The notes under the pieces: generated by a model
Databases searched by the model: none
Told to the model about the DNA's origin: nothing
Seen by the model: the letters and a program-made list of their open reading frames with translations, nothing else
Assembly (NCBI RefSeq): GCF_000013045.1
Contig: NC_007677.1
Coordinates: forward strand, 124,001-188,000
DNA from: Salinibacter ruber DSM 13855
GTDB lineage: Bacteria; Bacteroidota; Rhodothermia; Rhodothermales; Salinibacteraceae
Reading direction: 5' to 3'
DNA: 64,000 bases
Shown here: one piece after another, positions 1-64,000 of the stretch
Position numbering within the stretch: the stretch's first letter is position 1
How the letters are laid out: the number at the start of each line of letters is the position of its first letter
Translations under genes and position numbers: made by a program

Positions 1-516
1 CTCGGCGAGGCCCTTAAGCCGGTCGACGTCCGCGGGCGGCGGAGATTGGGCCTCGGTGTCCAGGACGCACAACGATCCAATCCGGTGGCCCTGCGGGCCC
101 ACCAACGGGGCGCCGGCGTAAAAGCGAATCCCGGGATCCCCCGCGACCCATGGGTGATCGGCGAGCCGGTCGTCGTCCGTGGCGTTCGTAACGACCGTCG
201 CCCCCGGCGACCGCAGGGCCCGCGTGCAGAGGCGCGCCTTGATCCCGTCGCCCTCGTCCTGGAGGCCTGCATCGCGAAGCCCGTCGGCGGCCACGACCCG
301 CGGCTGCCCGTTTGCGTGGAGGGTGCCGATTCCCATCGGGGCCTCAAAGAGACGGGTGGCGAGGTCTAGGACGCGGCCAAAGGAGCGCTCGGGATCCACG
401 TCGGCCCCCGGATCGGCGTAGACCGCCGCGGGCGCGTTCGTGTCTGGACCCCAGCCGGCAGGCTCCGAGAACGAGGAACGAGAAAACGGAGCGGAGAAGG
501 GCTCGTCTGACTCCAT
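1..516 (-). CDS. GAF-domain sensor protein, C-terminal part outside the window
   Basis: The minus-strand frame stays open from an ATG at 516 to the window edge (172 codons), so only the N-terminal part is seen. After a Ser/Pro-rich lead of about 35 residues, residues 40-170 read as a GAF domain. The typical C-terminal half is clear: a 'WVAGDPGIRFYAGAPLV' stretch and then 'GSLCVLD'. GAF domains of this kind normally sit in front of a histidine kinase, a diguanylate cyclase or another GAF/PAS unit; which one applies here cannot be seen. The protein resembles the N-terminal half of the histidine kinase at 46200-47555. Family assignment is confident, output domain unknown. Confidence 0.75.
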   Translation of the reverse strand, partial: MESDEPFSAPFSRSSFSEPAGWGPDTNAPAAVYADPGADVDPERSFGRVLDLATRLFEAPMGIGTLHANGQPRVVAADGLRDAGLQDEGDGIKARLCTRALRSPGATVVTNATDDDRLADHPWVAGDPGIRFYAGAPLVGPQGHRIGSLCVLDTEAQSPPPADVDRLKGLAE

Positions 517-832
517 ACTGGAGCGTGTGGGAGGGCGCGTAAGAAAGAGCTCTGTCGGACGATGCGAACGCTGGCCTGCCGACCCGCTGGGGGCGCCGGA
601 AGCAGTGCGAGTTCTAAAAGAAGGACGAGTTCTTTCCTTTCAGAAAAGCAAAAGTTGTTCCCCGAACGCGCTCCGGCCCGGTCGAGGCCCCTGCCGGAGG
701 GGCATTCGAAAATCGGCCGGCCCGAACGAGACGCCCCGTCGTCGTGCGGGTCGGGGGAGCGGCGGGTCGCTCCGCGTTGCTGCGCGCGGTACGCGGTTGG
801 CCGTACAGGCAACGGTCGTTGGGGAGCAGGCG

Positions 833-864
833 CGATTGACAACAGGGCCGATTGACAACAGGGA
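833..864. repeat. 16-bp tandem duplication
   Basis: The 15-mer cgattgacaacaggg occurs at 833-847 and again at 849-863, one base apart, so the unit is 16 bp repeated twice. It lies in the intergenic region about 325 bp before the receptor start. It could be a slippage duplication or a pair of protein-binding half-sites; nothing in the sequence decides. Confidence 0.8.
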
Positions 865-1136
865 GTGCGGAAAACGAAGTCGCCCTTCTCAACCAGTTCC
901 GGAGAGAAACAGGTCTTCTCCGTTCGAACGTCTTGTTGGGAACGGTCTCGTCCGCAGGCACGCCCGGCTCGTGATGGAAAGAGCCCCCGGACACCCCGCG
1001 AAGCATATTCTTTCAGCGTGGTGGGGAGGCGAACAGCGATGGCAGTTCCCTCCCCGCGCCCTTCTTGGAATCTTTGCGGCTCTTCTGAGACTCTTCGTTT
1101 GCGAGGCCGCCGTCGTCCTCTGTACAACAGTCCCAG

Positions 1137-1161
1137 ATTGTTTGTAATAAGTCTAAATAAG
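1137..1161 (+). promoter_or_regulatory. Promoter/operator motif of TonB receptor 1
   Basis: The 25-bp sequence attgtttgtaa-TA-agtctaaataag ends 27 bp before the receptor ATG. The same sequence, differing only at the two capitalised bases, precedes the second TonB receptor at 29038-29062. The AT-rich segment taaata at 1154-1159 could serve as a -10 box, so a regulator bound here would cover the promoter. TonB receptors are usually iron-controlled by Fur or DtxR-type repressors, so an iron-responsive operator is the likely reading, but this is inference. Confidence 0.6.
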
Positions 1162-1188
1162 AAGCAACCCCGCGCTCAGCTCCTTCCG

Positions 1189-3927
1189 ATGCGCTTGCCC
1201 CTCCTTGCGATGCTTCTCACTGTGGTTCTGTCCTCGGGGGCTGTTCTTGGTCAGGACACCGATGAGCTCACCCTCCACGGGGTCGTTTCGAATGCAGACG
1301 GGGCTCCGCTACTCAACGCCACCGTGCGTGTCCAGGAGAATCACGTTGCCCTCACCGATACCACTGGCTACTACGAGCTTCGCGTACCGCGGAACGGCCT
1401 GCCGACCCGGATTGACGTAGAGGTGCGCTACGTGGGCAAGCGCACTCACCGGGCGACGCTGCAAGTTCCAGAGGATTCCAGTCGCCTGCGGCACGACGTC
1501 CGGCTTCCCGCCCTCGACCTATACATGGACGAGGTGACGGTGACGGCCGAGCGGGCACGGGAAAGCGTCTCGAACTCGACCTACATCATTGATCGTGCCG
1601 CCGTCGAGCAGTCCCAAGCGTTTACCCTTGCGGGTTTGTTGCAGCTCATCCCGGGGCAATCGATCACCAACCCCAGCCTGCAAGGGGCTCAGACGATCAA
1701 CTTCCGCACCGATGCCTCCGGCCCCTACAGCCGCAACAACGCGTTCGGGGTCGGCATCTTCATGAACGGTCGGGAGATCAACAACAACGCGAATATGCAG
1801 GGGCTCAATCCGGTCGAGAACCCGAGAGTGCCCTTCCGGTCGTTGGAAGGCGGTCGATTTGGGGATCGGGAGTACGAGACCGGCGATACACCCGGCGGCG
1901 GCTTCGACCTTCGCGAAATTCCGGTCGGCAACATCGAAGAGGTCGAAGTTGTCCGGGGGGTTGCCTCGGCCGAGCACGGGGATATTCTTGAGGGGGGCGT
2001 TTTCATCGAGACGACGGCGGGCCAGTCTCCGTGGAACGCACACCTGCGCCGGTCGGGCGGCGAGTTCAACCTCGGTGTGAACAAGGGCTTTCAGATCAGT
2101 CCCCGTCACATCCTCAACGCCAGCCTCGACTATCTGCGCAGCAACGACGACCCACGAGATCAGATCAAGACTTTCAACCGGATCTCTTCGTCGCTACTGT
2201 GGACCTCCTACTACGGTTCTGATCGGGACATCCGCAACACCCTGTCCCTGTCGTACCGAACGAACGTGGACGGCTTTAAAATTGACCCCGACTTCGACAC
2301 CCGGAAGCGCGTCTTCTACCGAGACCAACGGGTCTCTTTTTCGAACCGCCTCCGTTTGGCGGCCGAGAATGTACTCTACGACGAGATGACACTGTCGGCG
2401 TCGGGCAGCTGGGCGCGCAGCAAATCCCTGCTGAACGAGTACGTGAATCCCGGGGTGCAGCCCGGCAATGATACGAAACAGGAAGGGGTCAACGAAGGCT
2501 TCTTCATCCCGCCCAATTACCGTGGAAAACGGAAGATTTTGGGGGAGCCGGTTTCGTTGAGTGCGCGCCTGAAGCTGAATCGCGCCGTCCGGGTCGGGGA
2601 CTGGGATCTAAACCTCGCCTACGGGGGCGACGTCAGCTTCGACGCAAACTACGGGGCAGGACGCCTCATCAATCCCCGTCGTCCCGTTCCCCGAAACATA
2701 TCCTCCAGCCGGTCGACCTCGTTCGAGGCGAGACGCCCGGCTCTCGTACAGGGCGGGGCGTACGTCGAGAGTACCGTCTCGGGGACGATTGGGGGCCACA
2801 AACTTGTGAGCACCATCGGTCTTCGCGGCGATAGTCAGCACGGGTACGAGACCCTCTCTCCGCGAATCAACACGCGGTTTTACCTGACCGATCATCTCTC
2901 CCTGACCGGGGCCTACGGCCTGCAGGTGAAATCCCCGGGCCTGATCCATCTCTACCCCGGCGCCGACTATCGCGACTACGCCCTCCTCAACAGCTACACC
3001 GGAGACGTGGGCGAAAGTGTGTACCTCGCGTACACCCACGTCGAGCGGGACGTGACCGATAACGTGCAGCCGATGCGCTCGCGACGCCTGGAGGCTGGGC
3101 TGGAATGGTCGGCTCAGGGGACGACGATCAGCACAACGGCGTACCGCAACGTCACCGATAACGGCATTACCGTGCAGCGGAGGCCGGAGCACATAAACCT
3201 GCCGGTGTATGAGATGCAGGGACAGGGGGCGGATGGAGCGCCCGAGTTCGTCGACACCGGCGATACCGAGCGGGTCGTCTATCCACAGGGCTACGTCACC
3301 AATGCCCTCTACACCCGCAATTGGGGCGTGGAGCTGACCGCCTCCACGCCCAAGATTGAGGTGATTCAGACCTCCTTTTCCCTGAATCTCTCCTACAACC
3401 AGAGCTACTACTACAACCGGTCCAACAGCTTTAACGCCACCGATCCGGTGACGAAGCCGGAAAATGAGATTCGGTACGGCGTCTACCCGAATACCAAGCA
3501 AAAAAGCGGGCGGCTCCAGGGCACGTTAACCTCCACGCATCACATTTCGGATCTCGGACTGCTGCTGACGCTCCGCACCGAGGCGTTTCTGTACGACTAC
3601 GAGCGGACGCTCGACAATTCAAATCGGGCCGTCGCCTACGTCAATGACGAAGCGGAAATCGTCCCGATTCCGGAAGGGGAGGTGGACGATGCGCGCTTCG
3701 ACGTGCTGGACCGGGCCCCCTCGGAAGGCACCTTCCGACACTACCCCCCTTTTGCCTACTTCAATCTCCACGCCAATATTAGCAAAGACATTGGCAAGGC
3801 TGTACGACTCTCTTTCTTTGCAAACAATGTTCTCAATCTACGTCCCCGCGTGTGGAAGAATGGGCGTCCAAAAGAGCGGCTCAACCAACCGCCCTACGTG
3901 GGGATGGAACTCCGCCTTACTCTGTAA
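1189..3927 (+). CDS. TonB-dependent outer-membrane receptor
   Basis: This 912-residue protein should be an outer-membrane active transporter energised by TonB/ExbBD. The ATG at 1189 was chosen because it opens a clean signal peptide ending at 'SSGAVLGQ'. Residues about 27-115 form a carboxypeptidase-regulatory-like beta-sandwich (start 'LHGVVSNADGAPLLNATV'), which is common in Bacteroidota receptors. Residues about 120-290 form the plug, with 'IEEVEVVRGVASAEHGDILEGGVF'-type plug endings, and the rest is a beta-barrel rich in alternating aromatic residues. It is the first gene of a tight cluster: the DUF4876-type lipoprotein follows after 22 bp. The ligand cannot be read from sequence. A conserved promoter motif at 1137-1161 suggests metal-dependent control. 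Confidence 0.93.
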   Translation: MRLPLLAMLLTVVLSSGAVLGQDTDELTLHGVVSNADGAPLLNATVRVQENHVALTDTTGYYELRVPRNGLPTRIDVEVRYVGKRTHRATLQVPEDSSRLRHDVRLPALDLYMDEVTVTAERARESVSNSTYIIDRAAVEQSQAFTLAGLLQLIPGQSITNPSLQGAQTINFRTDASGPYSRNNAFGVGIFMNGREINNNANMQGLNPVENPRVPFRSLEGGRFGDREYETGDTPGGGFDLREIPVGNIEEVEVVRGVASAEHGDILEGGVFIETTAGQSPWNAHLRRSGGEFNLGVNKGFQISPRHILNASLDYLRSNDDPRDQIKTFNRISSSLLWTSYYGSDRDIRNTLSLSYRTNVDGFKIDPDFDTRKRVFYRDQRVSFSNRLRLAAENVLYDEMTLSASGSWARSKSLLNEYVNPGVQPGNDTKQEGVNEGFFIPPNYRGKRKILGEPVSLSARLKLNRAVRVGDWDLNLAYGGDVSFDANYGAGRLINPRRPVPRNISSSRSTSFEARRPALVQGGAYVESTVSGTIGGHKLVSTIGLRGDSQHGYETLSPRINTRFYLTDHLSLTGAYGLQVKSPGLIHLYPGADYRDYALLNSYTGDVGESVYLAYTHVERDVTDNVQPMRSRRLEAGLEWSAQGTTISTTAYRNVTDNGITVQRRPEHINLPVYEMQGQGADGAPEFVDTGDTERVVYPQGYVTNALYTRNWGVELTASTPKIEVIQTSFSLNLSYNQSYYYNRSNSFNATDPVTKPENEIRYGVYPNTKQKSGRLQGTLTSTHHISDLGLLLTLRTEAFLYDYERTLDNSNRAVAYVNDEAEIVPIPEGEVDDARFDVLDRAPSEGTFRHYPPFAYFNLHANISKDIGKAVRLSFFANNVLNLRPRVWKNGRPKERLNQPPYVGMELRLTL

Positions 3928-3949
3928 CCGAGACAACACGTAGACCACG

Positions 3950-5395
3950 ATGAACGCACTGCTTCGTACCCCCCTTCTGTACCTGTGTCTCCTGATCACC
4001 GGGGCCGTCTTCGCGGGCTGTGATTCCAATCCGTCCGGGGTAGAACCGGTCGACATCACCGTCAATCTGGCCTTCAGCGAGGGCTACGACAGCGCAGCGT
4101 CCGCCGGGACCCGGGTGACCCTGACCAACATCAGTTCGCAGGAAACCTTCGAGGCGGAGGTGACCGAGGAGGGACAAGCGTCCTTCCAAGACGTGCCGGC
4201 GGGAGACTATAACGTTTCCGCCGTGCTCACGCTCGATCGCCAAACGGTCTTCGAGTTGACCGGCAACTATCCCGACAAAGACGAGCTGTCGTTCAATGGC
4301 ACCGTCAGCGACGTGCGAATTAACCAAAATACCGAGCCCCTCACGGTGGAACTCACGGCAGGCCGCCTGGGCGACTTGGTCATCAAGCAGATATACTACG
4401 CCGGTTCTGACATCATCGAGGGGGCCGGCTTCCGTGATCAGTATCTTTCGATCTACAACAACTCCAACCGCGACATCAACCTGGACGGGCTGTACGTGAT
4501 GGGCGTGCACGGCAATAGGACCCCGGACGGTGAAAACAGCCAGTACTTGACCGAAGACGGGCAGTTCGACTGGAATCAGTCGGTTGGCATGCCGGACAGC
4601 GTCAACGCCAACGAGGACTTCCTCTACGCCAAGTACATCTATCAAATTCCGGAAGATGGAACGCCCGATATCTTGCCTCCGGGAGAGAGCGTGGTCATTG
4701 CACAGAACGCGCTCAATCACAAGCAGCCCTACGTCAACGCAGAGGGGGACACGGTTTCGGCCGGTGATCCGAGCCTGACGGTGGATCTCAGCGGGGCCGA
4801 TTACGAGGTGTACCTGGCCGACCAAATCGATGACCCGCAGCCCTCGGACCTCGACAACCCCAACGTGCCGAATCTGCGCAGCATCTTCATCTTTGGGGAC
4901 GACTTCATTCTCGATCCGCTTGGGCGAGATGCCTACGCCCTCTTCCGCACCGATACGCCCGCCAGTGACTTCGAGGCGTACGCCGAGCCGACGGAGCGGG
5001 ACGTTACCGAAAATACGACCCTGTACCCACAGATCCCGACCGACTGGATTGTGGACGCCGTCGAGACACAGCCCGCCCCCACCGACGATCAGATTCCGCG
5101 GAAGCTGCAGAATAGATTGGATGCGGGCTACACGTTCGTGCCGGGAGACTTCTACTCCTCGCAATCCGTGATTCGTCTGCTCTCCAAAGACCAGGAAGAC
5201 CGGTCCATCCTGGAAGATACGAACAACTCCGAGGAGAACTTCACCTTTCTAGAGAAGGCGACCCCACGGGCGATGCCGCCCCAGACGGCCAATACCCCAA
5301 CCGGTACGCAACGACAGCGTCTGCGGACGAAACGGGAGCGCGCGATTTCCCTCGATACGTTTGAGTCCCGGTGGGCCCCACGCGTGAACCGATGA
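3950..5395 (+). CDS. DUF4876-type surface lipoprotein
   Basis: The 481-residue product begins with a lipoprotein signal ending in the lipobox 'VFAGC' (Cys about 25), so it is probably anchored to the outer membrane. Residues about 35-140 read as a beta-sandwich resembling prealbumin/CarboxypepD-type folds ('QASFQDVPAGDYNVSAVL'). Residues about 145-430 match the pattern I associate with DUF4876, including 'GDLVIKQIYYAGS' and 'DQYLSIYNNSNRDINLDGLYV'. Families like this sit beside TonB receptors in Bacteroidota, where they may help capture the ligand. The gene follows the receptor by 22 bp, and its TGA overlaps the start of the next gene, so the three are probably one operon. The precise role is unknown. 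Confidence 0.8.
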   Translation: MNALLRTPLLYLCLLITGAVFAGCDSNPSGVEPVDITVNLAFSEGYDSAASAGTRVTLTNISSQETFEAEVTEEGQASFQDVPAGDYNVSAVLTLDRQTVFELTGNYPDKDELSFNGTVSDVRINQNTEPLTVELTAGRLGDLVIKQIYYAGSDIIEGAGFRDQYLSIYNNSNRDINLDGLYVMGVHGNRTPDGENSQYLTEDGQFDWNQSVGMPDSVNANEDFLYAKYIYQIPEDGTPDILPPGESVVIAQNALNHKQPYVNAEGDTVSAGDPSLTVDLSGADYEVYLADQIDDPQPSDLDNPNVPNLRSIFIFGDDFILDPLGRDAYALFRTDTPASDFEAYAEPTERDVTENTTLYPQIPTDWIVDAVETQPAPTDDQIPRKLQNRLDAGYTFVPGDFYSSQSVIRLLSKDQEDRSILEDTNNSEENFTFLEKATPRAMPPQTANTPTGTQRQRLRTKRERAISLDTFESRWAPRVNR

Positions 5396-6924
5396 TGGAT
5401 CCTGTCCAACGGCTAAGCCTCCTCGTAGCACTCGTCCTCGGGCTCTTCTGTGCTGCAGCGGCCCCCCCCGCTGCAGCACAGGGCCTGTCCGGGATTCGTG
5501 GGGACGTGTCCACGTCCACGTGGCTTTCCCTGAGGCACGGAGCTGAACTGCCGATTCGGTCGTTACTCGCCGACACTACCTACAGCGCCAGCGTCCTACA
5601 GGCGACCAACACCCAGGGCCCGCTCCGCACGTATCAGGACCCGGAGTCTGCCCGTGTGGGCTCGTTGACGTCGTACGGGCTTACGTCGTACAAAGGGCTC
5701 CGATTGGAGGGACGCTTTCAGTACCGGAAGGAGCGTCAAAACGGAATTGGGTGGAAGCTCGGTCGCAACGTCTCCCGTCGGCCGTACTACTTCGCCAACA
5801 TCAAGCCGGGGGACTGGGACAACGATCGCTATGAGGTGAACCTGACCGGAGGGACCACATTTTTTGGCGATCATTTGCTCGTGGCCGGTGGGGCAGACTA
5901 TCAGGTCGAACGCCTAGCCCGCTACAACGACCCCCGTCCAAGTCTCAACTACTACAATCTGTTTGTAGAAGGACAGGTGGGGGGGCGCATAGGCGGCCAC
6001 ACCGTGGCGTTGTACTACGGAACCGGCGACGCCGAAGAAAACGGCGACGTTAGCAACTACAACCGCGCGCACGACAGCTTCGGCGAGCGGGAATACAATG
6101 TCATCACGACGACGGGGCTTGGGAGCTACAATTTCGCGCGGTTCGGCTCCTACGAGCGGCCGACGACGCGAACCGAGGTGGGGGTGACGTACGCAGTCGA
6201 CGGGAACCACGTCCAATTTACTGGGGAACTGGTCGGGGGACGCAGTGAATCCGAGTTCATTCGGACGGTCAGTGATACCCGCGAGACACCGGGAACCTAT
6301 CGGGAAGAGACCGTGCGGGGGACTGCTTTCCTGACCGTCTCCCAGCCGGGATACCGCCTGCAGGTGCGAAGCGAAACCCAGTACAAGGACGGGCACGACC
6401 GGAATGAGGTCTTTGCGGGGGCGAATTACTTCCGTACCGGATGGCGTCAGAACCTTGATCTGTTTGTCCACTCTCAGGCGGAGCCCCTGACGCTCCAGGC
6501 CACCCTGGACTACAACCGCCAATCCGTCACTGACCGCAACGCCTCCCATCACTACGAATACGCCTGGCTGGCGCCGGGCCTGTCGGCACAGTACTCGTGG
6601 ACGACGGGCCCGCGGCGATACACCCTCATCCCCGGGGCGTCCTACCGGATGCCGCTTTCGCAGTCCGCCCGCGTACCACGGAAGAACCGAAATCTGTACA
6701 CCAAGTATGTTCTCGCTCCGGATTACTACAGGCACACCGCTCGTGTTGTGCGGCTCCGCGGAGGCGTTCAGCTCCTGCAACAGTTTGAGAAGCTGTCGGT
6801 CGGGTTGCTGGTCGAGTACCGGCGCCGGATGGCCGTCGAGGACGGAGTGGTTCTGGGGATCCCCGAATTTCTGCCGGGAGAGACCCGAAACACTATTTCG
6901 ATGACCCTGCAGTTCTTCCATTAG
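5392..6924 (+). CDS. DUF6850-type outer-membrane beta-barrel protein
   Basis: The 510-residue protein starts at an ATG that overlaps the preceding stop (ATGA at 5392-5395), which points to translational coupling. A GTG at 5371 is in frame but would put charged residues ahead of the signal peptide. The signal peptide runs to 'APPAAAQG'. The remainder alternates hydrophobic and polar residues with many Tyr/Arg, and the chain ends in a strand finishing 'MTLQFFH', all typical of an outer-membrane barrel. I assign DUF6850 from the overall pattern and the conserved receptor-DUF4876-barrel-peroxidase order. It may be a partner pore for the receptor; the function is not established. Confidence 0.7.
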   Translation: MMDPVQRLSLLVALVLGLFCAAAAPPAAAQGLSGIRGDVSTSTWLSLRHGAELPIRSLLADTTYSASVLQATNTQGPLRTYQDPESARVGSLTSYGLTSYKGLRLEGRFQYRKERQNGIGWKLGRNVSRRPYYFANIKPGDWDNDRYEVNLTGGTTFFGDHLLVAGGADYQVERLARYNDPRPSLNYYNLFVEGQVGGRIGGHTVALYYGTGDAEENGDVSNYNRAHDSFGEREYNVITTTGLGSYNFARFGSYERPTTRTEVGVTYAVDGNHVQFTGELVGGRSESEFIRTVSDTRETPGTYREETVRGTAFLTVSQPGYRLQVRSETQYKDGHDRNEVFAGANYFRTGWRQNLDLFVHSQAEPLTLQATLDYNRQSVTDRNASHHYEYAWLAPGLSAQYSWTTGPRRYTLIPGASYRMPLSQSARVPRKNRNLYTKYVLAPDYYRHTARVVRLRGGVQLLQQFEKLSVGLLVEYRRRMAVEDGVVLGIPEFLPGETRNTISMTLQFFH

Positions 6925-6969
6925 CGACGACGCACAATCAGTGTCCTCAACACAGCCACATTTCCCTGT

Positions 6970-7371
6970 ATGAAAATACGCCGTTGTTGTCTGGCTGTAC
7001 TCTCGCTCCTACTGCTCGCCTGCGGCGATACTCTTGAAGAGTCACAGGAACGCAGCCAGGCTGCTGCTGACTCAGCCCGTCAGACGTTGGACGCGGCCGA
7101 TGACCAGGAACAAGACGTTCTCATCACGGCGGATTCGATGAGGGGCTTCTCGCAGGAGGTCTTCAATAAATGGAAAAAGGAAGAGGAGGCGGCGTTCTCT
7201 CATCTTGTTCGCGTCACGAGTCTAGATAGCCTCAAACAGTACGTTGAGGTTCAGTGGAAGGGGGACAAAGAGCCGCCTCCCAGTGCTGTGTTCGACGGGC
7301 GCAAGTATTACGTCGATCCGGACAAGAAGGGCTTTTTCGTACAGGTGCACACGGTCGAAGATGCTCCTTGA
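6970..7371 (+). CDS. Small lipoprotein, unknown function
   Basis: A 133-residue protein with a short signal peptide and lipobox 'LLLLAC' (Cys about 18). It is followed by a Gln/Ala/Ser-rich, probably helical linker (residues 22-50) and a compact C-terminal part with 'YVEVQWKGDKEPPPSAVF' and 'KYYVDPDKKGFFVQVHTVE'. No family is recognised. It lies 45 bp after the barrel gene and 113 bp before the peroxidase on the same strand, so it is probably co-transcribed and periplasmic, perhaps assisting one of them. Confidence 0.75.
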   Translation: MKIRRCCLAVLSLLLLACGDTLEESQERSQAAADSARQTLDAADDQEQDVLITADSMRGFSQEVFNKWKKEEEAAFSHLVRVTSLDSLKQYVEVQWKGDKEPPPSAVFDGRKYYVDPDKKGFFVQVHTVEDAP

Positions 7372-7484
7372 TGGGCCACTATCTACCGGAGGGCTTCGGC
7401 CGTACCCGATCGGGCACAGATGTCCCGGCGCGGAACGACATTCCCTTCTAGTCACGGGCAATCGATGATGAACAAGTACAACTG

Positions 7485-8615
7485 ATGCGCGACGGTCTAC
7501 TTCTGGGGGGTACGCTACTGGTCCTGATCGCGGTTGTGATCTGGGATTTCCGTTCGTCTCCCGATCTCAGTGATCCCGAGTCGCTTCGGAAGGTGTACAC
7601 CTCCGATCCGTCCGACTGGCCCGAGCCCACGGTCGAGGACTCCATCCAGTGGAAGGCGTTGGGGGCTCTTCCCGACTCCCCGTACCGGAACGTCGACAGC
7701 TTGGAGAGCCTGACGACCCTCGGGAAGAAGCTCTTTTTCGACCCGCGCCTCTCCTCGTCCAACCAGATCAGCTGTTCGTCGTGTCACGATCCGGCCCGGG
7801 GGTGGTCCAACGCGCGGCCCACGGCGGTGGGGCACGACCACCAAACTGGCAAGCGCAACGTCCCCAGTCTGCTTAACATCTGGGCGATGGATCCGCTTTT
7901 CTGGGACGGGCGCGAGGACAGCCTGGCTGCCCAATACATCCACGCCGTTTCGGATTCGATCGAGATGAACCAGGACCCGGACGCGCTCCCCGGCAAGCTG
8001 GCGGCAATTCCGGGCTACAATGCACTGTTTGCCCGGGCGTTTGCGGACTCGTCGGTCACGCTCGGGCGCATCGGGCGGGCCCTCGCGCAGTTCCAGCGGA
8101 CCATCGTGAGTCGGGAGAGCGACTTCGACCGGTTCGTTCAAGGAGAGGAGCAGGCGCTTTCGGACGAGGCCCTGCGAGGCCTGCACCTGTTCCGGACGAA
8201 GGCCCGTTGTATGAACTGTCATCACGGCCGCCGTTTTACGGACCAGAAATTCCACAACCTCGGTCTTCACTACTACGGACGGAAGCGAGAAGACCTCGGG
8301 CGGTATAACGTGACCGGCGATCCGGATGACATGGGGAAATTCCGCACGCCGTCGTTGCGGGACGTCGCCTACACCGGGCCGTGGTTTCACAACGGGCTCG
8401 TCAACGACTTGGAGCACGCCATCAACATGTACGAGCACGGCATGGCGCGCCCTGAGCCCCGGCCCGGTATGGAGGACGATCCCCACTATCCGGTGACCTC
8501 TCCCCTTCTAAAAGAACTCGACTTGACGAGGGCGGAAACGGACGCCCTCGTCGCCTTTCTCCACTCCATCTCCGAGCGGCCCCGTCGCGTGCGGCGCCCT
8601 GAACTCCCCCAGTAG
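7485..8615 (+). CDS. Di-haem cytochrome c peroxidase (CcpA/MauG family)
   Basis: The 376-residue protein has an N-terminal membrane anchor (residues 4-20) and two c-type haem sites, CSSCH at 97-101 and CMNCH at 242-246. The family signature 'GKFRTPSLRDVAYTGPWFHNG' follows. Family members are periplasmic and reduce hydrogen peroxide using a c-type cytochrome, or in MauG-like branches oxidise a protein or metal-bound substrate. Its place behind a TonB receptor, DUF4876 and DUF6850 genes suggests a redox step on the imported ligand or protection from peroxide generated there. That link is inference; the family call is firm. Confidence 0.93.
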   Translation: MRDGLLLGGTLLVLIAVVIWDFRSSPDLSDPESLRKVYTSDPSDWPEPTVEDSIQWKALGALPDSPYRNVDSLESLTTLGKKLFFDPRLSSSNQISCSSCHDPARGWSNARPTAVGHDHQTGKRNVPSLLNIWAMDPLFWDGREDSLAAQYIHAVSDSIEMNQDPDALPGKLAAIPGYNALFARAFADSSVTLGRIGRALAQFQRTIVSRESDFDRFVQGEEQALSDEALRGLHLFRTKARCMNCHHGRRFTDQKFHNLGLHYYGRKREDLGRYNVTGDPDDMGKFRTPSLRDVAYTGPWFHNGLVNDLEHAINMYEHGMARPEPRPGMEDDPHYPVTSPLLKELDLTRAETDALVAFLHSISERPRRVRRPELPQ

Positions 8616-8945
8616 GCAGTCAGTGCCCCGGACATCCTGGGCTGTGCCCGTGAGGCATCTCGTGGGCCGGGACCGGGTGGGTCGAGCGGAAAACGGGTGC
8701 TGATCCGTTCAGTCGGATGCTGGCGGCCACGGCCATGAGGGCCGGTTCCCGGCCGGGAGCGCAACGTCTCGTTTTGAGAGCGGGACCGGTCGGCGGCGCC
8801 CCTCGAAGGCCCAGACACGACCAGGCCGATTCGGAGTGGGGACGTGAGGGCCACCGCTTGTTGGTTTGTCTCCGGTCTGGTTACCTTCAAATCGGAAAAC
8901 AAAACACGGCGTCTCGTGTCTGCCACACACAATTCTCGTCCCTCA
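8616..8945. other. Intergenic, no feature seen
   Basis: 330 bp between the peroxidase and the PD40-type lipoprotein. Short overlapping ORFs occur on both strands but none has a start, codon pattern or motif that supports a gene. It should contain the promoter of the next gene. Confidence 0.5.
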
Positions 8946-9863
8946 ATGTCGCGTGTCCGCTCGTGGATACTGGTTGTCGGGGTCCTCGTGGGGGCCGTAG
9001 GGGGCTGCGCAGAGCCCCAAGATGGGAGGGGCCCCGCGACGGCCGACTCCATTGCCGCCACGGCCCCGGGGACGGACGTGGTGGGGGCGCCGCTCGACGC
9101 ATCCGGGGACACGCTCCGCATGGGCAGGCCGACGCCCGTCACCACGCGGCCCGGCTACGACAACCAGCCGGCCTTTCTGCCTGACGGAAGTGGGCTCGTG
9201 TGGACGGCCATCCACGACGGACAGGCGGACGTGTACCGCAAGATTGAAGACGAAGGAGGGCCCGCGCCGGTGACCGACACCCCCGAGAGCGAGTTTTCAC
9301 CCACGCCCCGGCCCGGCGGCGCCCTGACGCTCGTCCGCGTCGAGGCCGACGGGCGGCAGCGCCTCTGGCGGTATCGGGCCGACGGCACCCCGGACGCTCC
9401 CGTTCTGCCCGACGCCGACTCGGTGGGCTACCACGCCTGGCTCGACAGCAGCCGCGTGGCGCTGTTCGTCCTCGGCGCCCCGCCGACGCTCCACGTAGCC
9501 AACGTGAAGAGCGGCACCGATACGGTCGTGGCCCGCCGCATCGGCCGCTCGCTCCAGTCGGTGCCCGGGCGGGCGGACGTGAGCTTCGTCCAGGTGGGGC
9601 CCGACTCGTCGGTTGCGATTCACCGGCTCGACGGCGCCTCCCTCACCACGCGTCGGCTGACGGAGGCGCCCACGAATGCCCCGACCGGCGACCACGCCTG
9701 GACGCCGGGTGGACACCTCCTGATGACGACCGAAGACTCGCTCGTGGCATGGCGCCGCGGCAGGGCAGACTGGCGCCCGGTGGCTGCGCTGGACACGATG
9801 GACGTTTCGCGTCTCGCCGTGTCGCCGTCCGGCGACCGGCTGGCGATGGTCGCCGCAGAGTAG
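8946..9863 (+). CDS. PD40/TolB-like beta-propeller lipoprotein
   Basis: A 305-residue protein. The ATG at 8946 gives a signal peptide with lipobox 'AVGGC' (Cys about 20), whereas the upstream in-frame start at 8844 does not. The mature part contains repeated blade-like units: 'DNQPAFLPDGSGLVWTA', 'ESEFSPTPRPGG', 'TGDHAWTPGGHLLMTTED' and 'VSRLAVSPSGDRLAMVAAE'. These match the PD40 (WD40-like) repeats of TolB-type propellers. It probably lies in the periplasm as a binding or scaffold protein. It has no tol-pal neighbours, so a role in that system is not supported. Confidence 0.75.
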   Translation: MSRVRSWILVVGVLVGAVGGCAEPQDGRGPATADSIAATAPGTDVVGAPLDASGDTLRMGRPTPVTTRPGYDNQPAFLPDGSGLVWTAIHDGQADVYRKIEDEGGPAPVTDTPESEFSPTPRPGGALTLVRVEADGRQRLWRYRADGTPDAPVLPDADSVGYHAWLDSSRVALFVLGAPPTLHVANVKSGTDTVVARRIGRSLQSVPGRADVSFVQVGPDSSVAIHRLDGASLTTRRLTEAPTNAPTGDHAWTPGGHLLMTTEDSLVAWRRGRADWRPVAALDTMDVSRLAVSPSGDRLAMVAAE

Positions 9864-10105
9864 GGAGGCGGGGCGCGGGGCCGACGAGAGGTTCGATCCG
9901 GGCCGAGTGTGCCCGACGCGGCCAACGGCGCTCCCGGAGCCCGGCGGCACTGGGGCTGGACGGCCCCCCCCTCACCGTCCACGTGCGCACTTCGCGGCAG
10001 ACCCGGCCCAGAGGGCCGACAGGTCAGGGCGCAACTCCATCTGGAGTCAGCCGTAGAGGCGACCTGACACGCACGCCGCTTCCATCACCAGAAGACCCCG
10101 CGTCC

Positions 10106-10714
10106 ATGCGAAGCAAAGGCGCCATCACCCTCGTCGTCCTCGTGGTCGTCCTCGGCTTCGTCGGCTGCGGGGCCACGAGCTCGTACAACAGCCTCGTCCA
10201 GAGCGACGAGCAGGTGCGGGAGGCGTGGTCCAACCTGCAGGCGACCTACCAGCGGCGGGCCGACCTCATCCCCAACCTCGTGGAGACGGTGCAGGGCGCC
10301 GCCGATTTTGAGCAGGAGACGCTGCAGTCGGTGACGGAGGCGCGGGCGAAGGCCACCTCCGTCCAGGTCAGCGCCGAGGACCTCGACAACCCCCAGCGGC
10401 TCCGGCAATTCCAGGAGGCCCAGTCGGCCCTCGGCAAATCGCTCGGGCGGCTGCTGGCCGTCTCCGAGAACTACCCGAAGCTGCAGGCCACGCAGAGCTT
10501 TAGCGACCTGCAGGCCCAGCTGGAGGGCACGGAGAACCGCATCACGGTGGCGCGGCGCGACTACAACAGCACCGTGCGCCGGTACAACACGCAGGTGCGC
10601 TCCTTCCCGACCGTGGTGTTTGCGAGCCTCATGGGCTTTAAGCCGAAAACGCCGTTCGAGGCGGAGGCGGGGGCCGAGGAGGCGCCGGACGTGGACTTCG
10701 GCAGCGATTCGTAG
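10106..10714 (+). CDS. lemA: LemA family protein
   Basis: A 202-residue protein with one N-terminal hydrophobic segment (residues 6-22, ending at a possible lipobox 'FVGC'). The LemA hallmark 'YNSLVQSDEQVREAWSNLQ' comes next, then 'YQRRADLIPNLVETV'. The rest is a helical bundle containing 'AISFSDLQ'-like 'ATQSFSDLQAQLEGTENRI' and 'ARRDYNSTVRRYN'. LemA proteins are membrane-anchored and of uncertain biochemical role. They are very often encoded beside TPM-domain proteins, as here (next gene, 59 bp downstream). The start at 10106 was preferred to the long upstream extension because it begins the membrane segment. Confidence 0.92.
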   Translation: MRSKGAITLVVLVVVLGFVGCGATSSYNSLVQSDEQVREAWSNLQATYQRRADLIPNLVETVQGAADFEQETLQSVTEARAKATSVQVSAEDLDNPQRLRQFQEAQSALGKSLGRLLAVSENYPKLQATQSFSDLQAQLEGTENRITVARRDYNSTVRRYNTQVRSFPTVVFASLMGFKPKTPFEAEAGAEEAPDVDFGSDS

Positions 10715-10773
10715 CGCGTGAGGCCTGAAGGGCGCCCAATCGGCATTTGCACCCCGTCTCGATTCCAAACCGA

Positions 10774-11604
10774 ATGCAGCGTTCCGCCGTGCTTTCGCGT
10801 TTCCGCTCCGTCCTGCTGCTCGGCGCCGCGCTGAGCCTCTTCGCGGCGGCCCTTGCGCCGACGGCCGCGGCCCAGCGCTACGACTTTCCGCCGAAGCCGA
10901 GCGGGCCGGTGCTGGACCAGGGCAGTATGCTCTCCGGCGGGGAGGAGCGGGCGCTGGCCCGCAAGCTGGCGGCGTACGAGGACACCTCGTCGACCGCCGT
11001 GGTGGTGGTAACCCTCTCCTCCCTCGACGGCGCGCCCGTGGACGACTACGCCATCTCGCTGGGGCGCGACTGGGGCGTGGGGCAGGAGGGGAAGGACAAC
11101 GGCGTGGTGGTGCTCGTCTCGAAGAACGACCGCAAGATGTTCATCGCCACGGGCTACGGCGTGGAGGGGGCCCTCCCGGATGCCATCGCCAACCGGATTG
11201 TGGAGCGCGTCATCACCCCCGCGTTCCGGAACGGGGACTTCTACGCCGGGCTCGATCGGGGCACCGACGCCATCATCCGGGCCACCGCAGGGGAGTACAC
11301 CGCCACGGAGGAGGCCGTTGCGTCGTCCTCCGACGACGGCGGGGTCTCGACGACGCTCATCTACATCTTCCTGATCTTTGCCTACTTCATTGGCAGCTCG
11401 CTCTGGCGCGGGGGCGGGGGCAACAAGAAAGGAGCGAAGACGTCGACCCGCCGCCGCGGCGACCTGCCGATCTTCATCTGGGGCGGCGGGGGCTCGCACG
11501 GCGGAGGCGGCTTCGGAGGGGGCGGCGGCGTTGGCGGCGGGGGCGGCTTCGGCGGCTTTGGGGGCGGGAGCTTTGGCGGGGGCGGCGCTGGGGGATCGTG
11601 GTGA
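10774..11604 (+). CDS. TPM-domain membrane protein (YgcG-like), Gly-rich tail
   Basis: The 276-residue protein has a signal peptide ending 'APTAAAQ'. A TPM phosphatase-like domain (residues about 35-175) follows, with 'VLDQGSMLSGGEERAL', 'GRDWGVGQEGKDNGVVV' and 'IATGYGVEGALPDAIANRI'. Next is one membrane segment near 'TLIYIFLIFAYFIGSS' and a Gly-rich tail of about 45 residues. LemA-TPM gene pairs are widespread and TPM proteins are linked to membrane or photosystem quality control, but the bacterial function is unclear. A TTG at 10747 is an alternative start; the ATG was chosen. Confidence 0.9.
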   Translation: MQRSAVLSRFRSVLLLGAALSLFAAALAPTAAAQRYDFPPKPSGPVLDQGSMLSGGEERALARKLAAYEDTSSTAVVVVTLSSLDGAPVDDYAISLGRDWGVGQEGKDNGVVVLVSKNDRKMFIATGYGVEGALPDAIANRIVERVITPAFRNGDFYAGLDRGTDAIIRATAGEYTATEEAVASSSDDGGVSTTLIYIFLIFAYFIGSSLWRGGGGNKKGAKTSTRRRGDLPIFIWGGGGSHGGGGFGGGGGVGGGGGFGGFGGGSFGGGGAGGSW

Positions 11605-11744
11605 GGCGTGAACCGTGATCCGTGACCCCTTTCCCTCACGCATCACTCTTCACGCCCCACTCTTCACGCATCACGCCGTCCCTCCACCTGCCCGTCCGGT
11701 TGGGAAACGCTACATTCGACACACGCCACCGCACAGCTTTGACC
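11605..11744. repeat. Short direct-repeat patch with ttcacgcatcac units
   Basis: Between the TPM and TPR genes the sequence repeats related words: cacgcatcactcttcacgcc and cactcttcacgcatcacgcc at about 11636-11683. The two 12-mers cactcttcacgc and ttcacgcatcac recur in shuffled order. It does not look coding. It resembles small intergenic repeats of the kind also seen beside the CPBP gene, although the words differ. Confidence 0.5.
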
Positions 11745-12074
11745 ATGAGTGCCGACCGCCTGGAGCAACTGAAAACCTTCCACGAGGAAGACCCCGAGGA
11801 CCCGTTTACGCGGTACGCCCTCGCGCAGGAGCACCTGAAACACGACAACGCCTCGCGGGCCCTCGCCCTGTTTGAGGAGCTCGTGGAGACGGACCCCGAC
11901 TACGTGGGCACGTACTACCACCTCGGCAAGCTCTACGAGCGCCTCGACCGCACCGACGATGCGATCGACACGTACGCGCAGGGCATCGAGGTGGCCCGCG
12001 AGGAGGGCACCCAGAAAGACCTGTCGGAGCTCCAGGACGCGAAGCTGAAGGCCGAAGGCGTTGGCTTTGACTGA
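11745..12074 (+). CDS. Tetratricopeptide-repeat protein
   Basis: A 109-residue acidic protein with about two and a half TPR units: 'DPFTRYALAQEHLKHDNASR', 'ALFEELVETDPDYVGTYYHL' and 'KLYERLDRTDDAIDTYAQGI'. It has no signal peptide, so it is probably cytoplasmic and binds a partner protein. The ATG at 11745 was chosen over in-frame upstream starts because those run through the repeat patch. It ends 15 bp before the LysM gene. Confidence 0.88.
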   Translation: MSADRLEQLKTFHEEDPEDPFTRYALAQEHLKHDNASRALALFEELVETDPDYVGTYYHLGKLYERLDRTDDAIDTYAQGIEVAREEGTQKDLSELQDAKLKAEGVGFD

Positions 12075-12089
12075 CCGTCCCGCCCGCCG

Positions 12090-13163
12090 ATGCGCAGCGC
12101 TGTTCTCATGTTGGGCGTTCTGCTGACCCTGGCCGGCACGGCGCCGGCCGGCCACGCCCAGGCCCCGTCCGACTCGACCTACACGGTCCGGTCCGGCGAC
12201 ACGCTGTACAGCATCGCCCAGCAAGCGGGCGTGTCGGTGGCGGCCCTGCAGCGATGGAATGACCTGGAGGGCACGGCGCTACAGATTGGGCAGACGCTCC
12301 GCCTCCGGCCGCCCCGACCCGAGGACAGAACAGAAGCATCCGTCGACACGACCGAGGCCCGGCCGGATTCCACCGCCGCGGACTCGCCTCTCCCAGACAC
12401 TGCCGTTTCCGATACTGCCGTTTCCGACACCGTCGTCTCGGACACCACCGTCTCGGACACGGTGGCTGTGGGCACGTCCGATCCAGACAGCCCCGCGGTG
12501 GACTCCGTGACGGCCCCGCCGGTGTACGGGCGGCACGTGGCGGCGGACGGCGACTCGTTCGTGACCCTCGCGCTTCGCCTCGGCACCACGGCGGACACGC
12601 TTTCCGCCCTGAACGACCGCACGGCGGCCCCCCTCGCGGCGGGAGAGACGCTCCGCCTTCCCAAGCGGTTCGCGCCGCCGGCCCACGTGGTGGCGTCCGG
12701 GGAGACCCTCTACAGCATTGCGGGAGAGTATGGGGTGAGCGCCCGGGCCCTCCGGACGGCCAACGGCCTCGACACGACCGCGCTGGAGCCGGGGCGACGC
12801 CTTCGCCTGCCGGGCCGGGAGGCCCCCGAAGTGCCGCCCCCCGGCGACTGGGCCGCGCCCGACTCGACGGGGGCCGTCGCCGTCTACCCGGACGCGTTCG
12901 CCGGGCGCCTCACGGCCAGCGGCACGCCGTACGATCCCGACGCCCTCGTGGTGAGTCATCCGTCGCTCCCGTACAACTCCGTCGTGCTCCTCTCCCGCCC
13001 GGACGTAGGCCGCCACACCTTTGCCCGCGTCCTCGACCGGGGGCCGATTGAGGCGGGGACGCTGCTCGACGTGTCGGCGGCCGTGGCGGACCGGCTCGGC
13101 CTCGATGCCGACGCGACGCCGACCGTAGAGCTGCGGACGGTGTGGATCGGGGACCAGAAGTAA
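12090..13163 (+). CDS. LysM-repeat cell-wall protein with RlpA-like domain
   Basis: A 357-residue exported protein (signal peptide to 'AGHAQ') with three LysM motifs. They lie at about residues 30-73 ('YTVRSGDTLYSIAQQAGVSV'), 148-190 ('DGDSFVTLALRLGTTADTL') and 195-240 ('ASGETLYSIAGEYGVSARAL'), and should bind peptidoglycan. A Thr/Asp/Ser/Val linker with five near-identical 5-residue units separates the first two. The C-terminal 100 residues read as a double-psi beta-barrel of the RlpA/septal-ring type, with 'FAGRLTASGTPYDPDALVVSHPSLP' and 'RVLDRGP'. RlpA-like proteins act on denuded glycan strands or bind them; enzymatic activity here is not certain. Confidence 0.88.
   Translation: MRSAVLMLGVLLTLAGTAPAGHAQAPSDSTYTVRSGDTLYSIAQQAGVSVAALQRWNDLEGTALQIGQTLRLRPPRPEDRTEASVDTTEARPDSTAADSPLPDTAVSDTAVSDTVVSDTTVSDTVAVGTSDPDSPAVDSVTAPPVYGRHVAADGDSFVTLALRLGTTADTLSALNDRTAAPLAAGETLRLPKRFAPPAHVVASGETLYSIAGEYGVSARALRTANGLDTTALEPGRRLRLPGREAPEVPPPGDWAAPDSTGAVAVYPDAFAGRLTASGTPYDPDALVVSHPSLPYNSVVLLSRPDVGRHTFARVLDRGPIEAGTLLDVSAAVADRLGLDADATPTVELRTVWIGDQK
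12398..12472 (+). repeat. In-frame 15-bp tandem repeats in the LysM linker
   Basis: Five imperfect 15-bp units encode the pentapeptide pattern D-T-x-V-S within the linker of the LysM protein. Such acidic, Thr-rich linkers are common in halophile surface proteins and can change in length by slippage. Confidence 0.75.
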
Positions 13164-13226
13164 CAGAGAGAAGGGCCGACGCGTCCGTCCTGCACAGGGA
13201 GTGAGGGGAAATGCCGGGTCGGAGGA

Positions 13227-13290
13227 CGTATTGCGCAGGGCGTATTGTGGAGTGCGGAAATCAGCAATCAGTATCGCCCTACGCAATACG
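13227..13290. repeat. Hairpin-forming inverted repeat upstream of the CPBP gene
   Basis: cgtattgcgcagggcg at 13227-13242 pairs with cgccctacgcaatacg at 13275-13290 (15 of 16 positions), leaving a 32-base loop. The words gcaatacg and gaaatacgg recur beside it. A similar element follows the gene at 14055-14111, so it belongs to a small dispersed repeat family rather than being only a terminator. Confidence 0.75.
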
Positions 13291-13323
13291 AAATACGGAT
13301 ATCTCTCACCACACTCGGTCCCC

Positions 13324-14040
13324 ATGCCCTCCTGGCACGCATATCACCGAGCCACCCGCTCGGCCACATACGGCTTCCTCAGCGCCCTGCCGCTCTTTGT
13401 GCTCTACGAGACGATGATTGTGCTCGTGAACCTCGACGCCACGCGGCCGGTGCGGGTGGAGGCGGGCGTGTGGATCAAGGAGCTGCTCATGATGACCGGG
13501 GCGTCCGGCGGGCTGGGCCTCGCGTTGCTCGTGGCGGGGGGCGGTGGGGCCGCCTACCTGCTGGATCGGCACCGCGACATTCCGCTGCGGTCGCGCTACT
13601 TTGTCGGGCTTGTGGGCGAGAGCGCGGCGTACGCGGTCGGCGTGGCCCTCGTCGTCTCGTCGGCCGTCGGGGCCCTCTTCGCCGCGATCCCGCCCGCCGA
13701 CGGGGCGCTCTGGACGCAGTTGGCCCTCTCCATCGGCGCGGGCCTCTACGAAGAGCTGGTCTTCCGGGTGCTGCTCGTGGGGGGGCTCTTCCTCCTTTTT
13801 CGGGCCCTGATGGAGACATCGACCCGGGTGTACCTGGTGGCGGCCCTTCTCGGGGCGGCGCTCTTCAGCGGGGCGCACTACGTAGGTCCCCTGGGCGACC
13901 CATTTGCGCTGCCGTCGTTTGTCTTTCGGTTCCTCTTCGGCCTAGCCCTCAACGCCCTCTTCCTCGCCCGTGGCTTCGGCGTCGCCGCCTGGACCCACGC
14001 GCTCTACGACGTGATGGTGGTGATGGGGATGCTTGGGTAG
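13324..14040 (+). CDS. CPBP-family intramembrane metalloprotease
   Basis: A 238-residue polytopic membrane protein with about six hydrophobic segments. It carries the CPBP (Abi/CAAX) motifs: motif 1 EExxxR in 'YEELVFRVLL', motif 2 FxxxH in 'ALFSGAHYVG', and a C-terminal 'AAWTHALYD' that supplies another His. Members are thought to cleave within membranes (type II CAAX prenyl endopeptidase relatives), and some act in bacteriocin immunity. The ATG at 13324 avoids running the protein through the upstream inverted repeat. Hairpin repeats flank the gene on both sides. Substrate unknown. Confidence 0.9.
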   Translation: MPSWHAYHRATRSATYGFLSALPLFVLYETMIVLVNLDATRPVRVEAGVWIKELLMMTGASGGLGLALLVAGGGGAAYLLDRHRDIPLRSRYFVGLVGESAAYAVGVALVVSSAVGALFAAIPPADGALWTQLALSIGAGLYEELVFRVLLVGGLFLLFRALMETSTRVYLVAALLGAALFSGAHYVGPLGDPFALPSFVFRFLFGLALNALFLARGFGVAAWTHALYDVMVVMGMLG

Positions 14041-14054
14041 TGCGCATTTCGTGG

Positions 14055-14111
14055 TGCGTATTGCGTGATCAATGACGAAACCGCTCCGCGATACGAAACA
14101 CGCAATACGCA
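14055..14111. repeat. Hairpin-forming inverted repeat downstream of the CPBP gene
   Basis: tgcgtattgcgtg at 14055-14067 is the exact reverse complement of cacgcaatacgca at 14099-14111, with a 31-base loop. The arms share the word gcgtattgcg with the element at 13227-13290. It may also serve as a transcription terminator for the CPBP gene, although no T-run follows. Confidence 0.8.
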
Positions 14112-14225
14112 TTACAAGAACGTCTGACATCCCGGCAGGGGTGAGGACCGCGGCACGGCCCTTGTGCATACAAAACGACGGCGTTCACCACACTACAAAT
14201 GCTCCCATAGCGATCCAGATCTAGT

Positions 14226-15056
14226 ATGAACACCTTCCGCACCACCGCGCTCATGGCGGTCATGATTGTGCTCTTTGCCCTCATCGGGCAGGCACTCGGG
14301 GGCACGGGCGGCATGCTGCTCGCCTTCCTGATTGCCGTGGGCATGAACGGCGTGAGCTACTGGTACAGCAGCTCCATCGTGCTCCGCATGTACGGGGCCG
14401 AAGAGGTGAGCCGCGCCGAGGCGCCGGAGCTGCACGACCTCGTGGATCGCCTGCGACGGCGGGCCGACCTGCCGATGCCGAAGGTCTGCATCATCCCGCA
14501 GGACCAGCCCAACGCCTTCGCTACCGGCCGCAACCCCGACAACGCCGTGGTGGCGGTAACGAAGGGCATCATGGACGTGCTCGACCGCGACGAACTGGCG
14601 GGCGTGATTGCCCACGAGCTGGCCCACATCAAGAACCGCGACATGCTGACGTCCACCGTCGCCGCGACGCTGGCCGGGGCGATTACGATGCTGTCCCGGT
14701 TCGCCCTCTTCTTCGGCGGCCGCGACAACAATTTCCTCGTGTCGCTCCTCATGATGATCCTCGCCCCGATGGCGGCGATGCTCATCCAGTCGGCGATCTC
14801 TCGCAGCCGCGAGTACGCCGCCGACCGAGAGGGGGCCGAGATCGCGAAAAATCCCCTCGGCCTCGCCAGTGCCCTGCGCAGCATGGAGCGGGCCGCGGAG
14901 CACCGGCCCATGCCGGCCAATCAGACGACCTCGCACATGTTCATCGTGAACCCCTTCAGCGGCGGCCTGAGTGGCATCAAGCGGCTCTTCTCCACCCACC
15001 CGCCCACGGAGGAGCGCATCGCCCGCCTCGAAGAAATGGCCGGTCGCGCCCAGTGA
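14226..15056 (+). CDS. htpX: HtpX-type membrane zinc metalloprotease
   Basis: A 276-residue M48 peptidase with two N-terminal membrane segments (residues 7-45). The zinc motif HELAH is at 130-134, a third pair of hydrophobic segments spans about 145-185, and 'SREYAADREGAEI' supplies the downstream Glu ligand. HtpX degrades misfolded membrane proteins from the cytoplasmic side. Length and motif spacing are normal for the family. The next gene starts 4 bp after the stop, so the two may be co-transcribed. Confidence 0.96.
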   Translation: MNTFRTTALMAVMIVLFALIGQALGGTGGMLLAFLIAVGMNGVSYWYSSSIVLRMYGAEEVSRAEAPELHDLVDRLRRRADLPMPKVCIIPQDQPNAFATGRNPDNAVVAVTKGIMDVLDRDELAGVIAHELAHIKNRDMLTSTVAATLAGAITMLSRFALFFGGRDNNFLVSLLMMILAPMAAMLIQSAISRSREYAADREGAEIAKNPLGLASALRSMERAAEHRPMPANQTTSHMFIVNPFSGGLSGIKRLFSTHPPTEERIARLEEMAGRAQ

Positions 15057-15060
15057 ACCC

Positions 15061-15951
15061 ATGATCCAGAACCGACTCGCCGTGTTTGGGGGCGGGCTCT
15101 TCGCGTTCTTCCTGGCCGCGGGCGCCCTGCTCCTGTATCTCTTTGGCACAGACACGTACACCGTCGACGGCCGCGTGGCCGGCATCCAGAACGAGGGGCG
15201 CACCCTCGTGGTGGAGCACGAGAAGATTCCCGGGTACATGCCGCCGATGATCATGCCCCTGCCGGTGGCGGACTCCAGCATGACCGCCCCGCTGGAAAAG
15301 GGGGATGCGGTCCAGTTTCGGCTCGCCGTCGGCGACAGTGCGAGCATCATCGCCCTCCGGACCCTCCCGGACACGGCGGTGGCCCGGAATCCGGCCCGCA
15401 CGACCACGCCGATCAAGTCGGCCGCCGACGGGGGGACGCAGATGCTTCAGCAAGGGGACCGCGTCCCGGCGGGCCTCACGCTCACGAACCAGGCCGGCGA
15501 GTCCTTCCGGATCGGCGACTACCGCGGGCAGACGCTCGTCCTGACCTTCATCTATACCCGCTGCCCGCTGCCGACCTACTGCCCCCTCATGTCGAAGCAG
15601 TTTGCCGCCCTGCAGCCGCAGCTCCGCGAGCGGTACGGGGAGGAGGCCCAGCTGTTGTCGATCAGCTTCGACCCGGCCTACGACACGCCGCAGGTGCTCC
15701 GCGAGTACGCGTCGAAGTACACGGATCGGCTCGACACCTGGACCTTTGCCACCGGCGATTCGAGCCAGGTCGAACGGGCCACCGGCCTCTTCGGCGTGCA
15801 TGCCCAGAAAACGGGCAGTGAGGAGATCACCCACAACCTCACGACGGCCCTGATTGGGTCGGAGGGGCACGTGCGGCGCCTCTGGCGCGGCAACGACTGG
15901 ACGCCAGAGGACGTGCGGCAGGCCGTCGCGCAGGTGGCCGAGGCGTCCTGA
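15061..15951 (+). CDS. Sco1/SenC copper protein with N-terminal CusF-like domain
   Basis: The 296-residue protein is anchored by one N-terminal membrane segment (residues 8-28). Residues about 33-100 resemble the CusF/copper-binding fold ('HEKIPGYMPPMIMPLPV', with Met/His ligands). Residues 130-290 are a thioredoxin-like Sco1 domain, with the Cys pair in 'YTRCPLPTYCPLM' (CX5C rather than the textbook CX3C) and the later conserved His in 'ITHNLTTALI'. Sco proteins deliver copper to the CuA site of cytochrome oxidase or act as thiol reductants. The start at 15061 gives the membrane anchor. No oxidase genes are adjacent. Confidence 0.88.
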   Translation: MIQNRLAVFGGGLFAFFLAAGALLLYLFGTDTYTVDGRVAGIQNEGRTLVVEHEKIPGYMPPMIMPLPVADSSMTAPLEKGDAVQFRLAVGDSASIIALRTLPDTAVARNPARTTTPIKSAADGGTQMLQQGDRVPAGLTLTNQAGESFRIGDYRGQTLVLTFIYTRCPLPTYCPLMSKQFAALQPQLRERYGEEAQLLSISFDPAYDTPQVLREYASKYTDRLDTWTFATGDSSQVERATGLFGVHAQKTGSEEITHNLTTALIGSEGHVRRLWRGNDWTPEDVRQAVAQVAEAS

Positions 15952-16045
15952 TCAGCCTCCGGACGCGCCGATCCAGTCCTCATCGGGCGAGACGCACCGA
16001 GACGCACTGAGGCGTCCCCACGAAACTCCCTCTTCAGTTCTACTT

Positions 16046-16061
16046 ATGAACAAGTGCTCAT
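16046..16061. promoter_or_regulatory. ArsR/SmtB-type operator dyad
   Basis: atgaacaagtgctcat is a dyad of the form ATGA-n-CA-nn-TG-n-TCAT in which every fixed position is symmetric. ArsR/SmtB metal repressors bind imperfect 12-2-12 dyads of this kind. The downstream genes are a methyltransferase, a metal ATPase and an ArsR repressor, so this is probably their operator. An IS1-like element now lies between it and the first gene. Confidence 0.6.
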
Positions 16062-16105
16062 GTGATCATAAACAGACAAACGGATTGAAGTGGTGGCCGC
16101 AACTA

Positions 16106-16113
16106 GAATCGTC
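16106..16113. repeat. Target-site duplication, left copy
   Basis: gaatcgtc directly precedes the left end of the IS1-like element and is repeated exactly at 16922-16929 after the right end. Eight to nine bases is the normal duplication length for IS1-family transposition. Confidence 0.9.
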
Positions 16114-16187
16114 GGTAGCGGCTCAACAAGTAGTGAGTCTTTCTGTTTGAACTGCGTCGCGTCTGGCCCACCAGCCTGGTCTATCCG

Positions 16188-16466
16188 ATGATCAAAGAGA
16201 CTTACGAGTGTAGAGAGTGTGGCTCCTCGAACATCGTCAAAAACGGACACAGCGCTAGCGGCTCTCAGCAGTATCACTGCAAGGACTGTGGAGCGCACAA
16301 GGTTCTCGATCCAGAGCCGCGAGGCTACTCCGAGGAGGAGAAAGAGAAAATCCTCCGTGCTTACCGCGAGCGCGGGTCAAAGCGGGCAATCAGCCGGATA
16401 TTCGGCATCAGCCGCAATACATTGACCCGGTGGCTCAAAAAAAGGGACGAGAATCCGATTCAGTAG
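16188..16466 (+). CDS. insA: IS1-type transposase upstream frame (InsA-like)
   Basis: 92 residues. The first 40 contain a zinc-finger with two Cys pairs ('ECRECGSSNIVKNG' and 'YHCKDCGAHK'), followed by a helix-turn-helix ('SKRAISRIFGISRNTLTRWL'). In IS1, InsA alone is a DNA-binding repressor, and -1 frameshifting on an A-run joins it to InsB to make the transposase. Here the zero-frame codons at the run read CTC AAA AAA AGG, with the downstream frame at -1, as expected for that mechanism. Confidence 0.9.
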   Translation: MIKETYECRECGSSNIVKNGHSASGSQQYHCKDCGAHKVLDPEPRGYSEEEKEKILRAYRERGSKRAISRIFGISRNTLTRWLKKRDENPIQ

Positions 16467-16906
16467 CCGAAGGGCTCCGGCCTGCTGAGGAAGGCGATGT
16501 CCTTGAACTCGATGAATGCTGGACGTATGTCCGAGAGCGGGCGAATAAACGGTGGCTGTGGGTTGCTCTGTGCCGGAGAACCCGGCAGGTCGTGGCATTT
16601 GTGATCGGAGACCGTTCGGCCAGAACCTGTGCTCGGCTCTGGAGCCGGATTCCGGAGGAATACCGTCAGGGCAGAAGCTTCAGCGACTTCTGGAAGTCCT
16701 ATCGCCCAGTGTTTGCGGGCGACCCCAGCCACCGGCAGGTCGGAAAGTCCAGTGGTGAGATGGCCCACGTGGAAAGATTCTTCGGGCGACTGCGCCAGAA
16801 GCTGGCCCGGTATGTCCGCCGGACGCGAGCGGCCTCCGAGTCAGAACGGATGCTCCATCTGACGACGAAACTGTTCGTGGAGTGGTACAACGAAGCCATC
16901 ACTTAA
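16430..16906 (+). CDS. insB: IS1-type transposase catalytic frame (InsB-like)
   Basis: The frame carries the DDE nuclease domain: first Asp in 'VLELDECWTYV', second Asp in 'FSDFWKSYRPVF', and Glu in 'AHVERFFGRLRQKL'. It is most likely translated as an InsA-InsB fusion by -1 frameshifting at 16437-16443, so its own GTG/ATG-like start is formal only. All three acidic residues are present, so the enzyme may be active. Its 3' end overlaps the start codon now used by the disrupted downstream gene. Confidence 0.88.
   Translation: MAQKKGRESDSVAEGLRPAEEGDVLELDECWTYVRERANKRWLWVALCRRTRQVVAFVIGDRSARTCARLWSRIPEEYRQGRSFSDFWKSYRPVFAGDPSHRQVGKSSGEMAHVERFFGRLRQKLARYVRRTRAASESERMLHLTTKLFVEWYNEAIT
16437..16443 (+). 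promoter_or_regulatory. Probable -1 translational frameshift site
   Basis: Seven consecutive A at the InsA/InsB overlap, in the zero frame AAA AAA A. Tandem lysine tRNAs can slip back one base here, as in IS1. Confidence 0.75.
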
Positions 16907-17514
16907 CATCTATCCGCTACCGAATCGTCTTCTGGGTGGCGCTCGTCGCCGCAGCCGGACTGGGCGTGACGCTCATTGCTACCCTCGGGGTCAAAACCAT
17001 CTCCATCTGGCCGCCGCCGGGGCGCCAGGCGTGGCAGTATCGGCTCGTGTGGACACTCTTCGCTGTGGCCTGCGTCGGCTTTCTTGTCGTGGGCGGAATC
17101 GACGCCGGGAGTCTGGGGCTTGCCCGATGGGTGGGCGAGGCCGGAACGATCATCCTCGGCAGCATGCTCGTCGTGGGGGGCACCGCGTTGGCCAGCTACG
17201 CGATGGGGCGACTGGGGCTGCGTGGGTGCCTCGGGCTAAACGCGGAGCTCGTCACGGACGGGCCATTCGCCGTGAGCCGAAATCCCGGCTACGTAGGGGA
17301 CCTCATTCTAATCGCTGGATACGTGCTCCTCACCGACTCGGGCCTGGCAGGCATCGTGGGGGGGATTGGAGCCGTCTGGTTTCTCCTGGCGCCGTTGGCC
17401 GAAGAGCCATGGCTGGAGGAGCAGTACGGGGAGTCCTATCGACGTTACCGGCAGCGGTGTCCTCGTTTTCTCGGGGGAGCGTCGGTTCGACTGCTCTCCT
17501 CGGAAACAGCCTGA
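16882..17514 (+). CDS. ICMT-like membrane methyltransferase, 5' end replaced by IS
   Basis: A polytopic protein with about five hydrophobic segments and the isoprenylcysteine/phospholipid methyltransferase signature near the C-terminus ('GPFAVSRNPGYVGDLI' and 'EEPWLEEQYGESYRRYRQ'). The frame as given (210 residues) begins at GTG 16882 inside the IS1-like element, so the first 13-14 codons are IS sequence. Removing the IS and one duplication copy joins the frame to codons reading back to GTG 16090, which suggests an original start of about MVAATRIVFWVAL. The transmembrane core is intact, so function may survive from the new start. ICMT-like genes often accompany metal-resistance ATPases; the substrate is unknown. 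Confidence 0.8.
   Translation: MVQRSHHLTSIRYRIVFWVALVAAAGLGVTLIATLGVKTISIWPPPGRQAWQYRLVWTLFAVACVGFLVVGGIDAGSLGLARWVGEAGTIILGSMLVVGGTALASYAMGRLGLRGCLGLNAELVTDGPFAVSRNPGYVGDLILIAGYVLLTDSGLAGIVGGIGAVWFLLAPLAEEPWLEEQYGESYRRYRQRCPRFLGGASVRLLSSETA
16922..16929. repeat. Target-site duplication, right copy
   Basis: gaatcgtc directly after the right end of the IS1-like element, identical to 16106-16113. It is part of the methyltransferase coding sequence. Confidence 0.9.
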
Positions 17515-17538
17515 TAAGGCCGCTTCGCTCATCAATTC

Positions 17539-20013
17539 GTGCACAGTCCGTCCTCATCCGCCGTGGCCGAACAGGTTCAACTCGATCTCCCCGTCGTACT
17601 CCCACGCGTCCCCGACGCGACGGACGCGTGCGTCGGTCGCCTCACGGACCGCCTCCGTGGGCAGCCGGGCGTAAGCAGGGCCCACGTGGTCCCCGCCACG
17701 AACGGCGCCCCGGACCGCCTCTGCGTGCACTACGACCCCGATACGATTGCGCGCTCTCGCATCCGGCGGCGCGTGCGGAGTGTCGGCGCGGACCTGACCG
17801 ACCGGTACGGGCACCTCTCCTGGGCCGTTGAGGGAATCTCACGTCCCCGGCGCGCCCGGACCATCGCCAAGCGGCTGCGCCAAATCAATGGCGTGGTGGA
17901 GGCGGAGGCGCGTGCCGCCGAGCAGGTCCGCGTAGAGTACGACCGGTCGTCGACGAGTGCGGAGGAGATCCGCGACGTGCTCCGGTCGATGAACGTGCGG
18001 CCGCAGGGCGATCGGCTGGCGGCGCAGGGGCTGGCGGCAGAGGCCGGCCGTGGAGACCGCGAGGAAGAACACGACCACGACCATGGTGGGATCTTCGGCG
18101 AGAAGACGGAACTGATCGTTGCCGTCGCGGCCGGCGTGTGCGTGGCCCTGGGCGTTGGGCTCTCCGTCGTGGGCGGCACGCCCGGATGGGTCCCCTGGGG
18201 ACTGTATGTCGGAGCCTACGCCCTTGGCGGGTACCACACCGTGCGGGAGGCGGTCGAGACGCTCCGGGCCGGCGAGTTTGAAGTAGATTTCCTCATGCTG
18301 GTGGCCGCGGGGGGAGCGGCGGTGCTCGGGAAATGGCTGGAGGGGGCGTTTCTGCTGTTTCTCTTCTCCCTCGGCCACGCGCTGGAGCACTACGCGATGC
18401 GCCGCGCCCGCCGGGCCATCGAGTCGCTCGCCGACCTGGCCCCAGACACCGCGCTCGTCCGCCGCGACGGAGAAGAACGAGAGGTTTCCGTCGATCAGCT
18501 GCGGGTGGGAGACACAGTCATCGTGAAGCCGAACGAGCGCATTCCGGCGGACGGATTCGTTACCCAGGGCGAGAGCGCCGTCAACCAGGCCCCGGTGACT
18601 GGCGAGAGCGTGCCGGTGGACAAGACACCCGTTGAAACCCCGGCGGCCGTGCGGGACCCGACGACCCTAGACGCGGCCCACCGCGTTTACGCCGGCACGA
18701 TCAACGGGAGCGGCGTGCTGGAGGTACGCGTCACGAAGCGGGCGGGCGAGTCGACCCTTTCACGAGTCGTACAGATGGTCACGGAGGCGGAAGCCGAGAA
18801 GTCCCCGACCGAACGCTTCACCGACCGGTTTGAGCGGGTCTTCGTGCCGGCCGTCCTCGGGCTGGTGGGGCTTCTTCTCTTTGCCTGGGTGCCCCTCGGC
18901 GAGCCCGTTGCCGACAGCTTCTACCGCGCCATGGCTGTGCTCGTGGCCGCCAGTCCGTGCGCCCTCGCCATCGCCACGCCGAGTGCCGTGCTGAGTGCCC
19001 TGGCCCGGGCCGGGCAGGGGGGCGTGCTCGTGAAGGGGGGCGGCCCGCTCGAACACCTCGGCCGACTCGGCGCCGTCGCGTTCGACAAGACGGGCACCCT
19101 CACGGAGGGGGCGCCCCGCGTCACGGACGTGCGTCCCCACAACGGAACGTCCGAAGAAGACCTTCTCCGGGCCGCCGTCGCCGCCGAACGGCTCAGCGAC
19201 CACCCGCTGGCGGAGGCGGTGGTCCAGTACGGGGACGAACACCTCGAGGGCCGCCCGCCCGAAGACGCGGCGGAAATGAAGGGCATCACGGGCCGGGGCA
19301 TTCGGGCCTCTGTGGGAGGGCGTCCCGTGCACGTCGGGAACGCGGCCCTTTTCGACGAGGTCGGCGGCCCACCGCCCCCGGACCCGCTCCGCGACGAGGT
19401 GGAGGCGCTGGAGGCCGATGGGCGAACGACGATGATTGTCCGTCGCGGGGACACCTACCTCGGCGTGGTGGGCCTCGCCGATGCGCCCCGTCCAGAGGCC
19501 GCGGGCGTGGTGGAGCAGCTGCGCCGCGCGGGCATCCGGCGGATGGTCATGCTTTCGGGCGACAACCAGCGCGTCGTGGACGCGGCGGCCGAACGGCTGG
19601 GGCTCGACGAGGCCCGGGGCGACCTGCTGCCCAGCGACAAGGTGGACACCGTGCGGGCGCTCCGTCAGGACGAAGACGTGGCCATGGTGGGCGATGGGGT
19701 GAACGACGCGCCCGCCATGGCGAACGCCACCGTGGGCGTTGCGATGGGGGCGGCGGGATCGGACGCGGCCCTGGAGACCGCCGACGTGGCCCTGATGGCC
19801 GACGACCTGTCCCAGCTGCCGTTCGCGGTGGGGCTCAGCCGACAGACCCGCCGCGTCATCACGCAGAACCTGTGGATTGCGCTCGGCATGGTGGCGGTGC
19901 TGGTGCCCGCTACGATTGCGGGGCTCTCCATCGGCCCGGCCGTGGTGCTGCACGAAGGGTCGACGCTGCTCGTCGTGGGCAATGCGCTGCGGCTGCTCCG
20001 GTACGACACGTAG
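17539..20013 (+). CDS. P1B-4-type heavy-metal efflux ATPase
   Basis: An 824-residue P-type ATPase that should export a divalent metal from the cytoplasm. The catalytic parts are complete: TGES at 354-357, phosphorylation loop DKTGT at 516-520, and 'MVGDGVNDAPAMANA'. The transmembrane metal motif is SPC at 472-474, and the last helix pair has HEGST at 805-809. SPC plus HEG[GS]T defines the P1B-4 group (Co, Zn or Fe export). The N-terminal 170 residues look like two degenerate ferredoxin-like metal-binding domains without CxxC, then a His-rich stretch ('EEEHDHDHGG'). The start is a GTG, with no ATG nearby. It lies 24 bp after the methyltransferase. Confidence 0.93.
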   Translation: MHSPSSSAVAEQVQLDLPVVLPRVPDATDACVGRLTDRLRGQPGVSRAHVVPATNGAPDRLCVHYDPDTIARSRIRRRVRSVGADLTDRYGHLSWAVEGISRPRRARTIAKRLRQINGVVEAEARAAEQVRVEYDRSSTSAEEIRDVLRSMNVRPQGDRLAAQGLAAEAGRGDREEEHDHDHGGIFGEKTELIVAVAAGVCVALGVGLSVVGGTPGWVPWGLYVGAYALGGYHTVREAVETLRAGEFEVDFLMLVAAGGAAVLGKWLEGAFLLFLFSLGHALEHYAMRRARRAIESLADLAPDTALVRRDGEEREVSVDQLRVGDTVIVKPNERIPADGFVTQGESAVNQAPVTGESVPVDKTPVETPAAVRDPTTLDAAHRVYAGTINGSGVLEVRVTKRAGESTLSRVVQMVTEAEAEKSPTERFTDRFERVFVPAVLGLVGLLLFAWVPLGEPVADSFYRAMAVLVAASPCALAIATPSAVLSALARAGQGGVLVKGGGPLEHLGRLGAVAFDKTGTLTEGAPRVTDVRPHNGTSEEDLLRAAVAAERLSDHPLAEAVVQYGDEHLEGRPPEDAAEMKGITGRGIRASVGGRPVHVGNAALFDEVGGPPPPDPLRDEVEALEADGRTTMIVRRGDTYLGVVGLADAPRPEAAGVVEQLRRAGIRRMVMLSGDNQRVVDAAAERLGLDEARGDLLPSDKVDTVRALRQDEDVAMVGDGVNDAPAMANATVGVAMGAAGSDAALETADVALMADDLSQLPFAVGLSRQTRRVITQNLWIALGMVAVLVPATIAGLSIGPAVVLHEGSTLLVVGNALRLLRYDT

Positions 20014-20117
20014 CGGCCGCAACGGAACTGGACTGGACCCCTCGTCCTATGAGGCACCGTCTGCGAAGGGACATCCAGTTTTTACTCGGCCGTTTTCCCT
20101 GCCATAGACCCACGCCC

Positions 20118-20495
20118 ATGTCCGGCAATCCCGCCTCCGACGCCCCAGCTGACGCGCACGACGGGACCTGCGGAACGGAGGCAGCGCTTTCGGCGTCGCT
20201 GCCCACGGCCGCGGTTACCGACGCGACCGTCCGCCTCCTCAAAGGCTTTGCCGACCAGACGCGGCTGCGCATCCTGTGCCTGCTCCGCGACCGAGAGGTC
20301 TGCGTGCACAACATCGTGGAGGCGCTCGACATGAGCCAGTCGGCCATCAGCCACCAGCTGCGCGTGCTGCGCGACGCCCGGCTCGTGTCGCACCGACGCG
20401 AGGGACGGCACGTCTACTACCGCCTCGCCGACGACCACGTCCGCGAGATGCTGGAAAATGCCCTGTCGCACGGGGCCGAACCGGACTCGCAGTGA
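20118..20495 (+). CDS. ArsR/SmtB-family metal-responsive repressor
   Basis: A 125-residue winged-helix regulator. The core reads 'FADQTRLRILCLL', then 'REVCVHNIVEALDMSQSAIS', the recognition helix 'SAISHQLRVLRDARLVSHRR' and 'GRHVYYRLADDHVREML'. The Cys/His in 'EVCVHNIV' sit where ArsR/CadC proteins bind metal in helix alpha-3, and the N-terminal extension holds another His/Cys pair ('HDGTCG'). It lies 104 bp after the ATPase on the same strand and probably represses the operon through the dyad at 16046-16061. Which metal is sensed is not clear; the ATPase type favours Zn, Co or Fe. Confidence 0.93.
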   Translation: MSGNPASDAPADAHDGTCGTEAALSASLPTAAVTDATVRLLKGFADQTRLRILCLLRDREVCVHNIVEALDMSQSAISHQLRVLRDARLVSHRREGRHVYYRLADDHVREMLENALSHGAEPDSQ

Positions 20496-20542
20496 GCGGG
20501 TGTTTTCAGTGACCGAATGCCGAGACGGCACGCCGTGGCGGG

Positions 20543-22162
20543 TTACGAGGCGTTCTTGTCGGCCGGCGTCCCGAACCCGCCGCCGCCCGGCGTCTCGACG
20601 CGCACTCGACTGCCCGCGGGGAGCGTCCGCGAAACGTGGGCCGGCAGTTCCTCCTCGCGCCCATCGGGATGAATGAGCACCGTGCGCCCCGGCGCCCCGG
20701 GCTTGCCCCCGTTGCGGCCCCACGGCCCCCGGTTCCGCCGCGTGCTGAGCATCGTCGCGGTCGTCGGCACGAGCAGTTCGTAGACGCGCACGAGCCCGTC
20801 GCCGCCCCGAAACCGGCCCGCGCCGCCGCTGCCGGGGCGCAGCCGGTAGGCGACGATTCGAAACGGATACGTCTGCTCCAGCGCCTCGACGGGCGTGTTG
20901 AGCGTGTTCGTCATGTGCACGTGCACCCCGCTGAGGCCGTCCCCGTCGGCATGGGCGCCCATGCCGCCGCCGATGGTTTCGTAGTAGGCAAAGGGCGACC
21001 CGCCGGGCCGCAGCCCGGAGGCGACGTCCTCGGTTCGCTCAGGGCGCGTGCCGCCAAGGGTGAGGTTGTTCATCGTGCCCTGCCCGGCGGCCGGGACGCG
21101 GTCGGGGAGCGCCTGCGCGAGCGCCCCGAGCACCGTATCGACGATGCGCTGGGAGGTTTCCACGTTGCCGCCCGCCACCGCGTGCGGCGCCTCGGCATTC
21201 ACGAGACATCCCTCCGGGGCGGTCACGGAGACGGGCGCGAGGCTCCCTGCATTTCCCGGAATGTCACCCCGGGTGAGGCCCTGCACCACGTAGTAGCAGG
21301 CCGATTTCGTGATGGGGAGCACGGCGTTCAGGTTGCCGTCCACCGCGTCGCCGGTGCCGTCGAAGTCGAACGTGATCGTGTCGCCCTGCACCGTCGCGGC
21401 CACGCGGATTGTGGCGGGGTCTGCGTCGCCCACCTCCACGTCGTCGGCAAAGGCGTACGTGCCCGCGGGCCAGTCGGACAGGGCCGCCCGCGTCCGGCGC
21501 TCGCTGTAGGCCTGCAGGTGGCGGGCGTAGGTCGTGACCTCGTTTGCCCCGTGCGCCTCGGCCAGGGCCTGCAGGCGCTCCGTGCCGACCGTGTGGGCGG
21601 CCCGCTGCGCCGCAAGGTCGCCCCGCCGCTCCTCGGGGGTGCGCACGTTGCGGAGGAGGGTCTGGAGGAGCGCGTCGTTGCGCGTGCCGCCGTCGACCAG
21701 CTTGACGGGCGGAATGATGGTGCCCTCCTGTACCAGCTCGGTGGCGAGGGGGAGCGAGCCGGGCGTCATGCCGCCGACGTCGGCGTGGTGGGCCCGGCTC
21801 GCCACGAAGAACGAGGGCGCGTCTGCGGTGCCGACGAACACGGGCGAGACCATGGTCACGTCCGGCAGGTGCGTGCCGCCCGCGTACGGGTCGTTCAGGA
21901 TCACCACGTCGCCCTCGGCCCAGGCGTCCACGGCGGCCCGCGCCGCGTCGACGCTCGCGGGCATGGCGCCCAGGTGGACGGGGATGTGGGCGGCCTGCGC
22001 CACGAGGGCGCCGCCCCTGTCGAACACCGCGCAGGAGAAGTCGAGCCGCTCCTTGATGTTGGGCGAGTGGCTGGTGCGCCGGAGCGTCACGCCCATCTCG
22101 TCGGCCACCCCCTCAAAGCGGTGGCGGTAGAGCTCCAGCAGGATGGGGTCGGCGTCGGGCAT
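20543..22162 (-). CDS. Hydantoinase B/oxoprolinase family protein (HyuB-like)
   Basis: A 539-residue protein matching the B component throughout: 'RHRFEGVADEMGVTLRRTSHSPNI' at the N-terminus, then 'LNDPYAGGTHLPDVTMV', 'ASRAHHADVGGMTPGS' and 'YETIGGGMGAHADGDG'. HyuB pairs with HyuA to open hydantoin or 5-oxoproline rings using ATP. No HyuA gene is visible on either side, so the partner is either elsewhere or absent. The ATG at 22162 was preferred over a 26-codon upstream extension because it starts at the conserved domain. Confidence 0.9.
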   Translation of the reverse strand: MPDADPILLELYRHRFEGVADEMGVTLRRTSHSPNIKERLDFSCAVFDRGGALVAQAAHIPVHLGAMPASVDAARAAVDAWAEGDVVILNDPYAGGTHLPDVTMVSPVFVGTADAPSFFVASRAHHADVGGMTPGSLPLATELVQEGTIIPPVKLVDGGTRNDALLQTLLRNVRTPEERRGDLAAQRAAHTVGTERLQALAEAHGANEVTTYARHLQAYSERRTRAALSDWPAGTYAFADDVEVGDADPATIRVAATVQGDTITFDFDGTGDAVDGNLNAVLPITKSACYYVVQGLTRGDIPGNAGSLAPVSVTAPEGCLVNAEAPHAVAGGNVETSQRIVDTVLGALAQALPDRVPAAGQGTMNNLTLGGTRPERTEDVASGLRPGGSPFAYYETIGGGMGAHADGDGLSGVHVHMTNTLNTPVEALEQTYPFRIVAYRLRPGSGGAGRFRGGDGLVRVYELLVPTTATMLSTRRNRGPWGRNGGKPGAPGRTVLIHPDGREEELPAHVSRTLPAGSRVRVETPGGGGFGTPADKNAS

Positions 22163-23172
22163 ACAAATGGACCTGTAAGCGTGGAAAGCGCCGCGACGGG
22201 GCTGGGGCGCAGGGACGTGGTCTGCTTCTGCTCGTTCCATCGCGTTCCGGAAGGGGCGTCTTGGCGCCCAGACACGGATTTTTGAAGAGCCCCCTTCGTC
22301 ACGTGCATAGCGCGCCGCTGCCGAAGGGCCGGAGAAATATTCCTGAGGGGCGTTCCAGCACCGTCAGCCCCGGGCGTCAGGCGAACGGGCGGCTCGGTGC
22401 TGAAAACTCATCGGATCTGCATCTCAGTCCCCATGCCCCCCACTCCTCGTGGGCTAGCGTCTCCGCCTCGGGTTCCGCCTCACGGCTGGCGTTCGAGAGG
22501 GGTTGGCAAGGCGGGGTCGGACGCGTGAGGGCGCCCACTGCGCACACGACCCGGCTACGCTCCGACTCTTCCTGGCTTCGGCGTCGGGAGGAGGTCTCGT
22601 CGATCATCGAGCCGCGGGGCAGGGAGGAGAGCCAGTCGCAAATTGCTGTAAGTCGGTGAGCGTCAACGCGACGCGGAACGGAATAACGTCCGTTGAACGT
22701 GTTCAGCCTCGGTGGGCCACCGCGTCTCTGCTCGGCGAATCCGCCCTCTCACCCTTTCGGGGCTGTCGGGCAGTACAGGGCGGATCCACGTCCGGCACCC
22801 CCGCTGGAGTCCCTGAACAGGGGCCGCTTGGGCCCAGGGCGAGGAGACGTGGGGCTTAACTATTGATAAGAGCGGAGTGTTGGGCATCAGAGCATGCCCT
22901 GAGCGGCTCAGCGTGCGGAATGGAGCGTACATTTCGGGGGCAGATACGAACCCTGGCACAGTTGTTGGAAACCTGGCATGTACGCTCGGCGGCGTGAGGC
23001 AAAAGGCGGCTGGGGCGTGCAGTAGGGCTCCCGTCCCCCTTTGCCTCCGGCCGAGCCCCGTGCGAATTGTGCACGCCCGTCTGCAGGGCCCCAGGGCAAC
23101 GCCCATGGAGGCCACATGCGAAGCAGACGGCACTCTCGCTTCAGTACCCCACTGACAACCGATTCGATTCCG
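22163..23172. other. Intergenic, about 1 kb, no gene recognised
   Basis: Located between the divergent hyuB-like and T9SS genes. Several short ORFs occur on both strands but none continues far enough or shows a family motif. It may hold degraded coding sequence, since the stretch at 22500-22660 has a protein-like plus-strand frame, but I cannot identify it. Confidence 0.45.
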
Positions 23173-25830
23173 ATGCGTTGCTCCCCAGTGCTAAGCCGCC
23201 TTCGAACCGCCGCCGTGCTTCTGGTAGGCATGTTTCTGTGTGCGCCGTGGCTGGGGTACGGCCAAGAGACCCCAGAAATTGAAGGCACGATCACCGTGCG
23301 CACCGACGCCGGCGGATCGGAGACGCTCCCCCTCGGAATAGACCCCAATGCGACCGCCGGGGTGGACCCGGCGTTTGGAGAAGCCGAACTGCCGCCCCCA
23401 CCCCCGTCCGGCGTGTTTGATGCCCGGTGGATTGACGACGATGTCCCGCCATCGACGTTCGGGGAGGGCCTGCCCGTCGACGTCCGGCAGGGGAGCGCGA
23501 GCGCCGCCGGGACCCGGCAGCACGAGATCCAGTTCCGGGCCGAGGACGCGGCCACCGAAGTCGTCATCGAATGGGACCTGCCGGCGGGGGTGACCGGGAC
23601 GATCGTGGACAAATTTGACGGCTCGGTCTACGGGCCCGTCGAGATGACGGGGAACGACTCCCTCACGGTGAGCCCGGGCGACCCGGATGCCCTCCTCACG
23701 ATCGACTACAACAGCGCGCCGACGCTCGACACGAATGCAGGCACGACGCTGGACGAGGGCGGACAGGTGACCCTTTCGACCGATTCGCTCAGTGCCTCGG
23801 ACCCGGACCACGACCCATCGGAGCTCACATTTACCGTGACGAGTGGGCCGACGGAGGGCGTCCTTCGGGTCTCGGGGACGGCGGCCATGGAGTTTACGCA
23901 GCAGGATCTGATTGATGGGGCCGTCACGTACGACCACACCGCCGACATCGCGCCCGGGGACACGCCGCCCGACGACGCCTTTGCGTTTAACCTGCAGGAC
24001 GGCAAGGGCGAAGGCCCGACGGGCAACGTCTTTTCGGTGTCGGTGCTCGGGACGAACGATCCCCCAACGGCCGCCGCCGACGCCGACACAACGCAGCAGG
24101 GCACGCCGATTTCCATTGCTGCGCCAGGGGTGCTCGAAAACGACAGCGACCCCAACGGGAACCCGCTTTCGGTATCGGCGGTCAACGGAAGCCCGTCGGA
24201 CGTCGGCCAACAGATCTCCTTGACGTCCGGCGCGCTCCTGACGATCGAGACGAACGGGGCCTACAGCTACGCCCCAAACGGCGCATTCGACAACCTGAGC
24301 GACGGGGAGACCGCCTCGGACAGCTTCACCTACACGGCCAGTGACGGGAACGGAGGGACCAACCAGGCCAGTGTGTCCCTCACCATCGAGGGCCTCAACG
24401 GCGCGCCCGTCGCGGCGGATGACAGTTTTGCTACGTACGAGGACAGCACGCTGACCGTCGACGCGCCCGGAATTCTCGGAAATGACAACGATCCGGACGC
24501 AGATCCGCTAACTCCCTCGGTGGTATCGGACCCGAGTAATGGAACGGTCACGCTGAGCAACGATGGCTCTTTCGAGTACGTCCCGGCATCGGGATTCGCC
24601 GACACCGATAGCTTCACATACGAAGTCTCCGACGAAGGCGGCGCCACCGATCAGGCCACTGTGGCGCTCACCGTGAATGGAACGCGCACCCTGGCCCTGG
24701 ACGACGGGTGGAACCTGGTGTCGCTGCCCTACCAGCTGGAGGACCCGACCTTCGGCTCGGTCCTGCCGTCGTGCACGAGCGGGTTCGGTTACGACCCGGA
24801 CTCCGGCAACCAGTCCCTCTCGGGCGGGGACACGCTCACTGTCGGACAGGGGTATTGGGCAAACTGCCCGTCCGGAACGGCGCAGGTGACCGGCGTGAAG
24901 GCCGACGCGCAGACCGTCAGCGTCGCCGCGGGGTGGAACCTCGTCGGGCCGTTCGGCGACTCCACCGACACCGGAGCGATCTCGTCCGATCCGCAGGGCA
25001 TCGTTGCGTCGTCCGTCTACGGCTTCGATCCGTCGGACGGCTACATGCCGGTCTCCACGCTTGCGCCGGGCGAGGGGTACTGGATCAACGCCAGCGCGTC
25101 GGGAACGCTGACGCTGGGGGGGAGCGGGGATGGCAGCAGCCTCACGGCCGGGACGCGTCTCCAGAACGCGGGCGAGGACGAGAAGACAGCCTCCCTCCAC
25201 GTAACCGACGACGAGGGGCGCGAGGCGACGCTTTGGCTCCGGCGCGACCGGCCCACGTCGAAGCAACAGAGACACATGCTGCCCCCAATTCCTCCCGGGG
25301 GCACATTCGACGTCCGGTTTGCCAACGGTGGGGCCCTGGCCCCCGTGGCGTCCGGCGCCGGGCCCCCCTCCGTCCACGACGTGAAGCTGCAGGGAGTGGC
25401 GTACCCCCTGACGCTTCGCCTGCAGGGCGGCTCGCGAGCCGGCGCCGTCCGCGTCCGGAAAGACCGTGGCCCCGACGCAGACGTCACGACCTTGACCGCG
25501 GAGGCCCCGTCGGTGACCCTGCAGGACGGAGACGGGCAGCTCCAGGTGGGCCTCCAACCCGCCCCCGACCAGTTTTCTCTGCAGAACAGCGCGCCGAATC
25601 CCGCCAGCGGGCCGGCCACGATCGCGTTCAGCGTTCCCGAGCAGACACACGTAACGATCGACATGTTCGATGTGCTGGGGAGGAGGGTCGCAACGCTCGC
25701 GGACGGGCAGAGGGAGCCGGGCCGACACGACGTTCGCCTGGATGTTGGGTCGCTTTCCAGTGGCACGTACTTCTACCGCATGTCCGCCGACGGCTTTTCG
25801 AAGACGCGGCGCCTGGAGGTCATCCGGTAG
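23173..25830 (+). CDS. Large secreted multidomain protein with T9SS sorting domain
   Basis: An 885-residue protein. The signal peptide ends around 'WLGYGQ'. Residues about 180-300 form a CSPG/cadherin-like repeat ('LDTNAGTTLDEGGQVTLSTD'). It is followed by two tandem-95/Big_9-type units, each with the calcium-site-like pattern 'VLENDSDPNGNPLSV' or 'ILGNDNDPDADPLTP'. Two 'GWNLVSLP/GWNLVGPF' repeats follow, and the last 85 residues are a T9SS type A sorting domain ('LQNSAPNPASGPATIAFSVP', 'DVLGRRVATLADG', 'SGTYFYRMSADG', ending 'TRRLEVIR'). It is probably exported by the type IX system and attached to the surface or released, perhaps as an adhesin. The substrate is unknown. Confidence 0.88.
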   Translation: MRCSPVLSRLRTAAVLLVGMFLCAPWLGYGQETPEIEGTITVRTDAGGSETLPLGIDPNATAGVDPAFGEAELPPPPPSGVFDARWIDDDVPPSTFGEGLPVDVRQGSASAAGTRQHEIQFRAEDAATEVVIEWDLPAGVTGTIVDKFDGSVYGPVEMTGNDSLTVSPGDPDALLTIDYNSAPTLDTNAGTTLDEGGQVTLSTDSLSASDPDHDPSELTFTVTSGPTEGVLRVSGTAAMEFTQQDLIDGAVTYDHTADIAPGDTPPDDAFAFNLQDGKGEGPTGNVFSVSVLGTNDPPTAAADADTTQQGTPISIAAPGVLENDSDPNGNPLSVSAVNGSPSDVGQQISLTSGALLTIETNGAYSYAPNGAFDNLSDGETASDSFTYTASDGNGGTNQASVSLTIEGLNGAPVAADDSFATYEDSTLTVDAPGILGNDNDPDADPLTPSVVSDPSNGTVTLSNDGSFEYVPASGFADTDSFTYEVSDEGGATDQATVALTVNGTRTLALDDGWNLVSLPYQLEDPTFGSVLPSCTSGFGYDPDSGNQSLSGGDTLTVGQGYWANCPSGTAQVTGVKADAQTVSVAAGWNLVGPFGDSTDTGAISSDPQGIVASSVYGFDPSDGYMPVSTLAPGEGYWINASASGTLTLGGSGDGSSLTAGTRLQNAGEDEKTASLHVTDDEGREATLWLRRDRPTSKQQRHMLPPIPPGGTFDVRFANGGALAPVASGAGPPSVHDVKLQGVAYPLTLRLQGGSRAGAVRVRKDRGPDADVTTLTAEAPSVTLQDGDGQLQVGLQPAPDQFSLQNSAPNPASGPATIAFSVPEQTHVTIDMFDVLGRRVATLADGQREPGRHDVRLDVGSLSSGTYFYRMSADGFSKTRRLEVIR

Positions 25831-26384
25831 AAGAAGGGGGCTGCCGGGCGGGAGAGCGTACCGGAAAGATCCCACGCCATCCGGAGCTGAGGGTCGGCAA
25901 AGAAAAGCCCCGCCGGCCTGGTCTGGTGGAAGGGACGGCCGACGGGGGGCTCACAGCTACCACTGCAAGCGTGACAAGTAACTTTCAAGGAGGACCGTTT
26001 CGTTCCGGTATGGAAGACAATCCTCGTCACCAAAAGACTAATATATGGTGAACAGGTCTTCTTTAGATCGGGTAGGGCGTTGGCCATTCCCTGGGCGCGT
26101 ATGCTCCGGTCTGGTTCACGCGCCGGGCCCACCGATGATTTGGACCGTCGGGACCCGTCCCCGACAAGGTGACTCCGGCGCTCGGGCGCCGTCACTGCCA
26201 ACAGGTGCAATCTGTGTCCCGGCCCGATCACCAAGGCGTAGACGAACAGATTGGGCGGGGATACGCGCCACCAACTCGTCCCCCCGAATCTCACAGGTTG
26301 CCCCATCGACTTAGGGGCATCCTCCCCGCCGCCGATAACAAGGGCGAAGCGGAAAGCTCAACCAATTAAGAAACGGTGGTCATC
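25831..26384. other. Intergenic, no feature seen
   Basis: About 550 bp between the T9SS gene and a doubtful small ORF. No motif-bearing frame, strong terminator or RNA fold was recognised. Confidence 0.45.
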
Positions 26385-26609
26385 ATGTCTGGCAGTGGTT
26401 CTTCTTCGCCTGCTCAGTTTGAGTCTAGCCGTCGCCATCTGTCCTGGACGGGGTGCGAGCGGAAGGTCCGAACGCTCCACAGCGACGCGTCGGAAGACCT
26501 TGATAGGGAACAGTCCCGTCGGCTCTACTCGCTCGAACTCTCTGCGTCTCGTCATGCCGGCACGTCGCCGCGCCATCTGCTAGAGCAGGCGAAGCAGGTT
26601 CTTCAGTAG
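26385..26609 (+). CDS. Small hypothetical protein (doubtful)
   Basis: A 74-residue frame starting at ATG 26385, rich in Ser, Arg and Glu, with a helical C-terminal half ('DLDREQSRRLYSLELSASRH'). It has no recognisable family, no membrane segment and no supporting neighbour. The base composition fits coding sequence, but the evidence is thin. The opposite strand has a comparable ORF. Confidence 0.3.
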   Translation: MSGSGSSSPAQFESSRRHLSWTGCERKVRTLHSDASEDLDREQSRRLYSLELSASRHAGTSPRHLLEQAKQVLQ

Positions 26610-26796
26610 GGGGGATTGGTCCCTCGTTCGGGCCCTGTCCAGCCTGGGCTGGTGGCGGTGCCGCGCGAGGCCTCGGGCGGGAACGGGAAGCCCGATCGAC
26701 GTGGCTCCTCGCCCCCGGCCCCCTCCGGGAGGAGCCCCGGGTCTCGCGGGAAGACAGCGGTTGGGCGGGTGTGCCCGCGCTTCCTGTAGGCCCTCG

Positions 26797-27361
26797 ATGA
26801 GCCCTGTCGTGCACATGGTGCCAGTCTTGCGTTCCTGCCTCAGACCCTTCGTGTTGTTCTGCCTCGTGGGCACGGTGGGGACCGACCGTGCCTGTGCACA
26901 TCCCAACTCGCCGGGGCTCGATACCACCACGGTCCAGACGGGATGGGCCGTTCAGGGAATCACGGAATACGATCGGTCGGCCGTCTACGAGGATGCCCTA
27001 CTGCACCAGTGGACGCAGGGATCGCTGAAGGCGCCGGCTCCCGGCAGTGCAGTCGGTGCGTCCACGCCCGGAACGTGACCGGGCCCTGGGCGGGGCCGTC
27101 ACGGGAGCCGGCCTCCTGGGACGTCGGGCGGCCGCCGCCCGATACGTCCGGGCCGCGGCCGATGCCCCCGACCTGATCGTCTTCGACGCCGGCATGCTGC
27201 TCGACGGTCAGGACGGGGATTGGTACTGGGGACGCTTTGGGCCCGACTGGGGCGCAAAACCGGGGATCTCCTCGGCCCATCCGCCCTTCACGGACGGGCG
27301 TGCTCCTGCCCAGAGCCGCGTGTCCGAGGGCGCCCTCACACAAACGCGCTCTGGCCCGTGA
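26797..27361 (+). pseudogene. Possible frameshifted exported-protein gene
   Basis: From ATG 26797 a frame encodes a plausible signal peptide ('CLRPFVLFCLVGTVGTDRACAHP') and about 75 further residues before stopping at 27078. From about 27047 the +1 frame continues to 27361 with protein-like composition, including 'DAPDLIVFDAGMLLDG'. One explanation is a single frameshift in an exported protein of about 185 residues. Another is that only the first part is real. No family is recognised on either side of the break. Confidence 0.3.
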
Positions 27362-28679
27362 TGGCGCGGCCCACAATCAGTGCGTTCATCTCGCGGGAGC
27401 CCTCGTAGGAGTAGACCCCCTCCGCGTCGGCGAAGAGGCGGGCCACGTCGTGATCCAGCAGGATGCCGTTGCCCCCCATGATGCCCCGGGCGATGGAGAC
27501 GACCTCGCGCATCGTGTCGCAGGCCCAGACCTTGGCCAGGCTGGACCGCTCGTTGCCGATCGCGCCCGCGCCAGCCTCCAGTCGGCCGAGCTGCATGACG
27601 AACGTCTGCAGCGCCGTCACCTTGCCGAGCATCGTCACGAGCTTGTCCTGCACCATTTGGAATGAGGAGGTCGGCTTGCCGAACTGCGTGCGCTCGTTGC
27701 AGTAGGCCAGGGCCTTCTCGTAGGCGCCGGTGGCGAGCCCCGCGGCCTCCCAAGCCACGCTGGCGCGGCAGGTCGCGAGCTGCGCGCTCACGTCCCCAAA
27801 GTGCGACACCCCGGGCAGCCGGTTGGCCTCCGGAAGCTCGACGCCGTCCAGCTCGATGAGCCCATTCTCCACGCCCCGCTTGGCAATCTTGCCGCCGATC
27901 TGCTCGACGTGGTAGCCGGGCCGCTCCTGCTCGACGAGGAACCCTTTGATGCAGCCGTCCGCCTCGTCGCGTGCCCACACGACCGTCACGTCGGCAAACG
28001 TGGCGTTGCCGGCCCACTTCTTCGCGCCGTCGAGCACCCACGTGTCCCCCTCGCGGCGGGCCGTGGTCGCCAGGCCCTGAGACACGTCGGAGCCGTGGTC
28101 CGGCTCGGTGAGCGCCCAGGAGCCGATCATGTCGAACGCCGCCATGGGCTCGAGGAATCGCTCCTTCTGCGCCTCGGAGCCGAAGAGTGCCACCGAGCCC
28201 ATCGACAGGAGCGTGTGCACGCCCCAGAACGTGCAGAACGACGGCTCGACCCGCGACATCTCGAAGCTGATGAGGTTGGTCCGGATCGGATCGTCGGACG
28301 GGAAGGTGTAGGCGTCTCGGCCAACGACCTCGTCGAAGAGCGCGCCGGCCTTAGGAATGAGGTCCTTCGGAAACGTCCCGTCCTCCCACATGTCGTTGGC
28401 GACCGGCTCGACCTCCGCCTGCATGAACGACCGGACCGTCTCCCGCGTCGCCTCTTGTGCGTCGGTCAGGCCCTCGAAGACCTCGTACACATCCGCGTTC
28501 ACCGGGGGCGTGGGGGACGGACGCTGCGGCTTCTGGGGGCGGGCCCCGTCGGCCAGGCGATCCAACTCGTCTTCGTCGAGGTCGCTCAGCGCGCCGAGGA
28601 GCTGGTCGACGTCCGCCTTTTCGGACAGGCGTGCGAGCACGTCGCGGTCAATGTCGGCGGTGGCAAGGTCGTTGGGCAT
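27336..28679 (-). CDS. Acyl-CoA dehydrogenase family protein
   Basis: A 447-residue flavoprotein that should form the alpha,beta double bond in an acyl-CoA and pass electrons to ETF. After an acidic N-terminal tail of about 60 residues come the family motifs: 'GSWALTEPDHGSDVSQGL' (FAD/substrate site), 'WVLDGAKKWAGNATFADV', 'CNERTQFGKPTSSFQMVQDKL' and the catalytic-Glu region 'YSYEGSREMNALIVGRAITG'. The pattern is closest to the glutaryl-CoA dehydrogenase/plant ACX4 side of the family. Substrate unproven. It is divergent from the second TonB receptor, with 420 bp between. Confidence 0.93.
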   Translation of the reverse strand: MPNDLATADIDRDVLARLSEKADVDQLLGALSDLDEDELDRLADGARPQKPQRPSPTPPVNADVYEVFEGLTDAQEATRETVRSFMQAEVEPVANDMWEDGTFPKDLIPKAGALFDEVVGRDAYTFPSDDPIRTNLISFEMSRVEPSFCTFWGVHTLLSMGSVALFGSEAQKERFLEPMAAFDMIGSWALTEPDHGSDVSQGLATTARREGDTWVLDGAKKWAGNATFADVTVVWARDEADGCIKGFLVEQERPGYHVEQIGGKIAKRGVENGLIELDGVELPEANRLPGVSHFGDVSAQLATCRASVAWEAAGLATGAYEKALAYCNERTQFGKPTSSFQMVQDKLVTMLGKVTALQTFVMQLGRLEAGAGAIGNERSSLAKVWACDTMREVVSIARGIMGGNGILLDHDVARLFADAEGVYSYEGSREMNALIVGRAITGQSAFV

Positions 28680-29099
28680 AGGGAGAGAGAAAGGGTGAGA
28701 GGCAGCAGTGGTGCGAAGCGCCTCGTGTGCATCGGCAGGCGCAACTCTTTGATCAAAAGAAAACAATCCAGCCTGCACACTCGCCACCGATGTCCCCCAT
28801 ACGATACAGAAACGTTTAGCTATGCCGGGGGCGCGTGTCAATCTCCCTGCCTCGGCGCGGGGCTTTGCGGGAGTGCACGACCTCAAGGGACACGCCCCCG
28901 AAAGCGGATGCGGCCCCGCACACGACGCCTCAGGGGCCGTGTCCACGAGAAGGCGACCGCTTCCGATGCGGACGGGCCGAAGGGGAGGAAATGCGGGACC
29001 GTAAAGGCAGAAAAAAGATTGAGGGCGGTGCTTGACAATTGTTTGTAACTAGTCTAAATAAGATGACGCGCCGTTCTGAAAGAAAAATGAGCCTCCGAA
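28680..29099. other. Divergent intergenic region with TonB receptor 2 promoter
   Basis: 420 bp between the acyl-CoA dehydrogenase and the second TonB receptor. The right end carries a good sigma-70-like promoter overlapped by the shared 25-bp motif (listed separately). Nothing else was recognised. Confidence 0.55.
29032..29062 (+). promoter_or_regulatory. Promoter plus operator motif of TonB receptor 2
   Basis: ttgaca at 29032-29037 and taaata at 29055-29060 are 17 bp apart, an ideal sigma-70-type promoter. The 25-bp motif attgtttgtaa-CT-agtctaaataag at 29038-29062 fills the spacer and -10 box. It differs at only two positions from the motif before TonB receptor 1 (1137-1161). The placement suits a repressor that blocks RNA polymerase. 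Confidence 0.7.
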
Positions 29100-31694
29100 A
29101 TGGCACCGCGCCGTCTCGTCTCCCGGTTCGTCAGTCGCTTTCGTCTCAACGCCCCCGGAACGCTCGGGGAACTCCCGCTGGCCCTTGCCCTCGTGCTTGG
29201 GGGGTTTGCCCTCTGCTGGGTCCCGACGCAGACGTCGTTTTCCCAGGACGTTCGGACGGGCGCCGTGGTGGGGACCGTCGGTGTCCCGTCGGGCTCGGCG
29301 GCGGGGGCGAACGTCGTGCTTCGAGATGCCGACGATGCCCCCGCCGCTGCGGGACAGTCTCGACTGGGGGATGCGGTCGGGGACGGCGGACGCTTCCGCA
29401 TTGCGGGGGTCCCGCCCGGGCGCTACGTTCTTCGGGTGACCCTCGTCGGGTACGAGAGGGCCGAGCAGCCCGTCCAGGTCCGTCGTGGCGACACGACAAG
29501 CGTCGACGTCGAGCTCCGCCGCGATCGGGCTCGTCTCGGGGAAGTGACGGTGCGGGGCGGCGGCTCGCTCACCCAGCAGAGCACGGAGGCGGCGGCGGAA
29601 CAGGTGCGTCAGGTTCCGGGAGGGGCGAATCTGGTGTCTCTCCAAGACCGGGAACTGCGCCCGATCGCCACGGTGGCCAGCGCGCTCGAAGATGAGCCCG
29701 GTGTCGTGGTTCAGGAATTTTTCGGGGGCAACGATCAGCCCCGCATCAGCATTCGGGGGGCCGGCCTCCAGAGCAATCCTCAGAGCCGGGGCCTCCTTCT
29801 GATGCACAACGGATTTCCGCTCAACTTCGCGGACGGGTCGTTCGTGACGGGGCTCGTTGAGCCCCGGATGGCACGTCACGCCGAGGTATACCGCGGGGGC
29901 AATGCGCTCGGGCCCGGCGGGGCCACGCTCGGGGGAGCGATTGATTTCGTCGCCCCGACGGGGCGCTCCGCGGATGGGCCTCAGCTAAAGCTTACGGGGG
30001 GGAGCTACCGGACGGCCTCGGGGCACGCCCAGTACGGATGGGCCGGCGCGAACACGGATGTCTTTGTGATGGGCACCGGGCACCGCCACGACGGCTTTCG
30101 GCAGACGAACGACGAGGGCGAGCGGCTCACGGGCCACGCCAACGTTGGGTACCGGTGGGACGACAATCTCGAAACCCGGGTATACGGCACGGTCGCCACT
30201 CTTGGGTTCAACATTCCCGGTCCGCTGAACAAGCAGCAGCTGGACGCCGATCCGACGGCCGTCTCTCGCGGGGTGACGCCCCCCCGCAGCCTTGGCCCGA
30301 ACGTCCCCCTCGACCGGCCACGGCGTGAGACGGAGCTGTACCGGGCGGCCACGCGGACCACCTGGCGGACAGGGGCGTCGGCCAGTGGGCACGAGGTGTC
30401 CGTCCGTGCCGGGGCTGCCTACCAGTACGTCGAGGACGACTTCCGCTTTCCAGTTGGTACGGGCGTCCGTTCGACCCGCTCCCACGACGTCACCCTAAAT
30501 CTGGACGCCCGGCGTGCAGGGGCCGTGCTCGGGGGGGAGGGCACGTCGGTCCTCGGTGTGAGCGCGACCCTGGGGGACATGGACCGCGGCTACTTTGCCA
30601 ACGAACGGGGGCGGACGGGACGCCGCTTCGCGGACAACGAAATGCAGGCCTCCACCGTCCGGGCATTTGCACGGCAGCGGGTCCAGTTCGGCACGCGGCT
30701 GGCCGCGACGGCGAGCATCAGCGGCATCCTGGCCCGCCGCGAGATCGACGAGGCCCTCTCCTCCACGAGCCAGCGGGCCCGGTACGTGGCCCCGAAGGAC
30801 AAGTATGTCTCGTTCGCCTCGTCGCCCGCTACGCTCGACGAGACGTACCGGGGCCTTCGTCCAGCGGTCGGCCTGCAGTACGCAGCCGCCCCGGCCCTTG
30901 ACCTCTTTGCCGGCGTGACGCGTAGCTACGAGCCCCCGACCTTCAACACTCTGCTCTCCCCGAGTGGGGGCAATCCCAAGAAGGGCCCCGGGCAGTTTCA
31001 GCCCCGCGTCCTGGACGCCCAGTCCGGCACCACGGTGGAGGTCGGCACGCGCCGCACTCGCGGGCGGCTGCAGTGGGACGTAGTGGCCTACCGGACCTGG
31101 CTCAAGAACGAACTGCTCACGACTGCGGCCCTCTTCGGGGGGGCGGGGTCGACGTCCAACGCGCCGGTGCGGACCATCCACCAGGGCCTGGAGACGCACG
31201 TAGATCTTCGTCTTCTGGACGGGATGCTTGCCGACGGAAGCGGGGCCCCCGACCAGCTCGCCCTGGAGGCAACCTACAACCTCAATGACTTCTACTTCGA
31301 CACCGACGCGCGGAACCAGCTCGCCGGCGTGCCGCGCCATCGCCTCCACGCGCAGCTCACGTACGATCACCCCGTCGGGCTTTCGGTCACGCCGGACCTG
31401 ACCTGGATGCCTCAGCGGACGCCCACCGACCACGCCAACACGATCTACCAGAGCCCCTACGCCCTGCTCGGGGCGCGGGCGCACTACACAGTCGGGCCGG
31501 GTTGGTTGGACGCGGGGCAGCTTGCGGTCTTCGTTGAGGCGGAGAACCTCACCGGCACAACCTACGCGAGCAGCTACCTCGTCCGAGATCAGGTGCCCAA
31601 TCCGCCCCCCGCCCCGCTCACGTCCGCAGACGTAACCTCGTTCATTCCGGGGCAGGGACGGACGCTCCAGATTGGGGTGACGGTCGGGTGGTAG
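29100..31694 (+). CDS. TonB-dependent receptor, FecA/siderophore-like
   Basis: An 864-residue outer-membrane receptor. The signal peptide region runs to about residue 49 ('TSFSQ'). A CarboxypepD-regulatory-like domain ('GAVVGTVGVPSGSAAGANVVL') follows, then a plug with 'IATVASALEDEPGVVVQEFF', 'QPRISIRGAGLQSNPQSRG' and 'EVYRGGNALGPGGATLGGAI'. The barrel ends with a C-terminal Trp, as is usual for assembly by BAM. The plug pattern is that of FecA-like ferric-citrate/siderophore receptors. The shared promoter motif supports iron control, although no binding-protein or ABC genes are adjacent. Confidence 0.93.
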   Translation: MAPRRLVSRFVSRFRLNAPGTLGELPLALALVLGGFALCWVPTQTSFSQDVRTGAVVGTVGVPSGSAAGANVVLRDADDAPAAAGQSRLGDAVGDGGRFRIAGVPPGRYVLRVTLVGYERAEQPVQVRRGDTTSVDVELRRDRARLGEVTVRGGGSLTQQSTEAAAEQVRQVPGGANLVSLQDRELRPIATVASALEDEPGVVVQEFFGGNDQPRISIRGAGLQSNPQSRGLLLMHNGFPLNFADGSFVTGLVEPRMARHAEVYRGGNALGPGGATLGGAIDFVAPTGRSADGPQLKLTGGSYRTASGHAQYGWAGANTDVFVMGTGHRHDGFRQTNDEGERLTGHANVGYRWDDNLETRVYGTVATLGFNIPGPLNKQQLDADPTAVSRGVTPPRSLGPNVPLDRPRRETELYRAATRTTWRTGASASGHEVSVRAGAAYQYVEDDFRFPVGTGVRSTRSHDVTLNLDARRAGAVLGGEGTSVLGVSATLGDMDRGYFANERGRTGRRFADNEMQASTVRAFARQRVQFGTRLAATASISGILARREIDEALSSTSQRARYVAPKDKYVSFASSPATLDETYRGLRPAVGLQYAAAPALDLFAGVTRSYEPPTFNTLLSPSGGNPKKGPGQFQPRVLDAQSGTTVEVGTRRTRGRLQWDVVAYRTWLKNELLTTAALFGGAGSTSNAPVRTIHQGLETHVDLRLLDGMLADGSGAPDQLALEATYNLNDFYFDTDARNQLAGVPRHRLHAQLTYDHPVGLSVTPDLTWMPQRTPTDHANTIYQSPYALLGARAHYTVGPGWLDAGQLAVFVEAENLTGTTYASSYLVRDQVPNPPPAPLTSADVTSFIPGQGRTLQIGVTVGW

Positions 31695-31700
31695 ACGCTC

Positions 31701-31723
31701 CGTCCCGTCCCATTGGCGGGACG
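31701..31723 (+). terminator. Possible terminator after TonB receptor 2
   Basis: cgtccc at 31701-31706 pairs with gggacg at 31718-31723, seven bases after the stop codon. Only a weak T-rich tail follows, so intrinsic termination is possible but not certain. Confidence 0.4.
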
Positions 31724-32847
31724 GTTCGTCGCGGGAGCGCAATCCTGACGGTTGTGCGGCGGGAATGGACGGCCTGGAGGGGGCAGGACTGATGCCGCTG
31801 TGGGAGTCGCGCCGGGCGGGGAGAGGGCGCCGTGTCCGGGCCGGGGGAACGTGTCTCGCTGCACAGCACCCGCACGAGAGCCCCCCGCCCAGGAACGGCC
31901 TGTCTGGCGGCCCCCGAGGCTGCCTCCGGCGACGGTCGGGCGACTGAGCAGCGTGGCGGGCTAGAACGTCCCGAAGGCGCCCGGGGCGAGGAGCACGTGG
32001 AGGGCGATGCCTCATCTCTGCCCATCGGTTGGGCGGCATGGTTGGGCGGCATGCCGTCGGCCCCGGCGTCGCCAAGGGACGGGCGACATCCGCCCAGTCC
32101 CAGAAGCCCTCGGCCATCCAGGCTCGCTGACGACCGTGCGCCCCGCCCCCGTCGTGGAAGAATGCCAACGGCCAAGATGGAAGAAATGTAACATTCCATT
32201 GATGCCCTGTGCCCCGTCTCTGGGGGGCGGTGGCGTATCGTGCGTACTGTCCATAGATTGGTTTTCCATCACCCTCTACAGCCACGTGCAGGGCCCCTCC
32301 AGGGGCGGCAGGGCGTGCAGTCGAAAGCACACAATCCGGAGGGGTTGTCCTGACGCGTCTGGCCGTGGGGCACCGGTCCGCCGGAGGGACGCCAGGCACC
32401 GCCGGGGTTCATACTTCCGTTCCGATTTGGGGCAACGGCAGAAGGGGATAGGCACGCCATCCACGTGTACCACGAATCCCCGTCGGCAACGGGAACGCAG
32501 AAAAGACGGAAGGCTCCAAGTGCCGCGTGTAAGTTCAAACCGTCGGGCAACCATGCATTGGGACGATACGCCGTGCTTGGGGAGAACAGTGTCCGGCACG
32601 CATCGACGGCAGGGCATTCGGGCAGTGGAACCGACGAAGAAGGGACTGCGACCCCGACGCAACGACCTGTTGCGCCGCGAGCGGGGGCGGGTCCGGGGGC
32701 TCAATCCCGCTGATGGGCCACGACGGCCGTGAACAGTGACCGGCCCGCTGGGGCGTCCGGAACCGGGACCGGCAGCGTGGGAGGACCGTTCTGAATCTGT
32801 GCACGACGGATTGCGCCGGGCAACGCCACAACTGACAGAACAGACCG
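31724..32847. other. Gene-poor stretch, about 1.1 kb
   Basis: No ORF here has both a plausible start and a recognisable domain. The longest plus-strand frame (32007-32732) is Arg/Pro/Gly-rich and lacks the acidic bias of the neighbouring genes, so it is probably a chance frame. This begins a region of the window rich in element remnants. Confidence 0.5.
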
Positions 32848-33498
32848 ATGCTGAGGCAGGAAGTGGATATTGAGTTGGCCGACATGGCCGACCAGCTTGG
32901 CGTTACGCTCCGCCGGCTAATGGCAGGGCTCCGGGCGGGGCGGTTCGCCGAGCACGTCACCGAGGACGATCTCGTGTATAGCGACAAGGGAGACCCTCTC
33001 TTTTTCCGCATCGAACGATCCCGTGGATACGCAATCTGTGGAGAGGACCTGCCCGATGTGGAACAAGACATGAGCACGGTGGAGCGGATGAGCACGTCCG
33101 CGGAGACCGAGGAGGGCACGACAGAAGAACGCGGCGTGTCAGCGACGGCGGGATGGCCGGGCATTGGAACGGTCGCAGGGGCTGTGGCGCTCATCAAGAC
33201 CGCATTCCGCGGCGGGGTTGCCCTTCTCGGCAGGCTCTTCAGCGGGCTTGGCAGGCTGCTTGAGAAATGGCCGTCCAGTGAGCGGCCGTCCAGACGTGAA
33301 CTGCCGGGACGGCGGTTGGGCGCGATCTATCAGGAGGGCTGGAATGCCCGGCTGGAGGGGAACCGGTCCAACCCGTATCTCGACGACCCACCGGCGCGCA
33401 ACGCCTATCGACAGGGATGGTGGGATGCAGACGAGGAGATGAAACGTCTCTTGGCGTCTCACTTCGAAGTGGAGTGCCGGACGTCCGCTCGCGGATAG
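32848..33498 (+). CDS. Hypothetical protein with C-terminal RMF-like motif
   Basis: A 216-residue protein. The N-terminal 60 residues look like a helix-turn-helix-like segment ('MADQLGVTLRRLMAGLRAGR') and a short beta region. The middle has an amphipathic or weakly hydrophobic helix ('GTVAGAVALIKTAFRGGVAL'). Residues about 165-205 read 'IYQEGWNARLEGNRSNPY', then 'ARNAYRQGWWDADEEM'. This matches the ribosome modulation factor/CrpP pattern of G-W/Y-x-A-x-x-x-G-x-x-x-N-P-Y...W-x-x-G-W. RMF dimerises ribosomes in stationary phase, but in larger proteins the motif's role is unknown. A second ORF with the same motif lies at 40512-40724. Confidence 0.65.
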   Translation: MLRQEVDIELADMADQLGVTLRRLMAGLRAGRFAEHVTEDDLVYSDKGDPLFFRIERSRGYAICGEDLPDVEQDMSTVERMSTSAETEEGTTEERGVSATAGWPGIGTVAGAVALIKTAFRGGVALLGRLFSGLGRLLEKWPSSERPSRRELPGRRLGAIYQEGWNARLEGNRSNPYLDDPPARNAYRQGWWDADEEMKRLLASHFEVECRTSARG

Positions 33499-33625
33499 GA
33501 AAATGGCCGTCCATTGGCCCGATCCTCAACGCGTAGGGGCCGGCCCTGAGGGGCAGTTTCATCCAAGGCACGAGTCGGACCCGGGGACCGATCCTATAGT
33601 ATCGGGAGAGCGCGAGAGGGCAATA

Positions 33626-33895
33626 GGACTCCCGTCTTCAGCCGGGTGGTGCATGGACCCTCTCGCAAAACATAATCGAAGTTGGTACATTGGAGCAGGT
33701 GCAGTCAGCGATAACCAAGCGGCTGCATTGTTTTTCTGGTAGGGTCGGGCAGGCCCGAACCGTTCTGGGTAGCAGGTAGCACCTGAACGTCGGAGAACGC
33801 ACCTGGAGAGCCGGGTAAGACCTGTGAGGTTGTATCACGGGCACCGCTCGTTGAATGGTAGAATCTCTCGGCTTTAGCCGGGGGAGAAGTCAACA
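33626..33895 (+). mobile_element. IS200/IS605-like remnant with right-end hairpin, possible omega-RNA scaffold
   Basis: The segment atctctcggctttagccgggggagaagtcaa at 33864-33894 has the form of an IS200/IS605 right end: a ctcggcTTTAgccggg hairpin followed by gaagtcaa. The 130 bases before it are rich in short inverted repeats (cgggcaggcccg, caggtagcacctg), as expected for the guide-RNA scaffold that TnpB elements transcribe from this end. A related hairpin (cccgtcttcagccggg) lies at 33632-33647. No tnpB or tnpA reading frame is present, so this is a non-autonomous derivative or a decayed copy. The left boundary is uncertain. Confidence 0.5.
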
Positions 33896-34143
33896 GATTT
33901 CATGCTCCCTTTGTTGATTCCCCCAGGGGGAATTTTGTTATACTGGTGGTAGACACATTTCGGAAAACATCAGGGTGCATTCAGAAATCACTCCGGTTTC
34001 TGCTTCGCAACCCAACAGGTTTTGGCCCGTCTCGGAGTTTCCTCCCCCGCCCACACTCTGAGTCGGGCCATTTCTGCGTCTCCGGCCGACATCGAAACGC
34101 CTCGGCCGGTGGGGGGCGCGGCACGGCCGTTGGCGTAACGCCC
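33896..34143. other. Short non-coding stretch after the IS200/IS605-like end
   Basis: AT-richer than its surroundings at 33896-33960 and without a recognised gene. It lies between the element end and the convergent hypothetical gene. Confidence 0.4.
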
Positions 34144-35016
34144 CTACCCGAGCTTCTCTCTGGCTCTCGCCCGGAGAATGTCCCGCTGACGCGACGGCGA
34201 GATTGGCTCCTCGATCGCCACGTCTACGAAAAACACCCTCGGAAGTGCGTGTAGCGGACCGGGAGCATCGTCCGGCACCCGTCTCAGTTCGGAGTCCAGG
34301 ATCTGCCGGCCCGCAATGCGGCCGGTGCCCCGTCTCCGGAAGCGGCGTGCCAGATCAGCCCGGCTCTGTACCCCCCCGGGATGGATGCGGCCCTCCTTCA
34401 GGCGACAATGGTCCCGAAGCCCGCGCGGCACCTTGTCTCGAGGAACATAATCGGTGCTCCTGCCCAGCGAACCGGTGCTTCCCGACGGACCCGCATTCTC
34501 CGAAGAACGTCCACGTGTCGGGCAGCGGCGGGCGTAGTGAACGACGACATCTTCCGTCTTCTCCTGACACAAGAGCCGCCAGCCGCAGCGGGCCGTCTCC
34601 GGAACGGAAAACTCCCCGATCGGATCGCGGCCGGTTTCGGCAACCCATTCCCAGTACTGTGCCCATCGCTTCCGTCTTTTCTCGGGGGAAAACCGCTCGC
34701 GGACGCTTCTGTGGCGGTCGCTTCCCCACTTTGGGGCGCGCCTCAAGGCCTGCGCCCCGTGCTCATCCACCGAGTAGAAGCGCTCGACGAGCGCCCCGTT
34801 CGTCACTGTGACACGACTTTCGATGGACCGGCGCTCCCAGGTGTCCGATGCCTCGTGGCGCAGCGGCACTGAGATGTTCGCGATCCGAGAGCCCTCCTCG
34901 GGCCGCTCCGTCTCCCACGTGTCCCCGTCTTCCAGGGCCCTGACCGCCTTCTGCGGAAGCCTCGAAAGCACAGCCTCTCGGCGTTCAATGTCCACGGGCA
35001 TGCCGGTCGCGTTCAT
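34144..35016 (-). CDS. Hypothetical protein
   Basis: A 290-residue minus-strand frame starting at ATG 35016. The N-terminal two-thirds look protein-like and acidic, with 'WETERPEEGSRIANISVPLRH', 'ALVERFYSVDEHGAQAL' and 'RWAQYWEWVAETGRDPIGEF'. The last third is Arg-rich and less convincing, so a frameshift or decayed C-terminus is possible. No family is recognised. Overlapping plus-strand ORFs are Ser/Pro/Arg-rich shadows. Confidence 0.5.
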   Translation of the reverse strand: MNATGMPVDIERREAVLSRLPQKAVRALEDGDTWETERPEEGSRIANISVPLRHEASDTWERRSIESRVTVTNGALVERFYSVDEHGAQALRRAPKWGSDRHRSVRERFSPEKRRKRWAQYWEWVAETGRDPIGEFSVPETARCGWRLLCQEKTEDVVVHYARRCPTRGRSSENAGPSGSTGSLGRSTDYVPRDKVPRGLRDHCRLKEGRIHPGGVQSRADLARRFRRRGTGRIAGRQILDSELRRVPDDAPGPLHALPRVFFVDVAIEEPISPSRQRDILRARAREKLG

Positions 35017-35708
35017 GGCTCTAAACGGGGGACCCTAAGGATTTGCGGGCCCAAGAAGCATTCCAGGGACACAATCCGGCCCCTAGATGATCCGCGAAAA
35101 GGGGCCCGTTCAGACTGGGCCGGCCCCAAGAGAGGCCATCTGTTCGCGGAAGCACAGCGTAGACCGGAGAGGCGTCCTTCTCGGTGGGACACAGCAAGGC
35201 AGGGGGCTGGCGGAGACCTAGAGCGTGACAGAGATCGCTGATTGATTGCCATTCGAATCCAGGAGTGCCGTTGAGAAAGATCAGTCTTGGCCGCACTGGT
35301 GGACGCCGCAGCGGCAGCGTTCGCCATGGTTTGCCCGTCGGAAACCGATTTGACTCCTCTCTACGTGCAGGAGGAAGAAGAGATAACGCCCACGTCACGC
35401 TGAGGGGTTGATCTACTGGAGGCGCAATTCCATATACCACGAAAGCTTGATTGCACGCAGCTTTTGGCATCTACTCCCTCGTCTCCACCGCACCAAGCTT
35501 CACTCGCCTGCTGGAAATAGGTCCTGACTCGGCCCAGAGGCTTCCTGCCTTTTTCCTGGGTCCCGTCTTTCCTGCAGGTGGGCGAGCCCTCCTGCAGTGC
35601 AAGGCGAAATTACTCCCAGTGGTTGCATGGCGCCGAACACCGGCACGACCGAGCCGGGGAGCCCCCGCACAGCTGCTCCTTTCCCTCTTCTCGACGCAAA
35701 CGGGACCC
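35017..35708. other. Intergenic, about 0.7 kb, no gene recognised
   Basis: A region between divergent genes. Several short ORFs, none with a motif. It should hold the promoter of the membrane-anchored protein that starts at 35709. Confidence 0.45.
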
Positions 35709-36278
35709 ATGCAACTGCAAACAGGGCCGGTCCAGATCATCCTCGTTTCGCTGCTCCTTCTCGCGGCCCTACTGGGGGCGTCGGTCCTGGTCGTTTCCCC
35801 TGTGACCGAACCGGTTCAGACACCGGATCGCGGCGGCAGCAGTGTCGTCCCGGACGCAGGATCCACCAGTCAGGAGCCGGTTGATTCCCCGACGGTGGCA
35901 CTCGATATCGAGACGCGAGGGGGGACGTCCCTGACGAAAGCGAAGGCAAGCCTCGTCGTCCTCCCGGGGACTACGGAAGGCGGGGGCACCAAGCTCTCTC
36001 TGTTAACGGTGTCGACGTCTCCGGACAGTGCTTTTGACGCCGAGCGGCTCTCTCTCGTCTTCGCCAACGGGGAGCGCGAGACGCAGGATCTGAAGCAGAT
36101 TGTCGCCGAAAACGAAGGGGGTGCGGCCGTGCGGCTGCACTGGATGGGCCTTTCGGACGCGCGGCTCCGCCGAATTGCGGGCTCCAGGGCGCTTCGACTG
36201 GAGGGTGGGGGCGCCGTGCTCGACCTCTCGGGGAGTTCGATTCCGGCGCAGGCACGGGCCCTGCTGAAAACGCGCTGA
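35709..36278 (+). CDS. Membrane-anchored hypothetical protein
   Basis: A 189-residue protein with one N-terminal hydrophobic segment (residues 8-28), a Ser/Asp/Pro-rich linker (30-60) and a C-terminal domain of about 125 residues. That domain is rich in beta-like stretches ('VALDIETRGGTSLTKAKASLV', 'RLSLVFANGERETQDLKQIV', 'RRIAGSRALRLEGGGAVLDL'). The C-terminal domain probably lies in the periplasm. The upstream in-frame extension to 35451 lacks any membrane start, so ATG 35709 was chosen. No family recognised. Confidence 0.75.
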   Translation: MQLQTGPVQIILVSLLLLAALLGASVLVVSPVTEPVQTPDRGGSSVVPDAGSTSQEPVDSPTVALDIETRGGTSLTKAKASLVVLPGTTEGGGTKLSLLTVSTSPDSAFDAERLSLVFANGERETQDLKQIVAENEGGAAVRLHWMGLSDARLRRIAGSRALRLEGGGAVLDLSGSSIPAQARALLKTR

Positions 36279-36449
36279 CCGGCCCCGCTCGTCTTCGAGG
36301 CGGTCGTTGCCTCTCGGACCCCGAGGCCACGACGGTCGTGGTGCGCCGTCCCGGCGTGGACGCCGACGGCGAGGGGGCGCCGCCTCGCGTGCCTGCTCCG
36401 TACGTTTTCCATCTCGTCTCTATTCTGCTCCGCCCGACGCTTCCCGGTC

Positions 36450-36923
36450 ATGAATGCACTGCTCCAGTCCCTCGTCCGCGGCATCGGCCTGATGGCCTCG
36501 CTGGGCCTGTTCCTACTGGCCCTGGTCGTGACGGCCTACGCCTTTATCGAAGGGGGCTCCGTCGTTGCCGAGATACTGCAGTTTTCTGATCCGGAGTACA
36601 GCGTGATCTACAACGCAATGAAGGTGGTGGACCTTTTTCTACTGGGGTTTAGCGTACTGATCGCCTCGGTCGGCATCTACGAGCTGTTCGTCGGGGTGCT
36701 GCCCAACATGCCAGACTGGCTGCGCATGGAGGACTTGGATGCCCTCAAGGGCGTGCTCGTGAAGACGATCATCGTGGTGTTGGGCATTTCGTTCATGGGC
36801 CGCGCGGTGACCTGGGAGGGGGAGGAGGGCTTGCTGAGCTACGGCATCGCCATCGGGGCCGTCGTCGTCGCGCTGAGCGTCTTCCTGAGCGTGAAGAGCG
36901 AGACCTCCCCAACGCCCTCGTGA
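36450..36923 (+). CDS. YqhA/UPF0114-family membrane protein
   Basis: A 157-residue protein with four hydrophobic segments at about 12-32, 55-78, 100-117 and 127-146. The UPF0114 pattern includes 'KVVDLFLLGFSVLIASVGIYELF' and 'DLDALKGVLVKTIIVVLGI'. The family is widespread in the inner membrane and its function is unknown. Size and topology are normal. A GC-rich hairpin follows the stop. Confidence 0.85.
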   Translation: MNALLQSLVRGIGLMASLGLFLLALVVTAYAFIEGGSVVAEILQFSDPEYSVIYNAMKVVDLFLLGFSVLIASVGIYELFVGVLPNMPDWLRMEDLDALKGVLVKTIIVVLGISFMGRAVTWEGEEGLLSYGIAIGAVVVALSVFLSVKSETSPTPS

Positions 36924-36927
36924 CCGC

Positions 36928-36949
36928 GGGCCCGTCGTGGGGCGGGCCC
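36928..36949 (+). terminator. GC-rich hairpin after the YqhA-like gene
   Basis: gggcccg at 36928-36934 pairs exactly with cgggccc at 36943-36949, five bases after the stop. No T-run follows, so it may work with Rho or simply mark the 3' end. Confidence 0.45.
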
Positions 36950-37562
36950 TCCCCCTCAACGGTCCCGCGACTGCACGGAAGACGTCGAGCCGGCCCCCGC
37001 ACGATCCGGTGCCGAGCCCCCAGTGAAGCGGCGTCGTGGACCGCAAGCGAAGAGCCTCCTCCGGGCCGGTCCGCGCAGCGCAGGCGGGCGGACATCTAGG
37101 GCCGGGATCGAGTATCCAATCCCGTGGCAATGCGTCTCTGTGTCTTCACAGCCTCACGGTGAGCTGGACCATCGCAGGTTCAGATGCTGTTCTTTCACAT
37201 TGAACGCGTGCTGACGTGTGCAGCACGACCGCCCTACGGGCCTAAGCGGCATTTAATAGGACGTGCCGTGGAGAATCCGGCCCAGGAATGGGGAGATGGG
37301 GCTAGTAGCAAGCCCTAAAGTGCTCCTCGTGGCGATTTCCAAACAAGGTCATTCCCAGAGAACCGCCTTAGTTCCATCGGGAAATGTGACCCCGGACTGA
37401 AGCTACTTCAGAGATTGAATCTTTTGGCGAAAGTATGTCCCGTGAGAGGCAAATTGATACTGTTATCATGCAGAAACTCTACATGTCTCCTGCCGGGACG
37501 CCAAAAGAGGTCCGCGCGATTACTGGAGGGTACCGTCTTGCTACCTTCCAGATAGTCTCCAT
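36950..37562. other. Non-coding stretch upstream of the group II intron
   Basis: About 600 bp without a convincing gene. A short frame from 37435 runs into the intron and could be the truncated 5' exon of an interrupted gene ('MSRERQIDTVIMQKLYM...'), but no continuation is visible beyond the intron. Confidence 0.4.
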
Positions 37563-38125
37563 GTGTGAGGGAGACACGGGGCCTATACCACGCTTTACGG
37601 TTCCGGTCGCGATAGCCCGGCTGTACTACCGGGTACAAGGGACAAGGGGAAGGCGGGACCTACATTTGGCGAGTGTGAATGAACCTGCGAATCCAGGATA
37701 CACCCAGTAGGATGGTAAGGTACCTAGATATACCGATGCCGGTTGGGTGTGGACGGAGTCCACGTAGTAGCCCAGGAGCAACCCGAAAGCGGTTGATACT
37801 GGCGAAGGTGGATAGCGGAGTCTCAAATACAAAGTACAGAAGATGACCGACGAAGTCCCGGACAAAGTGGTTTGAATCCACGGCAGGAGAGACCGGATAA
37901 AAATCCGGGAAGTGGTAGGGGACTTACAGCACCCTGAAATTGGAAGCCTGCCCTAGATGGGAAGGGACTGAAGTAAGCGTTCCTGAATGGGAATGTGGTA
38001 GGTCATCGCGGAAACGTGAGGCCGATGTGCCTCAATAGAGACTCCGTAGAGAGCCGAGGTACGCTGAAAGGTGTACGCCCGGTTCGGGAAGGAGAGGTTG
38101 GAAACGGCCTCTTAGGTATCTTAAC
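37563..38125 (+). mobile_element. ORF-less group II intron (boundaries approximate)
   Basis: The strongest sign is a domain V hairpin at 38051-38085. It begins gagcc, closes with ggttc, has the catalytic AGC triad near the 5' side, a GAAA tetraloop (ctGAAAgg) and an asymmetric bulge. A plausible domain VI stem follows (gagagg/cctctt at about 38091-38112), ending near ttaac, as introns end in AY. About 490 bases upstream the sequence GTGTG at 37563 matches the 5' consensus GUGYG, and the interval is full of small stems typical of domains I-III (for example ggataaaaatcc). There is no intron-encoded reverse transcriptase, so it would need a helper in trans. Confidence 0.65.
38051..38085 (+). ncRNA. 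Group II intron domain V
   Basis: A 35-nt hairpin: lower stem gagccg/cggttc, internal bulge, upper stem gtacgc paired with gtgtac through G-U, capped by GAAA. This is the most conserved element of group II introns and includes the metal-binding AGC triad. Confidence 0.7.
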
Positions 38126-38161
38126 AGATTAAACGCACCAACCTCTTACTTTCACCAGCCA

Positions 38162-38377
38162 ATGTTTGACGAAGAGCACTTTCCCCGAGAGTACGAGTGC
38201 GAAGGCTGCTCCACGACCGCCACGGTTACGCACGAGGACGTGCAGGATGTGCCGTCCTTCCTTGCGGCCACGACCGTGGCGGAGGCGGTCGAGTACGTGA
38301 TGACTGAACGCCGTCGGTGGTCGCTCCAGTCGTTCGAGGGGGCGTTCTGCCCCGCCTGCATGGAGGAGACAGACTGA
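38162..38377 (+). CDS. Small zinc-ribbon-like hypothetical protein
   Basis: A 71-residue acidic protein with two Cys pairs, 'YECEGCS' near residue 12 and 'FCPACMEE' near residue 63, which could bind one zinc. The middle is helical ('TTVAEAVEYVMTERRRW'). No named family is recognised. It starts about 35 bp after the intron's probable 3' end. Confidence 0.7.
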   Translation: MFDEEHFPREYECEGCSTTATVTHEDVQDVPSFLAATTVAEAVEYVMTERRRWSLQSFEGAFCPACMEETD

Positions 38378-38645
38378 GGCAAACGGACCGGCCGGTCCGG
38401 TTCGATCTACTGGGAGAGGCGGGGGCGTTGACCGGGAACAGGGGTTCTGTGCTGGCAGGGGGACTAGGGACCCGAACGGCCAGGGGCTGATTGCGCCCCT
38501 ATTTCCCGCGTGTCGCTCCTCCATTCATCGCACAAACCGGCCGGTTCGTCGACGCTTCCTAAACGCTCCGGCGGGCCCTGCGTGCGTCTTCACGTGACGA
38601 CATGACGTTGGTAACGACATTGAATTGACGCTCGCTTTCTGCCCC

Positions 38646-39479
38646 ATGCACCGACATAGGTCTTCTCAATCCCGTGGCTCACGAATCCGCCTCCTGCTTG
38701 CCTCTCTTCTCGTGCTCGGTGCAGGGGCATTGCTCACCGCCACGCCCGCGGCTGGGCAGGGGGAACTGGCCCCCCCGCCCGCGGCCGACTCGGTACCGGC
38801 CGTCTCCGGCCAGGTGAATCTACGGGGCACGGTCGGCATTCCGCGGGGAGGCCTCCGCAACAACATTAGCGGTGTGGGCGGGGGACTCCACGGCTACATC
38901 GGCGGCTGGATCGGCCGGCGTCCTCTTCTTGTCGGGCTGGACCTCGGCATCCTCAACTATGGGCGCACCACCGATCAGGTGCCGTTCAGCCGCACGGTCG
39001 GCCCGCGCGTGCCGGTGGAGGTTTCCACGAACAACAACGTGGTGGAAACGCACCTTTCGCTGCGGCTTCAGCCCCGGACGGGACGCCTCCGCCCCTACGT
39101 GGAAGGGCTGGCGGGCTTCAAGTACCTGTTTACCCGCACCACCGTCGGGGACGATGACTTCGGCAATGATGAGCTCGGGGATGACATTGCCGAGTCCACC
39201 AACTACGACGACTTCGCCCTCAGCGGCGGGGCCGGGGCCGGAATCGACGTCCGCGTTTACCAGCAACGGGAGCCGGGGAAAACCCTGAGGGCCGTAGACG
39301 TGCACCTCGGCGTGCAGTACCTGCTGGGCCAGGAGGCGGAGTACCTCGCAGAGGGCGATCTCACCGACGAGAACGAGAATGGCCAGCTCGACCGGAGCGA
39401 GCTGGACGTCCGCCGCTCACGGACGACCTTCCTACAGCCCCAGTTCGGCGTGACCTTCCGGCTGGCGGACACCGACTAG
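38646..39479 (+). CDS. Outer-membrane beta-barrel protein
   Basis: A 277-residue exported protein (signal peptide to 'TPAAGQG'). Amphipathic strands with Gly/Tyr turns follow ('GGGLHGYIGGWIGRRPLLVGLDLGIL', 'VVETHLSLRLQPRT', 'VDVHLGVQYLLGQEAEYL'), and the chain ends 'FLQPQFGVTFRLADTD'. An acidic loop ('DENENGQLDRSELD') has the spacing of an EF-hand-like calcium site. Size suits an 8- to 10-stranded OmpA/OmpX-type barrel. The role is unknown. ATG 38646 opens the signal peptide better than 38625. Confidence 0.8.
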   Translation: MHRHRSSQSRGSRIRLLLASLLVLGAGALLTATPAAGQGELAPPPAADSVPAVSGQVNLRGTVGIPRGGLRNNISGVGGGLHGYIGGWIGRRPLLVGLDLGILNYGRTTDQVPFSRTVGPRVPVEVSTNNNVVETHLSLRLQPRTGRLRPYVEGLAGFKYLFTRTTVGDDDFGNDELGDDIAESTNYDDFALSGGAGAGIDVRVYQQREPGKTLRAVDVHLGVQYLLGQEAEYLAEGDLTDENENGQLDRSELDVRRSRTTFLQPQFGVTFRLADTD

Positions 39480-39779
39480 GAGCCGCGTCCGGATTGAAGG
39501 GAACGACCGGATCAGGGGTTGGGCCCAGGAGGAAGCCGCCCCTACGTCGACCGTTGCGTCTGCCGATCCCGCCGGCTTTTACCCCTGTGGGCTCGGCACC
39601 CATCGAAGCGACGCCGGGGCCGTGGTGCAACGTCTTCCGCAGGCGCGTGGGAGCAGGGGCGGCGGCGTCGGGGCGGACGACCCCTCTGTCGCACGCACCG
39701 GTCCGCTCGGGCGAGGCCTCGGGGCGTGGCGGGACGATCAAATAATTCGACAGGCCCAACGAAGACAGCCAGCAGAGCC
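39480..39779. other. Intergenic, 300 bp, no feature seen
   Basis: No gene or strong structural signal recognised between the outer-membrane barrel and the PH-like membrane protein. Confidence 0.45.
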
Positions 39780-40286
39780 ATGAGTGCAGACGAAATGCCG
39801 GCAACGTACCGCACCTCAAGGCTTCAGCGAGGTCTTTCCGTCCTGTCCGTCGGGGCCCTCCTCCTTCTCGCGGTGCTGGAGGCAACCGACGAGGGCCCGC
39901 TTCTGGAGCTTTCCCTGGTGAACGTGCTGCTCACGGGCGCTACGCTTCTCGCGGCGGCCGGCTATGGGCTTCGGGCCACCGTCCGGGTATCGGAGACGGC
40001 GGTTCGAAAAACACGGCCCCTCTGGACGGACAATGTCCTTCGCTTCGAGGACATCCAACGGCTCCACCTGCCCGTAACCACCGAGGCGCTTTGGCTCTAC
40101 ACCGAGCCGAACGGAAGCCCGGACTTGAGCATCGAGGCGCAGTCGTTTGAGCGGTTCGGGTCCTTGGCCCGCCGGGTGCTCCGGCGGTTGCCCCAGCACA
40201 CAGAGATCCAAGATCCGGCCGGTCGAGTCGAGCACTACCGGCGGGGCGGAGACGCCGCAGGGGAGAACCAGACGGACGACGGATAG
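39780..40286 (+). CDS. Membrane protein with PH-like domain
   Basis: A 168-residue protein with two N-terminal hydrophobic segments (residues about 20-37 and 44-63). A soluble part follows that resembles bacterial PH domains ('RVSETAVRKTRPLWTDNVLRFEDIQRLHL', 'ALWLYTEPNGSPDLSI'). It probably faces the cytoplasm. The start at 39780 removes a long non-native upstream extension. Function unknown. Confidence 0.65.
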   Translation: MSADEMPATYRTSRLQRGLSVLSVGALLLLAVLEATDEGPLLELSLVNVLLTGATLLAAAGYGLRATVRVSETAVRKTRPLWTDNVLRFEDIQRLHLPVTTEALWLYTEPNGSPDLSIEAQSFERFGSLARRVLRRLPQHTEIQDPAGRVEHYRRGGDAAGENQTDDG

Positions 40287-40511
40287 GCGGGGCGACCGCC
40301 AGACGTGGGTGGGGAAGAAGACACCGACAGGGAAGAGGACGCCGACGGTCTGATCGGCTGGCCTGCCACCCCAGTGTCCTCCGTTCTTCCCCGCTGACTG
40401 CCCTCGTGGCGGAACGGGCTCCTACAGGCCCAGTGCCCCTTCGGAGAGACGATCCCCGAAGATGTCGAATCGGCTGAGGCCGAATTCGCCACGCGGAGTC
40501 GGGGGCAGCCG

Positions 40512-40724
40512 TTACCGTCCCTCGTAGTCCTCTGCCATCAGGTATCCTTCGAGCCAGGCTTCGATCTCCTCCGGGCCGTCGAATTGGCACTCGTCCGGTG
40601 GGGGCTGATCTTCCCGAAACGCGTGCCATCCGCTGTCGAAGGCCTCGCGCAAGTCCGGGCGGTCGTAAGGATTCGGCTCTTCGTGGAGGCTTGGTTCTTC
40701 GATGCGACTGCCTTCAAGGCTTGA
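40512..40724 (-). pseudogene. Broken or non-canonically started RMF-like ORF
   Basis: The minus-strand frame is open from 40853 down to a TAA at 40512-40514 but contains no ATG, GTG or TTG. Its last 70 codons are clearly protein-like and acidic: 'SRIEEPSLHEEPNPYDRP', 'DLREAFDSGWHAFRED' and 'EIEAWLEGYLMAEDYEG'. The NPY...A-x-x-x-G-W pattern matches the RMF-like end of the protein at 32848-33498. Either the start is lost, or a rare start such as ATT at 40742 is used. It was too short and start-less to be called by ordinary gene finding. Confidence 0.5.
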
Positions 40725-41129
40725 CGTAGGACGAAGTGGAATGCGGTCTCTCCCTGAGCAGCCCGGCCACTGGGAAGCAGGGGCGGCGGGGGCCAGAGAA
40801 AGCCTCCCCTCCCCCGTACGGGCCTCGCCGAACGACTCTTCTGGCTCAAGAGGCTACCGCATAGACGCTTGTGGGCCAACAGTCTAACGTCTTTTAGGCG
40901 CGTTCATGTTTTCTTCACTGAGGGTGGGCGCCTTCCGGAGCGATGGGGCATGGGCCGTGTTTGGGTGGGCCGATCGGCAGGCCGCCTGAAGCGGGCTGGA
41001 GGCCCCCCGAAGCGCACCGCTCCCGTAGATCATCGCAGTGGACGCCGCCCTGCTCCCTCTCGAAATTCGCGCTCAACGCACGAAGCGTTGCCCCTGCGGG
41101 AACGGGAGCGCCTGCACGCGAGGGCCTGC

Positions 41130-42323
41130 TCACAGCGTGCACTCGCTCTCGCCGGGCGGGGCCGGAACCTGATCCGGCCGAAGGTAGCGCTGGGCCGCCT
41201 CCAGCATGAGGGGCACGTCGAAGTAAAAGGGGCTGGAGGACTCGTCCCGTCGACGCTTCAGTTCGGGCACGATTTCCCGGTCCACGAAGTCCTGCAGGAA
41301 CGCCTCCCCGGGTGAGTCGCGGACCCTCGTCGCCAGTAGCAGAACGAGTGCCTTCTCGCTCAACCCGTACGTCTGCTCCGACGTCTCGGCCAGCGGGGCG
41401 ATGGCCTTGGAGCGGGGGTTGTAGTAGTAGGCGGAGGACACGTCCGGGTACGACGCGCGAATAAACCCGATGACCTCTCGCGCGGGCGCTAGGGTGAATG
41501 GCAGCAGAGCCTTGGCAATCTCTAGGGAAGACTGCAGCTTGAGGAGGCCGTTCGGGGAGTAGTACCCGTCGGCCCCGTCAAAGACCGTCTCGATGCCTTT
41601 GTCGTACATCTCGCGCGAGAAGCCCTTCTTCAGGTACGCCCCTTCTGCGAACCGGGCCATGGCGTTGGCCCGACGGAACAGCGAGGCGTCCTGGGTGCCG
41701 CAGGCAATCTTGCGGACGGTATGCGGCATCTGGTTCAAGACCCACGTGTTTTCGGAGAGCGTCTGGGTGCCGTAGTTGTAGTAGTTCTTGACGACAAATC
41801 GGCGGTCGGTTTCCCAGTACCCGTGCCTGAGGTACGCGTCGAGCACTTTGGTGGCCATCCTGCGGTGCTCGGGGTTGCCCCACCGCTCGTACGCCTCCCA
41901 GAGCGCGTCGGCGAGGAGGCCCGTCTCTTTCGACCCGGACGCGTCGGGGGCAGTGCCGGGCTTGTAGCGCCACAGGACCGTGTGGCGTGCCCGCGGGTCC
42001 CCCGTGTCGACGCGAAGGAAGTGCGCCCGGATCATGCCGTAGGCGCGGTCGAACAACGAGCGATTGCCGAGGGCCACGGCCGCGCTCATCGTGTTTCCCA
42101 GGTCCACGGCGTACGCAAAGCCGTCGTCGCGGACCGGCAATCCCGTCTCGAGGCCGTCGGCGAGGCGGACTTCGTAGCTGCTGGCAAGCTGCTCCAGCTC
42201 TTCCGAGACGGTCTCTGCATCCGAAGCGGGAGACGTGCAGCCGCCCAGGAGCACCGCCGCACACAACAGGACCGTTGTGGCAAGAGTCGAGGGGGGCCGC
42301 GGCACGGAGGGGGCAGGCCACAT
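41130..42323 (-). CDS. Lipoprotein with alpha-helical (glycosidase-like) fold
   Basis: A 397-residue protein with a lipoprotein signal and lipobox 'LLGGC' (Cys about 29). The mature part is helix-rich with repeated hydrophobic and aromatic pairs ('VLWRYKPG', 'LLADALWEAYERWGNPEHRR', 'YYSPNGLLKLQSSLEIAKALL'), in the style of alpha/alpha-toroid glycosidases or lyases. No catalytic signature is certain. It may act on polysaccharide in the periplasm, but that is a guess from fold pattern only. Neighbours give no help. Confidence 0.75.
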   Translation of the reverse strand: MWPAPSVPRPPSTLATTVLLCAAVLLGGCTSPASDAETVSEELEQLASSYEVRLADGLETGLPVRDDGFAYAVDLGNTMSAAVALGNRSLFDRAYGMIRAHFLRVDTGDPRARHTVLWRYKPGTAPDASGSKETGLLADALWEAYERWGNPEHRRMATKVLDAYLRHGYWETDRRFVVKNYYNYGTQTLSENTWVLNQMPHTVRKIACGTQDASLFRRANAMARFAEGAYLKKGFSREMYDKGIETVFDGADGYYSPNGLLKLQSSLEIAKALLPFTLAPAREVIGFIRASYPDVSSAYYYNPRSKAIAPLAETSEQTYGLSEKALVLLLATRVRDSPGEAFLQDFVDREIVPELKRRRDESSSPFYFDVPLMLEAAQRYLRPDQVPAPPGESECTL

Positions 42324-42421
42324 GGGAGAGAACGGCGTCAGGAAATGACGTTGGGGGCCGATCAGTGAGGGGCCGTCCAGGCCCGACCGGCAGGAGAACG
42401 GGGACTGAAGAGGCGACCGGG

Positions 42422-42586
42422 CTACTTCTCCGCCGCCGCGTTCTCGTCCTCCTTACGCCCGTCTGCAGGGGCCTCGTGCGCAGTACGGACCGACTGCCTC
42501 CGTGCTGGCTTCCACATGTGCCACTGGCTCTTGATGCTGCGCATCTTTCGTAGCTTTGGGGTGAATCTGCTTAGGAATCCGTCCAT
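42422..42586 (-). CDS. Small hypothetical protein
   Basis: A 54-residue frame from ATG 42586, basic in its first half ('FTPKLRKMRSIKSQWHMWKP') and acidic at its end ('DGRKEDENAAAE'). It could be a DNA- or RNA-binding small protein. No family recognised. It lies just upstream of, and on the same strand as, the lipoprotein gene. Confidence 0.35.
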   Translation of the reverse strand: MDGFLSRFTPKLRKMRSIKSQWHMWKPARRQSVRTAHEAPADGRKEDENAAAEK

Positions 42587-43430
42587 GGAAGATTGTAGTT
42601 TGTGAACAGATACGTGCCTGAGAAAGCCATTCCGCGAGGGGCCGTTGCAACGCATCGCCGGTTGCGACGGCACTGGGCTTGGGGGCACGGCGGACCCGCC
42701 GAACGCGGGCGGCACGACGGGAGGGGCGGAGGGGCGGCGTCAGACCACGACCGCCACGGGCCCCCGCTGCCGCTACGCGGAACCGTCCCGAGCACGCCTC
42801 CGCCGCGATGTCGTGTCTCCTCTGCTCTTTTGCGGGGGGGTGATCCCGCCGGACCCTTGTCCGCCCGGCGTTCCTGACCGCCAGCGGCGCTCGATGCTGT
42901 GGACCGTTTCTGGGGCAGGGGCGCTTGGCGAGAGGGCCTGTCGGGGCGAAAGGGCCCGCAGCGACAGGGAGAGTCCGCCCAGAAACTCGCTCATGTAGGC
43001 GGGCCGAGAGCGAGAAGCCTCGGGCCGCGAAGGCCGGGACGCAGAAGGGGGAGACTGTCGGGGCTTGGAAATAAGCACGCGGGAGGAAAAGGCGGGTAAA
43101 AGTGTGAGGAGAGGGTCCCTTGGTAAGGACCGTCGCTTGATTCCGTTTGTGTGACGACAGGCGCCCCTCCACCGTTGTCACCACCTTGTGAGAAAAGGGC
43201 TTTCGGGACCGGAGTTACCGCGGGATCCACGCTCTCTTGTTGCATTCTCCGTCTGCTGCGCGTCCTCGATGGGCGCATGCGATTCCGGCGGGGGCTGCCC
43301 CCCCCAGGCTGTCTCCTCCGCAGCCCCGCGCCGCGGGGCGGGCGCCGGCCGGTCGCCCGCGAACCCCTCACGGGGGCTGCCGCTTCAAAACACCCCGTGC
43401 CTGTGTCCGCGCCCATGCTGCCGCCCGCCG
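42587..43430. other. Intergenic, about 0.84 kb, no gene recognised
   Basis: The region between divergent genes. ORFs in it are Gly/Arg/Pro-rich and look like chance frames in GC-rich DNA. The carotenoid oxygenase frame stays open back to 43188, but those codons are not protein-like. Confidence 0.45.
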
Positions 43431-44831
43431 ATGTCTGACTACCGCCGTGGCTTCGAGAGCCTCCGCCAAGAACTCCACGAGCCGTCCCTGCCGGTGGAGG
43501 GGGAGTGGCCGGACTGGCTGGAGGGCACCCTCATCCGCAACGGACCGGCGCAATTCGAGGTGGGGGACGAGGACTACAACCACTGGTTCGACGGCCACGC
43601 GATGCTGCACGCATTTCGGATGCGGGACGGGACCGTGTCGTACCGCAACCGGTTCGTGCGGTCGCAGAGCCGCACGGAGGCGCTGGAGCAGGGGCGAATC
43701 GCGCGGTCCGAGTTTGCGACGGACCCCTGCATGTCGCTCTTCGGGCGGGTGATGAGCGTATTCAACCCCAACCCCACGGACAACGCCAGCATCAACGTCG
43801 CCCGCCTGGACGACCAGTACGTCGCGCTGACGGCCACGCCCCTTCCCGTCGCCTTCGACCCGGAGACACTGGAGACCGCAGGGGTGGTGGAGTACGACGA
43901 CGACGTGGACGTGGACATGTCGACGCCGCATCCGCAGGTCGAACCGGGCACGGGGCGCATGCTCTTCCACACGTTGTCCTTCGGGCGTCAGTGCCAGTAC
44001 GGCGTCTACGGCACGGAGGCAGAAGGCAAAACGCGCCGCCCGGTCGCGACGCTGGACGTGGACCGGCCGAGCTACATGCACAGCTTCGGCATGTCGGAGC
44101 GCTACGTCATCCTGTCGGAGTGGCCGCTCGTGGTGAACCCGACGGACCTGCTGCTCCGTGGGCGGCCGTTCATCGAGAACTTTGAGTGGCAGCCGGAGCG
44201 GGGGACCCGGTTCCGCGTGCTCCGGAAGGCGGATGGCGCCGAGGTGGCGACCTGTGAGGCGGAGGCGGCGTTTGGCTTCCACCACGTCAATGCCTTCGAG
44301 CGGGACGGGGCGGTGGTCTGCGACGTCGTCACGTACCCGGACGCGTCGGTCGTTGAGGAGCTCTCCCTCGACCGGCTGCGCAGCGACGCCCCGTCGCGCG
44401 GCAGTGGGCACCTGCGCCGGTATCGACTGCCCCTTGACGGCGGGGCGGCCGCCTCTACGCTCCGGGGGGAGGAGCGCATCGAGCTGCCGCGCATCCACGA
44501 CGGCCCGGCGACGGGCCGCCCCTACCAGTACGTCTACGGCGTGGGGACGCGGGCGGCGGGGCAGTTTACGGACCAGCTCGTGAAGACCGACGTGCCGGCG
44601 GGCACGGCGCAGACGTGGCACGAAGAGGGCACGTACCCGGGCGAGCCGGTCTTTGTGGCCGCGCCGGATGGGGCACGCGAAGACGACGGGGTGGTGCTGT
44701 CCGTGGTGCTGGACCCGGACGCCCAGCAGTCGTTCCTGCTCGTCCTCGACGCGCCCTCGTTCACGGAGCGGGCGCGGGCCGCCGTCCCCCACCCAATCCC
44801 ATTCGGGTTCCACGGGCAGTTCTTCGACTGA
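43431..44831 (+). CDS. Carotenoid oxygenase (RPE65/CCD family)
   Basis: A 466-residue non-haem iron enzyme that cleaves carotenoid or apocarotenoid double bonds with O2. All four iron-binding histidines can be placed: H167 ('MSTPHPQV'), H217 ('YMHSFGMS'), H284 ('FGFHHVNAFE') and H461 ('PFGFHGQFF'). The N-terminal 'LEGTLIRNGPAQFEVGD' and 'HWFDGHAMLHAF' are standard for the family. Halophilic Salinibacter relatives make salinixanthin and retinal, so the product may be retinal or an apocarotenal; the substrate cannot be read. ATG 43431 starts at the conserved domain. Confidence 0.95.
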   Translation: MSDYRRGFESLRQELHEPSLPVEGEWPDWLEGTLIRNGPAQFEVGDEDYNHWFDGHAMLHAFRMRDGTVSYRNRFVRSQSRTEALEQGRIARSEFATDPCMSLFGRVMSVFNPNPTDNASINVARLDDQYVALTATPLPVAFDPETLETAGVVEYDDDVDVDMSTPHPQVEPGTGRMLFHTLSFGRQCQYGVYGTEAEGKTRRPVATLDVDRPSYMHSFGMSERYVILSEWPLVVNPTDLLLRGRPFIENFEWQPERGTRFRVLRKADGAEVATCEAEAAFGFHHVNAFERDGAVVCDVVTYPDASVVEELSLDRLRSDAPSRGSGHLRRYRLPLDGGAAASTLRGEERIELPRIHDGPATGRPYQYVYGVGTRAAGQFTDQLVKTDVPAGTAQTWHEEGTYPGEPVFVAAPDGAREDDGVVLSVVLDPDAQQSFLLVLDAPSFTERARAAVPHPIPFGFHGQFFD

Positions 44832-44993
44832 ACTCTTCGGGGCGGGGGCCTCCAGGGCATGCGTCGGCGCACCCCTCGGTGGAACAGGCCTTGGGGGCGA
44901 CGGGGACGGCGGGTCCTCGGAGAACCCATTCCGGCCCCGTGCAGGTTTCCACCAGTCCTCGTTTCCGTTGCGACCAATCTGTCCCCGGCGCCC

Positions 44994-45710
44994 ATGGCCG
45001 ACCCGCCCGACACCCTGAAGTACTTCCACAAAGAACCGGCGGTCCTAGAGCCCGTCGTGTCGGGCCGCGACCCCGACGCCCGGCGCCGGCAGGAGCGGTC
45101 CGACGTCCCGCCCGACGAGGCCATTCTGCACGGCGATCCCTTCGAGACAGAGCGAAACGAAAGCGCGACCGTCTATCGCGGGTATCTGGCGGGCACAAAC
45201 CACGCGCAGGGCCGAGTCGGCCTCACTGCGCTCCGCCGCCCCGTCGAGGCGTTTGTCGGGCCGATTCTGGAAGCCCTCGGGGGCCCCTGGTGGGGGCGGA
45301 GCGGCCCGGACGAGCAGGTGGAGGCCCTCAGCCCCGACACGGCCCGGCGCGTGCTCCAGGAGCCGGGGGGCACGCGGGTGCTCGTGACGGCAGACGCCCC
45401 AGTGCCGGACGACGTTATCGCCGAGGCGGCCGTGCAGGAGCCGGATCGGGCCCGTCCCGCCCTGTCCGCCCTGCTGGAGGCGGCTCAGGTGGCCCTTTTC
45501 CCGGCGTCGGCCCACGACGGGCACGACTGGCGCCTCTGGTCGGCGGCCCCGATGCGCCGGCGGCTCACGGGCGCATTTCGGGACCGTCCCGTTTCGGGAA
45601 CGCGGCGGTTTGTGATTCCCGCCGCGAAGGCGCGGTCCGAGTCCAAGTTTTACTTCGACATGTGGCGCCCCGCCGACGCCGACCTTCCGGGGTACGTCGA
45701 GGAGGTCTGA
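44994..45710 (+). CDS. Hypothetical protein
   Basis: A 238-residue acidic soluble protein with no signal peptide. Recognisable stretches include 'HKEPAVLEPVVSGRDPDARRR', 'VEAFVGPILEALGGPWW' and 'GTRRFVIPAAKARSESKFYF'. No family is recognised. It begins 162 bp after the carotenoid oxygenase and may be transcribed with it. Composition and length strongly suggest a real gene. Confidence 0.75.
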   Translation: MADPPDTLKYFHKEPAVLEPVVSGRDPDARRRQERSDVPPDEAILHGDPFETERNESATVYRGYLAGTNHAQGRVGLTALRRPVEAFVGPILEALGGPWWGRSGPDEQVEALSPDTARRVLQEPGGTRVLVTADAPVPDDVIAEAAVQEPDRARPALSALLEAAQVALFPASAHDGHDWRLWSAAPMRRRLTGAFRDRPVSGTRRFVIPAAKARSESKFYFDMWRPADADLPGYVEEV

Positions 45711-45856
45711 GAACGTGTGGGCGAGCGCCTCCGCCCGTCAGCAGGCAAGCGCAAGAAGCGGCCGGACCCAGAGGGAGACGCGAAGGGGCAGAGCGTGAGG
45801 CCGAAACCCGTTTTCATAGGGCACTACCATGCTGTCTCAAACGTCCCGCTCCGCTT

Positions 45857-46075
45857 ATGGAGGACGCAACGCCGGCCCCGAGTTCGATTGAGTTTGCACT
45901 GACGCTCTTCTTCGCGATCGTGACGGCCGTGGCGATCGGGGTCCAGACCCGTCCCCTTCTTGGTGGGACGGTGACGCAGGATCTCACGCGGATGTGTCTG
46001 TCCGGAGTGGCGGGAGGGCTGATTGCATGGTTTCTGTGGCGGTACCGGAAAGGGGACTACACGCCGGACCGTTGA
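45857..46075 (+). CDS. Small two-helix membrane protein
   Basis: A 72-residue protein with two hydrophobic segments ('FALTLFFAIVTAVAIGV' and 'MCLSGVAGGLIAWFLW') and a positively charged C-terminus, so probably an inner-membrane hairpin. No family recognised. The frame is open far upstream, but ATG 45857 begins the membrane-like part. It converges with the histidine kinase. Confidence 0.6.
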   Translation: MEDATPAPSSIEFALTLFFAIVTAVAIGVQTRPLLGGTVTQDLTRMCLSGVAGGLIAWFLWRYRKGDYTPDR

Positions 46076-46199
46076 CATCTGCCGCCGGGCGCCCGTGGCA
46101 CGAGAAAGCGTTTCGGGAGGCGAAGTGCGGGCCCTGGATGATCCGCGACTGGAGAGCGAACACCGCATCGGTGCCAGAGGGCCTGCCTACGGAGGCGGC

Positions 46200-47555
46200 T
46201 CAAGACCTGGCCGTGTCAACACCGGTAACCTCGAAGCGGGCGCCCCCGCTCTCGCTCTCAGATACCGACAGGGACCAGCCGTGGGCCTTCGCAACCTCCT
46301 GGACGATGACGAGCCCCAGTCCGGTGCCGCCGTCACGGGTGCTGTGCCCCGCTTCGAAAATCGTCTCGCGCCGGTCCGGGGGAATGCCAGGCCCATCATC
46401 CGCGACGAAAAATCCGTCCTCGGTTCTGCCGGCCGTCACGGTCGCCGCCGACCCGGCGTGATCGATCGCATTGCGGAGGAGGTTTTCCAGAAGCTGCTGC
46501 AGGCGGCCCTCGTGGGCCAGGAAGGCTGAAGCGCACTGGGTCGAGGAGCCGGCCTCCGTCTCGGCTGTGTTCTCAACCCTGAGGGTCGCCTCCGCCGTCC
46601 CGGCCTGCTCCCACGATGCCCGGACGGCATCCCCAAATCGAATCGCCGTCAGGTCGTCCGGCCCGAGGTTCTGTGCGCCGTGGGCCAGGGCCAGGGTGTC
46701 GGTGATGATGCCCTCCATCCGATCCAGGGCGCGTCTGGAGATCCGCAGGTGCCTTTGCAGCTTTTCCGACGCAGACTTCTCCGCCCCGGCCCCGTCCTCA
46801 CCGGCCTCCTCGCCGCCGGCCCCGGGCGACGCCCCCGCGAGCGACCCTTCGTCGCCGAGAAGGCGCTGGGCCATGTGCAGGTTCATTTGGGCCGCGTTCA
46901 GTGGATTGCGCAGGTCGTGGGTCACCAGCTCGGCAAACTGCTCGGTCCGCTCCCGAGACCGCTGCCGTTCAAGCTCGTAGCGGGCCCAGCGGGTCAGAAG
47001 CTCCACCAGTGCCTCCTCCTCGTCGCTGAACGGCTGGGCCCGAGGAGTTCGGGACGCAAAACAAAACGTGCCGTACAGCTCGCCCTCCACCTCAATCCGA
47101 GACCCGATGTACGCCCCGAGCCCGAAGCGGTCGTAGGCCGGCTCCGCCGCCCGGCCGTCGGTTGGGGCGTTCTGGATCGACAGCAGCTCCTCCCGACGGA
47201 TGGTCCGCTGGCAGTAGGCTTCTGAGAGCGGACAGGTCTTTCCGGACTGAAGGAGCGGGTGGTCTCCGGAGGCGTACAGAATTTTTTGAGTGGCTTCTTC
47301 CGGGCCTGATCCCTCCTCCGACGACGCCGGGGAAGCGTCTCGTCCCCCGTGGGCGGCGGTGTTTGCCCCCTCGATCCGGCTTAAAAATCCGAAGGGCAGG
47401 TCCAGGTGCCGCCGGCCGAGGTCAATCAGGCGGCGGGTTTTTTCCTCAAAGGTGGCCTCTCCGTCGGCAGTAATCCGGTACATGCGTCGGAACACCGACG
47501 GCCCCTCCGGGGAGGCGTCCTCGCGTGAAGGCCGTTGCGTCTCGCCGTCTGGCAT
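46200..47555 (-). CDS. GAF-domain sensor histidine kinase
   Basis: A 451-residue soluble kinase. Residues about 35-215 form a GAF domain with the usual 'GAYIGSRIEVEGELYGTFCFASR'. The HisKA dimerisation helix follows, with the phosphorylated His in 'ELVTHDLRNPLNAAQMNLHMA', then a Glu/Ala/Gly-rich insert. The HATPase domain has N-box 'LLENLLRNAIDHAG', G1 'VADDGPGIP' and G2 'GGTGLGLVIVQEVAKAHGW'. It resembles phytochrome-like halobacterial kinases. No response regulator is adjacent. ATG 47555 was chosen over a GTG 20 codons upstream. Confidence 0.92.
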   Translation of the reverse strand: MPDGETQRPSREDASPEGPSVFRRMYRITADGEATFEEKTRRLIDLGRRHLDLPFGFLSRIEGANTAAHGGRDASPASSEEGSGPEEATQKILYASGDHPLLQSGKTCPLSEAYCQRTIRREELLSIQNAPTDGRAAEPAYDRFGLGAYIGSRIEVEGELYGTFCFASRTPRAQPFSDEEEALVELLTRWARYELERQRSRERTEQFAELVTHDLRNPLNAAQMNLHMAQRLLGDEGSLAGASPGAGGEEAGEDGAGAEKSASEKLQRHLRISRRALDRMEGIITDTLALAHGAQNLGPDDLTAIRFGDAVRASWEQAGTAEATLRVENTAETEAGSSTQCASAFLAHEGRLQQLLENLLRNAIDHAGSAATVTAGRTEDGFFVADDGPGIPPDRRETIFEAGHSTRDGGTGLGLVIVQEVAKAHGWSLSVSESESGGARFEVTGVDTARS

Positions 47556-47721
47556 TGCGGACGTATCAGTGCGGGCAGGAAGCAGAGAGGGACGGCCGGG
47601 CCCTGGCCGTTCCACAGTATGGTAAGGAGGCGCCCGCCTGAATTCAATTTCTTCGCGTGTGGGGGCGGTCGCAGGGGGGCGTCCGGCTTGATGTCGGTCG
47701 CTCCTGGAGCTGGGCCGCTCG

Positions 47722-48648
47722 TCAGAGCTGTTCGACCCGATAGCCCTTTTCCCTCAACAACTCCACCAGGCCGTTCGCCCCCACGACGTGCCCCGCCCCG
47801 ACCACGATCATCGGGAGGGCCTCCGACTCCAGAATCTCTGTGAGACGGGGCATCCAGGTCGCGTTCCGTTCGGTGATCAGCCGCTCGTAGAGCGCCGGGG
47901 CGTCGTTCTTCATCTGCTCGACCATCATTTCTTCGATGCCGCTGGCGTTGCCGGTTCTCCAGTAGCGCACGATCTTGTCGAAGTTCTCGACGGTCCGGTC
48001 GGCCTTCTTCAGGCTTTGGCGCAGGTACGCCTCCTGCTTCTCCGGGGGCAGGTCGTCGAAAAAGCGCATCTGCTCCTCCGCCGTTTCGAGGGCCCGGACC
48101 GACGTGCCCGCCTTCTTGGCCTTGTCAAAGAAGTGCCGATCCAGGCCCTGATTTTGCGAATAGCCGGCCTTCTGCATCTGCCGCGTCGGTATCATAATTG
48201 AGACCATCCACGGCTCCATGCGCTGCATCTGCGCGAGGTTTAGGCCGATCTTCTCGGCACGCTTCTCCAGCATCGCGTAGGTCTCATCGGGGAGCTCCTT
48301 CTTCAGCGTTTTGCCCGGCGGGTAGAGCGCGAGTTCGCGGACGAGCGTTTTCGCCTTCACCTGCATGGAGTCGAGATTGGCCTCCAGGACGAGCACGTCG
48401 GCCTCCGAAAACGCCTCCCTGAAGACCGAGTCCAGCGGATAGGCCTCCTTCTTCATCACGTGCACCGAGCCGACGAGGTACCCTTCCGTCCCGTTCGCCT
48501 CGGAGGCCACCCGCCAAAGCATGTGGGGCGTCGCGCTCGTCCCTTGGGCACAGGCAGGCTGAGCAAGGGCAGGGGCCGCCAGAACGGCGGCGAGCAAAAG
48601 ACCGAAAACGTGGCGCAGGCCGTATCGGGAACGCGTGGATGTGCTCAT
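47722..48648 (-). CDS. TraB/GumN-family protein
   Basis: A 308-residue exported protein (signal peptide to 'LAQPACAQ'). The TraB/GumN core has 'LVGSVHVMKKEAYPLDSVFREAFSEADVLVLEANLD' (GxxH and later Glu) and the C-terminal 'LPMIVVGAGHVVGANGLVELLREKGYRVEQL' with the second GxxH. The family is thought to be metal-dependent hydrolase/protease-like and is related to TIKI proteases. The conserved His and Glu residues are present. Substrate unknown. An AT-rich promoter-like segment lies just upstream at 48685-48715. Confidence 0.88.
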   Translation of the reverse strand: MSTSTRSRYGLRHVFGLLLAAVLAAPALAQPACAQGTSATPHMLWRVASEANGTEGYLVGSVHVMKKEAYPLDSVFREAFSEADVLVLEANLDSMQVKAKTLVRELALYPPGKTLKKELPDETYAMLEKRAEKIGLNLAQMQRMEPWMVSIMIPTRQMQKAGYSQNQGLDRHFFDKAKKAGTSVRALETAEEQMRFFDDLPPEKQEAYLRQSLKKADRTVENFDKIVRYWRTGNASGIEEMMVEQMKNDAPALYERLITERNATWMPRLTEILESEALPMIVVGAGHVVGANGLVELLREKGYRVEQL

Positions 48649-49059
48649 GTCGAAGGCCAAGGGAGTTCCGGTATGAAGACTGTGAGCAATTGTTTATATT
48701 TTACAAAATACACCAAGGAACGCAAAATGGCCTTCTCGGACGGGCGGCCTCAGGTGGTGAGCCGGTCGTGGGGGGCCAACGTGATCCCTCTGGACACAGC
48801 CTCCCGGTGCCGCACCTGTCTTTAGACGAGGGGCCCTCTTTAGGCGAGGGGCAGACGGGGGCGGAACGACACTGCGCGAGCACGAACGGGCACGAACGAG
48901 GAGTCTGGGGATGGATCGGGGCATTTGCGACGGTCGTCATCCCGTCGATTGGGGGCGTTCTTCCTGGTGTCTGTCCTTGCATTTCTCCATCATAGAAACT
49001 ACGGTGGGCGTACATGTTGTGAACACCCCGTCCTCCTGAAGGCCGCGCTGTCGTGGCGT
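48649..49059. other. Intergenic region with AT-rich promoter segment
   Basis: Divergent from the TraB/GumN gene. The AT-rich stretch 48685-48715 (gcaattgtttatattttac) is probably that gene's promoter. The rest, up to the riboswitch, should contain the promoter of the nrd leader RNA. Confidence 0.45.
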
Positions 49060-49175
49060 GGCGGCAGGTGCGGTGCCCGTGCGCACCGCCCTGCGTCTCG
49101 GGGGAAGCCCGGTGAAATTCCGGCACTGTCGCGCAACGGTCAAAGTCCGAATGCCCGCTTGAGGAGCGACCCGAC
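49060..49175 (+). ncRNA. Cobalamin riboswitch
   Basis: The conserved core is easily read: ggggaagcccggtgaaattc then cggcactgtcgcgcaacggt then aaagtccgaatgcccgc. This corresponds to the GGGAA...GGTGAAATTCCGG...CGCAACGGT...AGTCCGA blocks that bind adenosylcobalamin. The 5' arm (ggtgcggtgcccgtgcgcaccgcc) forms the preceding stem. About 500 nt separate it from nrdB, the next plus-strand gene. In organisms holding both B12-dependent and B12-independent ribonucleotide reductases, this switch is known to turn off class I genes when B12 is available. Confidence 0.9.
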
Positions 49176-49678
49176 ACTCAGTCCAGCCGAGATGGCCGGG
49201 CTGACCTCAGTGTCCGCCCTACGCGTCATAGGGCTGCGGTCCGCGACGTGGAGTGTATGTTACTGGCTCTGGTGGCCCGCCCCTACCGTAGCGCGGATGC
49301 GCTCGCGGTGCCGGCGGCCGGCCCTCTGATCCACTGCACTTCTCTTGCGCTCTGCCGCCTTCGTGACGCGTCCCGGCGTCCGAAGGCTTTTTCTGTGTCT
49401 CAGAGCGCGCTGTGTCTTCCCCTGTTCCGCCCTCCGATTGTCCCGTGCGAGGCCCCCGCCGGGAGCCCAACCGTCCCCCTGCAGCCCAGCGCCGGACGTG
49501 CAGTCGTCTTCGGGCCTGCCTGTCCGGCGCCGCCCGCCCAAGCAGGGGGGGCCCGCAGACGAAAGGGAGAGGGCGATGCCCTCTCATAGCGCCCCGACTG
49601 TGCCGCACGGCGACGCCTTCGGCCTTGGAGCGGAGCCCCTAATTTCCAGTTTTCCTCCCTACCCAGACCATTCTTTCC
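49176..49678. other. nrd leader region between riboswitch and nrdB
   Basis: About 500 bp. It probably contains the expression platform, although I could not identify a clear terminator hairpin with a T-run. A 113-codon plus-strand ORF (49248-49589) has no recognisable motif and is probably not a gene. Confidence 0.5.
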
Positions 49679-50653
49679 ATGAGCATCTTCGACGAGCGTG
49701 TCAACCTGAAGCCCTACGAGTACCCGCACCTGCTGGAGTTTAAGACGGCCATACGGCAGTCCTACTGGGTCCACGATGAGTTTAGCTTCGAAGGGGACGT
49801 GCAGGACTTCCGCGTCAACTGCACCGACGCCGAGCGCAGTGTCATTAAGAAAACGATGCTCGCGATTGCCCAGGTTGAGGTGGCGGTTAAGACCTTCTGG
49901 GCCGACATCTACGACCGCCTGCCGGTGCCGGAGGTCGGGGCCGTGGGGATGACCTTTGCCGAAAGCGAGGTGCGCCACCTGGATGCCTACTCGCACCTCT
50001 TGGAGCTGCTGGGCCTGAATGACGCGTTCGAGCGAATCGAGGAGATTCCGGCCCTCATCGACCGCGTCGAGTACCTGAACAGCGCCCTGGAGGGAACGGG
50101 CAGCCGCGACGAACGAGCCTTTGCCCACTCCATCCTGCTCTTCTCGATCTTCATCGAGCATGTCAGCCTCTTCAGCCAGTTTCTCATCATGCTCTCGTTC
50201 GACAAGCATGAGAAGCGGTTCAAGGGCGTGGCCAATGCCGTGGAGGCCACCTCGAAGGAGGAGCAGATCCACGGGCTCTTCGGCGTGGAGCTGATGAACA
50301 TCATCCGCGAGGAGCACCCGGAGTGGTTCGGCCCGGCGTTCGAACAGGAGGTGCGGGCGGCCTGCGAGGAGGCATACGACGCCGAGCAGAAGGTGCTCGA
50401 TTGGATCTTCGCGGACGGGGAACTCGACTTCCTCCCGCGGCCGGTCGTGGACGCGTTCCTGCGCGACAAGTTCAACGAGTCGCTGAAGAACGTGGACGTC
50501 GACCCGATCTTCGAGGTCGACCCCGAGCACCTCGGCGAGACCCGCTGGTTCTACGAGGAGGTCCTGCTCACGAAGGGCAACGACTTCTTCTCGAAGCGCT
50601 CGACCAGCTACTCGAAGATGACGCAGAGCGTGAGCGGAGACGATCTCTTCTAG
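49679..50653 (+). CDS. nrdB: Class I ribonucleotide reductase, beta subunit
   Basis: A 324-residue protein that holds the di-metal/tyrosyl radical cofactor. Metal ligands and the radical Tyr sit in 'FAESEVRHLDAYSHLLELLG' (ExxH, then Tyr at the E. coli Y122 position). Second-half ligands lie in 'SIFIEHVSLFSQF' and 'ATSKEEQIHGLFGVEL' (E and ExxH). The C-terminal tail 'TQSVSGDDLF' should dock to NrdA. The length is typical of the shorter Bacteroidota type. nrdA starts 103 bp downstream, and a cobalamin riboswitch lies upstream. Confidence 0.96.
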   Translation: MSIFDERVNLKPYEYPHLLEFKTAIRQSYWVHDEFSFEGDVQDFRVNCTDAERSVIKKTMLAIAQVEVAVKTFWADIYDRLPVPEVGAVGMTFAESEVRHLDAYSHLLELLGLNDAFERIEEIPALIDRVEYLNSALEGTGSRDERAFAHSILLFSIFIEHVSLFSQFLIMLSFDKHEKRFKGVANAVEATSKEEQIHGLFGVELMNIIREEHPEWFGPAFEQEVRAACEEAYDAEQKVLDWIFADGELDFLPRPVVDAFLRDKFNESLKNVDVDPIFEVDPEHLGETRWFYEEVLLTKGNDFFSKRSTSYSKMTQSVSGDDLF

Positions 50654-50756
50654 GGCCCCGGTCCATCCCCGTCTGTCCCGCACGCGAACTGCCCCACGGG
50701 CTCGTCCTGTGGGGGCTCCTCGAAGGCGCTTCCCTTTTTCCAACCCGAACGACTCC

Positions 50757-53555
50757 ATGTCCACCACGACCCGTTCCCGCTCCTCAACCTCCGCGGACTT
50801 CGGCTGGCTCAACGACGAGGCCCGCACCTTCCTCCGACGGGGGTATCTCCTGGAGGGCACCGGCCCGGAGGACCGCGTGCGAGAAATTGCCGAGCACGCC
50901 GAGGGCCTCCTCGAGATGGACGGCTTTGCCGACCGGTTCTACGAATACATGGCGCGCGGCTACTACTCGCTCGCATCGCCGGTCTGGGCGAACTTTGGGC
51001 TCGACCGCGGCCTGCCGATCTCCTGCTTCGGCTCCTACATCGACGACTCGATGGAGGCGATCCTCAACACCCACGCCGAGGTCGGCATGATGACCAAGGT
51101 GGGCGGGGGCACGAGCGGGTACTTCGGCGATGTCCGCCCGCGCGGCGCCTCCATCACGAACAACGGCACGTCGAACGGCACCTACCCGTTTGCCCAGCTC
51201 TTCGACAAAATCATTAACGTGGTGAGCCAGGGCGAGACGCGGCGCGGCCACTTCGCCGGGTACATCGACATTGAGCACCCCGACGTGGAGGAGTGGCTCA
51301 ACATTCAGACCGAGGGCGACGCCATCCAGACGATGATGTACGGCGTTGTCGTGGGGGACGACTGGATGGAAGCGATGATCGATGGCGACTCGGACAAGCG
51401 GGCCCTCTGGGCAAAAGTGGTGGAGAGCCGAATGAACCTCGGCATTCCCTACATCCTCTTCCGCGGCAACGTGCAGGACGGGCGCCCGCAGGTCTACAAG
51501 GACAAGGGCTACGACGTCCACGCCAGCAACTTGTGCCTGACCGGCGACCAGCGCGTGGTCACAGACCGGGGCTACAAACGGGCCGAAGACCTCTGGGAAG
51601 AGGGCGGCGAGCTTACTCTCTTTGACGGAGAGGACGCGATTGGCTCAAGCCGCATGAAGCTACGGAAGACCAGCGCCGAGGTGTACAAAATCACGCTCGG
51701 AAACGGCGTAGAGCAAAAAGTAAGCGCTCGCCATGGCATGCCTGTGTATCAAGGCAAAAGCGAGTACAAGCGGACTGAAGCCCAGAACGTTGAGGTCGGT
51801 GACCGGATTGTGATCCAGAAGCAGAAGGGCCTCTTCGGCGACCGGCACTGCCCAGACGAGGCATTTATCCTCGGGATGTGGCAGTCCGACGGCACCCAGG
51901 CTGGCGACGAAAAGTTTATCGACATCTGGGAGAAGGACTTCGACCTTGCCGAGGAGATCCAGGAGAAGATGGACCGGATCTACAATCGGCATGGGTTCAA
52001 CGAGTACGAGCTCACAAATCAGCATGGCGGTACGTTCACGCGCGACCGAGAAACGCCACAGCTGCGCGAGGTCGACGCCGGCCACTCGAACGACCGTAAG
52101 AAGCGTCTTCAGACCAGAGCTCTCACGAAGCTTGGCTTCGAGAAGGGCACGGTGCCAGAGTGGATTTACGAGGCTGACGAGGAGACTGTATGGGCGTACG
52201 TCCGCGGCCTTCTTGTCGCCGATGGCACGGCCCACGTCTCCTATAGCAAGGGCAATCCATTGCAGATTGCCTATGCGGACGTCGACCGGGACTTCCTGCA
52301 AGAGCTGCAGCTTCTTTTCAACAATCTGGGCCTAAGCGCTCAGATCCGTTCTCTTCGTGACGGCAATGAAGCGCTCCTCCCAGATGGAAACGGCGGAGAG
52401 AAGCTTTACGAGACGCAGAATTGCTACCGACTTATCGTCGGCAACAAAGCGGCGGCGCTGGAAATCGAGCGCAACACTGGCTTCCTCACCCGCAAGGACA
52501 TTGAGCTCGAGGAGCGCTCCTACCGAGACAACACGAAGAAGGCTTATAAGGTGGTCGACATCGAGCACGTAGGCCAAGAAACGGTCTACTGCCCGACGAC
52601 CCACACCGAAGAGTCTGTGTTTGTCTCCCAGGGCGCGCTGACGTTCAACTGCTCAGAGATCGCGCTGCCGAGCGGGCCGGACGAGAGCTTCGTGTGCTGC
52701 CTTTCCTCGATGAACGCCCTCCACTACGACGACTGGAAGGACACCGACGCGGTCGAGACGCTGACGCAGTTCCTCGACGCGGTGATGCAGGAGTTTATCG
52801 ACGGGGCCAAGGGAATGGCGCACATGGACCGGGCCGTGCGCTTTGCGGAGCGCCACCGGGCGATCGGGATCGGCATCCTGGGCTGGCACTCCTACCTGCA
52901 GTCGAACAGGATCCCGTTCGAGTCGGCGGAGGCCAGCCTGACCGGGGCCGAGATCGCGAAAACGATCAAGGAGCGCTCCTACGCGGCGTCCGCCGAGCTC
53001 GCCGACCGCTTCGGCGAGCCGCCGGTCCTGGAGGGCTACGGGCGACGCAACGCCACCACGATGGCCGTGGCGCCGACCAAGTCCAGCAGCTTCATCCTCG
53101 GGCAGGTCAGCCCGTCCATCGAGCCGATCAAGAGCAACTACTTCGTGCAGGACCGGGCGAAGATGAAGGTCACGTACAAGAACCCCCACTTGCAGGCGCT
53201 CTTGCAGGAAAAGGGCCGCGACACCGACGCGGTGTGGGACGAGATCGCGCTGCGCGACGGGTCGGTGCAGCACCTCGACTTCCTGTCCGACGAGGAGAAG
53301 GATGTCTTCAAAACCTTCAGCGAGATCAGTCAGATGGCAATTATCGACCAGGCCGCCGGGCGGCAGAAGCACATCGACCAGTCGCAGTCCCTCAACCTGG
53401 CGATTGACCCGGGCTCCACGCCGGTCAAGGACATCAACCGGCTCTACGTCGAGGCCTGGAAGAAGGGCGTCAAGTCCCTCTACTACCAGCACGGCGTGAA
53501 CGCGGCGCAGAGCTTCTCGCGCGACCTGCTGGCCTGCAAGGCGTGCGAGGCGTAG
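50757..53555 (+). CDS. nrdA: Class I ribonucleotide reductase, alpha subunit, intein-containing
   Basis: The precursor is 932 residues; removing a 372-residue intein leaves about 560. The extein starts directly with the catalytic barrel and lacks an N-terminal ATP-cone, so dATP activity control should be absent. Cys90 ('LPISCFGSYIDDS') is the E. coli C225 equivalent. 'SNL-CSEIALPSGP' is the thiyl-radical loop (C439), 'FVCCLSSMN' contains the C462 equivalent, and the C-terminal 'CKACEA' is the swinging Cys pair. It reduces ribonucleoside diphosphates with NrdB. ATG 50757 was chosen over an upstream in-frame extension at 50709. Confidence 0.96.
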   Translation: MSTTTRSRSSTSADFGWLNDEARTFLRRGYLLEGTGPEDRVREIAEHAEGLLEMDGFADRFYEYMARGYYSLASPVWANFGLDRGLPISCFGSYIDDSMEAILNTHAEVGMMTKVGGGTSGYFGDVRPRGASITNNGTSNGTYPFAQLFDKIINVVSQGETRRGHFAGYIDIEHPDVEEWLNIQTEGDAIQTMMYGVVVGDDWMEAMIDGDSDKRALWAKVVESRMNLGIPYILFRGNVQDGRPQVYKDKGYDVHASNLCLTGDQRVVTDRGYKRAEDLWEEGGELTLFDGEDAIGSSRMKLRKTSAEVYKITLGNGVEQKVSARHGMPVYQGKSEYKRTEAQNVEVGDRIVIQKQKGLFGDRHCPDEAFILGMWQSDGTQAGDEKFIDIWEKDFDLAEEIQEKMDRIYNRHGFNEYELTNQHGGTFTRDRETPQLREVDAGHSNDRKKRLQTRALTKLGFEKGTVPEWIYEADEETVWAYVRGLLVADGTAHVSYSKGNPLQIAYADVDRDFLQELQLLFNNLGLSAQIRSLRDGNEALLPDGNGGEKLYETQNCYRLIVGNKAAALEIERNTGFLTRKDIELEERSYRDNTKKAYKVVDIEHVGQETVYCPTTHTEESVFVSQGALTFNCSEIALPSGPDESFVCCLSSMNALHYDDWKDTDAVETLTQFLDAVMQEFIDGAKGMAHMDRAVRFAERHRAIGIGILGWHSYLQSNRIPFESAEASLTGAEIAKTIKERSYAASAELADRFGEPPVLEGYGRRNATTMAVAPTKSSSFILGQVSPSIEPIKSNYFVQDRAKMKVTYKNPHLQALLQEKGRDTDAVWDEIALRDGSVQHLDFLSDEEKDVFKTFSEISQMAIIDQAAGRQKHIDQSQSLNLAIDPGSTPVKDINRLYVEAWKKGVKSLYYQHGVNAAQSFSRDLLACKACEA
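51534..52649 (+). mobile_element. NrdA intein with LAGLIDADG homing endonuclease
   Basis: 372 codons in frame. The intein begins at Cys in 'CLTGDQRVVTDRGYKRAEDL' (splicing block A) and ends at Asn in 'SVFVSQGALTFN', followed by extein Cys. Block B is 'NGVEQKVSARHGMPVY', with the conserved His. The two dodecapeptide motifs are 'FILGMWQSDGT' and 'VRGLLVADGT', each with its catalytic Asp, so the endonuclease may be active. The penultimate residue is Phe where most inteins have His. The insertion lies directly before the catalytic radical cysteine, so NrdA is inactive until splicing. Confidence 0.95.
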
Positions 53556-53605
53556 GGCCAGCAGATCTGAACTCCCTCTTTTGAGAAGCACACCCCTCCT
53601 CGATC

Positions 53606-54052
53606 ATGGCCCCTTCCCCTTCGCCGGATTCGCGTCCCGCCGCCGTCCTCGACGAGGCAGCGGAGACGCGCATCGTCCACGCCGTGTTTCCCGGTGACAC
53701 GAACCACTACCACACGCTCTTCGGCGGCACGGCCCTGGAATGGATGGACCAGGCCGCGTTCATCTGCGCGACGCGCTGGTGCCGGACGAAGGTCGTGACG
53801 GTCCGCACGAGCGAGATTGACTACAAGCATCCCGTCCCCGAGGGCACGATCGTCGAGCTCATCGCCCGGATCGCGGACACGGGCACGACGTCCCTCACCG
53901 TCCGCGTCGACATGTTCATCGAGCCGATGGACGAGCACGACCGGACGCTCGCCTGCACCGGCCAATTTACCCTCGTGGCCCTGGACGACCAGGACAACCC
54001 GACGCCGGTGCCCGGCCCCGCGTCCGCGACGCAGGACGAGCCACAGTCGTGA
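53606..54052 (+). CDS. Acyl-CoA thioesterase (hotdog fold)
   Basis: A 148-residue single hotdog domain hydrolysing acyl-CoA thioesters. The active-site helix region reads 'DTNHYHTLFGGTALEWMDQAAFICA' (Asn then the conserved G-G), and 'TVRTSEIDYKHPVPEGTIVEL' follows, as in YciA/BFIT-type enzymes. The acidic, Pro-rich C-terminal tail is typical of halophiles. It starts 50 bp after nrdA and converges with the transporter gene. Confidence 0.92.
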   Translation: MAPSPSPDSRPAAVLDEAAETRIVHAVFPGDTNHYHTLFGGTALEWMDQAAFICATRWCRTKVVTVRTSEIDYKHPVPEGTIVELIARIADTGTTSLTVRVDMFIEPMDEHDRTLACTGQFTLVALDDQDNPTPVPGPASATQDEPQS

Positions 54053-54130
54053 CCACGGGACGGCGTCGGCCTCGGGAGGCGGCCGTGACGGCCCGGGCCC
54101 CGGCCCGCGCAGGGCGGCATGCGCTCGTCC

Positions 54131-55294
54131 TCACCTGCCCGGACGGATCTGGCCGGGCCGCCCCGCACGCAGGCCCACGGCCGTCTTTGCCACGAGGGCA
54201 AACGCCAGGAGGGCGAGGGGGGCCGCCCACCCACCTGTGAGGTCGTGCAGCAAGCCAAAGACCGCCGGCCCGGCCGCCGCCACGAGGTAGCCGACCGACT
54301 GCGCCATGCCCGACAGCTCGGTTGCCGTCTCGGCATCGGCGGCCCGCAGGACGAGCAGAAGCAGCGCCAGCCCGAACGTACCGCCCAGGACGAAGCCGAG
54401 GACCGAGACCCACAGGGAGGCCAGCGGCGCCCCGGGCCACGCCAGCCCGGCCAGCGCGGTCCCCTCCACGAGCGCGAGCAAGCAGATGGTGCGCCGCTGG
54501 TCCGCCCGTCGCGCGGCCCACGTCGGCACGACCGCCGAGCCGGCCACCCCCATCACCTGCGAGAGCGCAAGCAGCCCGCCCGCGGCGGCCGGGTCGAAGC
54601 CACGCGCCTGCAGGAAGCCCGGCAGCCAGGCGAGGGCGATGTAAAACGTGAGCGACTGAAGGCCCATGAAGAGGGCGACCTGCCACGCCAGCGACGAGCG
54701 TGCAAGGGCCCGAAGCGAGTCACCGATGTTGTAGGACGCACGGGCGGGCGCACCGGCTCGGAGCTGGGGCAGCCACACCAGGAGGGCGGCGACCGCGGGC
54801 ACGGCCCAAGCCCCCAAAGCGCCCCGCCACCCGAGCACACCGGCCAGCGGGACGGTCGTGCCCGCCCCAATCGCCGCGCCCGCCCCGATCCCGCTCGAAT
54901 AGAGGCTGGTCATCACGCCGGAGTGCTCCGGAAAGTCCCGCTTGACGAGCGAGGGCAGGAGCACGTTGCCCAGCGCGATGCCCACCCCAAAGAGCACCGT
55001 GCCCCCGAAGAGGGGCGCCGTTGAGGGGGCTGCTCGCGCAAGCGTCCCGACCGCGACGAGCGAGAGCGCCGCGGCCAGTGCCCCCTCGGTGCCCAGCCGC
55101 CGCGTCGCCAACGGCGTGAGCGCCGAGACAAGCCCGAAAGCCAGAAGCGGCAGCGTCGTGAGCAGACCGAGGGCCGCGTTGGAGAGGCCCGTGGCCCCGC
55201 GAATGCTCTCCACGAGCGGGCCCACGCTCGCAAGCGCCGGGCGCAGGTTGAGCGAAATCAGCAGGATGCCCAGAATCAGAAGGCCGCGCTGCAA
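54131..55294 (-). CDS. CynX/NimT-family MFS transporter
   Basis: A 387-residue protein with about 12 hydrophobic segments. The family start 'LISLNLRPALASVGPLVESI' is clear, together with 'TSLYSSGIGAGAAIGAGTTVPL' and 'LALLLLVLRAADAETATELSGMAQSVGYLVAAAGPAVFG', which mark the CynX/NimT (2-nitroimidazole/cyanate-type) branch of the major facilitator superfamily. The true substrate is unknown. The start is a TTG at 55294, with no nearby ATG at a better position. Confidence 0.9.
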   Translation of the reverse strand: MQRGLLILGILLISLNLRPALASVGPLVESIRGATGLSNAALGLLTTLPLLAFGLVSALTPLATRRLGTEGALAAALSLVAVGTLARAAPSTAPLFGGTVLFGVGIALGNVLLPSLVKRDFPEHSGVMTSLYSSGIGAGAAIGAGTTVPLAGVLGWRGALGAWAVPAVAALLVWLPQLRAGAPARASYNIGDSLRALARSSLAWQVALFMGLQSLTFYIALAWLPGFLQARGFDPAAAGGLLALSQVMGVAGSAVVPTWAARRADQRRTICLLALVEGTALAGLAWPGAPLASLWVSVLGFVLGGTFGLALLLLVLRAADAETATELSGMAQSVGYLVAAAGPAVFGLLHDLTGGWAAPLALLAFALVAKTAVGLRAGRPGQIRPGR

Positions 55295-56255
55295 CCGAGA
55301 CTCCGATTCGCGGCGGGGACGGGTAATTTGGCGAATGATGCGAAGTGCCTAGTGGTACAAGTAGTGGAAGTGCCAAAAACTCGGAGGGCCCGCCAGGTCC
55401 CCCAGTCCGGGATGGAGCCGACGGACGGGGGCAGAAGCGGCGTCAGCCACGTCCGGGCCGCTCCCCTCATGCTCCGAGTTGCCCCCAATGGACCGGTCCG
55501 ATCGGGCGCCCGGCGTTCTCGGCTCAACTTTTGCCCAGCGGCTTTAAGGATTTAAACGACCAACCGGACAGAAGCTGAAAAGTGCCCTTCAGCACGATGA
55601 ACGTAGGGCTAAGGCGGAACATCTGGAGCGTCGTGTCCCGGACTGATCCGAATATGAGAGCACGAGAGTGCAACAACGCCGATGTATCACATTGCCATTG
55701 CCTGGATGTCTTCTGCAAACCATTGGGACAGGATTCCTAGCAACAGTAGGGCAAGCAGAATCGATGTCATGGGCTCACCGATGATGGCCGGTCTGCCCTG
55801 CTACATATCTCGAATGTACCTGTTGCGGGGAGCGTCTGCAGGCACCTCTTCTGGATGCTGTATGCATCGCTCCTGGCTATTTTGCCCCACGAGACCTGTC
55901 CCGATCAGAAGGGTTCTCCAACAGAAGGATGGCGTGACGGCCCGTTCCTGGAACGCAACCTCCCAGGCCAGTCTGTCGCCTGCGCCCGATCCACTCCACC
56001 TGTAAACCGACTAGAACTGTCCTCGTCGGAAAAACGAGTGGAGACGGGCACCCGCTGATACTCCGGTCCCTGACACGAGTGAGGCAAACTTCATTCAGGC
56101 CCTCGGCGGTGACGTGCTGACAGGAAATGCCTCCGTTTCCGAGCCTTCCGGCCGCGTCGGGCGGTCAGAAACGGCCGTCAGGCGTGACCGCCGGTGGTAC
56201 AGTTCCCGGTGACCCGTTTCCTCTTGCCTGGAGTGAGTTCTTCGCCAGGGGGTAA

Positions 56256-56281
56256 AAGCCTCATGTGAAAGCCTCATGTGA
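56256..56281. repeat. 13-bp tandem repeat
   Basis: aagcctcatgtga at 56256-56268 is repeated exactly at 56269-56281 within the coding-poor stretch. Confidence 0.8.
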
Positions 56282-56912
56282 ATGGCCTGGCCTGATTCCA
56301 GAGGGGGCTAACTGCTTCTCAAGGCTGGTCGGCACGGCTCAAAAGCCGTCTCTCAGATCGTCCGGACGATCTCCCCAAACGGGCTTTGACAAACGATGAC
56401 TGCGTGTCTCGCCTCGACATCAGTCGATGGGGCTTTCCGATGAGCTCAGACGAGGGGTGTTATCTCCGCGTGGGTGCCTCCTCCGTATGCTCCTCCACGT
56501 GAGAATGTCGCCCACGTGAAACCACGCACCACGTACGACCAGCCGCACACCCAGCAGCGTGCAGATAGAGTACAGCAGCGGGCTGCAGCAGCTTTCAGGA
56601 CAGCTTCGAGAAGAAAACAGGCGCACGCGTCGGCCGGGGGCGTGCGTGCTGCCCCACCGTCTTCATTTCTGGTCAGTTCTCTGTCGTCAACGCTGATGGG
56701 AGCACACTTTCTCTAGCGTAAAACTGCGCATCTCCTGCGCGCTAAAAAGTAAAATAAAGTTTTGTATAAGTGTATGGGCACCCCAAGGCCTCACCTCTTT
56801 TGTAGACATGCGGGATCCTCAGAACAGCTTCAGAGAGGGAGAGACGGCTCTGTAACTCTTTCTTCACTATGAAGCGCGACCAACTCCAGTGCGCAGTGGT
56901 GTCATGTAAACA

Positions 56913-56940
56913 CTAAAAAACAAAAGTTATTTTGTTTTAG
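56913..56940. promoter_or_regulatory. AT-rich palindrome upstream of the CHRD lipoprotein
   Basis: ctaaaaaacaaaa pairs with ttttgttttag around a gtta loop, with a two-base bulge. It sits about 175 bp before the lipoprotein start in an unusually AT-rich segment. It could be an operator or the terminator of a lost gene. Confidence 0.5.
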
Positions 56941-57115
56941 GGTGAGGAAAAGCCCGAACCCGATCAACAAACTGCTTTCGGGTCCCCTGGTGCTGGTCTC
57001 TGAATCCTGGAGGGCAAATCGATCGGGATTCTGAAGCGAGATTCAGCGGGTTTCGGAGCCCAAAAAGAGCACTTTTGCTACTCGATATCTCTCAGAATGA
57101 CGCCACACACCAACG

Positions 57116-58819
57116 ATGCACACCGATATGTTTACATTTTCGCGCGCCTTTGCTGCGCTGCTTCTGGCGGGCCTCCTGGTTCTGGCCGGCTGTGACAGCA
57201 GCGACTCCGGGATGGACGATCAGCAGACACAGGAGCCGTCCGTCGAACGAAGTGTGACGTTTAACACGCAAGCCCTTGACCTGACGGCGGGGGACACTGA
57301 GCTCCGGCTCGCCAACGTGACGGCCAGCGAAGGAGACACGCTCGTCGTGACGACCGACAATGGCGACGGTGCCTTTGGCGATGAGACTGTCGTTGCTACC
57401 CGACCGGTCACCTCGGACCTTGATGGAGACGAGGTTCTGGTCGATGTCGGGCAGGACGCCGGTCCAGTGGACCACGCCGCTCACGTCTCGACCGACGGGA
57501 CGATCTCCGGCGTAGAGGCAAGCAGCCAGACGGCGGCCGTCTACGCAATCAATCAGTTCCAGTGGGCCGACGAGGCCTACGATGGGCCCGTGGGGGCAGT
57601 CACGGTCGACGCGATTGAGGTTCTCTATCAGGGGAACGTCGGCGCGAAGACGCTCTCGATCGACCTCCACACCGGAAACAGCTCGTCCGGTCAGGTAGGG
57701 GCGTTCATCGGCATCAGCGAGAGGGACCTAGCCGTCAATGAGGTCCATGAGAACGTGGCGCTCGATGTCCTCGAGCCGGTCGACCCGAACGACGACTCTC
57801 CCCAGCAGGTCTTCGACACGATTGAGGAGACCGGCGACTTCTTCGCGATGATCCACCGCGGCCCGGCGGGCCTTGCGCCGAATCCGAACCTCGCAGGTCC
57901 AGGCGCGGCGGCGGGCACGCCCCCCTTCCTCGGTGATGCGGATGGCTACCGCGTTCCGGCCCAGCAGCCCGCCCTCGCGACGACTACTGGTCCGGGGACC
58001 GGCGGCGACTTCGCGAATGTTGAAGTCAACGTGCCGGACGTAAGACTATCGGACCTCCCAACGACCACCTACGAGGCGACAATCGAGGGCTCGCAAATCA
58101 CCGACGATGCACGAGGTTCTGCACCGGGTGCAATTCCGACGAGTGAAACGTCAACTGGAAGTGGGACCGCGGAGCTCGAATTTGTCGTGCGTGACGGAGA
58201 GATCCAGCTCGACTACACGATTACTCTTCAGGGCTTGAACTTCGATAAGGTCCTTCGAGGCTCGAAGAACGCCAACGCCTCTAGCCAAGACCTAAACAAG
58301 CTGATTGGGCTTCACCTCCACACCAACGTCCGTGGGCGGCTCGGCCCGGTGTCCTTTGCGGTCGTGGGACAGGGTGACCCGCAAACTACCGTGACTCGTG
58401 GCGTGGAGCTTTCCAACGGTGACCTGGTGAATACGTCTCATCTAATCGCATCCAACGTGCCGGCCAGCCGCCCGAACCGGGCCATTGGCTTCAATCCCGG
58501 CATCGCGGCGGAGGGGCTCACCGGCGATTCGGACCGGACGTTGACCTACGATTCTGCGAACAACGAGCTCACGATTGAAGGCACCTGGACCCGAGAGGAA
58601 GGAGACGCTGAGGGCCTTTCCTCAGCCCGCGCGCCAGCCGGGGATGCCTCGATCGAGCCGGCCGGCGGGATCGAGTTCGTGACGACGCCGGCGCAGATGG
58701 CCCAACGGATCGTGGACCAGAACATCCAGCCCGGTGGGGACACGCCGTTCTCCCTCAACCACCACACCGCCGAGAACCTTAACGGCGAGATGCGCGGCCA
58801 GATTGTCGCGACGCAATAG
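57116..58819 (+). CDS. DUF7282/CHRD-domain lipoprotein
   Basis: A 567-residue lipoprotein with lipobox 'LVLAGC' (Cys about 26). The first 130 mature residues match the DUF7282 pattern of halophile surface proteins ('VTFNTQALDLTAGD', then 'TLVVTTDNGDG'). The C-terminal 250 residues form a CHRD (chordin-type) domain, with 'YEATIEGSQITDD', 'LHLHTNVRGRLG' and the ending 'FSLNHHTAENLNGEMRGQI'. It probably sits on the outer membrane. Function unknown. A strong terminator follows. Confidence 0.85.
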   Translation: MHTDMFTFSRAFAALLLAGLLVLAGCDSSDSGMDDQQTQEPSVERSVTFNTQALDLTAGDTELRLANVTASEGDTLVVTTDNGDGAFGDETVVATRPVTSDLDGDEVLVDVGQDAGPVDHAAHVSTDGTISGVEASSQTAAVYAINQFQWADEAYDGPVGAVTVDAIEVLYQGNVGAKTLSIDLHTGNSSSGQVGAFIGISERDLAVNEVHENVALDVLEPVDPNDDSPQQVFDTIEETGDFFAMIHRGPAGLAPNPNLAGPGAAAGTPPFLGDADGYRVPAQQPALATTTGPGTGGDFANVEVNVPDVRLSDLPTTTYEATIEGSQITDDARGSAPGAIPTSETSTGSGTAELEFVVRDGEIQLDYTITLQGLNFDKVLRGSKNANASSQDLNKLIGLHLHTNVRGRLGPVSFAVVGQGDPQTTVTRGVELSNGDLVNTSHLIASNVPASRPNRAIGFNPGIAAEGLTGDSDRTLTYDSANNELTIEGTWTREEGDAEGLSSARAPAGDASIEPAGGIEFVTTPAQMAQRIVDQNIQPGGDTPFSLNHHTAENLNGEMRGQIVATQ

Positions 58820-58882
58820 GACCTCTGCTGTACGGCCGAGCAGTGCGCAGAGAAGTTCCCCGTGCCAAGCGCCCACGCCAAG

Positions 58883-58919
58883 AAAGCCCCCATCGGCACG
58901 AGGCCGGTGGGGGGCTTTT
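58883..58919 (+). terminator. Intrinsic terminator after the CHRD lipoprotein
   Basis: aaagcccccatcggc pairs with gccggtggggggcttt (one bulged base, loop acgag), and a short T-run follows. This is a good rho-independent terminator, 64 bp after the stop codon. Confidence 0.85.
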
Positions 58920-59045
58920 CGGAGCGCAGCTTTTTGTAGAGCAGCTTTCAAAAAGGTGGCACGCCGCAACCAATCGCCTTAGATACTTCCTCTTGGGCGC
59001 GTCCCCAAGGATCCCACTCTACTCTTTACACAAACCACCAAGCTC

Positions 59046-59567
59046 ATGAGTATCACCCGTTCTACCGTCGTGAAGACATGGGGCCTGGCCGTTCTTATCG
59101 GCTGGGTTGGGTCCCAAGTCATCACCTCACTTTCCTCTACCTTCTCGAACGTGCCGTTTGCGATCACCGCCCTGTGGCTGGTCGGGGCCCTGCTTCCAAT
59201 CACAGTATCCTTTTTCTGGGACCGACCAGAGTCTAGCGACCAGACCCTCTCCCTCTTGTGGCCGGCGCTAGGCGTGACTGGGATTCTGATCAATTTTGGG
59301 GTCTCACTTGGGGCCATTCCCGCCGGCGAGACGATTGAGGTGCTGGCCTATGGAGTGCTCTGGTTCGCGGGCCCCGGGATCGGATTTGCGGCAACCGCCG
59401 CCCTCACGGCCGGGCCGAATGCCTCGGTGTACGGATGGGCCGCCGTTGCAAACTTCGCCGGAGCGGTCGCAGCCCTTGTCGCGCCGATGGCACTCCTTCC
59501 GACCTACTTCCTCGGGGCTGCCGTGCTTCAGGCCACACCGATGCTCTACGATGGGTTCAGCGGATAA
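59046..59567 (+). CDS. Polytopic membrane protein, unknown function
   Basis: A 173-residue protein with five hydrophobic segments, at about 12-28, 39-57, 70-88, 96-116 and 128-155. It is rich in Gly/Ala and has no charged catalytic motif. No family is recognised. It starts 56 bp before the flavin reductase ATG (stop to start) and is probably co-transcribed with it. Confidence 0.75.
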   Translation: MSITRSTVVKTWGLAVLIGWVGSQVITSLSSTFSNVPFAITALWLVGALLPITVSFFWDRPESSDQTLSLLWPALGVTGILINFGVSLGAIPAGETIEVLAYGVLWFAGPGIGFAATAALTAGPNASVYGWAAVANFAGAVAALVAPMALLPTYFLGAAVLQATPMLYDGFSG

Positions 59568-59623
59568 CCCCGGGTCCCCGTTCTTCCTGCTCATCCTCCC
59601 ACGTCACACGTTACAATCCTGCC

Positions 59624-60331
59624 ATGGCTTCCGACACGCTAGAGACCACGCTTACCTCCATCCACGAAATGACCCCTCGGGTCAAGCAGTTCATTCTTGA
59701 GGCGGGGGACCATACCTTCTCCTACCAGCCGGGCCAGCACGTCGTGATCAAGTTTGAGCAGAACGGAGACGTCGTCGGGCGGCCCTACACGCCGGTCAAC
59801 CTGCCGGGCACCGGGGCCCTGGCCCTCGGCATCAAGCGCTACGAGGACGGCACGGCCTCGACCTGGATGCACGACCGGTCGGTGGGGGAGGAGATCACAA
59901 TTACCAAGCCCAGCGGCAACCTGCATCTACGCGACCTGGATCGGGACGTGGTCTTCCTCTCGACGGGGACGGGCATCACCCCGATGATCGCGATGCTCAA
60001 GCAGTACTTGAGCGAGGGCAGCGGCCGGGCGGCGTTCCTCTACGGGGAGCGGACGCAGGAGGACATCATGTACCGGGAGACCCTCGACCACCTGTCCGCG
60101 GGCCGCGACAATCTGGAGGTGCTCTACTCCCTGTCCGACGAGGACTGGGACGGGCCGACCGGGCACGTACAGACCCACCTGGGCGATGTAGTGGACGAGC
60201 GCTTCGAGAACCCGCACTACTACATCTGCGGGATCCCCCCGATGGTGGTCGACAGCGAAGAGATGCTGCAGGAGGAGGGCGTCGACGACGGCCGCATCTT
60301 CACCGAGGGCTGGGAAAGCGACGCGGTATAA
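59624..60331 (+). CDS. Ferredoxin-NADP reductase-like flavoprotein
   Basis: A 235-residue FAD/NAD(P)-binding oxidoreductase. The FAD motif RxYT/S reads 'GRPYTPVNLPG', the phosphate-binding region is 'HDRSVGEEITITKPSGNL', the NAD(P) loop 'FLSTGTGITPMIAML', and 'YYICGIPPMVVDS' is the C-terminal GxxP-like motif. There is no fused ferredoxin or globin domain, so it should pass electrons between NAD(P)H and a separate carrier. The likely partner could be a cytochrome or ferredoxin; none is adjacent. Confidence 0.9.
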   Translation: MASDTLETTLTSIHEMTPRVKQFILEAGDHTFSYQPGQHVVIKFEQNGDVVGRPYTPVNLPGTGALALGIKRYEDGTASTWMHDRSVGEEITITKPSGNLHLRDLDRDVVFLSTGTGITPMIAMLKQYLSEGSGRAAFLYGERTQEDIMYRETLDHLSAGRDNLEVLYSLSDEDWDGPTGHVQTHLGDVVDERFENPHYYICGIPPMVVDSEEMLQEEGVDDGRIFTEGWESDAV

Positions 60332-60797
60332 GCGACGCAGTGTAGCAGCCACAGTGTAGATCCCTGCCTGCTGCCGTTGCTTCTGCACGCACAGTTGGCC
60401 AACTGCCTGCAGAGGACCGGCTGTCTCCGAGGAAGAAAAGCTTTCTCTTTTCGAGGGGCTGTACTGGAGTTCCGTCCCGCTTCGAAGACCGCTTGTATGC
60501 GCCATCCCCCCAGCAGCTATGCTCGAAGTGGTTCTGTTTTCCCTGCCACCTGTCCTCCGTGGCAGCCATTCCAGGGGGGGGTTTCCCCTCGTCTTTTTTG
60601 TCCACTACGCTCTTGGTCTCATCCACTCGCCCATGTTGATGCCTGATTCGGGTCAAGATTCTGCGCCGCTCCCGACTGGAGGAGACCGTGAAGCCCTCTG
60701 CGACTGAAAAGAAACCAAATGTCTGTTTCAGGTATTCCAGACAGCTATGAAGCGCAAACGTTGAGTCTCATTGTCCTTCACCTCCGATCAACCTTCA
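60332..60797. other. Intergenic, 466 bp, no gene recognised
   Basis: No motif-bearing ORF. It contains short hairpins (for example gaaaagctttc at about 60436) and should carry the promoter of the SufR-like regulator. Confidence 0.45.
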
Positions 60798-61436
60798 ATG
60801 GACGAGCTCCCGCTTCTGCAAGCCCTCCTTGGTGGAACCCGTCGCCAGATCGTTCAGCTGCTTCGGCCGGAGGACCGCACGGTTCGAGAACTGGCCGACC
60901 ACCTGGGGCTTACGCGAAATGCCGTCCGAGCACAGCTCTCGAATCTGAAGTCCGACGGCATCGTGGAGGTTACAGGCCGGCGCCCCACTGAACGGAAGCC
61001 GGAGCACGTCTACGGGCTCACCCGGAAGGCGGAAGATCTCTTTCCGAAGCCGTACGATACGCTTTTGAACACCCTCCTCTCCGTTCTTCAGAAGACGGAA
61101 TGGGTGAATGCGGACCCAATCCTTGAGGAAACCGGGCGGCGGCTCGGGCAGATGGAAAAACCGGATGTGCTGGTTTCGGAAGCTTCCGTGCGGGTCGGCC
61201 ACGCCCGCGACGTGCTTGAAAAGATGGGAGGGCTCCCGCAGATGCATGAGGAAGAACAGCAGTACCGCCTGGAGGGAAGCAGCTGCCCCTTGTCCGCCAG
61301 CGTGCGGGCTCACGGAGAGGTAGCCTGTGACCTGGCACGGGCAATGATTGAGGAGCTGACCGAGCTCCCCGTCGAGCGGCGCTGCGACGCTGATGGGGAG
61401 TGTCCTCAGTGCGAGTTTGTCGTCGATGCGACGTAG
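60798..61436 (+). CDS. SufR-like winged-helix regulator with C-terminal cysteines
   Basis: A 212-residue DeoR/ArsR-type regulator. Residues 10-75 form a winged helix ('LADHLGLTRNAVRAQLSNLKSDG', 'RPTERKPEHVYGLT'). The C-terminal half has a Cys set, 'EGSSCPLSAS', 'VACDLAR', 'RRCDADGECPQCEF', in the arrangement of SufR-type iron-sulfur-sensing repressors. It may sense Fe-S status, oxygen or NO. No suf genes are nearby; the nearest candidate targets are the flavin reductase and membrane protein upstream. ATG 60798 was chosen over the upstream TTG at 60771. Confidence 0.85.
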   Translation: MDELPLLQALLGGTRRQIVQLLRPEDRTVRELADHLGLTRNAVRAQLSNLKSDGIVEVTGRRPTERKPEHVYGLTRKAEDLFPKPYDTLLNTLLSVLQKTEWVNADPILEETGRRLGQMEKPDVLVSEASVRVGHARDVLEKMGGLPQMHEEEQQYRLEGSSCPLSASVRAHGEVACDLARAMIEELTELPVERRCDADGECPQCEFVVDAT

Positions 61437-62123
61437 AACGTTTGCCCGCCTTTCGGCAGCATTGCACCTCACCACGGGGACTTCGCCGTGGGGCACCGTC
61501 TACCGTTGGGCACCGCATTCCGTGTCGGGTAACCTTCTTCATCGAAGGGAAAAGAAAGAGCAATTTCCGCTCCTCCGACCGATGCAGGCTGTGATTTGGA
61601 AAGCGACGTGTAGGCCGGGGGCCGCGGAATTGAAGTCCCCTTTGTCTCCGCGAGCGTACTGATCTGTCGGACGCCTCGGGCGGGTGGTTTGCACCAGAAG
61701 AAGCTCTCTCCTCGGGCCTAGGACTCGAAAGAGCACACCGCCAGTCCGGCCGAGGCCGAGGTCATAGCTAGTCGAAACGAGAAGGCTACTGCCAGTAGCC
61801 TTCCGGCTCTCCAACAACCTGAGATGTTCGGAGACGCCACAGGGAGAACCGCGAGGGCCGCCCCCGGCACGCCCCCCTGTCGGCGACCCGGAAGCAGGCG
61901 CTACCGGGCAGACGTTCCACGTCTGTATGATCTTTTAGAATCAGTTTGCAGAGCCTCGTATTCCAAAGAGTGGATTCCATCCCGTAGCCTTCGTCACCCT
62001 GAGGCAAACCGGTTGCCCGACGATCGCCCACCAGGAGTCGTCAGGCGCCCGCAAGGGAGCCGAGGGGGGACCGTGACGGGAGGCAGGGCCCGCGCAATGA
62101 CATCCATCGACCAGTAGCCCCCA
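61437..62123. other. Intergenic, about 0.7 kb, no gene recognised
   Basis: Only short ORFs without motifs. It separates the SufR-like regulator from the pilin-like gene. Confidence 0.45.
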
Positions 62124-62594
62124 ATGGGTCAACAGCAACTTCTTCTGCTCGCACTTTCTGCGGTAATCGTTGGCCTCTCCGTCGTCGCCGGGATCGAGGC
62201 GTTCGGCGAGGGCCAGCGGCAGGCTACCCAGGACGCCCTCGCTCAACGGTCTGTCTTGATTGGCACCGACATCGTCGTGGCCCACAAAAAGCCCTCTCAG
62301 CTTGGGGGCATCGACGTGAGCCATCCCTACCCGAGCGACGAAGCAATCGCCAGCGCGGTGGCGCCCGAGAGCTCCGGCCGGTACGGAAGTGGGATTTTGG
62401 CGATCGGGGCCGGGGAAACCGCCACCTGCGACATCGACCACTCCGACGGGGGCACCGTGGTGTACGTCGACTGCGGAAGCGAGCAGACCGGCCAGGGATA
62501 CCCGGACGGGCAAATTGTGAAGGCAAAGGTCGAGCCGGGGGCCGAGGACCCGGTGAAGGTCGTCGACACCGACGCCGACGGGCACAGCAACTAA
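62124..62594 (+). CDS. Pilin-like or short secreted membrane protein
   Basis: A 156-residue protein with one N-terminal hydrophobic helix ('QLLLLALSAVIVGLSVVAGIEAF'). The acidic soluble part has two Cys residues ('TATCDIDHS', 'VYVDCGSE') that could form a disulfide. The helix with Gly just before it recalls type IV pilin N-termini, but a classic prepilin peptidase site is not certain. No family name assigned. Confidence 0.65.
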   Translation: MGQQQLLLLALSAVIVGLSVVAGIEAFGEGQRQATQDALAQRSVLIGTDIVVAHKKPSQLGGIDVSHPYPSDEAIASAVAPESSGRYGSGILAIGAGETATCDIDHSDGGTVVYVDCGSEQTGQGYPDGQIVKAKVEPGAEDPVKVVDTDADGHSN

Positions 62595-62691
62595 GGCAGA
62601 GCGCCAGGCGGGGCACGAGGCACGTCGAACGGAAGCGGGGCCGCCAGCCCATCCCCGCGCGACTTGTGAATCCCAACATCCCCCCGACGAA

Positions 62692-62937
62692 ATGTGGACT
62701 GAAATCGCCATTGCACTGGTCGTGATCGCCGCCGCCGGCACGGCGTTCCTGGTCCTCAGGGGAGGCGCCTCCCCACGGCCGTCGAGCCGCAACCGCCAGA
62801 TTGAAACCCACCGGCGACGAAGACGACAGGCCCGGACGAAAGACGCCGGCCAGGACGACGGGATCGGGGCGGCAAACTCCACTGAGGACAGGCGCCCCGG
62901 GACAGATGCGATCTCGCGGTGGTCAGACTCGGCGTGA
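62692..62937 (+). CDS. Small membrane-anchored basic protein
   Basis: An 81-residue protein: one N-terminal membrane helix ('EIAIALVVIAAAGTAFLVL'), a strongly basic stretch ('ETHRRRRRQAR') and an acidic tail. No family recognised. It lies 97 bp after the pilin-like gene on the same strand and may be co-transcribed. Confidence 0.55.
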   Translation: MWTEIAIALVVIAAAGTAFLVLRGGASPRPSSRNRQIETHRRRRRQARTKDAGQDDGIGAANSTEDRRPGTDAISRWSDSA

Positions 62938-63109
62938 GGCGACAGTGAGTCGGGGACGATCCGCGTCCTCGCACATCGGAAGCGGAGACCAGAGGGCCCG
63001 GTCGTTCCGCTGAGGCGCCCCGAACTTCCACAGTCCGAACCGAGAAGCTGAAGCTTGATCCAGGCACGCGTGCTCGGAGGAGCTGGGGGCCGCCGGTGTG
63101 GGACTGCGT

Positions 63110-63532
63110 CTACCACGGGCGCGGGGACCTGAATGGCAGCCAGTGCAGGGGACGCGTGCCGGGGGGCGAGGCGCCGTGCCGCCGGTCAAGATGGGGCCGT
63201 TGGTCAAGATCGGCGCGGAGGGAGCGAACCGACGGGCGGGGCCGGTCCATGGAGCCGAGTTGACTGTGGGGCCTTGGCAGGCCGGAGCGGCGGGAAGAGG
63301 CGCCTGGAGGCCCAACCGGCCCGTCTGCATTGTGGGGCCCGGTCCCGGATGCCGTTCTGTAGGGGCCGGAGACACGCGGGGGAGGACCGTCCCAAGCGGG
63401 GAGCCGGGTTGGCCCTTCGTGTTCCGTCGGGGCGAAAGAAGAGATCAGGAGCGTCAGCGTGCCTGCCGCCCAGATTGCGGCTGCGCCCCAGACGACCACC
63501 GACCCAAATAGCACGCCGGACGTCCCAAACAT
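63110..63532 (-). CDS. Possible small membrane protein (doubtful)
   Basis: From ATG 63532 the minus-strand frame encodes a hydrophobic helix ('GVLFGSVVVWGAAAIWAAGTLTLLI') followed by a Pro/Gly/Arg/Ser-rich tail to 63110. The helix is a genuine-looking membrane segment, but the tail looks like non-coding GC-rich sequence, and plus-strand frames overlap it. The real protein, if any, may be shorter through a frameshift. Confidence 0.3.
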   Translation of the reverse strand: MFGTSGVLFGSVVVWGAAAIWAAGTLTLLISSFAPTEHEGPTRLPAWDGPPPRVSGPYRTASGTGPHNADGPVGPPGASSRRSGLPRPHSQLGSMDRPRPSVRSLRADLDQRPHLDRRHGASPPGTRPLHWLPFRSPRPW

Positions 63533-64000
63533 GGCAGGTAAAGCTAGGGGAGGTTCAGATCGAGTGGCGTCTGGGCCAGGTGTGTTGGACCCGAGGGCCA
63601 GACGGAGCACCTGCGCTTCCGCTCGGTCACAGGGTTCGCTCTGCCGCGGTGACAGCCCATCCACGGCCCCCGCTTGGCCGCCCTGACCCTGAGCTCCGAT
63701 GTTCGGGCTGCGCGGGATGGACTGCCGGCAGGGGCGGGTCCTCCGTCCAGACAGCGAGGCAGAGAAACCGCAGGGCCAGTCCGGCCCGGCAGGGTCTCCT
63801 CTCGGAGCCAACGCCTGCTGCGCCTGTAGGGGCTGCAGCCGGTGGCCCGCCCCTCCCAGCGGCGTTCAAGTCATCGGGCGCCCCTCCTCCTCTTCATCGA
63901 TCCAGTACGTCGAGGGCACACACATCGAGCGTGGAAGGGCTTTTTTAGATGGCGTGAAGAGACTTTAAGTTTTCAGTCTCCACATGGACGCACTCTAGAA
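63533..64000. other. Right end of window, no gene recognised
   Basis: Overlapping Pro/Gly/Arg-rich frames on both strands and no motif. The last 100 bases become AT-richer, which may mark the approach of another promoter. Confidence 0.4.

Follow-up and report, generated by a model that had tools for sequence, protein, structure and literature searches.

ORF-less group II introns are considered rare in bacteria and no longer mobile, and C.te.I1 of Clostridium tetani has been described as the sole one without an IEP in its genome (review PMC4424553). Elsewhere, ORF-less introns are driven by IEPs of the same genome (PMC2882425). In representative genomes, 281 introns without an IEP have been recorded (PMC8919778), and therefore the ORF-less state as such was already known. 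We analysed a window of 64,000 nucleotides from Salinibacter ruber DSM 13855 (NC_007677.1, positions 124,001 to 188,000 of the forward strand), in which an earlier sequence-only reading had proposed an ORF-less group II intron in an intergenic region. We favour, with a probability of roughly 0.8, the interpretation that this intron belongs to a family of protein-less group II ribozymes, which would rely on an outside maturase and would choose their sites with either of two hairpins of domain I.

The element, hereafter copy c1, is a complete ORF-less group II intron of 997 nt (window 37159-38155, + strand, GTGAG...CTTTCAC). The Rfam model RF00029 matched positions 38049-38155 with 49.3 bits (gathering score 40). 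A stretch of 651 nt around the finding was present five times in the genome, and RF00029 gave the same five places. When the five genomic copies (c1 to c5) were aligned with their flanks, a sharp start, GTGAGCTGGA, and a sharp end, CTCTTACTTTCAC, were observed, corresponding to 37159 and 38155. The c1 site was found to be empty in the genome of a sister species (G010), which fixed both ends to the base and revealed no duplication: the c1 flanks are uninterrupted there (96% identity over 300 bp) and join exactly at the insertion point. The empty site reads CCTCACA, versus CCTCACG in the filled 5' exon. The intron termini are GUGAG...CAC; the fourth base is A, not the Y of GUGYG, and the 3' end is of the AY type.

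The earlier classification as an ORF-less group II intron was borne out by the RF00029 match, the five copies and a covarying structure of six domains. Domain V had been placed exactly right, as indicated by the significant match in the covariance-model search, and the possible domain VI suspected 3' of it is present. The position is indeed intergenic, in that a gap of 6 nt separates the intron from the start codon of the conserved 71-aa frame that follows it. The boundaries first drawn, 37563-38125, were both wrong: they are ruled out by the empty site and by the genomic copies, which share common 5' and 3' boundaries. The GTGTG at 37563 that had been taken for the 5' end is actually the delta nucleotide plus EBS1 in the loop of a domain I hairpin. 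The parts of copy c1 and its surroundings are as follows (window coordinates; domains were assigned by position within the consensus structure).

37138..37151, + strand: inverted repeat of the 5' exon, CTGTG(TCTT)CACAG, a perfect 5-bp stem directly upstream of IBS1
37152..37158, + strand: IBS1 (CCTCACG) in the 5' exon, from its 7-nt pairing with intron loop 2 and from the empty site
37164..37696, + strand: domain I, from the covarying consensus of nine copies
37523..37551, + strand: guide hairpin 1 of domain I, apparently unused at the c1 site, from the pairing tests; 7 pairs, 3 compensatory, no broken cell
37555..37575, + strand: guide hairpin 2 of domain I, apparently used at the c1 site, from the consensus structure and the pairing tests
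37562..37570, + strand: delta (37562-37563, TG) and EBS1 (37564-37570, TGTGAGG), together complementary without a gap to the 9 nt of exon sequence from -7 to +2 (p = 0.005 on its own)
37700..37750, + strand: domain II, from the consensus structure
37760..37811, + strand: domain III, from the consensus structure
37815..38047, + strand: domain IV, about 230 nt, structured, without ORF or ORF relic, from the consensus structure and tblastn
38051..38085, + strand: domain V, from RF00029; 14 pairs, 4 compensatory
38088..38152, + strand: domain VI, from the consensus structure
38148, + strand: expected bulged branch-point A, 8th from the 3' end
Predicted spliced-exon junction of c1: CCTCACG^CAGCCAATG
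38162..38377, + strand: reading frame of 71 aa carrying two CxxC pairs; its start follows the intron by 6 nt

The degree of structure greatly exceeds chance expectation. With RNAalifold, the nine ORF-less copies reached -577, compared with -388 for alignments with shuffled columns (sd 10; z = -18.5), and the single sequence also folded better than its shuffles (z = -5.9). The nine-copy consensus comprises 289 pairs, 79 of them with compensatory changes on both sides, and 96% of its cells are paired. We infer that the intron splices.

The close relatives that we found were all from Salinibacter or from Salinivenus iranica, which is listed as the same genus. ORF-less ones are carried by G010 and by plasmid pSR76 of S. 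ruber SP38; in another genome (G007), the copies lie at contig ends and were readable only in part. A DNA pattern scan of genome contigs matched only in Salinivenus iranica, the same type of scan gave no match in viral contigs, and the phage collection contained only a 49-nt domain V match. The site of c2 is empty in G010 and in a further genome, G003, while c4 and a relative, gC, have empty counterparts in paralogous repeats. Copy c5 sits inside c3 and is absent from gB, the G010 homologue of c3. Thus c3 and c5 form a nested pair (twintron), c5 having either entered c3 after the separation of gB and c3 or been lost from gB.

Could the introns simply be passengers of insertion sequences or other repeats, without retrohoming? 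Consistent with this, the c3, gB and pSR76 copies have a common 5' exon while the 3' exon of the pSR76 copy differs, c4 and gC lie within multicopy repeats, and transposase-like frames were noted nearby by eye; the first three copies may indeed also have moved with a repeat. However, c1, c2 and c5 are exact, duplication-free insertions in otherwise continuous DNA and each of them fits a guide loop, which makes the passenger explanation highly improbable.

The sequence-only reading had found no reverse transcriptase (RT) in the element and had suggested a genome search for a maturase. An RVT_1 search of the whole genome detected no RT, although the same model was positive for 12 of 60 related genomes and for control genomes, and an IEP query against the genome gave no match; neither search thus revealed a maturase elsewhere in the genome. 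An ORF remnant in domain IV was likewise rejected, as tblastn of three IEP sequences against the ORF-less copies, domain IV included, revealed no significant ORF relic in any of them. In G010, where ORF-less copies are also present, the only RT found (G010:C1:2438960-2439571, L046) was of the UG17 defence type (PADLOC, 440 bits), and it was rejected as a trans maturase on that ground.

RT-bearing relatives were found in S. iranica CB7 (RT of 545 aa, 380 bits with the group II RT/maturase model, GIIM and HNH domains), in another congener, G006 (530 aa, 351 bits), and on plasmid pSR84 of S. ruber M8, in which the IS1-type element ISSru2 interrupts the RT frame (L059 2936-4156, L060 1-1036). Because the genome has no detectable RT, the maturase would have had to come from outside, most likely from related full-length introns on plasmids or in other strains. 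Against this account, the RT gene of pSR84 is interrupted and the ribozymes of the other RT-bearing introns are only 66-83% alike over parts.

Evidence for movement came from the comparison of c2 with its relative gA. The two are 98.6% identical, though they occupy different sites in two species, and the flanking orthologous DNA is only 94-96% identical. Since their identity exceeds that of the flanks and c2 is absent from its G010 site, the ORF-less form most likely spread recently, after the lineages had split. The lack of ORF remnants in every copy indicates that it was the ORF-less form itself that multiplied. Such a move was presumably helped by a transiently supplied maturase, acting in trans.

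The sequence-only reading had left the choice between a trans-mobilised and a relic intron, the latter meaning that the copies are dead, fixed remains of RT-bearing introns that neither splice nor move. For a relic speak the missing maturase, the divergence between c3 and gB, which is about that of the flanking DNA, the interruption of c3 by c5, and the weakened domain V of c4 (CGGAUC instead of CGGUUC), from which it follows that not every copy need be active. On the other hand, dead remains fit poorly with the compensatory changes and the high proportion of paired cells, with the lack of ORF remnants, with the spread of c2/gA later than the species split, and with c5, which was inserted into c3 after the separation from gB (or was lost from gB). 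We consider a relic unlikely; the trans-mobilised alternative fits best the six-domain copies at different sites, their exact insertions and the near-identity of c2 and gA.

To see how sites are recognized, we compared the end of the 5' exon with the whole intron for complementarity. The best or near-best match fell in intron positions about 377-385 or 404-418, i.e. in the loops of two adjacent hairpins of domain I. Each of nine independent sites pairs with one hairpin over about -6 to +1, five with hairpin 2 and four with hairpin 1. The runs, with delta and the first nucleotides of the 3' exon included, were 7+2 (c1), 7+2 (c2), 6+1 (c5), 6+3 (gC) and 5+3 (pSR84) for loop 2, and 6+2 (c4), 6+2 (gA), 6+1 (gB) and 6+1 (the G006 intron) for loop 1. 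Hairpin 1 is thereby the predicted EBS1 for c4, gA, gB/c3/pSR76 and the G006 intron. Compared with random genomic sites, the seven ORF-less matches had p values of 0.002-0.023 each. When the nine introns were permuted over the nine sites, none of the 362,880 arrangements surpassed the true one, and the only one to equal it was the swap of c2 and gA, whose loops are identical, so that each holds the guide for both sites. The permutation test was also significant for the loop-1 users alone (p = 3e-4) and for the loop-2 users alone (p = 7e-5), and nowhere does the intron vary more than in the two guide loops.

When delta is taken from the loop in use, where it adjoins EBS1, it is complementary to the first nucleotide of the 3' exon at all nine sites. 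A fixed EBS3, a trait of subclass IIB, was ruled out: no alignment column pairs with the +1 nucleotide at all sites, and this nucleotide is C for c2 and G for gA, without a matching change in the intron. An EBS2-IBS2 pairing was sought between the unused hairpin and the IBS2 region, and an excess was found at only one of seven sites, that of gB; the intron was therefore not filed as IIA. Immediately 5' of IBS1, five of the seven sites carry an inverted-repeat stem (joint p about 0.007, for a window chosen after looking); its resemblance to group IIC targets is suggestive only.

These data also bear on the canonical IIA/IIB scheme, according to which hairpin 2 would be EBS1 and hairpin 1 EBS2, the matches of loop 1 to -6..-1 being due to chance. 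The order of the hairpins, EBS2 then EBS1, is as this scheme predicts. Yet hairpin 1 failed to pair with -15..-7 at the hairpin-2 sites (p 0.79 to 0.97), and it was hairpin 1, not hairpin 2, that paired with -6..-1 and +1 at four independent sites (joint p = 3e-4). Furthermore, the additional pairing with -15..-8 seen at the gB site involves loop 2 and not loop 1 (p = 0.008), which is the reverse of the canonical roles. We therefore regard the canonical scheme as quite improbable. Each site fits one of the two hairpins, and both hairpins are presumably functional guides.

A more far-reaching possibility is a bispecific intron, in which one RNA with two interchangeable EBS1-delta guides could invade two unrelated targets; we give this even odds. 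If so, c2/gA would be a direct example, both loops being identical and one site fitting loop 2, the other loop 1, though the claim that the same RNA uses both loops concerns this single pair, with p = 0.013 for the loop-1 match alone. Separately, we observed a potential pairing of about 17 nt between the insertion site of c4 (L012:9210-10207) and hairpin 1 of c2/gA, counting its stem; the run is 10+3 at the cut-off used, longer than that of c4's own loop.

As to genomic context, the 71-aa frame after c1 belongs to no Pfam family, and its region is conserved in G010 and G003. Copy c2 is followed, after 12 nt, by the apparent start of a frame resembling a membrane transporter by eye. At such sites, even an inefficiently spliced intron would presumably not disrupt the protein. 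Copies gA (L043 around 8891), c4 (L012 around 9209) and gC (L045 around 7742) are beside or in MazE/AbrB-like frames, as judged by a Pfam match for gC and by eye for c4 and gA; the sequences that received c4 and gA are partly similar, and the two copies are on opposite strands there. The window also contains an AdoCbl-II (cobalamin) riboswitch aptamer at 49099-49157 on the + strand (RF01689, 44.1 bits).

Taken together, we propose that a small family of ribozymes has spread through Salinibacter chromosomes and plasmids. The ribozyme would splice itself out of RNA and would enter new DNA by reverse splicing. Its insertion site would be picked by base complementarity that spans the junction from -6/-7 to +1/+3, about 7-9 nt in all, the pairing strand lying in one of the two adjacent domain I hairpins, either of which could serve.

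We found no description of Salinibacter introns or of two alternative EBS1 hairpins in the open literature; most subscription papers, including a 2008 survey of ORF-less introns, were outside its scope, so that novelty does not follow from the lack of such a description. If the hairpins are interchangeable, exon recognition would have more freedom than a fixed EBS1/EBS2 scheme permits; new target sites could then be reached in a simple way, and a two-address targeting vector might be conceivable.

Among known systems, group IIA introns such as Ll.LtrB share with the Salinibacter intron the delta beside EBS1 that pairs with the first nucleotide of the 3' exon, but here IBS2-EBS2 was not detected and EBS1 occurs in more than one hairpin. 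Group IIC introns (PMC10190682, PMC7923331) resemble it in that no EBS2 was detected and perhaps, on weak evidence, in the stem-loop that precedes IBS1 at five of the seven sites. Unlike them, it has an EBS1 pairing of 6-7 bp with an adjacent delta and a ribozyme of about 1 kb whose domain IV measures 230 nt, and an HNH endonuclease domain, absent from IIC proteins, is present in one of the RT-bearing relatives. TeI3 of Thermosynechococcus elongatus (PMC2882425) is likewise multicopy and ORF-less, with EBS changes that shift targets, twintrons and insertions in other mobile elements. However, its driver IEPs are in the T. elongatus genome, its introns keep ORF remnants, and it is a IIB1 intron with separate EBS1, EBS2 and EBS3. 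C.te.I1 (PMC3919590) also has no evident EBS2 and an altered EBS1-IBS1 pairing, but it occupies a single locus, with four DV/DVI repeats, alternative 3' splicing and no mobile copy family, and has one enlarged EBS1 loop rather than two alternative hairpins. In contrast with the description of ORF-less introns as rare and non-mobile (PMC4424553), the Salinibacter introns form a multicopy ORF-less family that spread through genomes with no detectable maturase.
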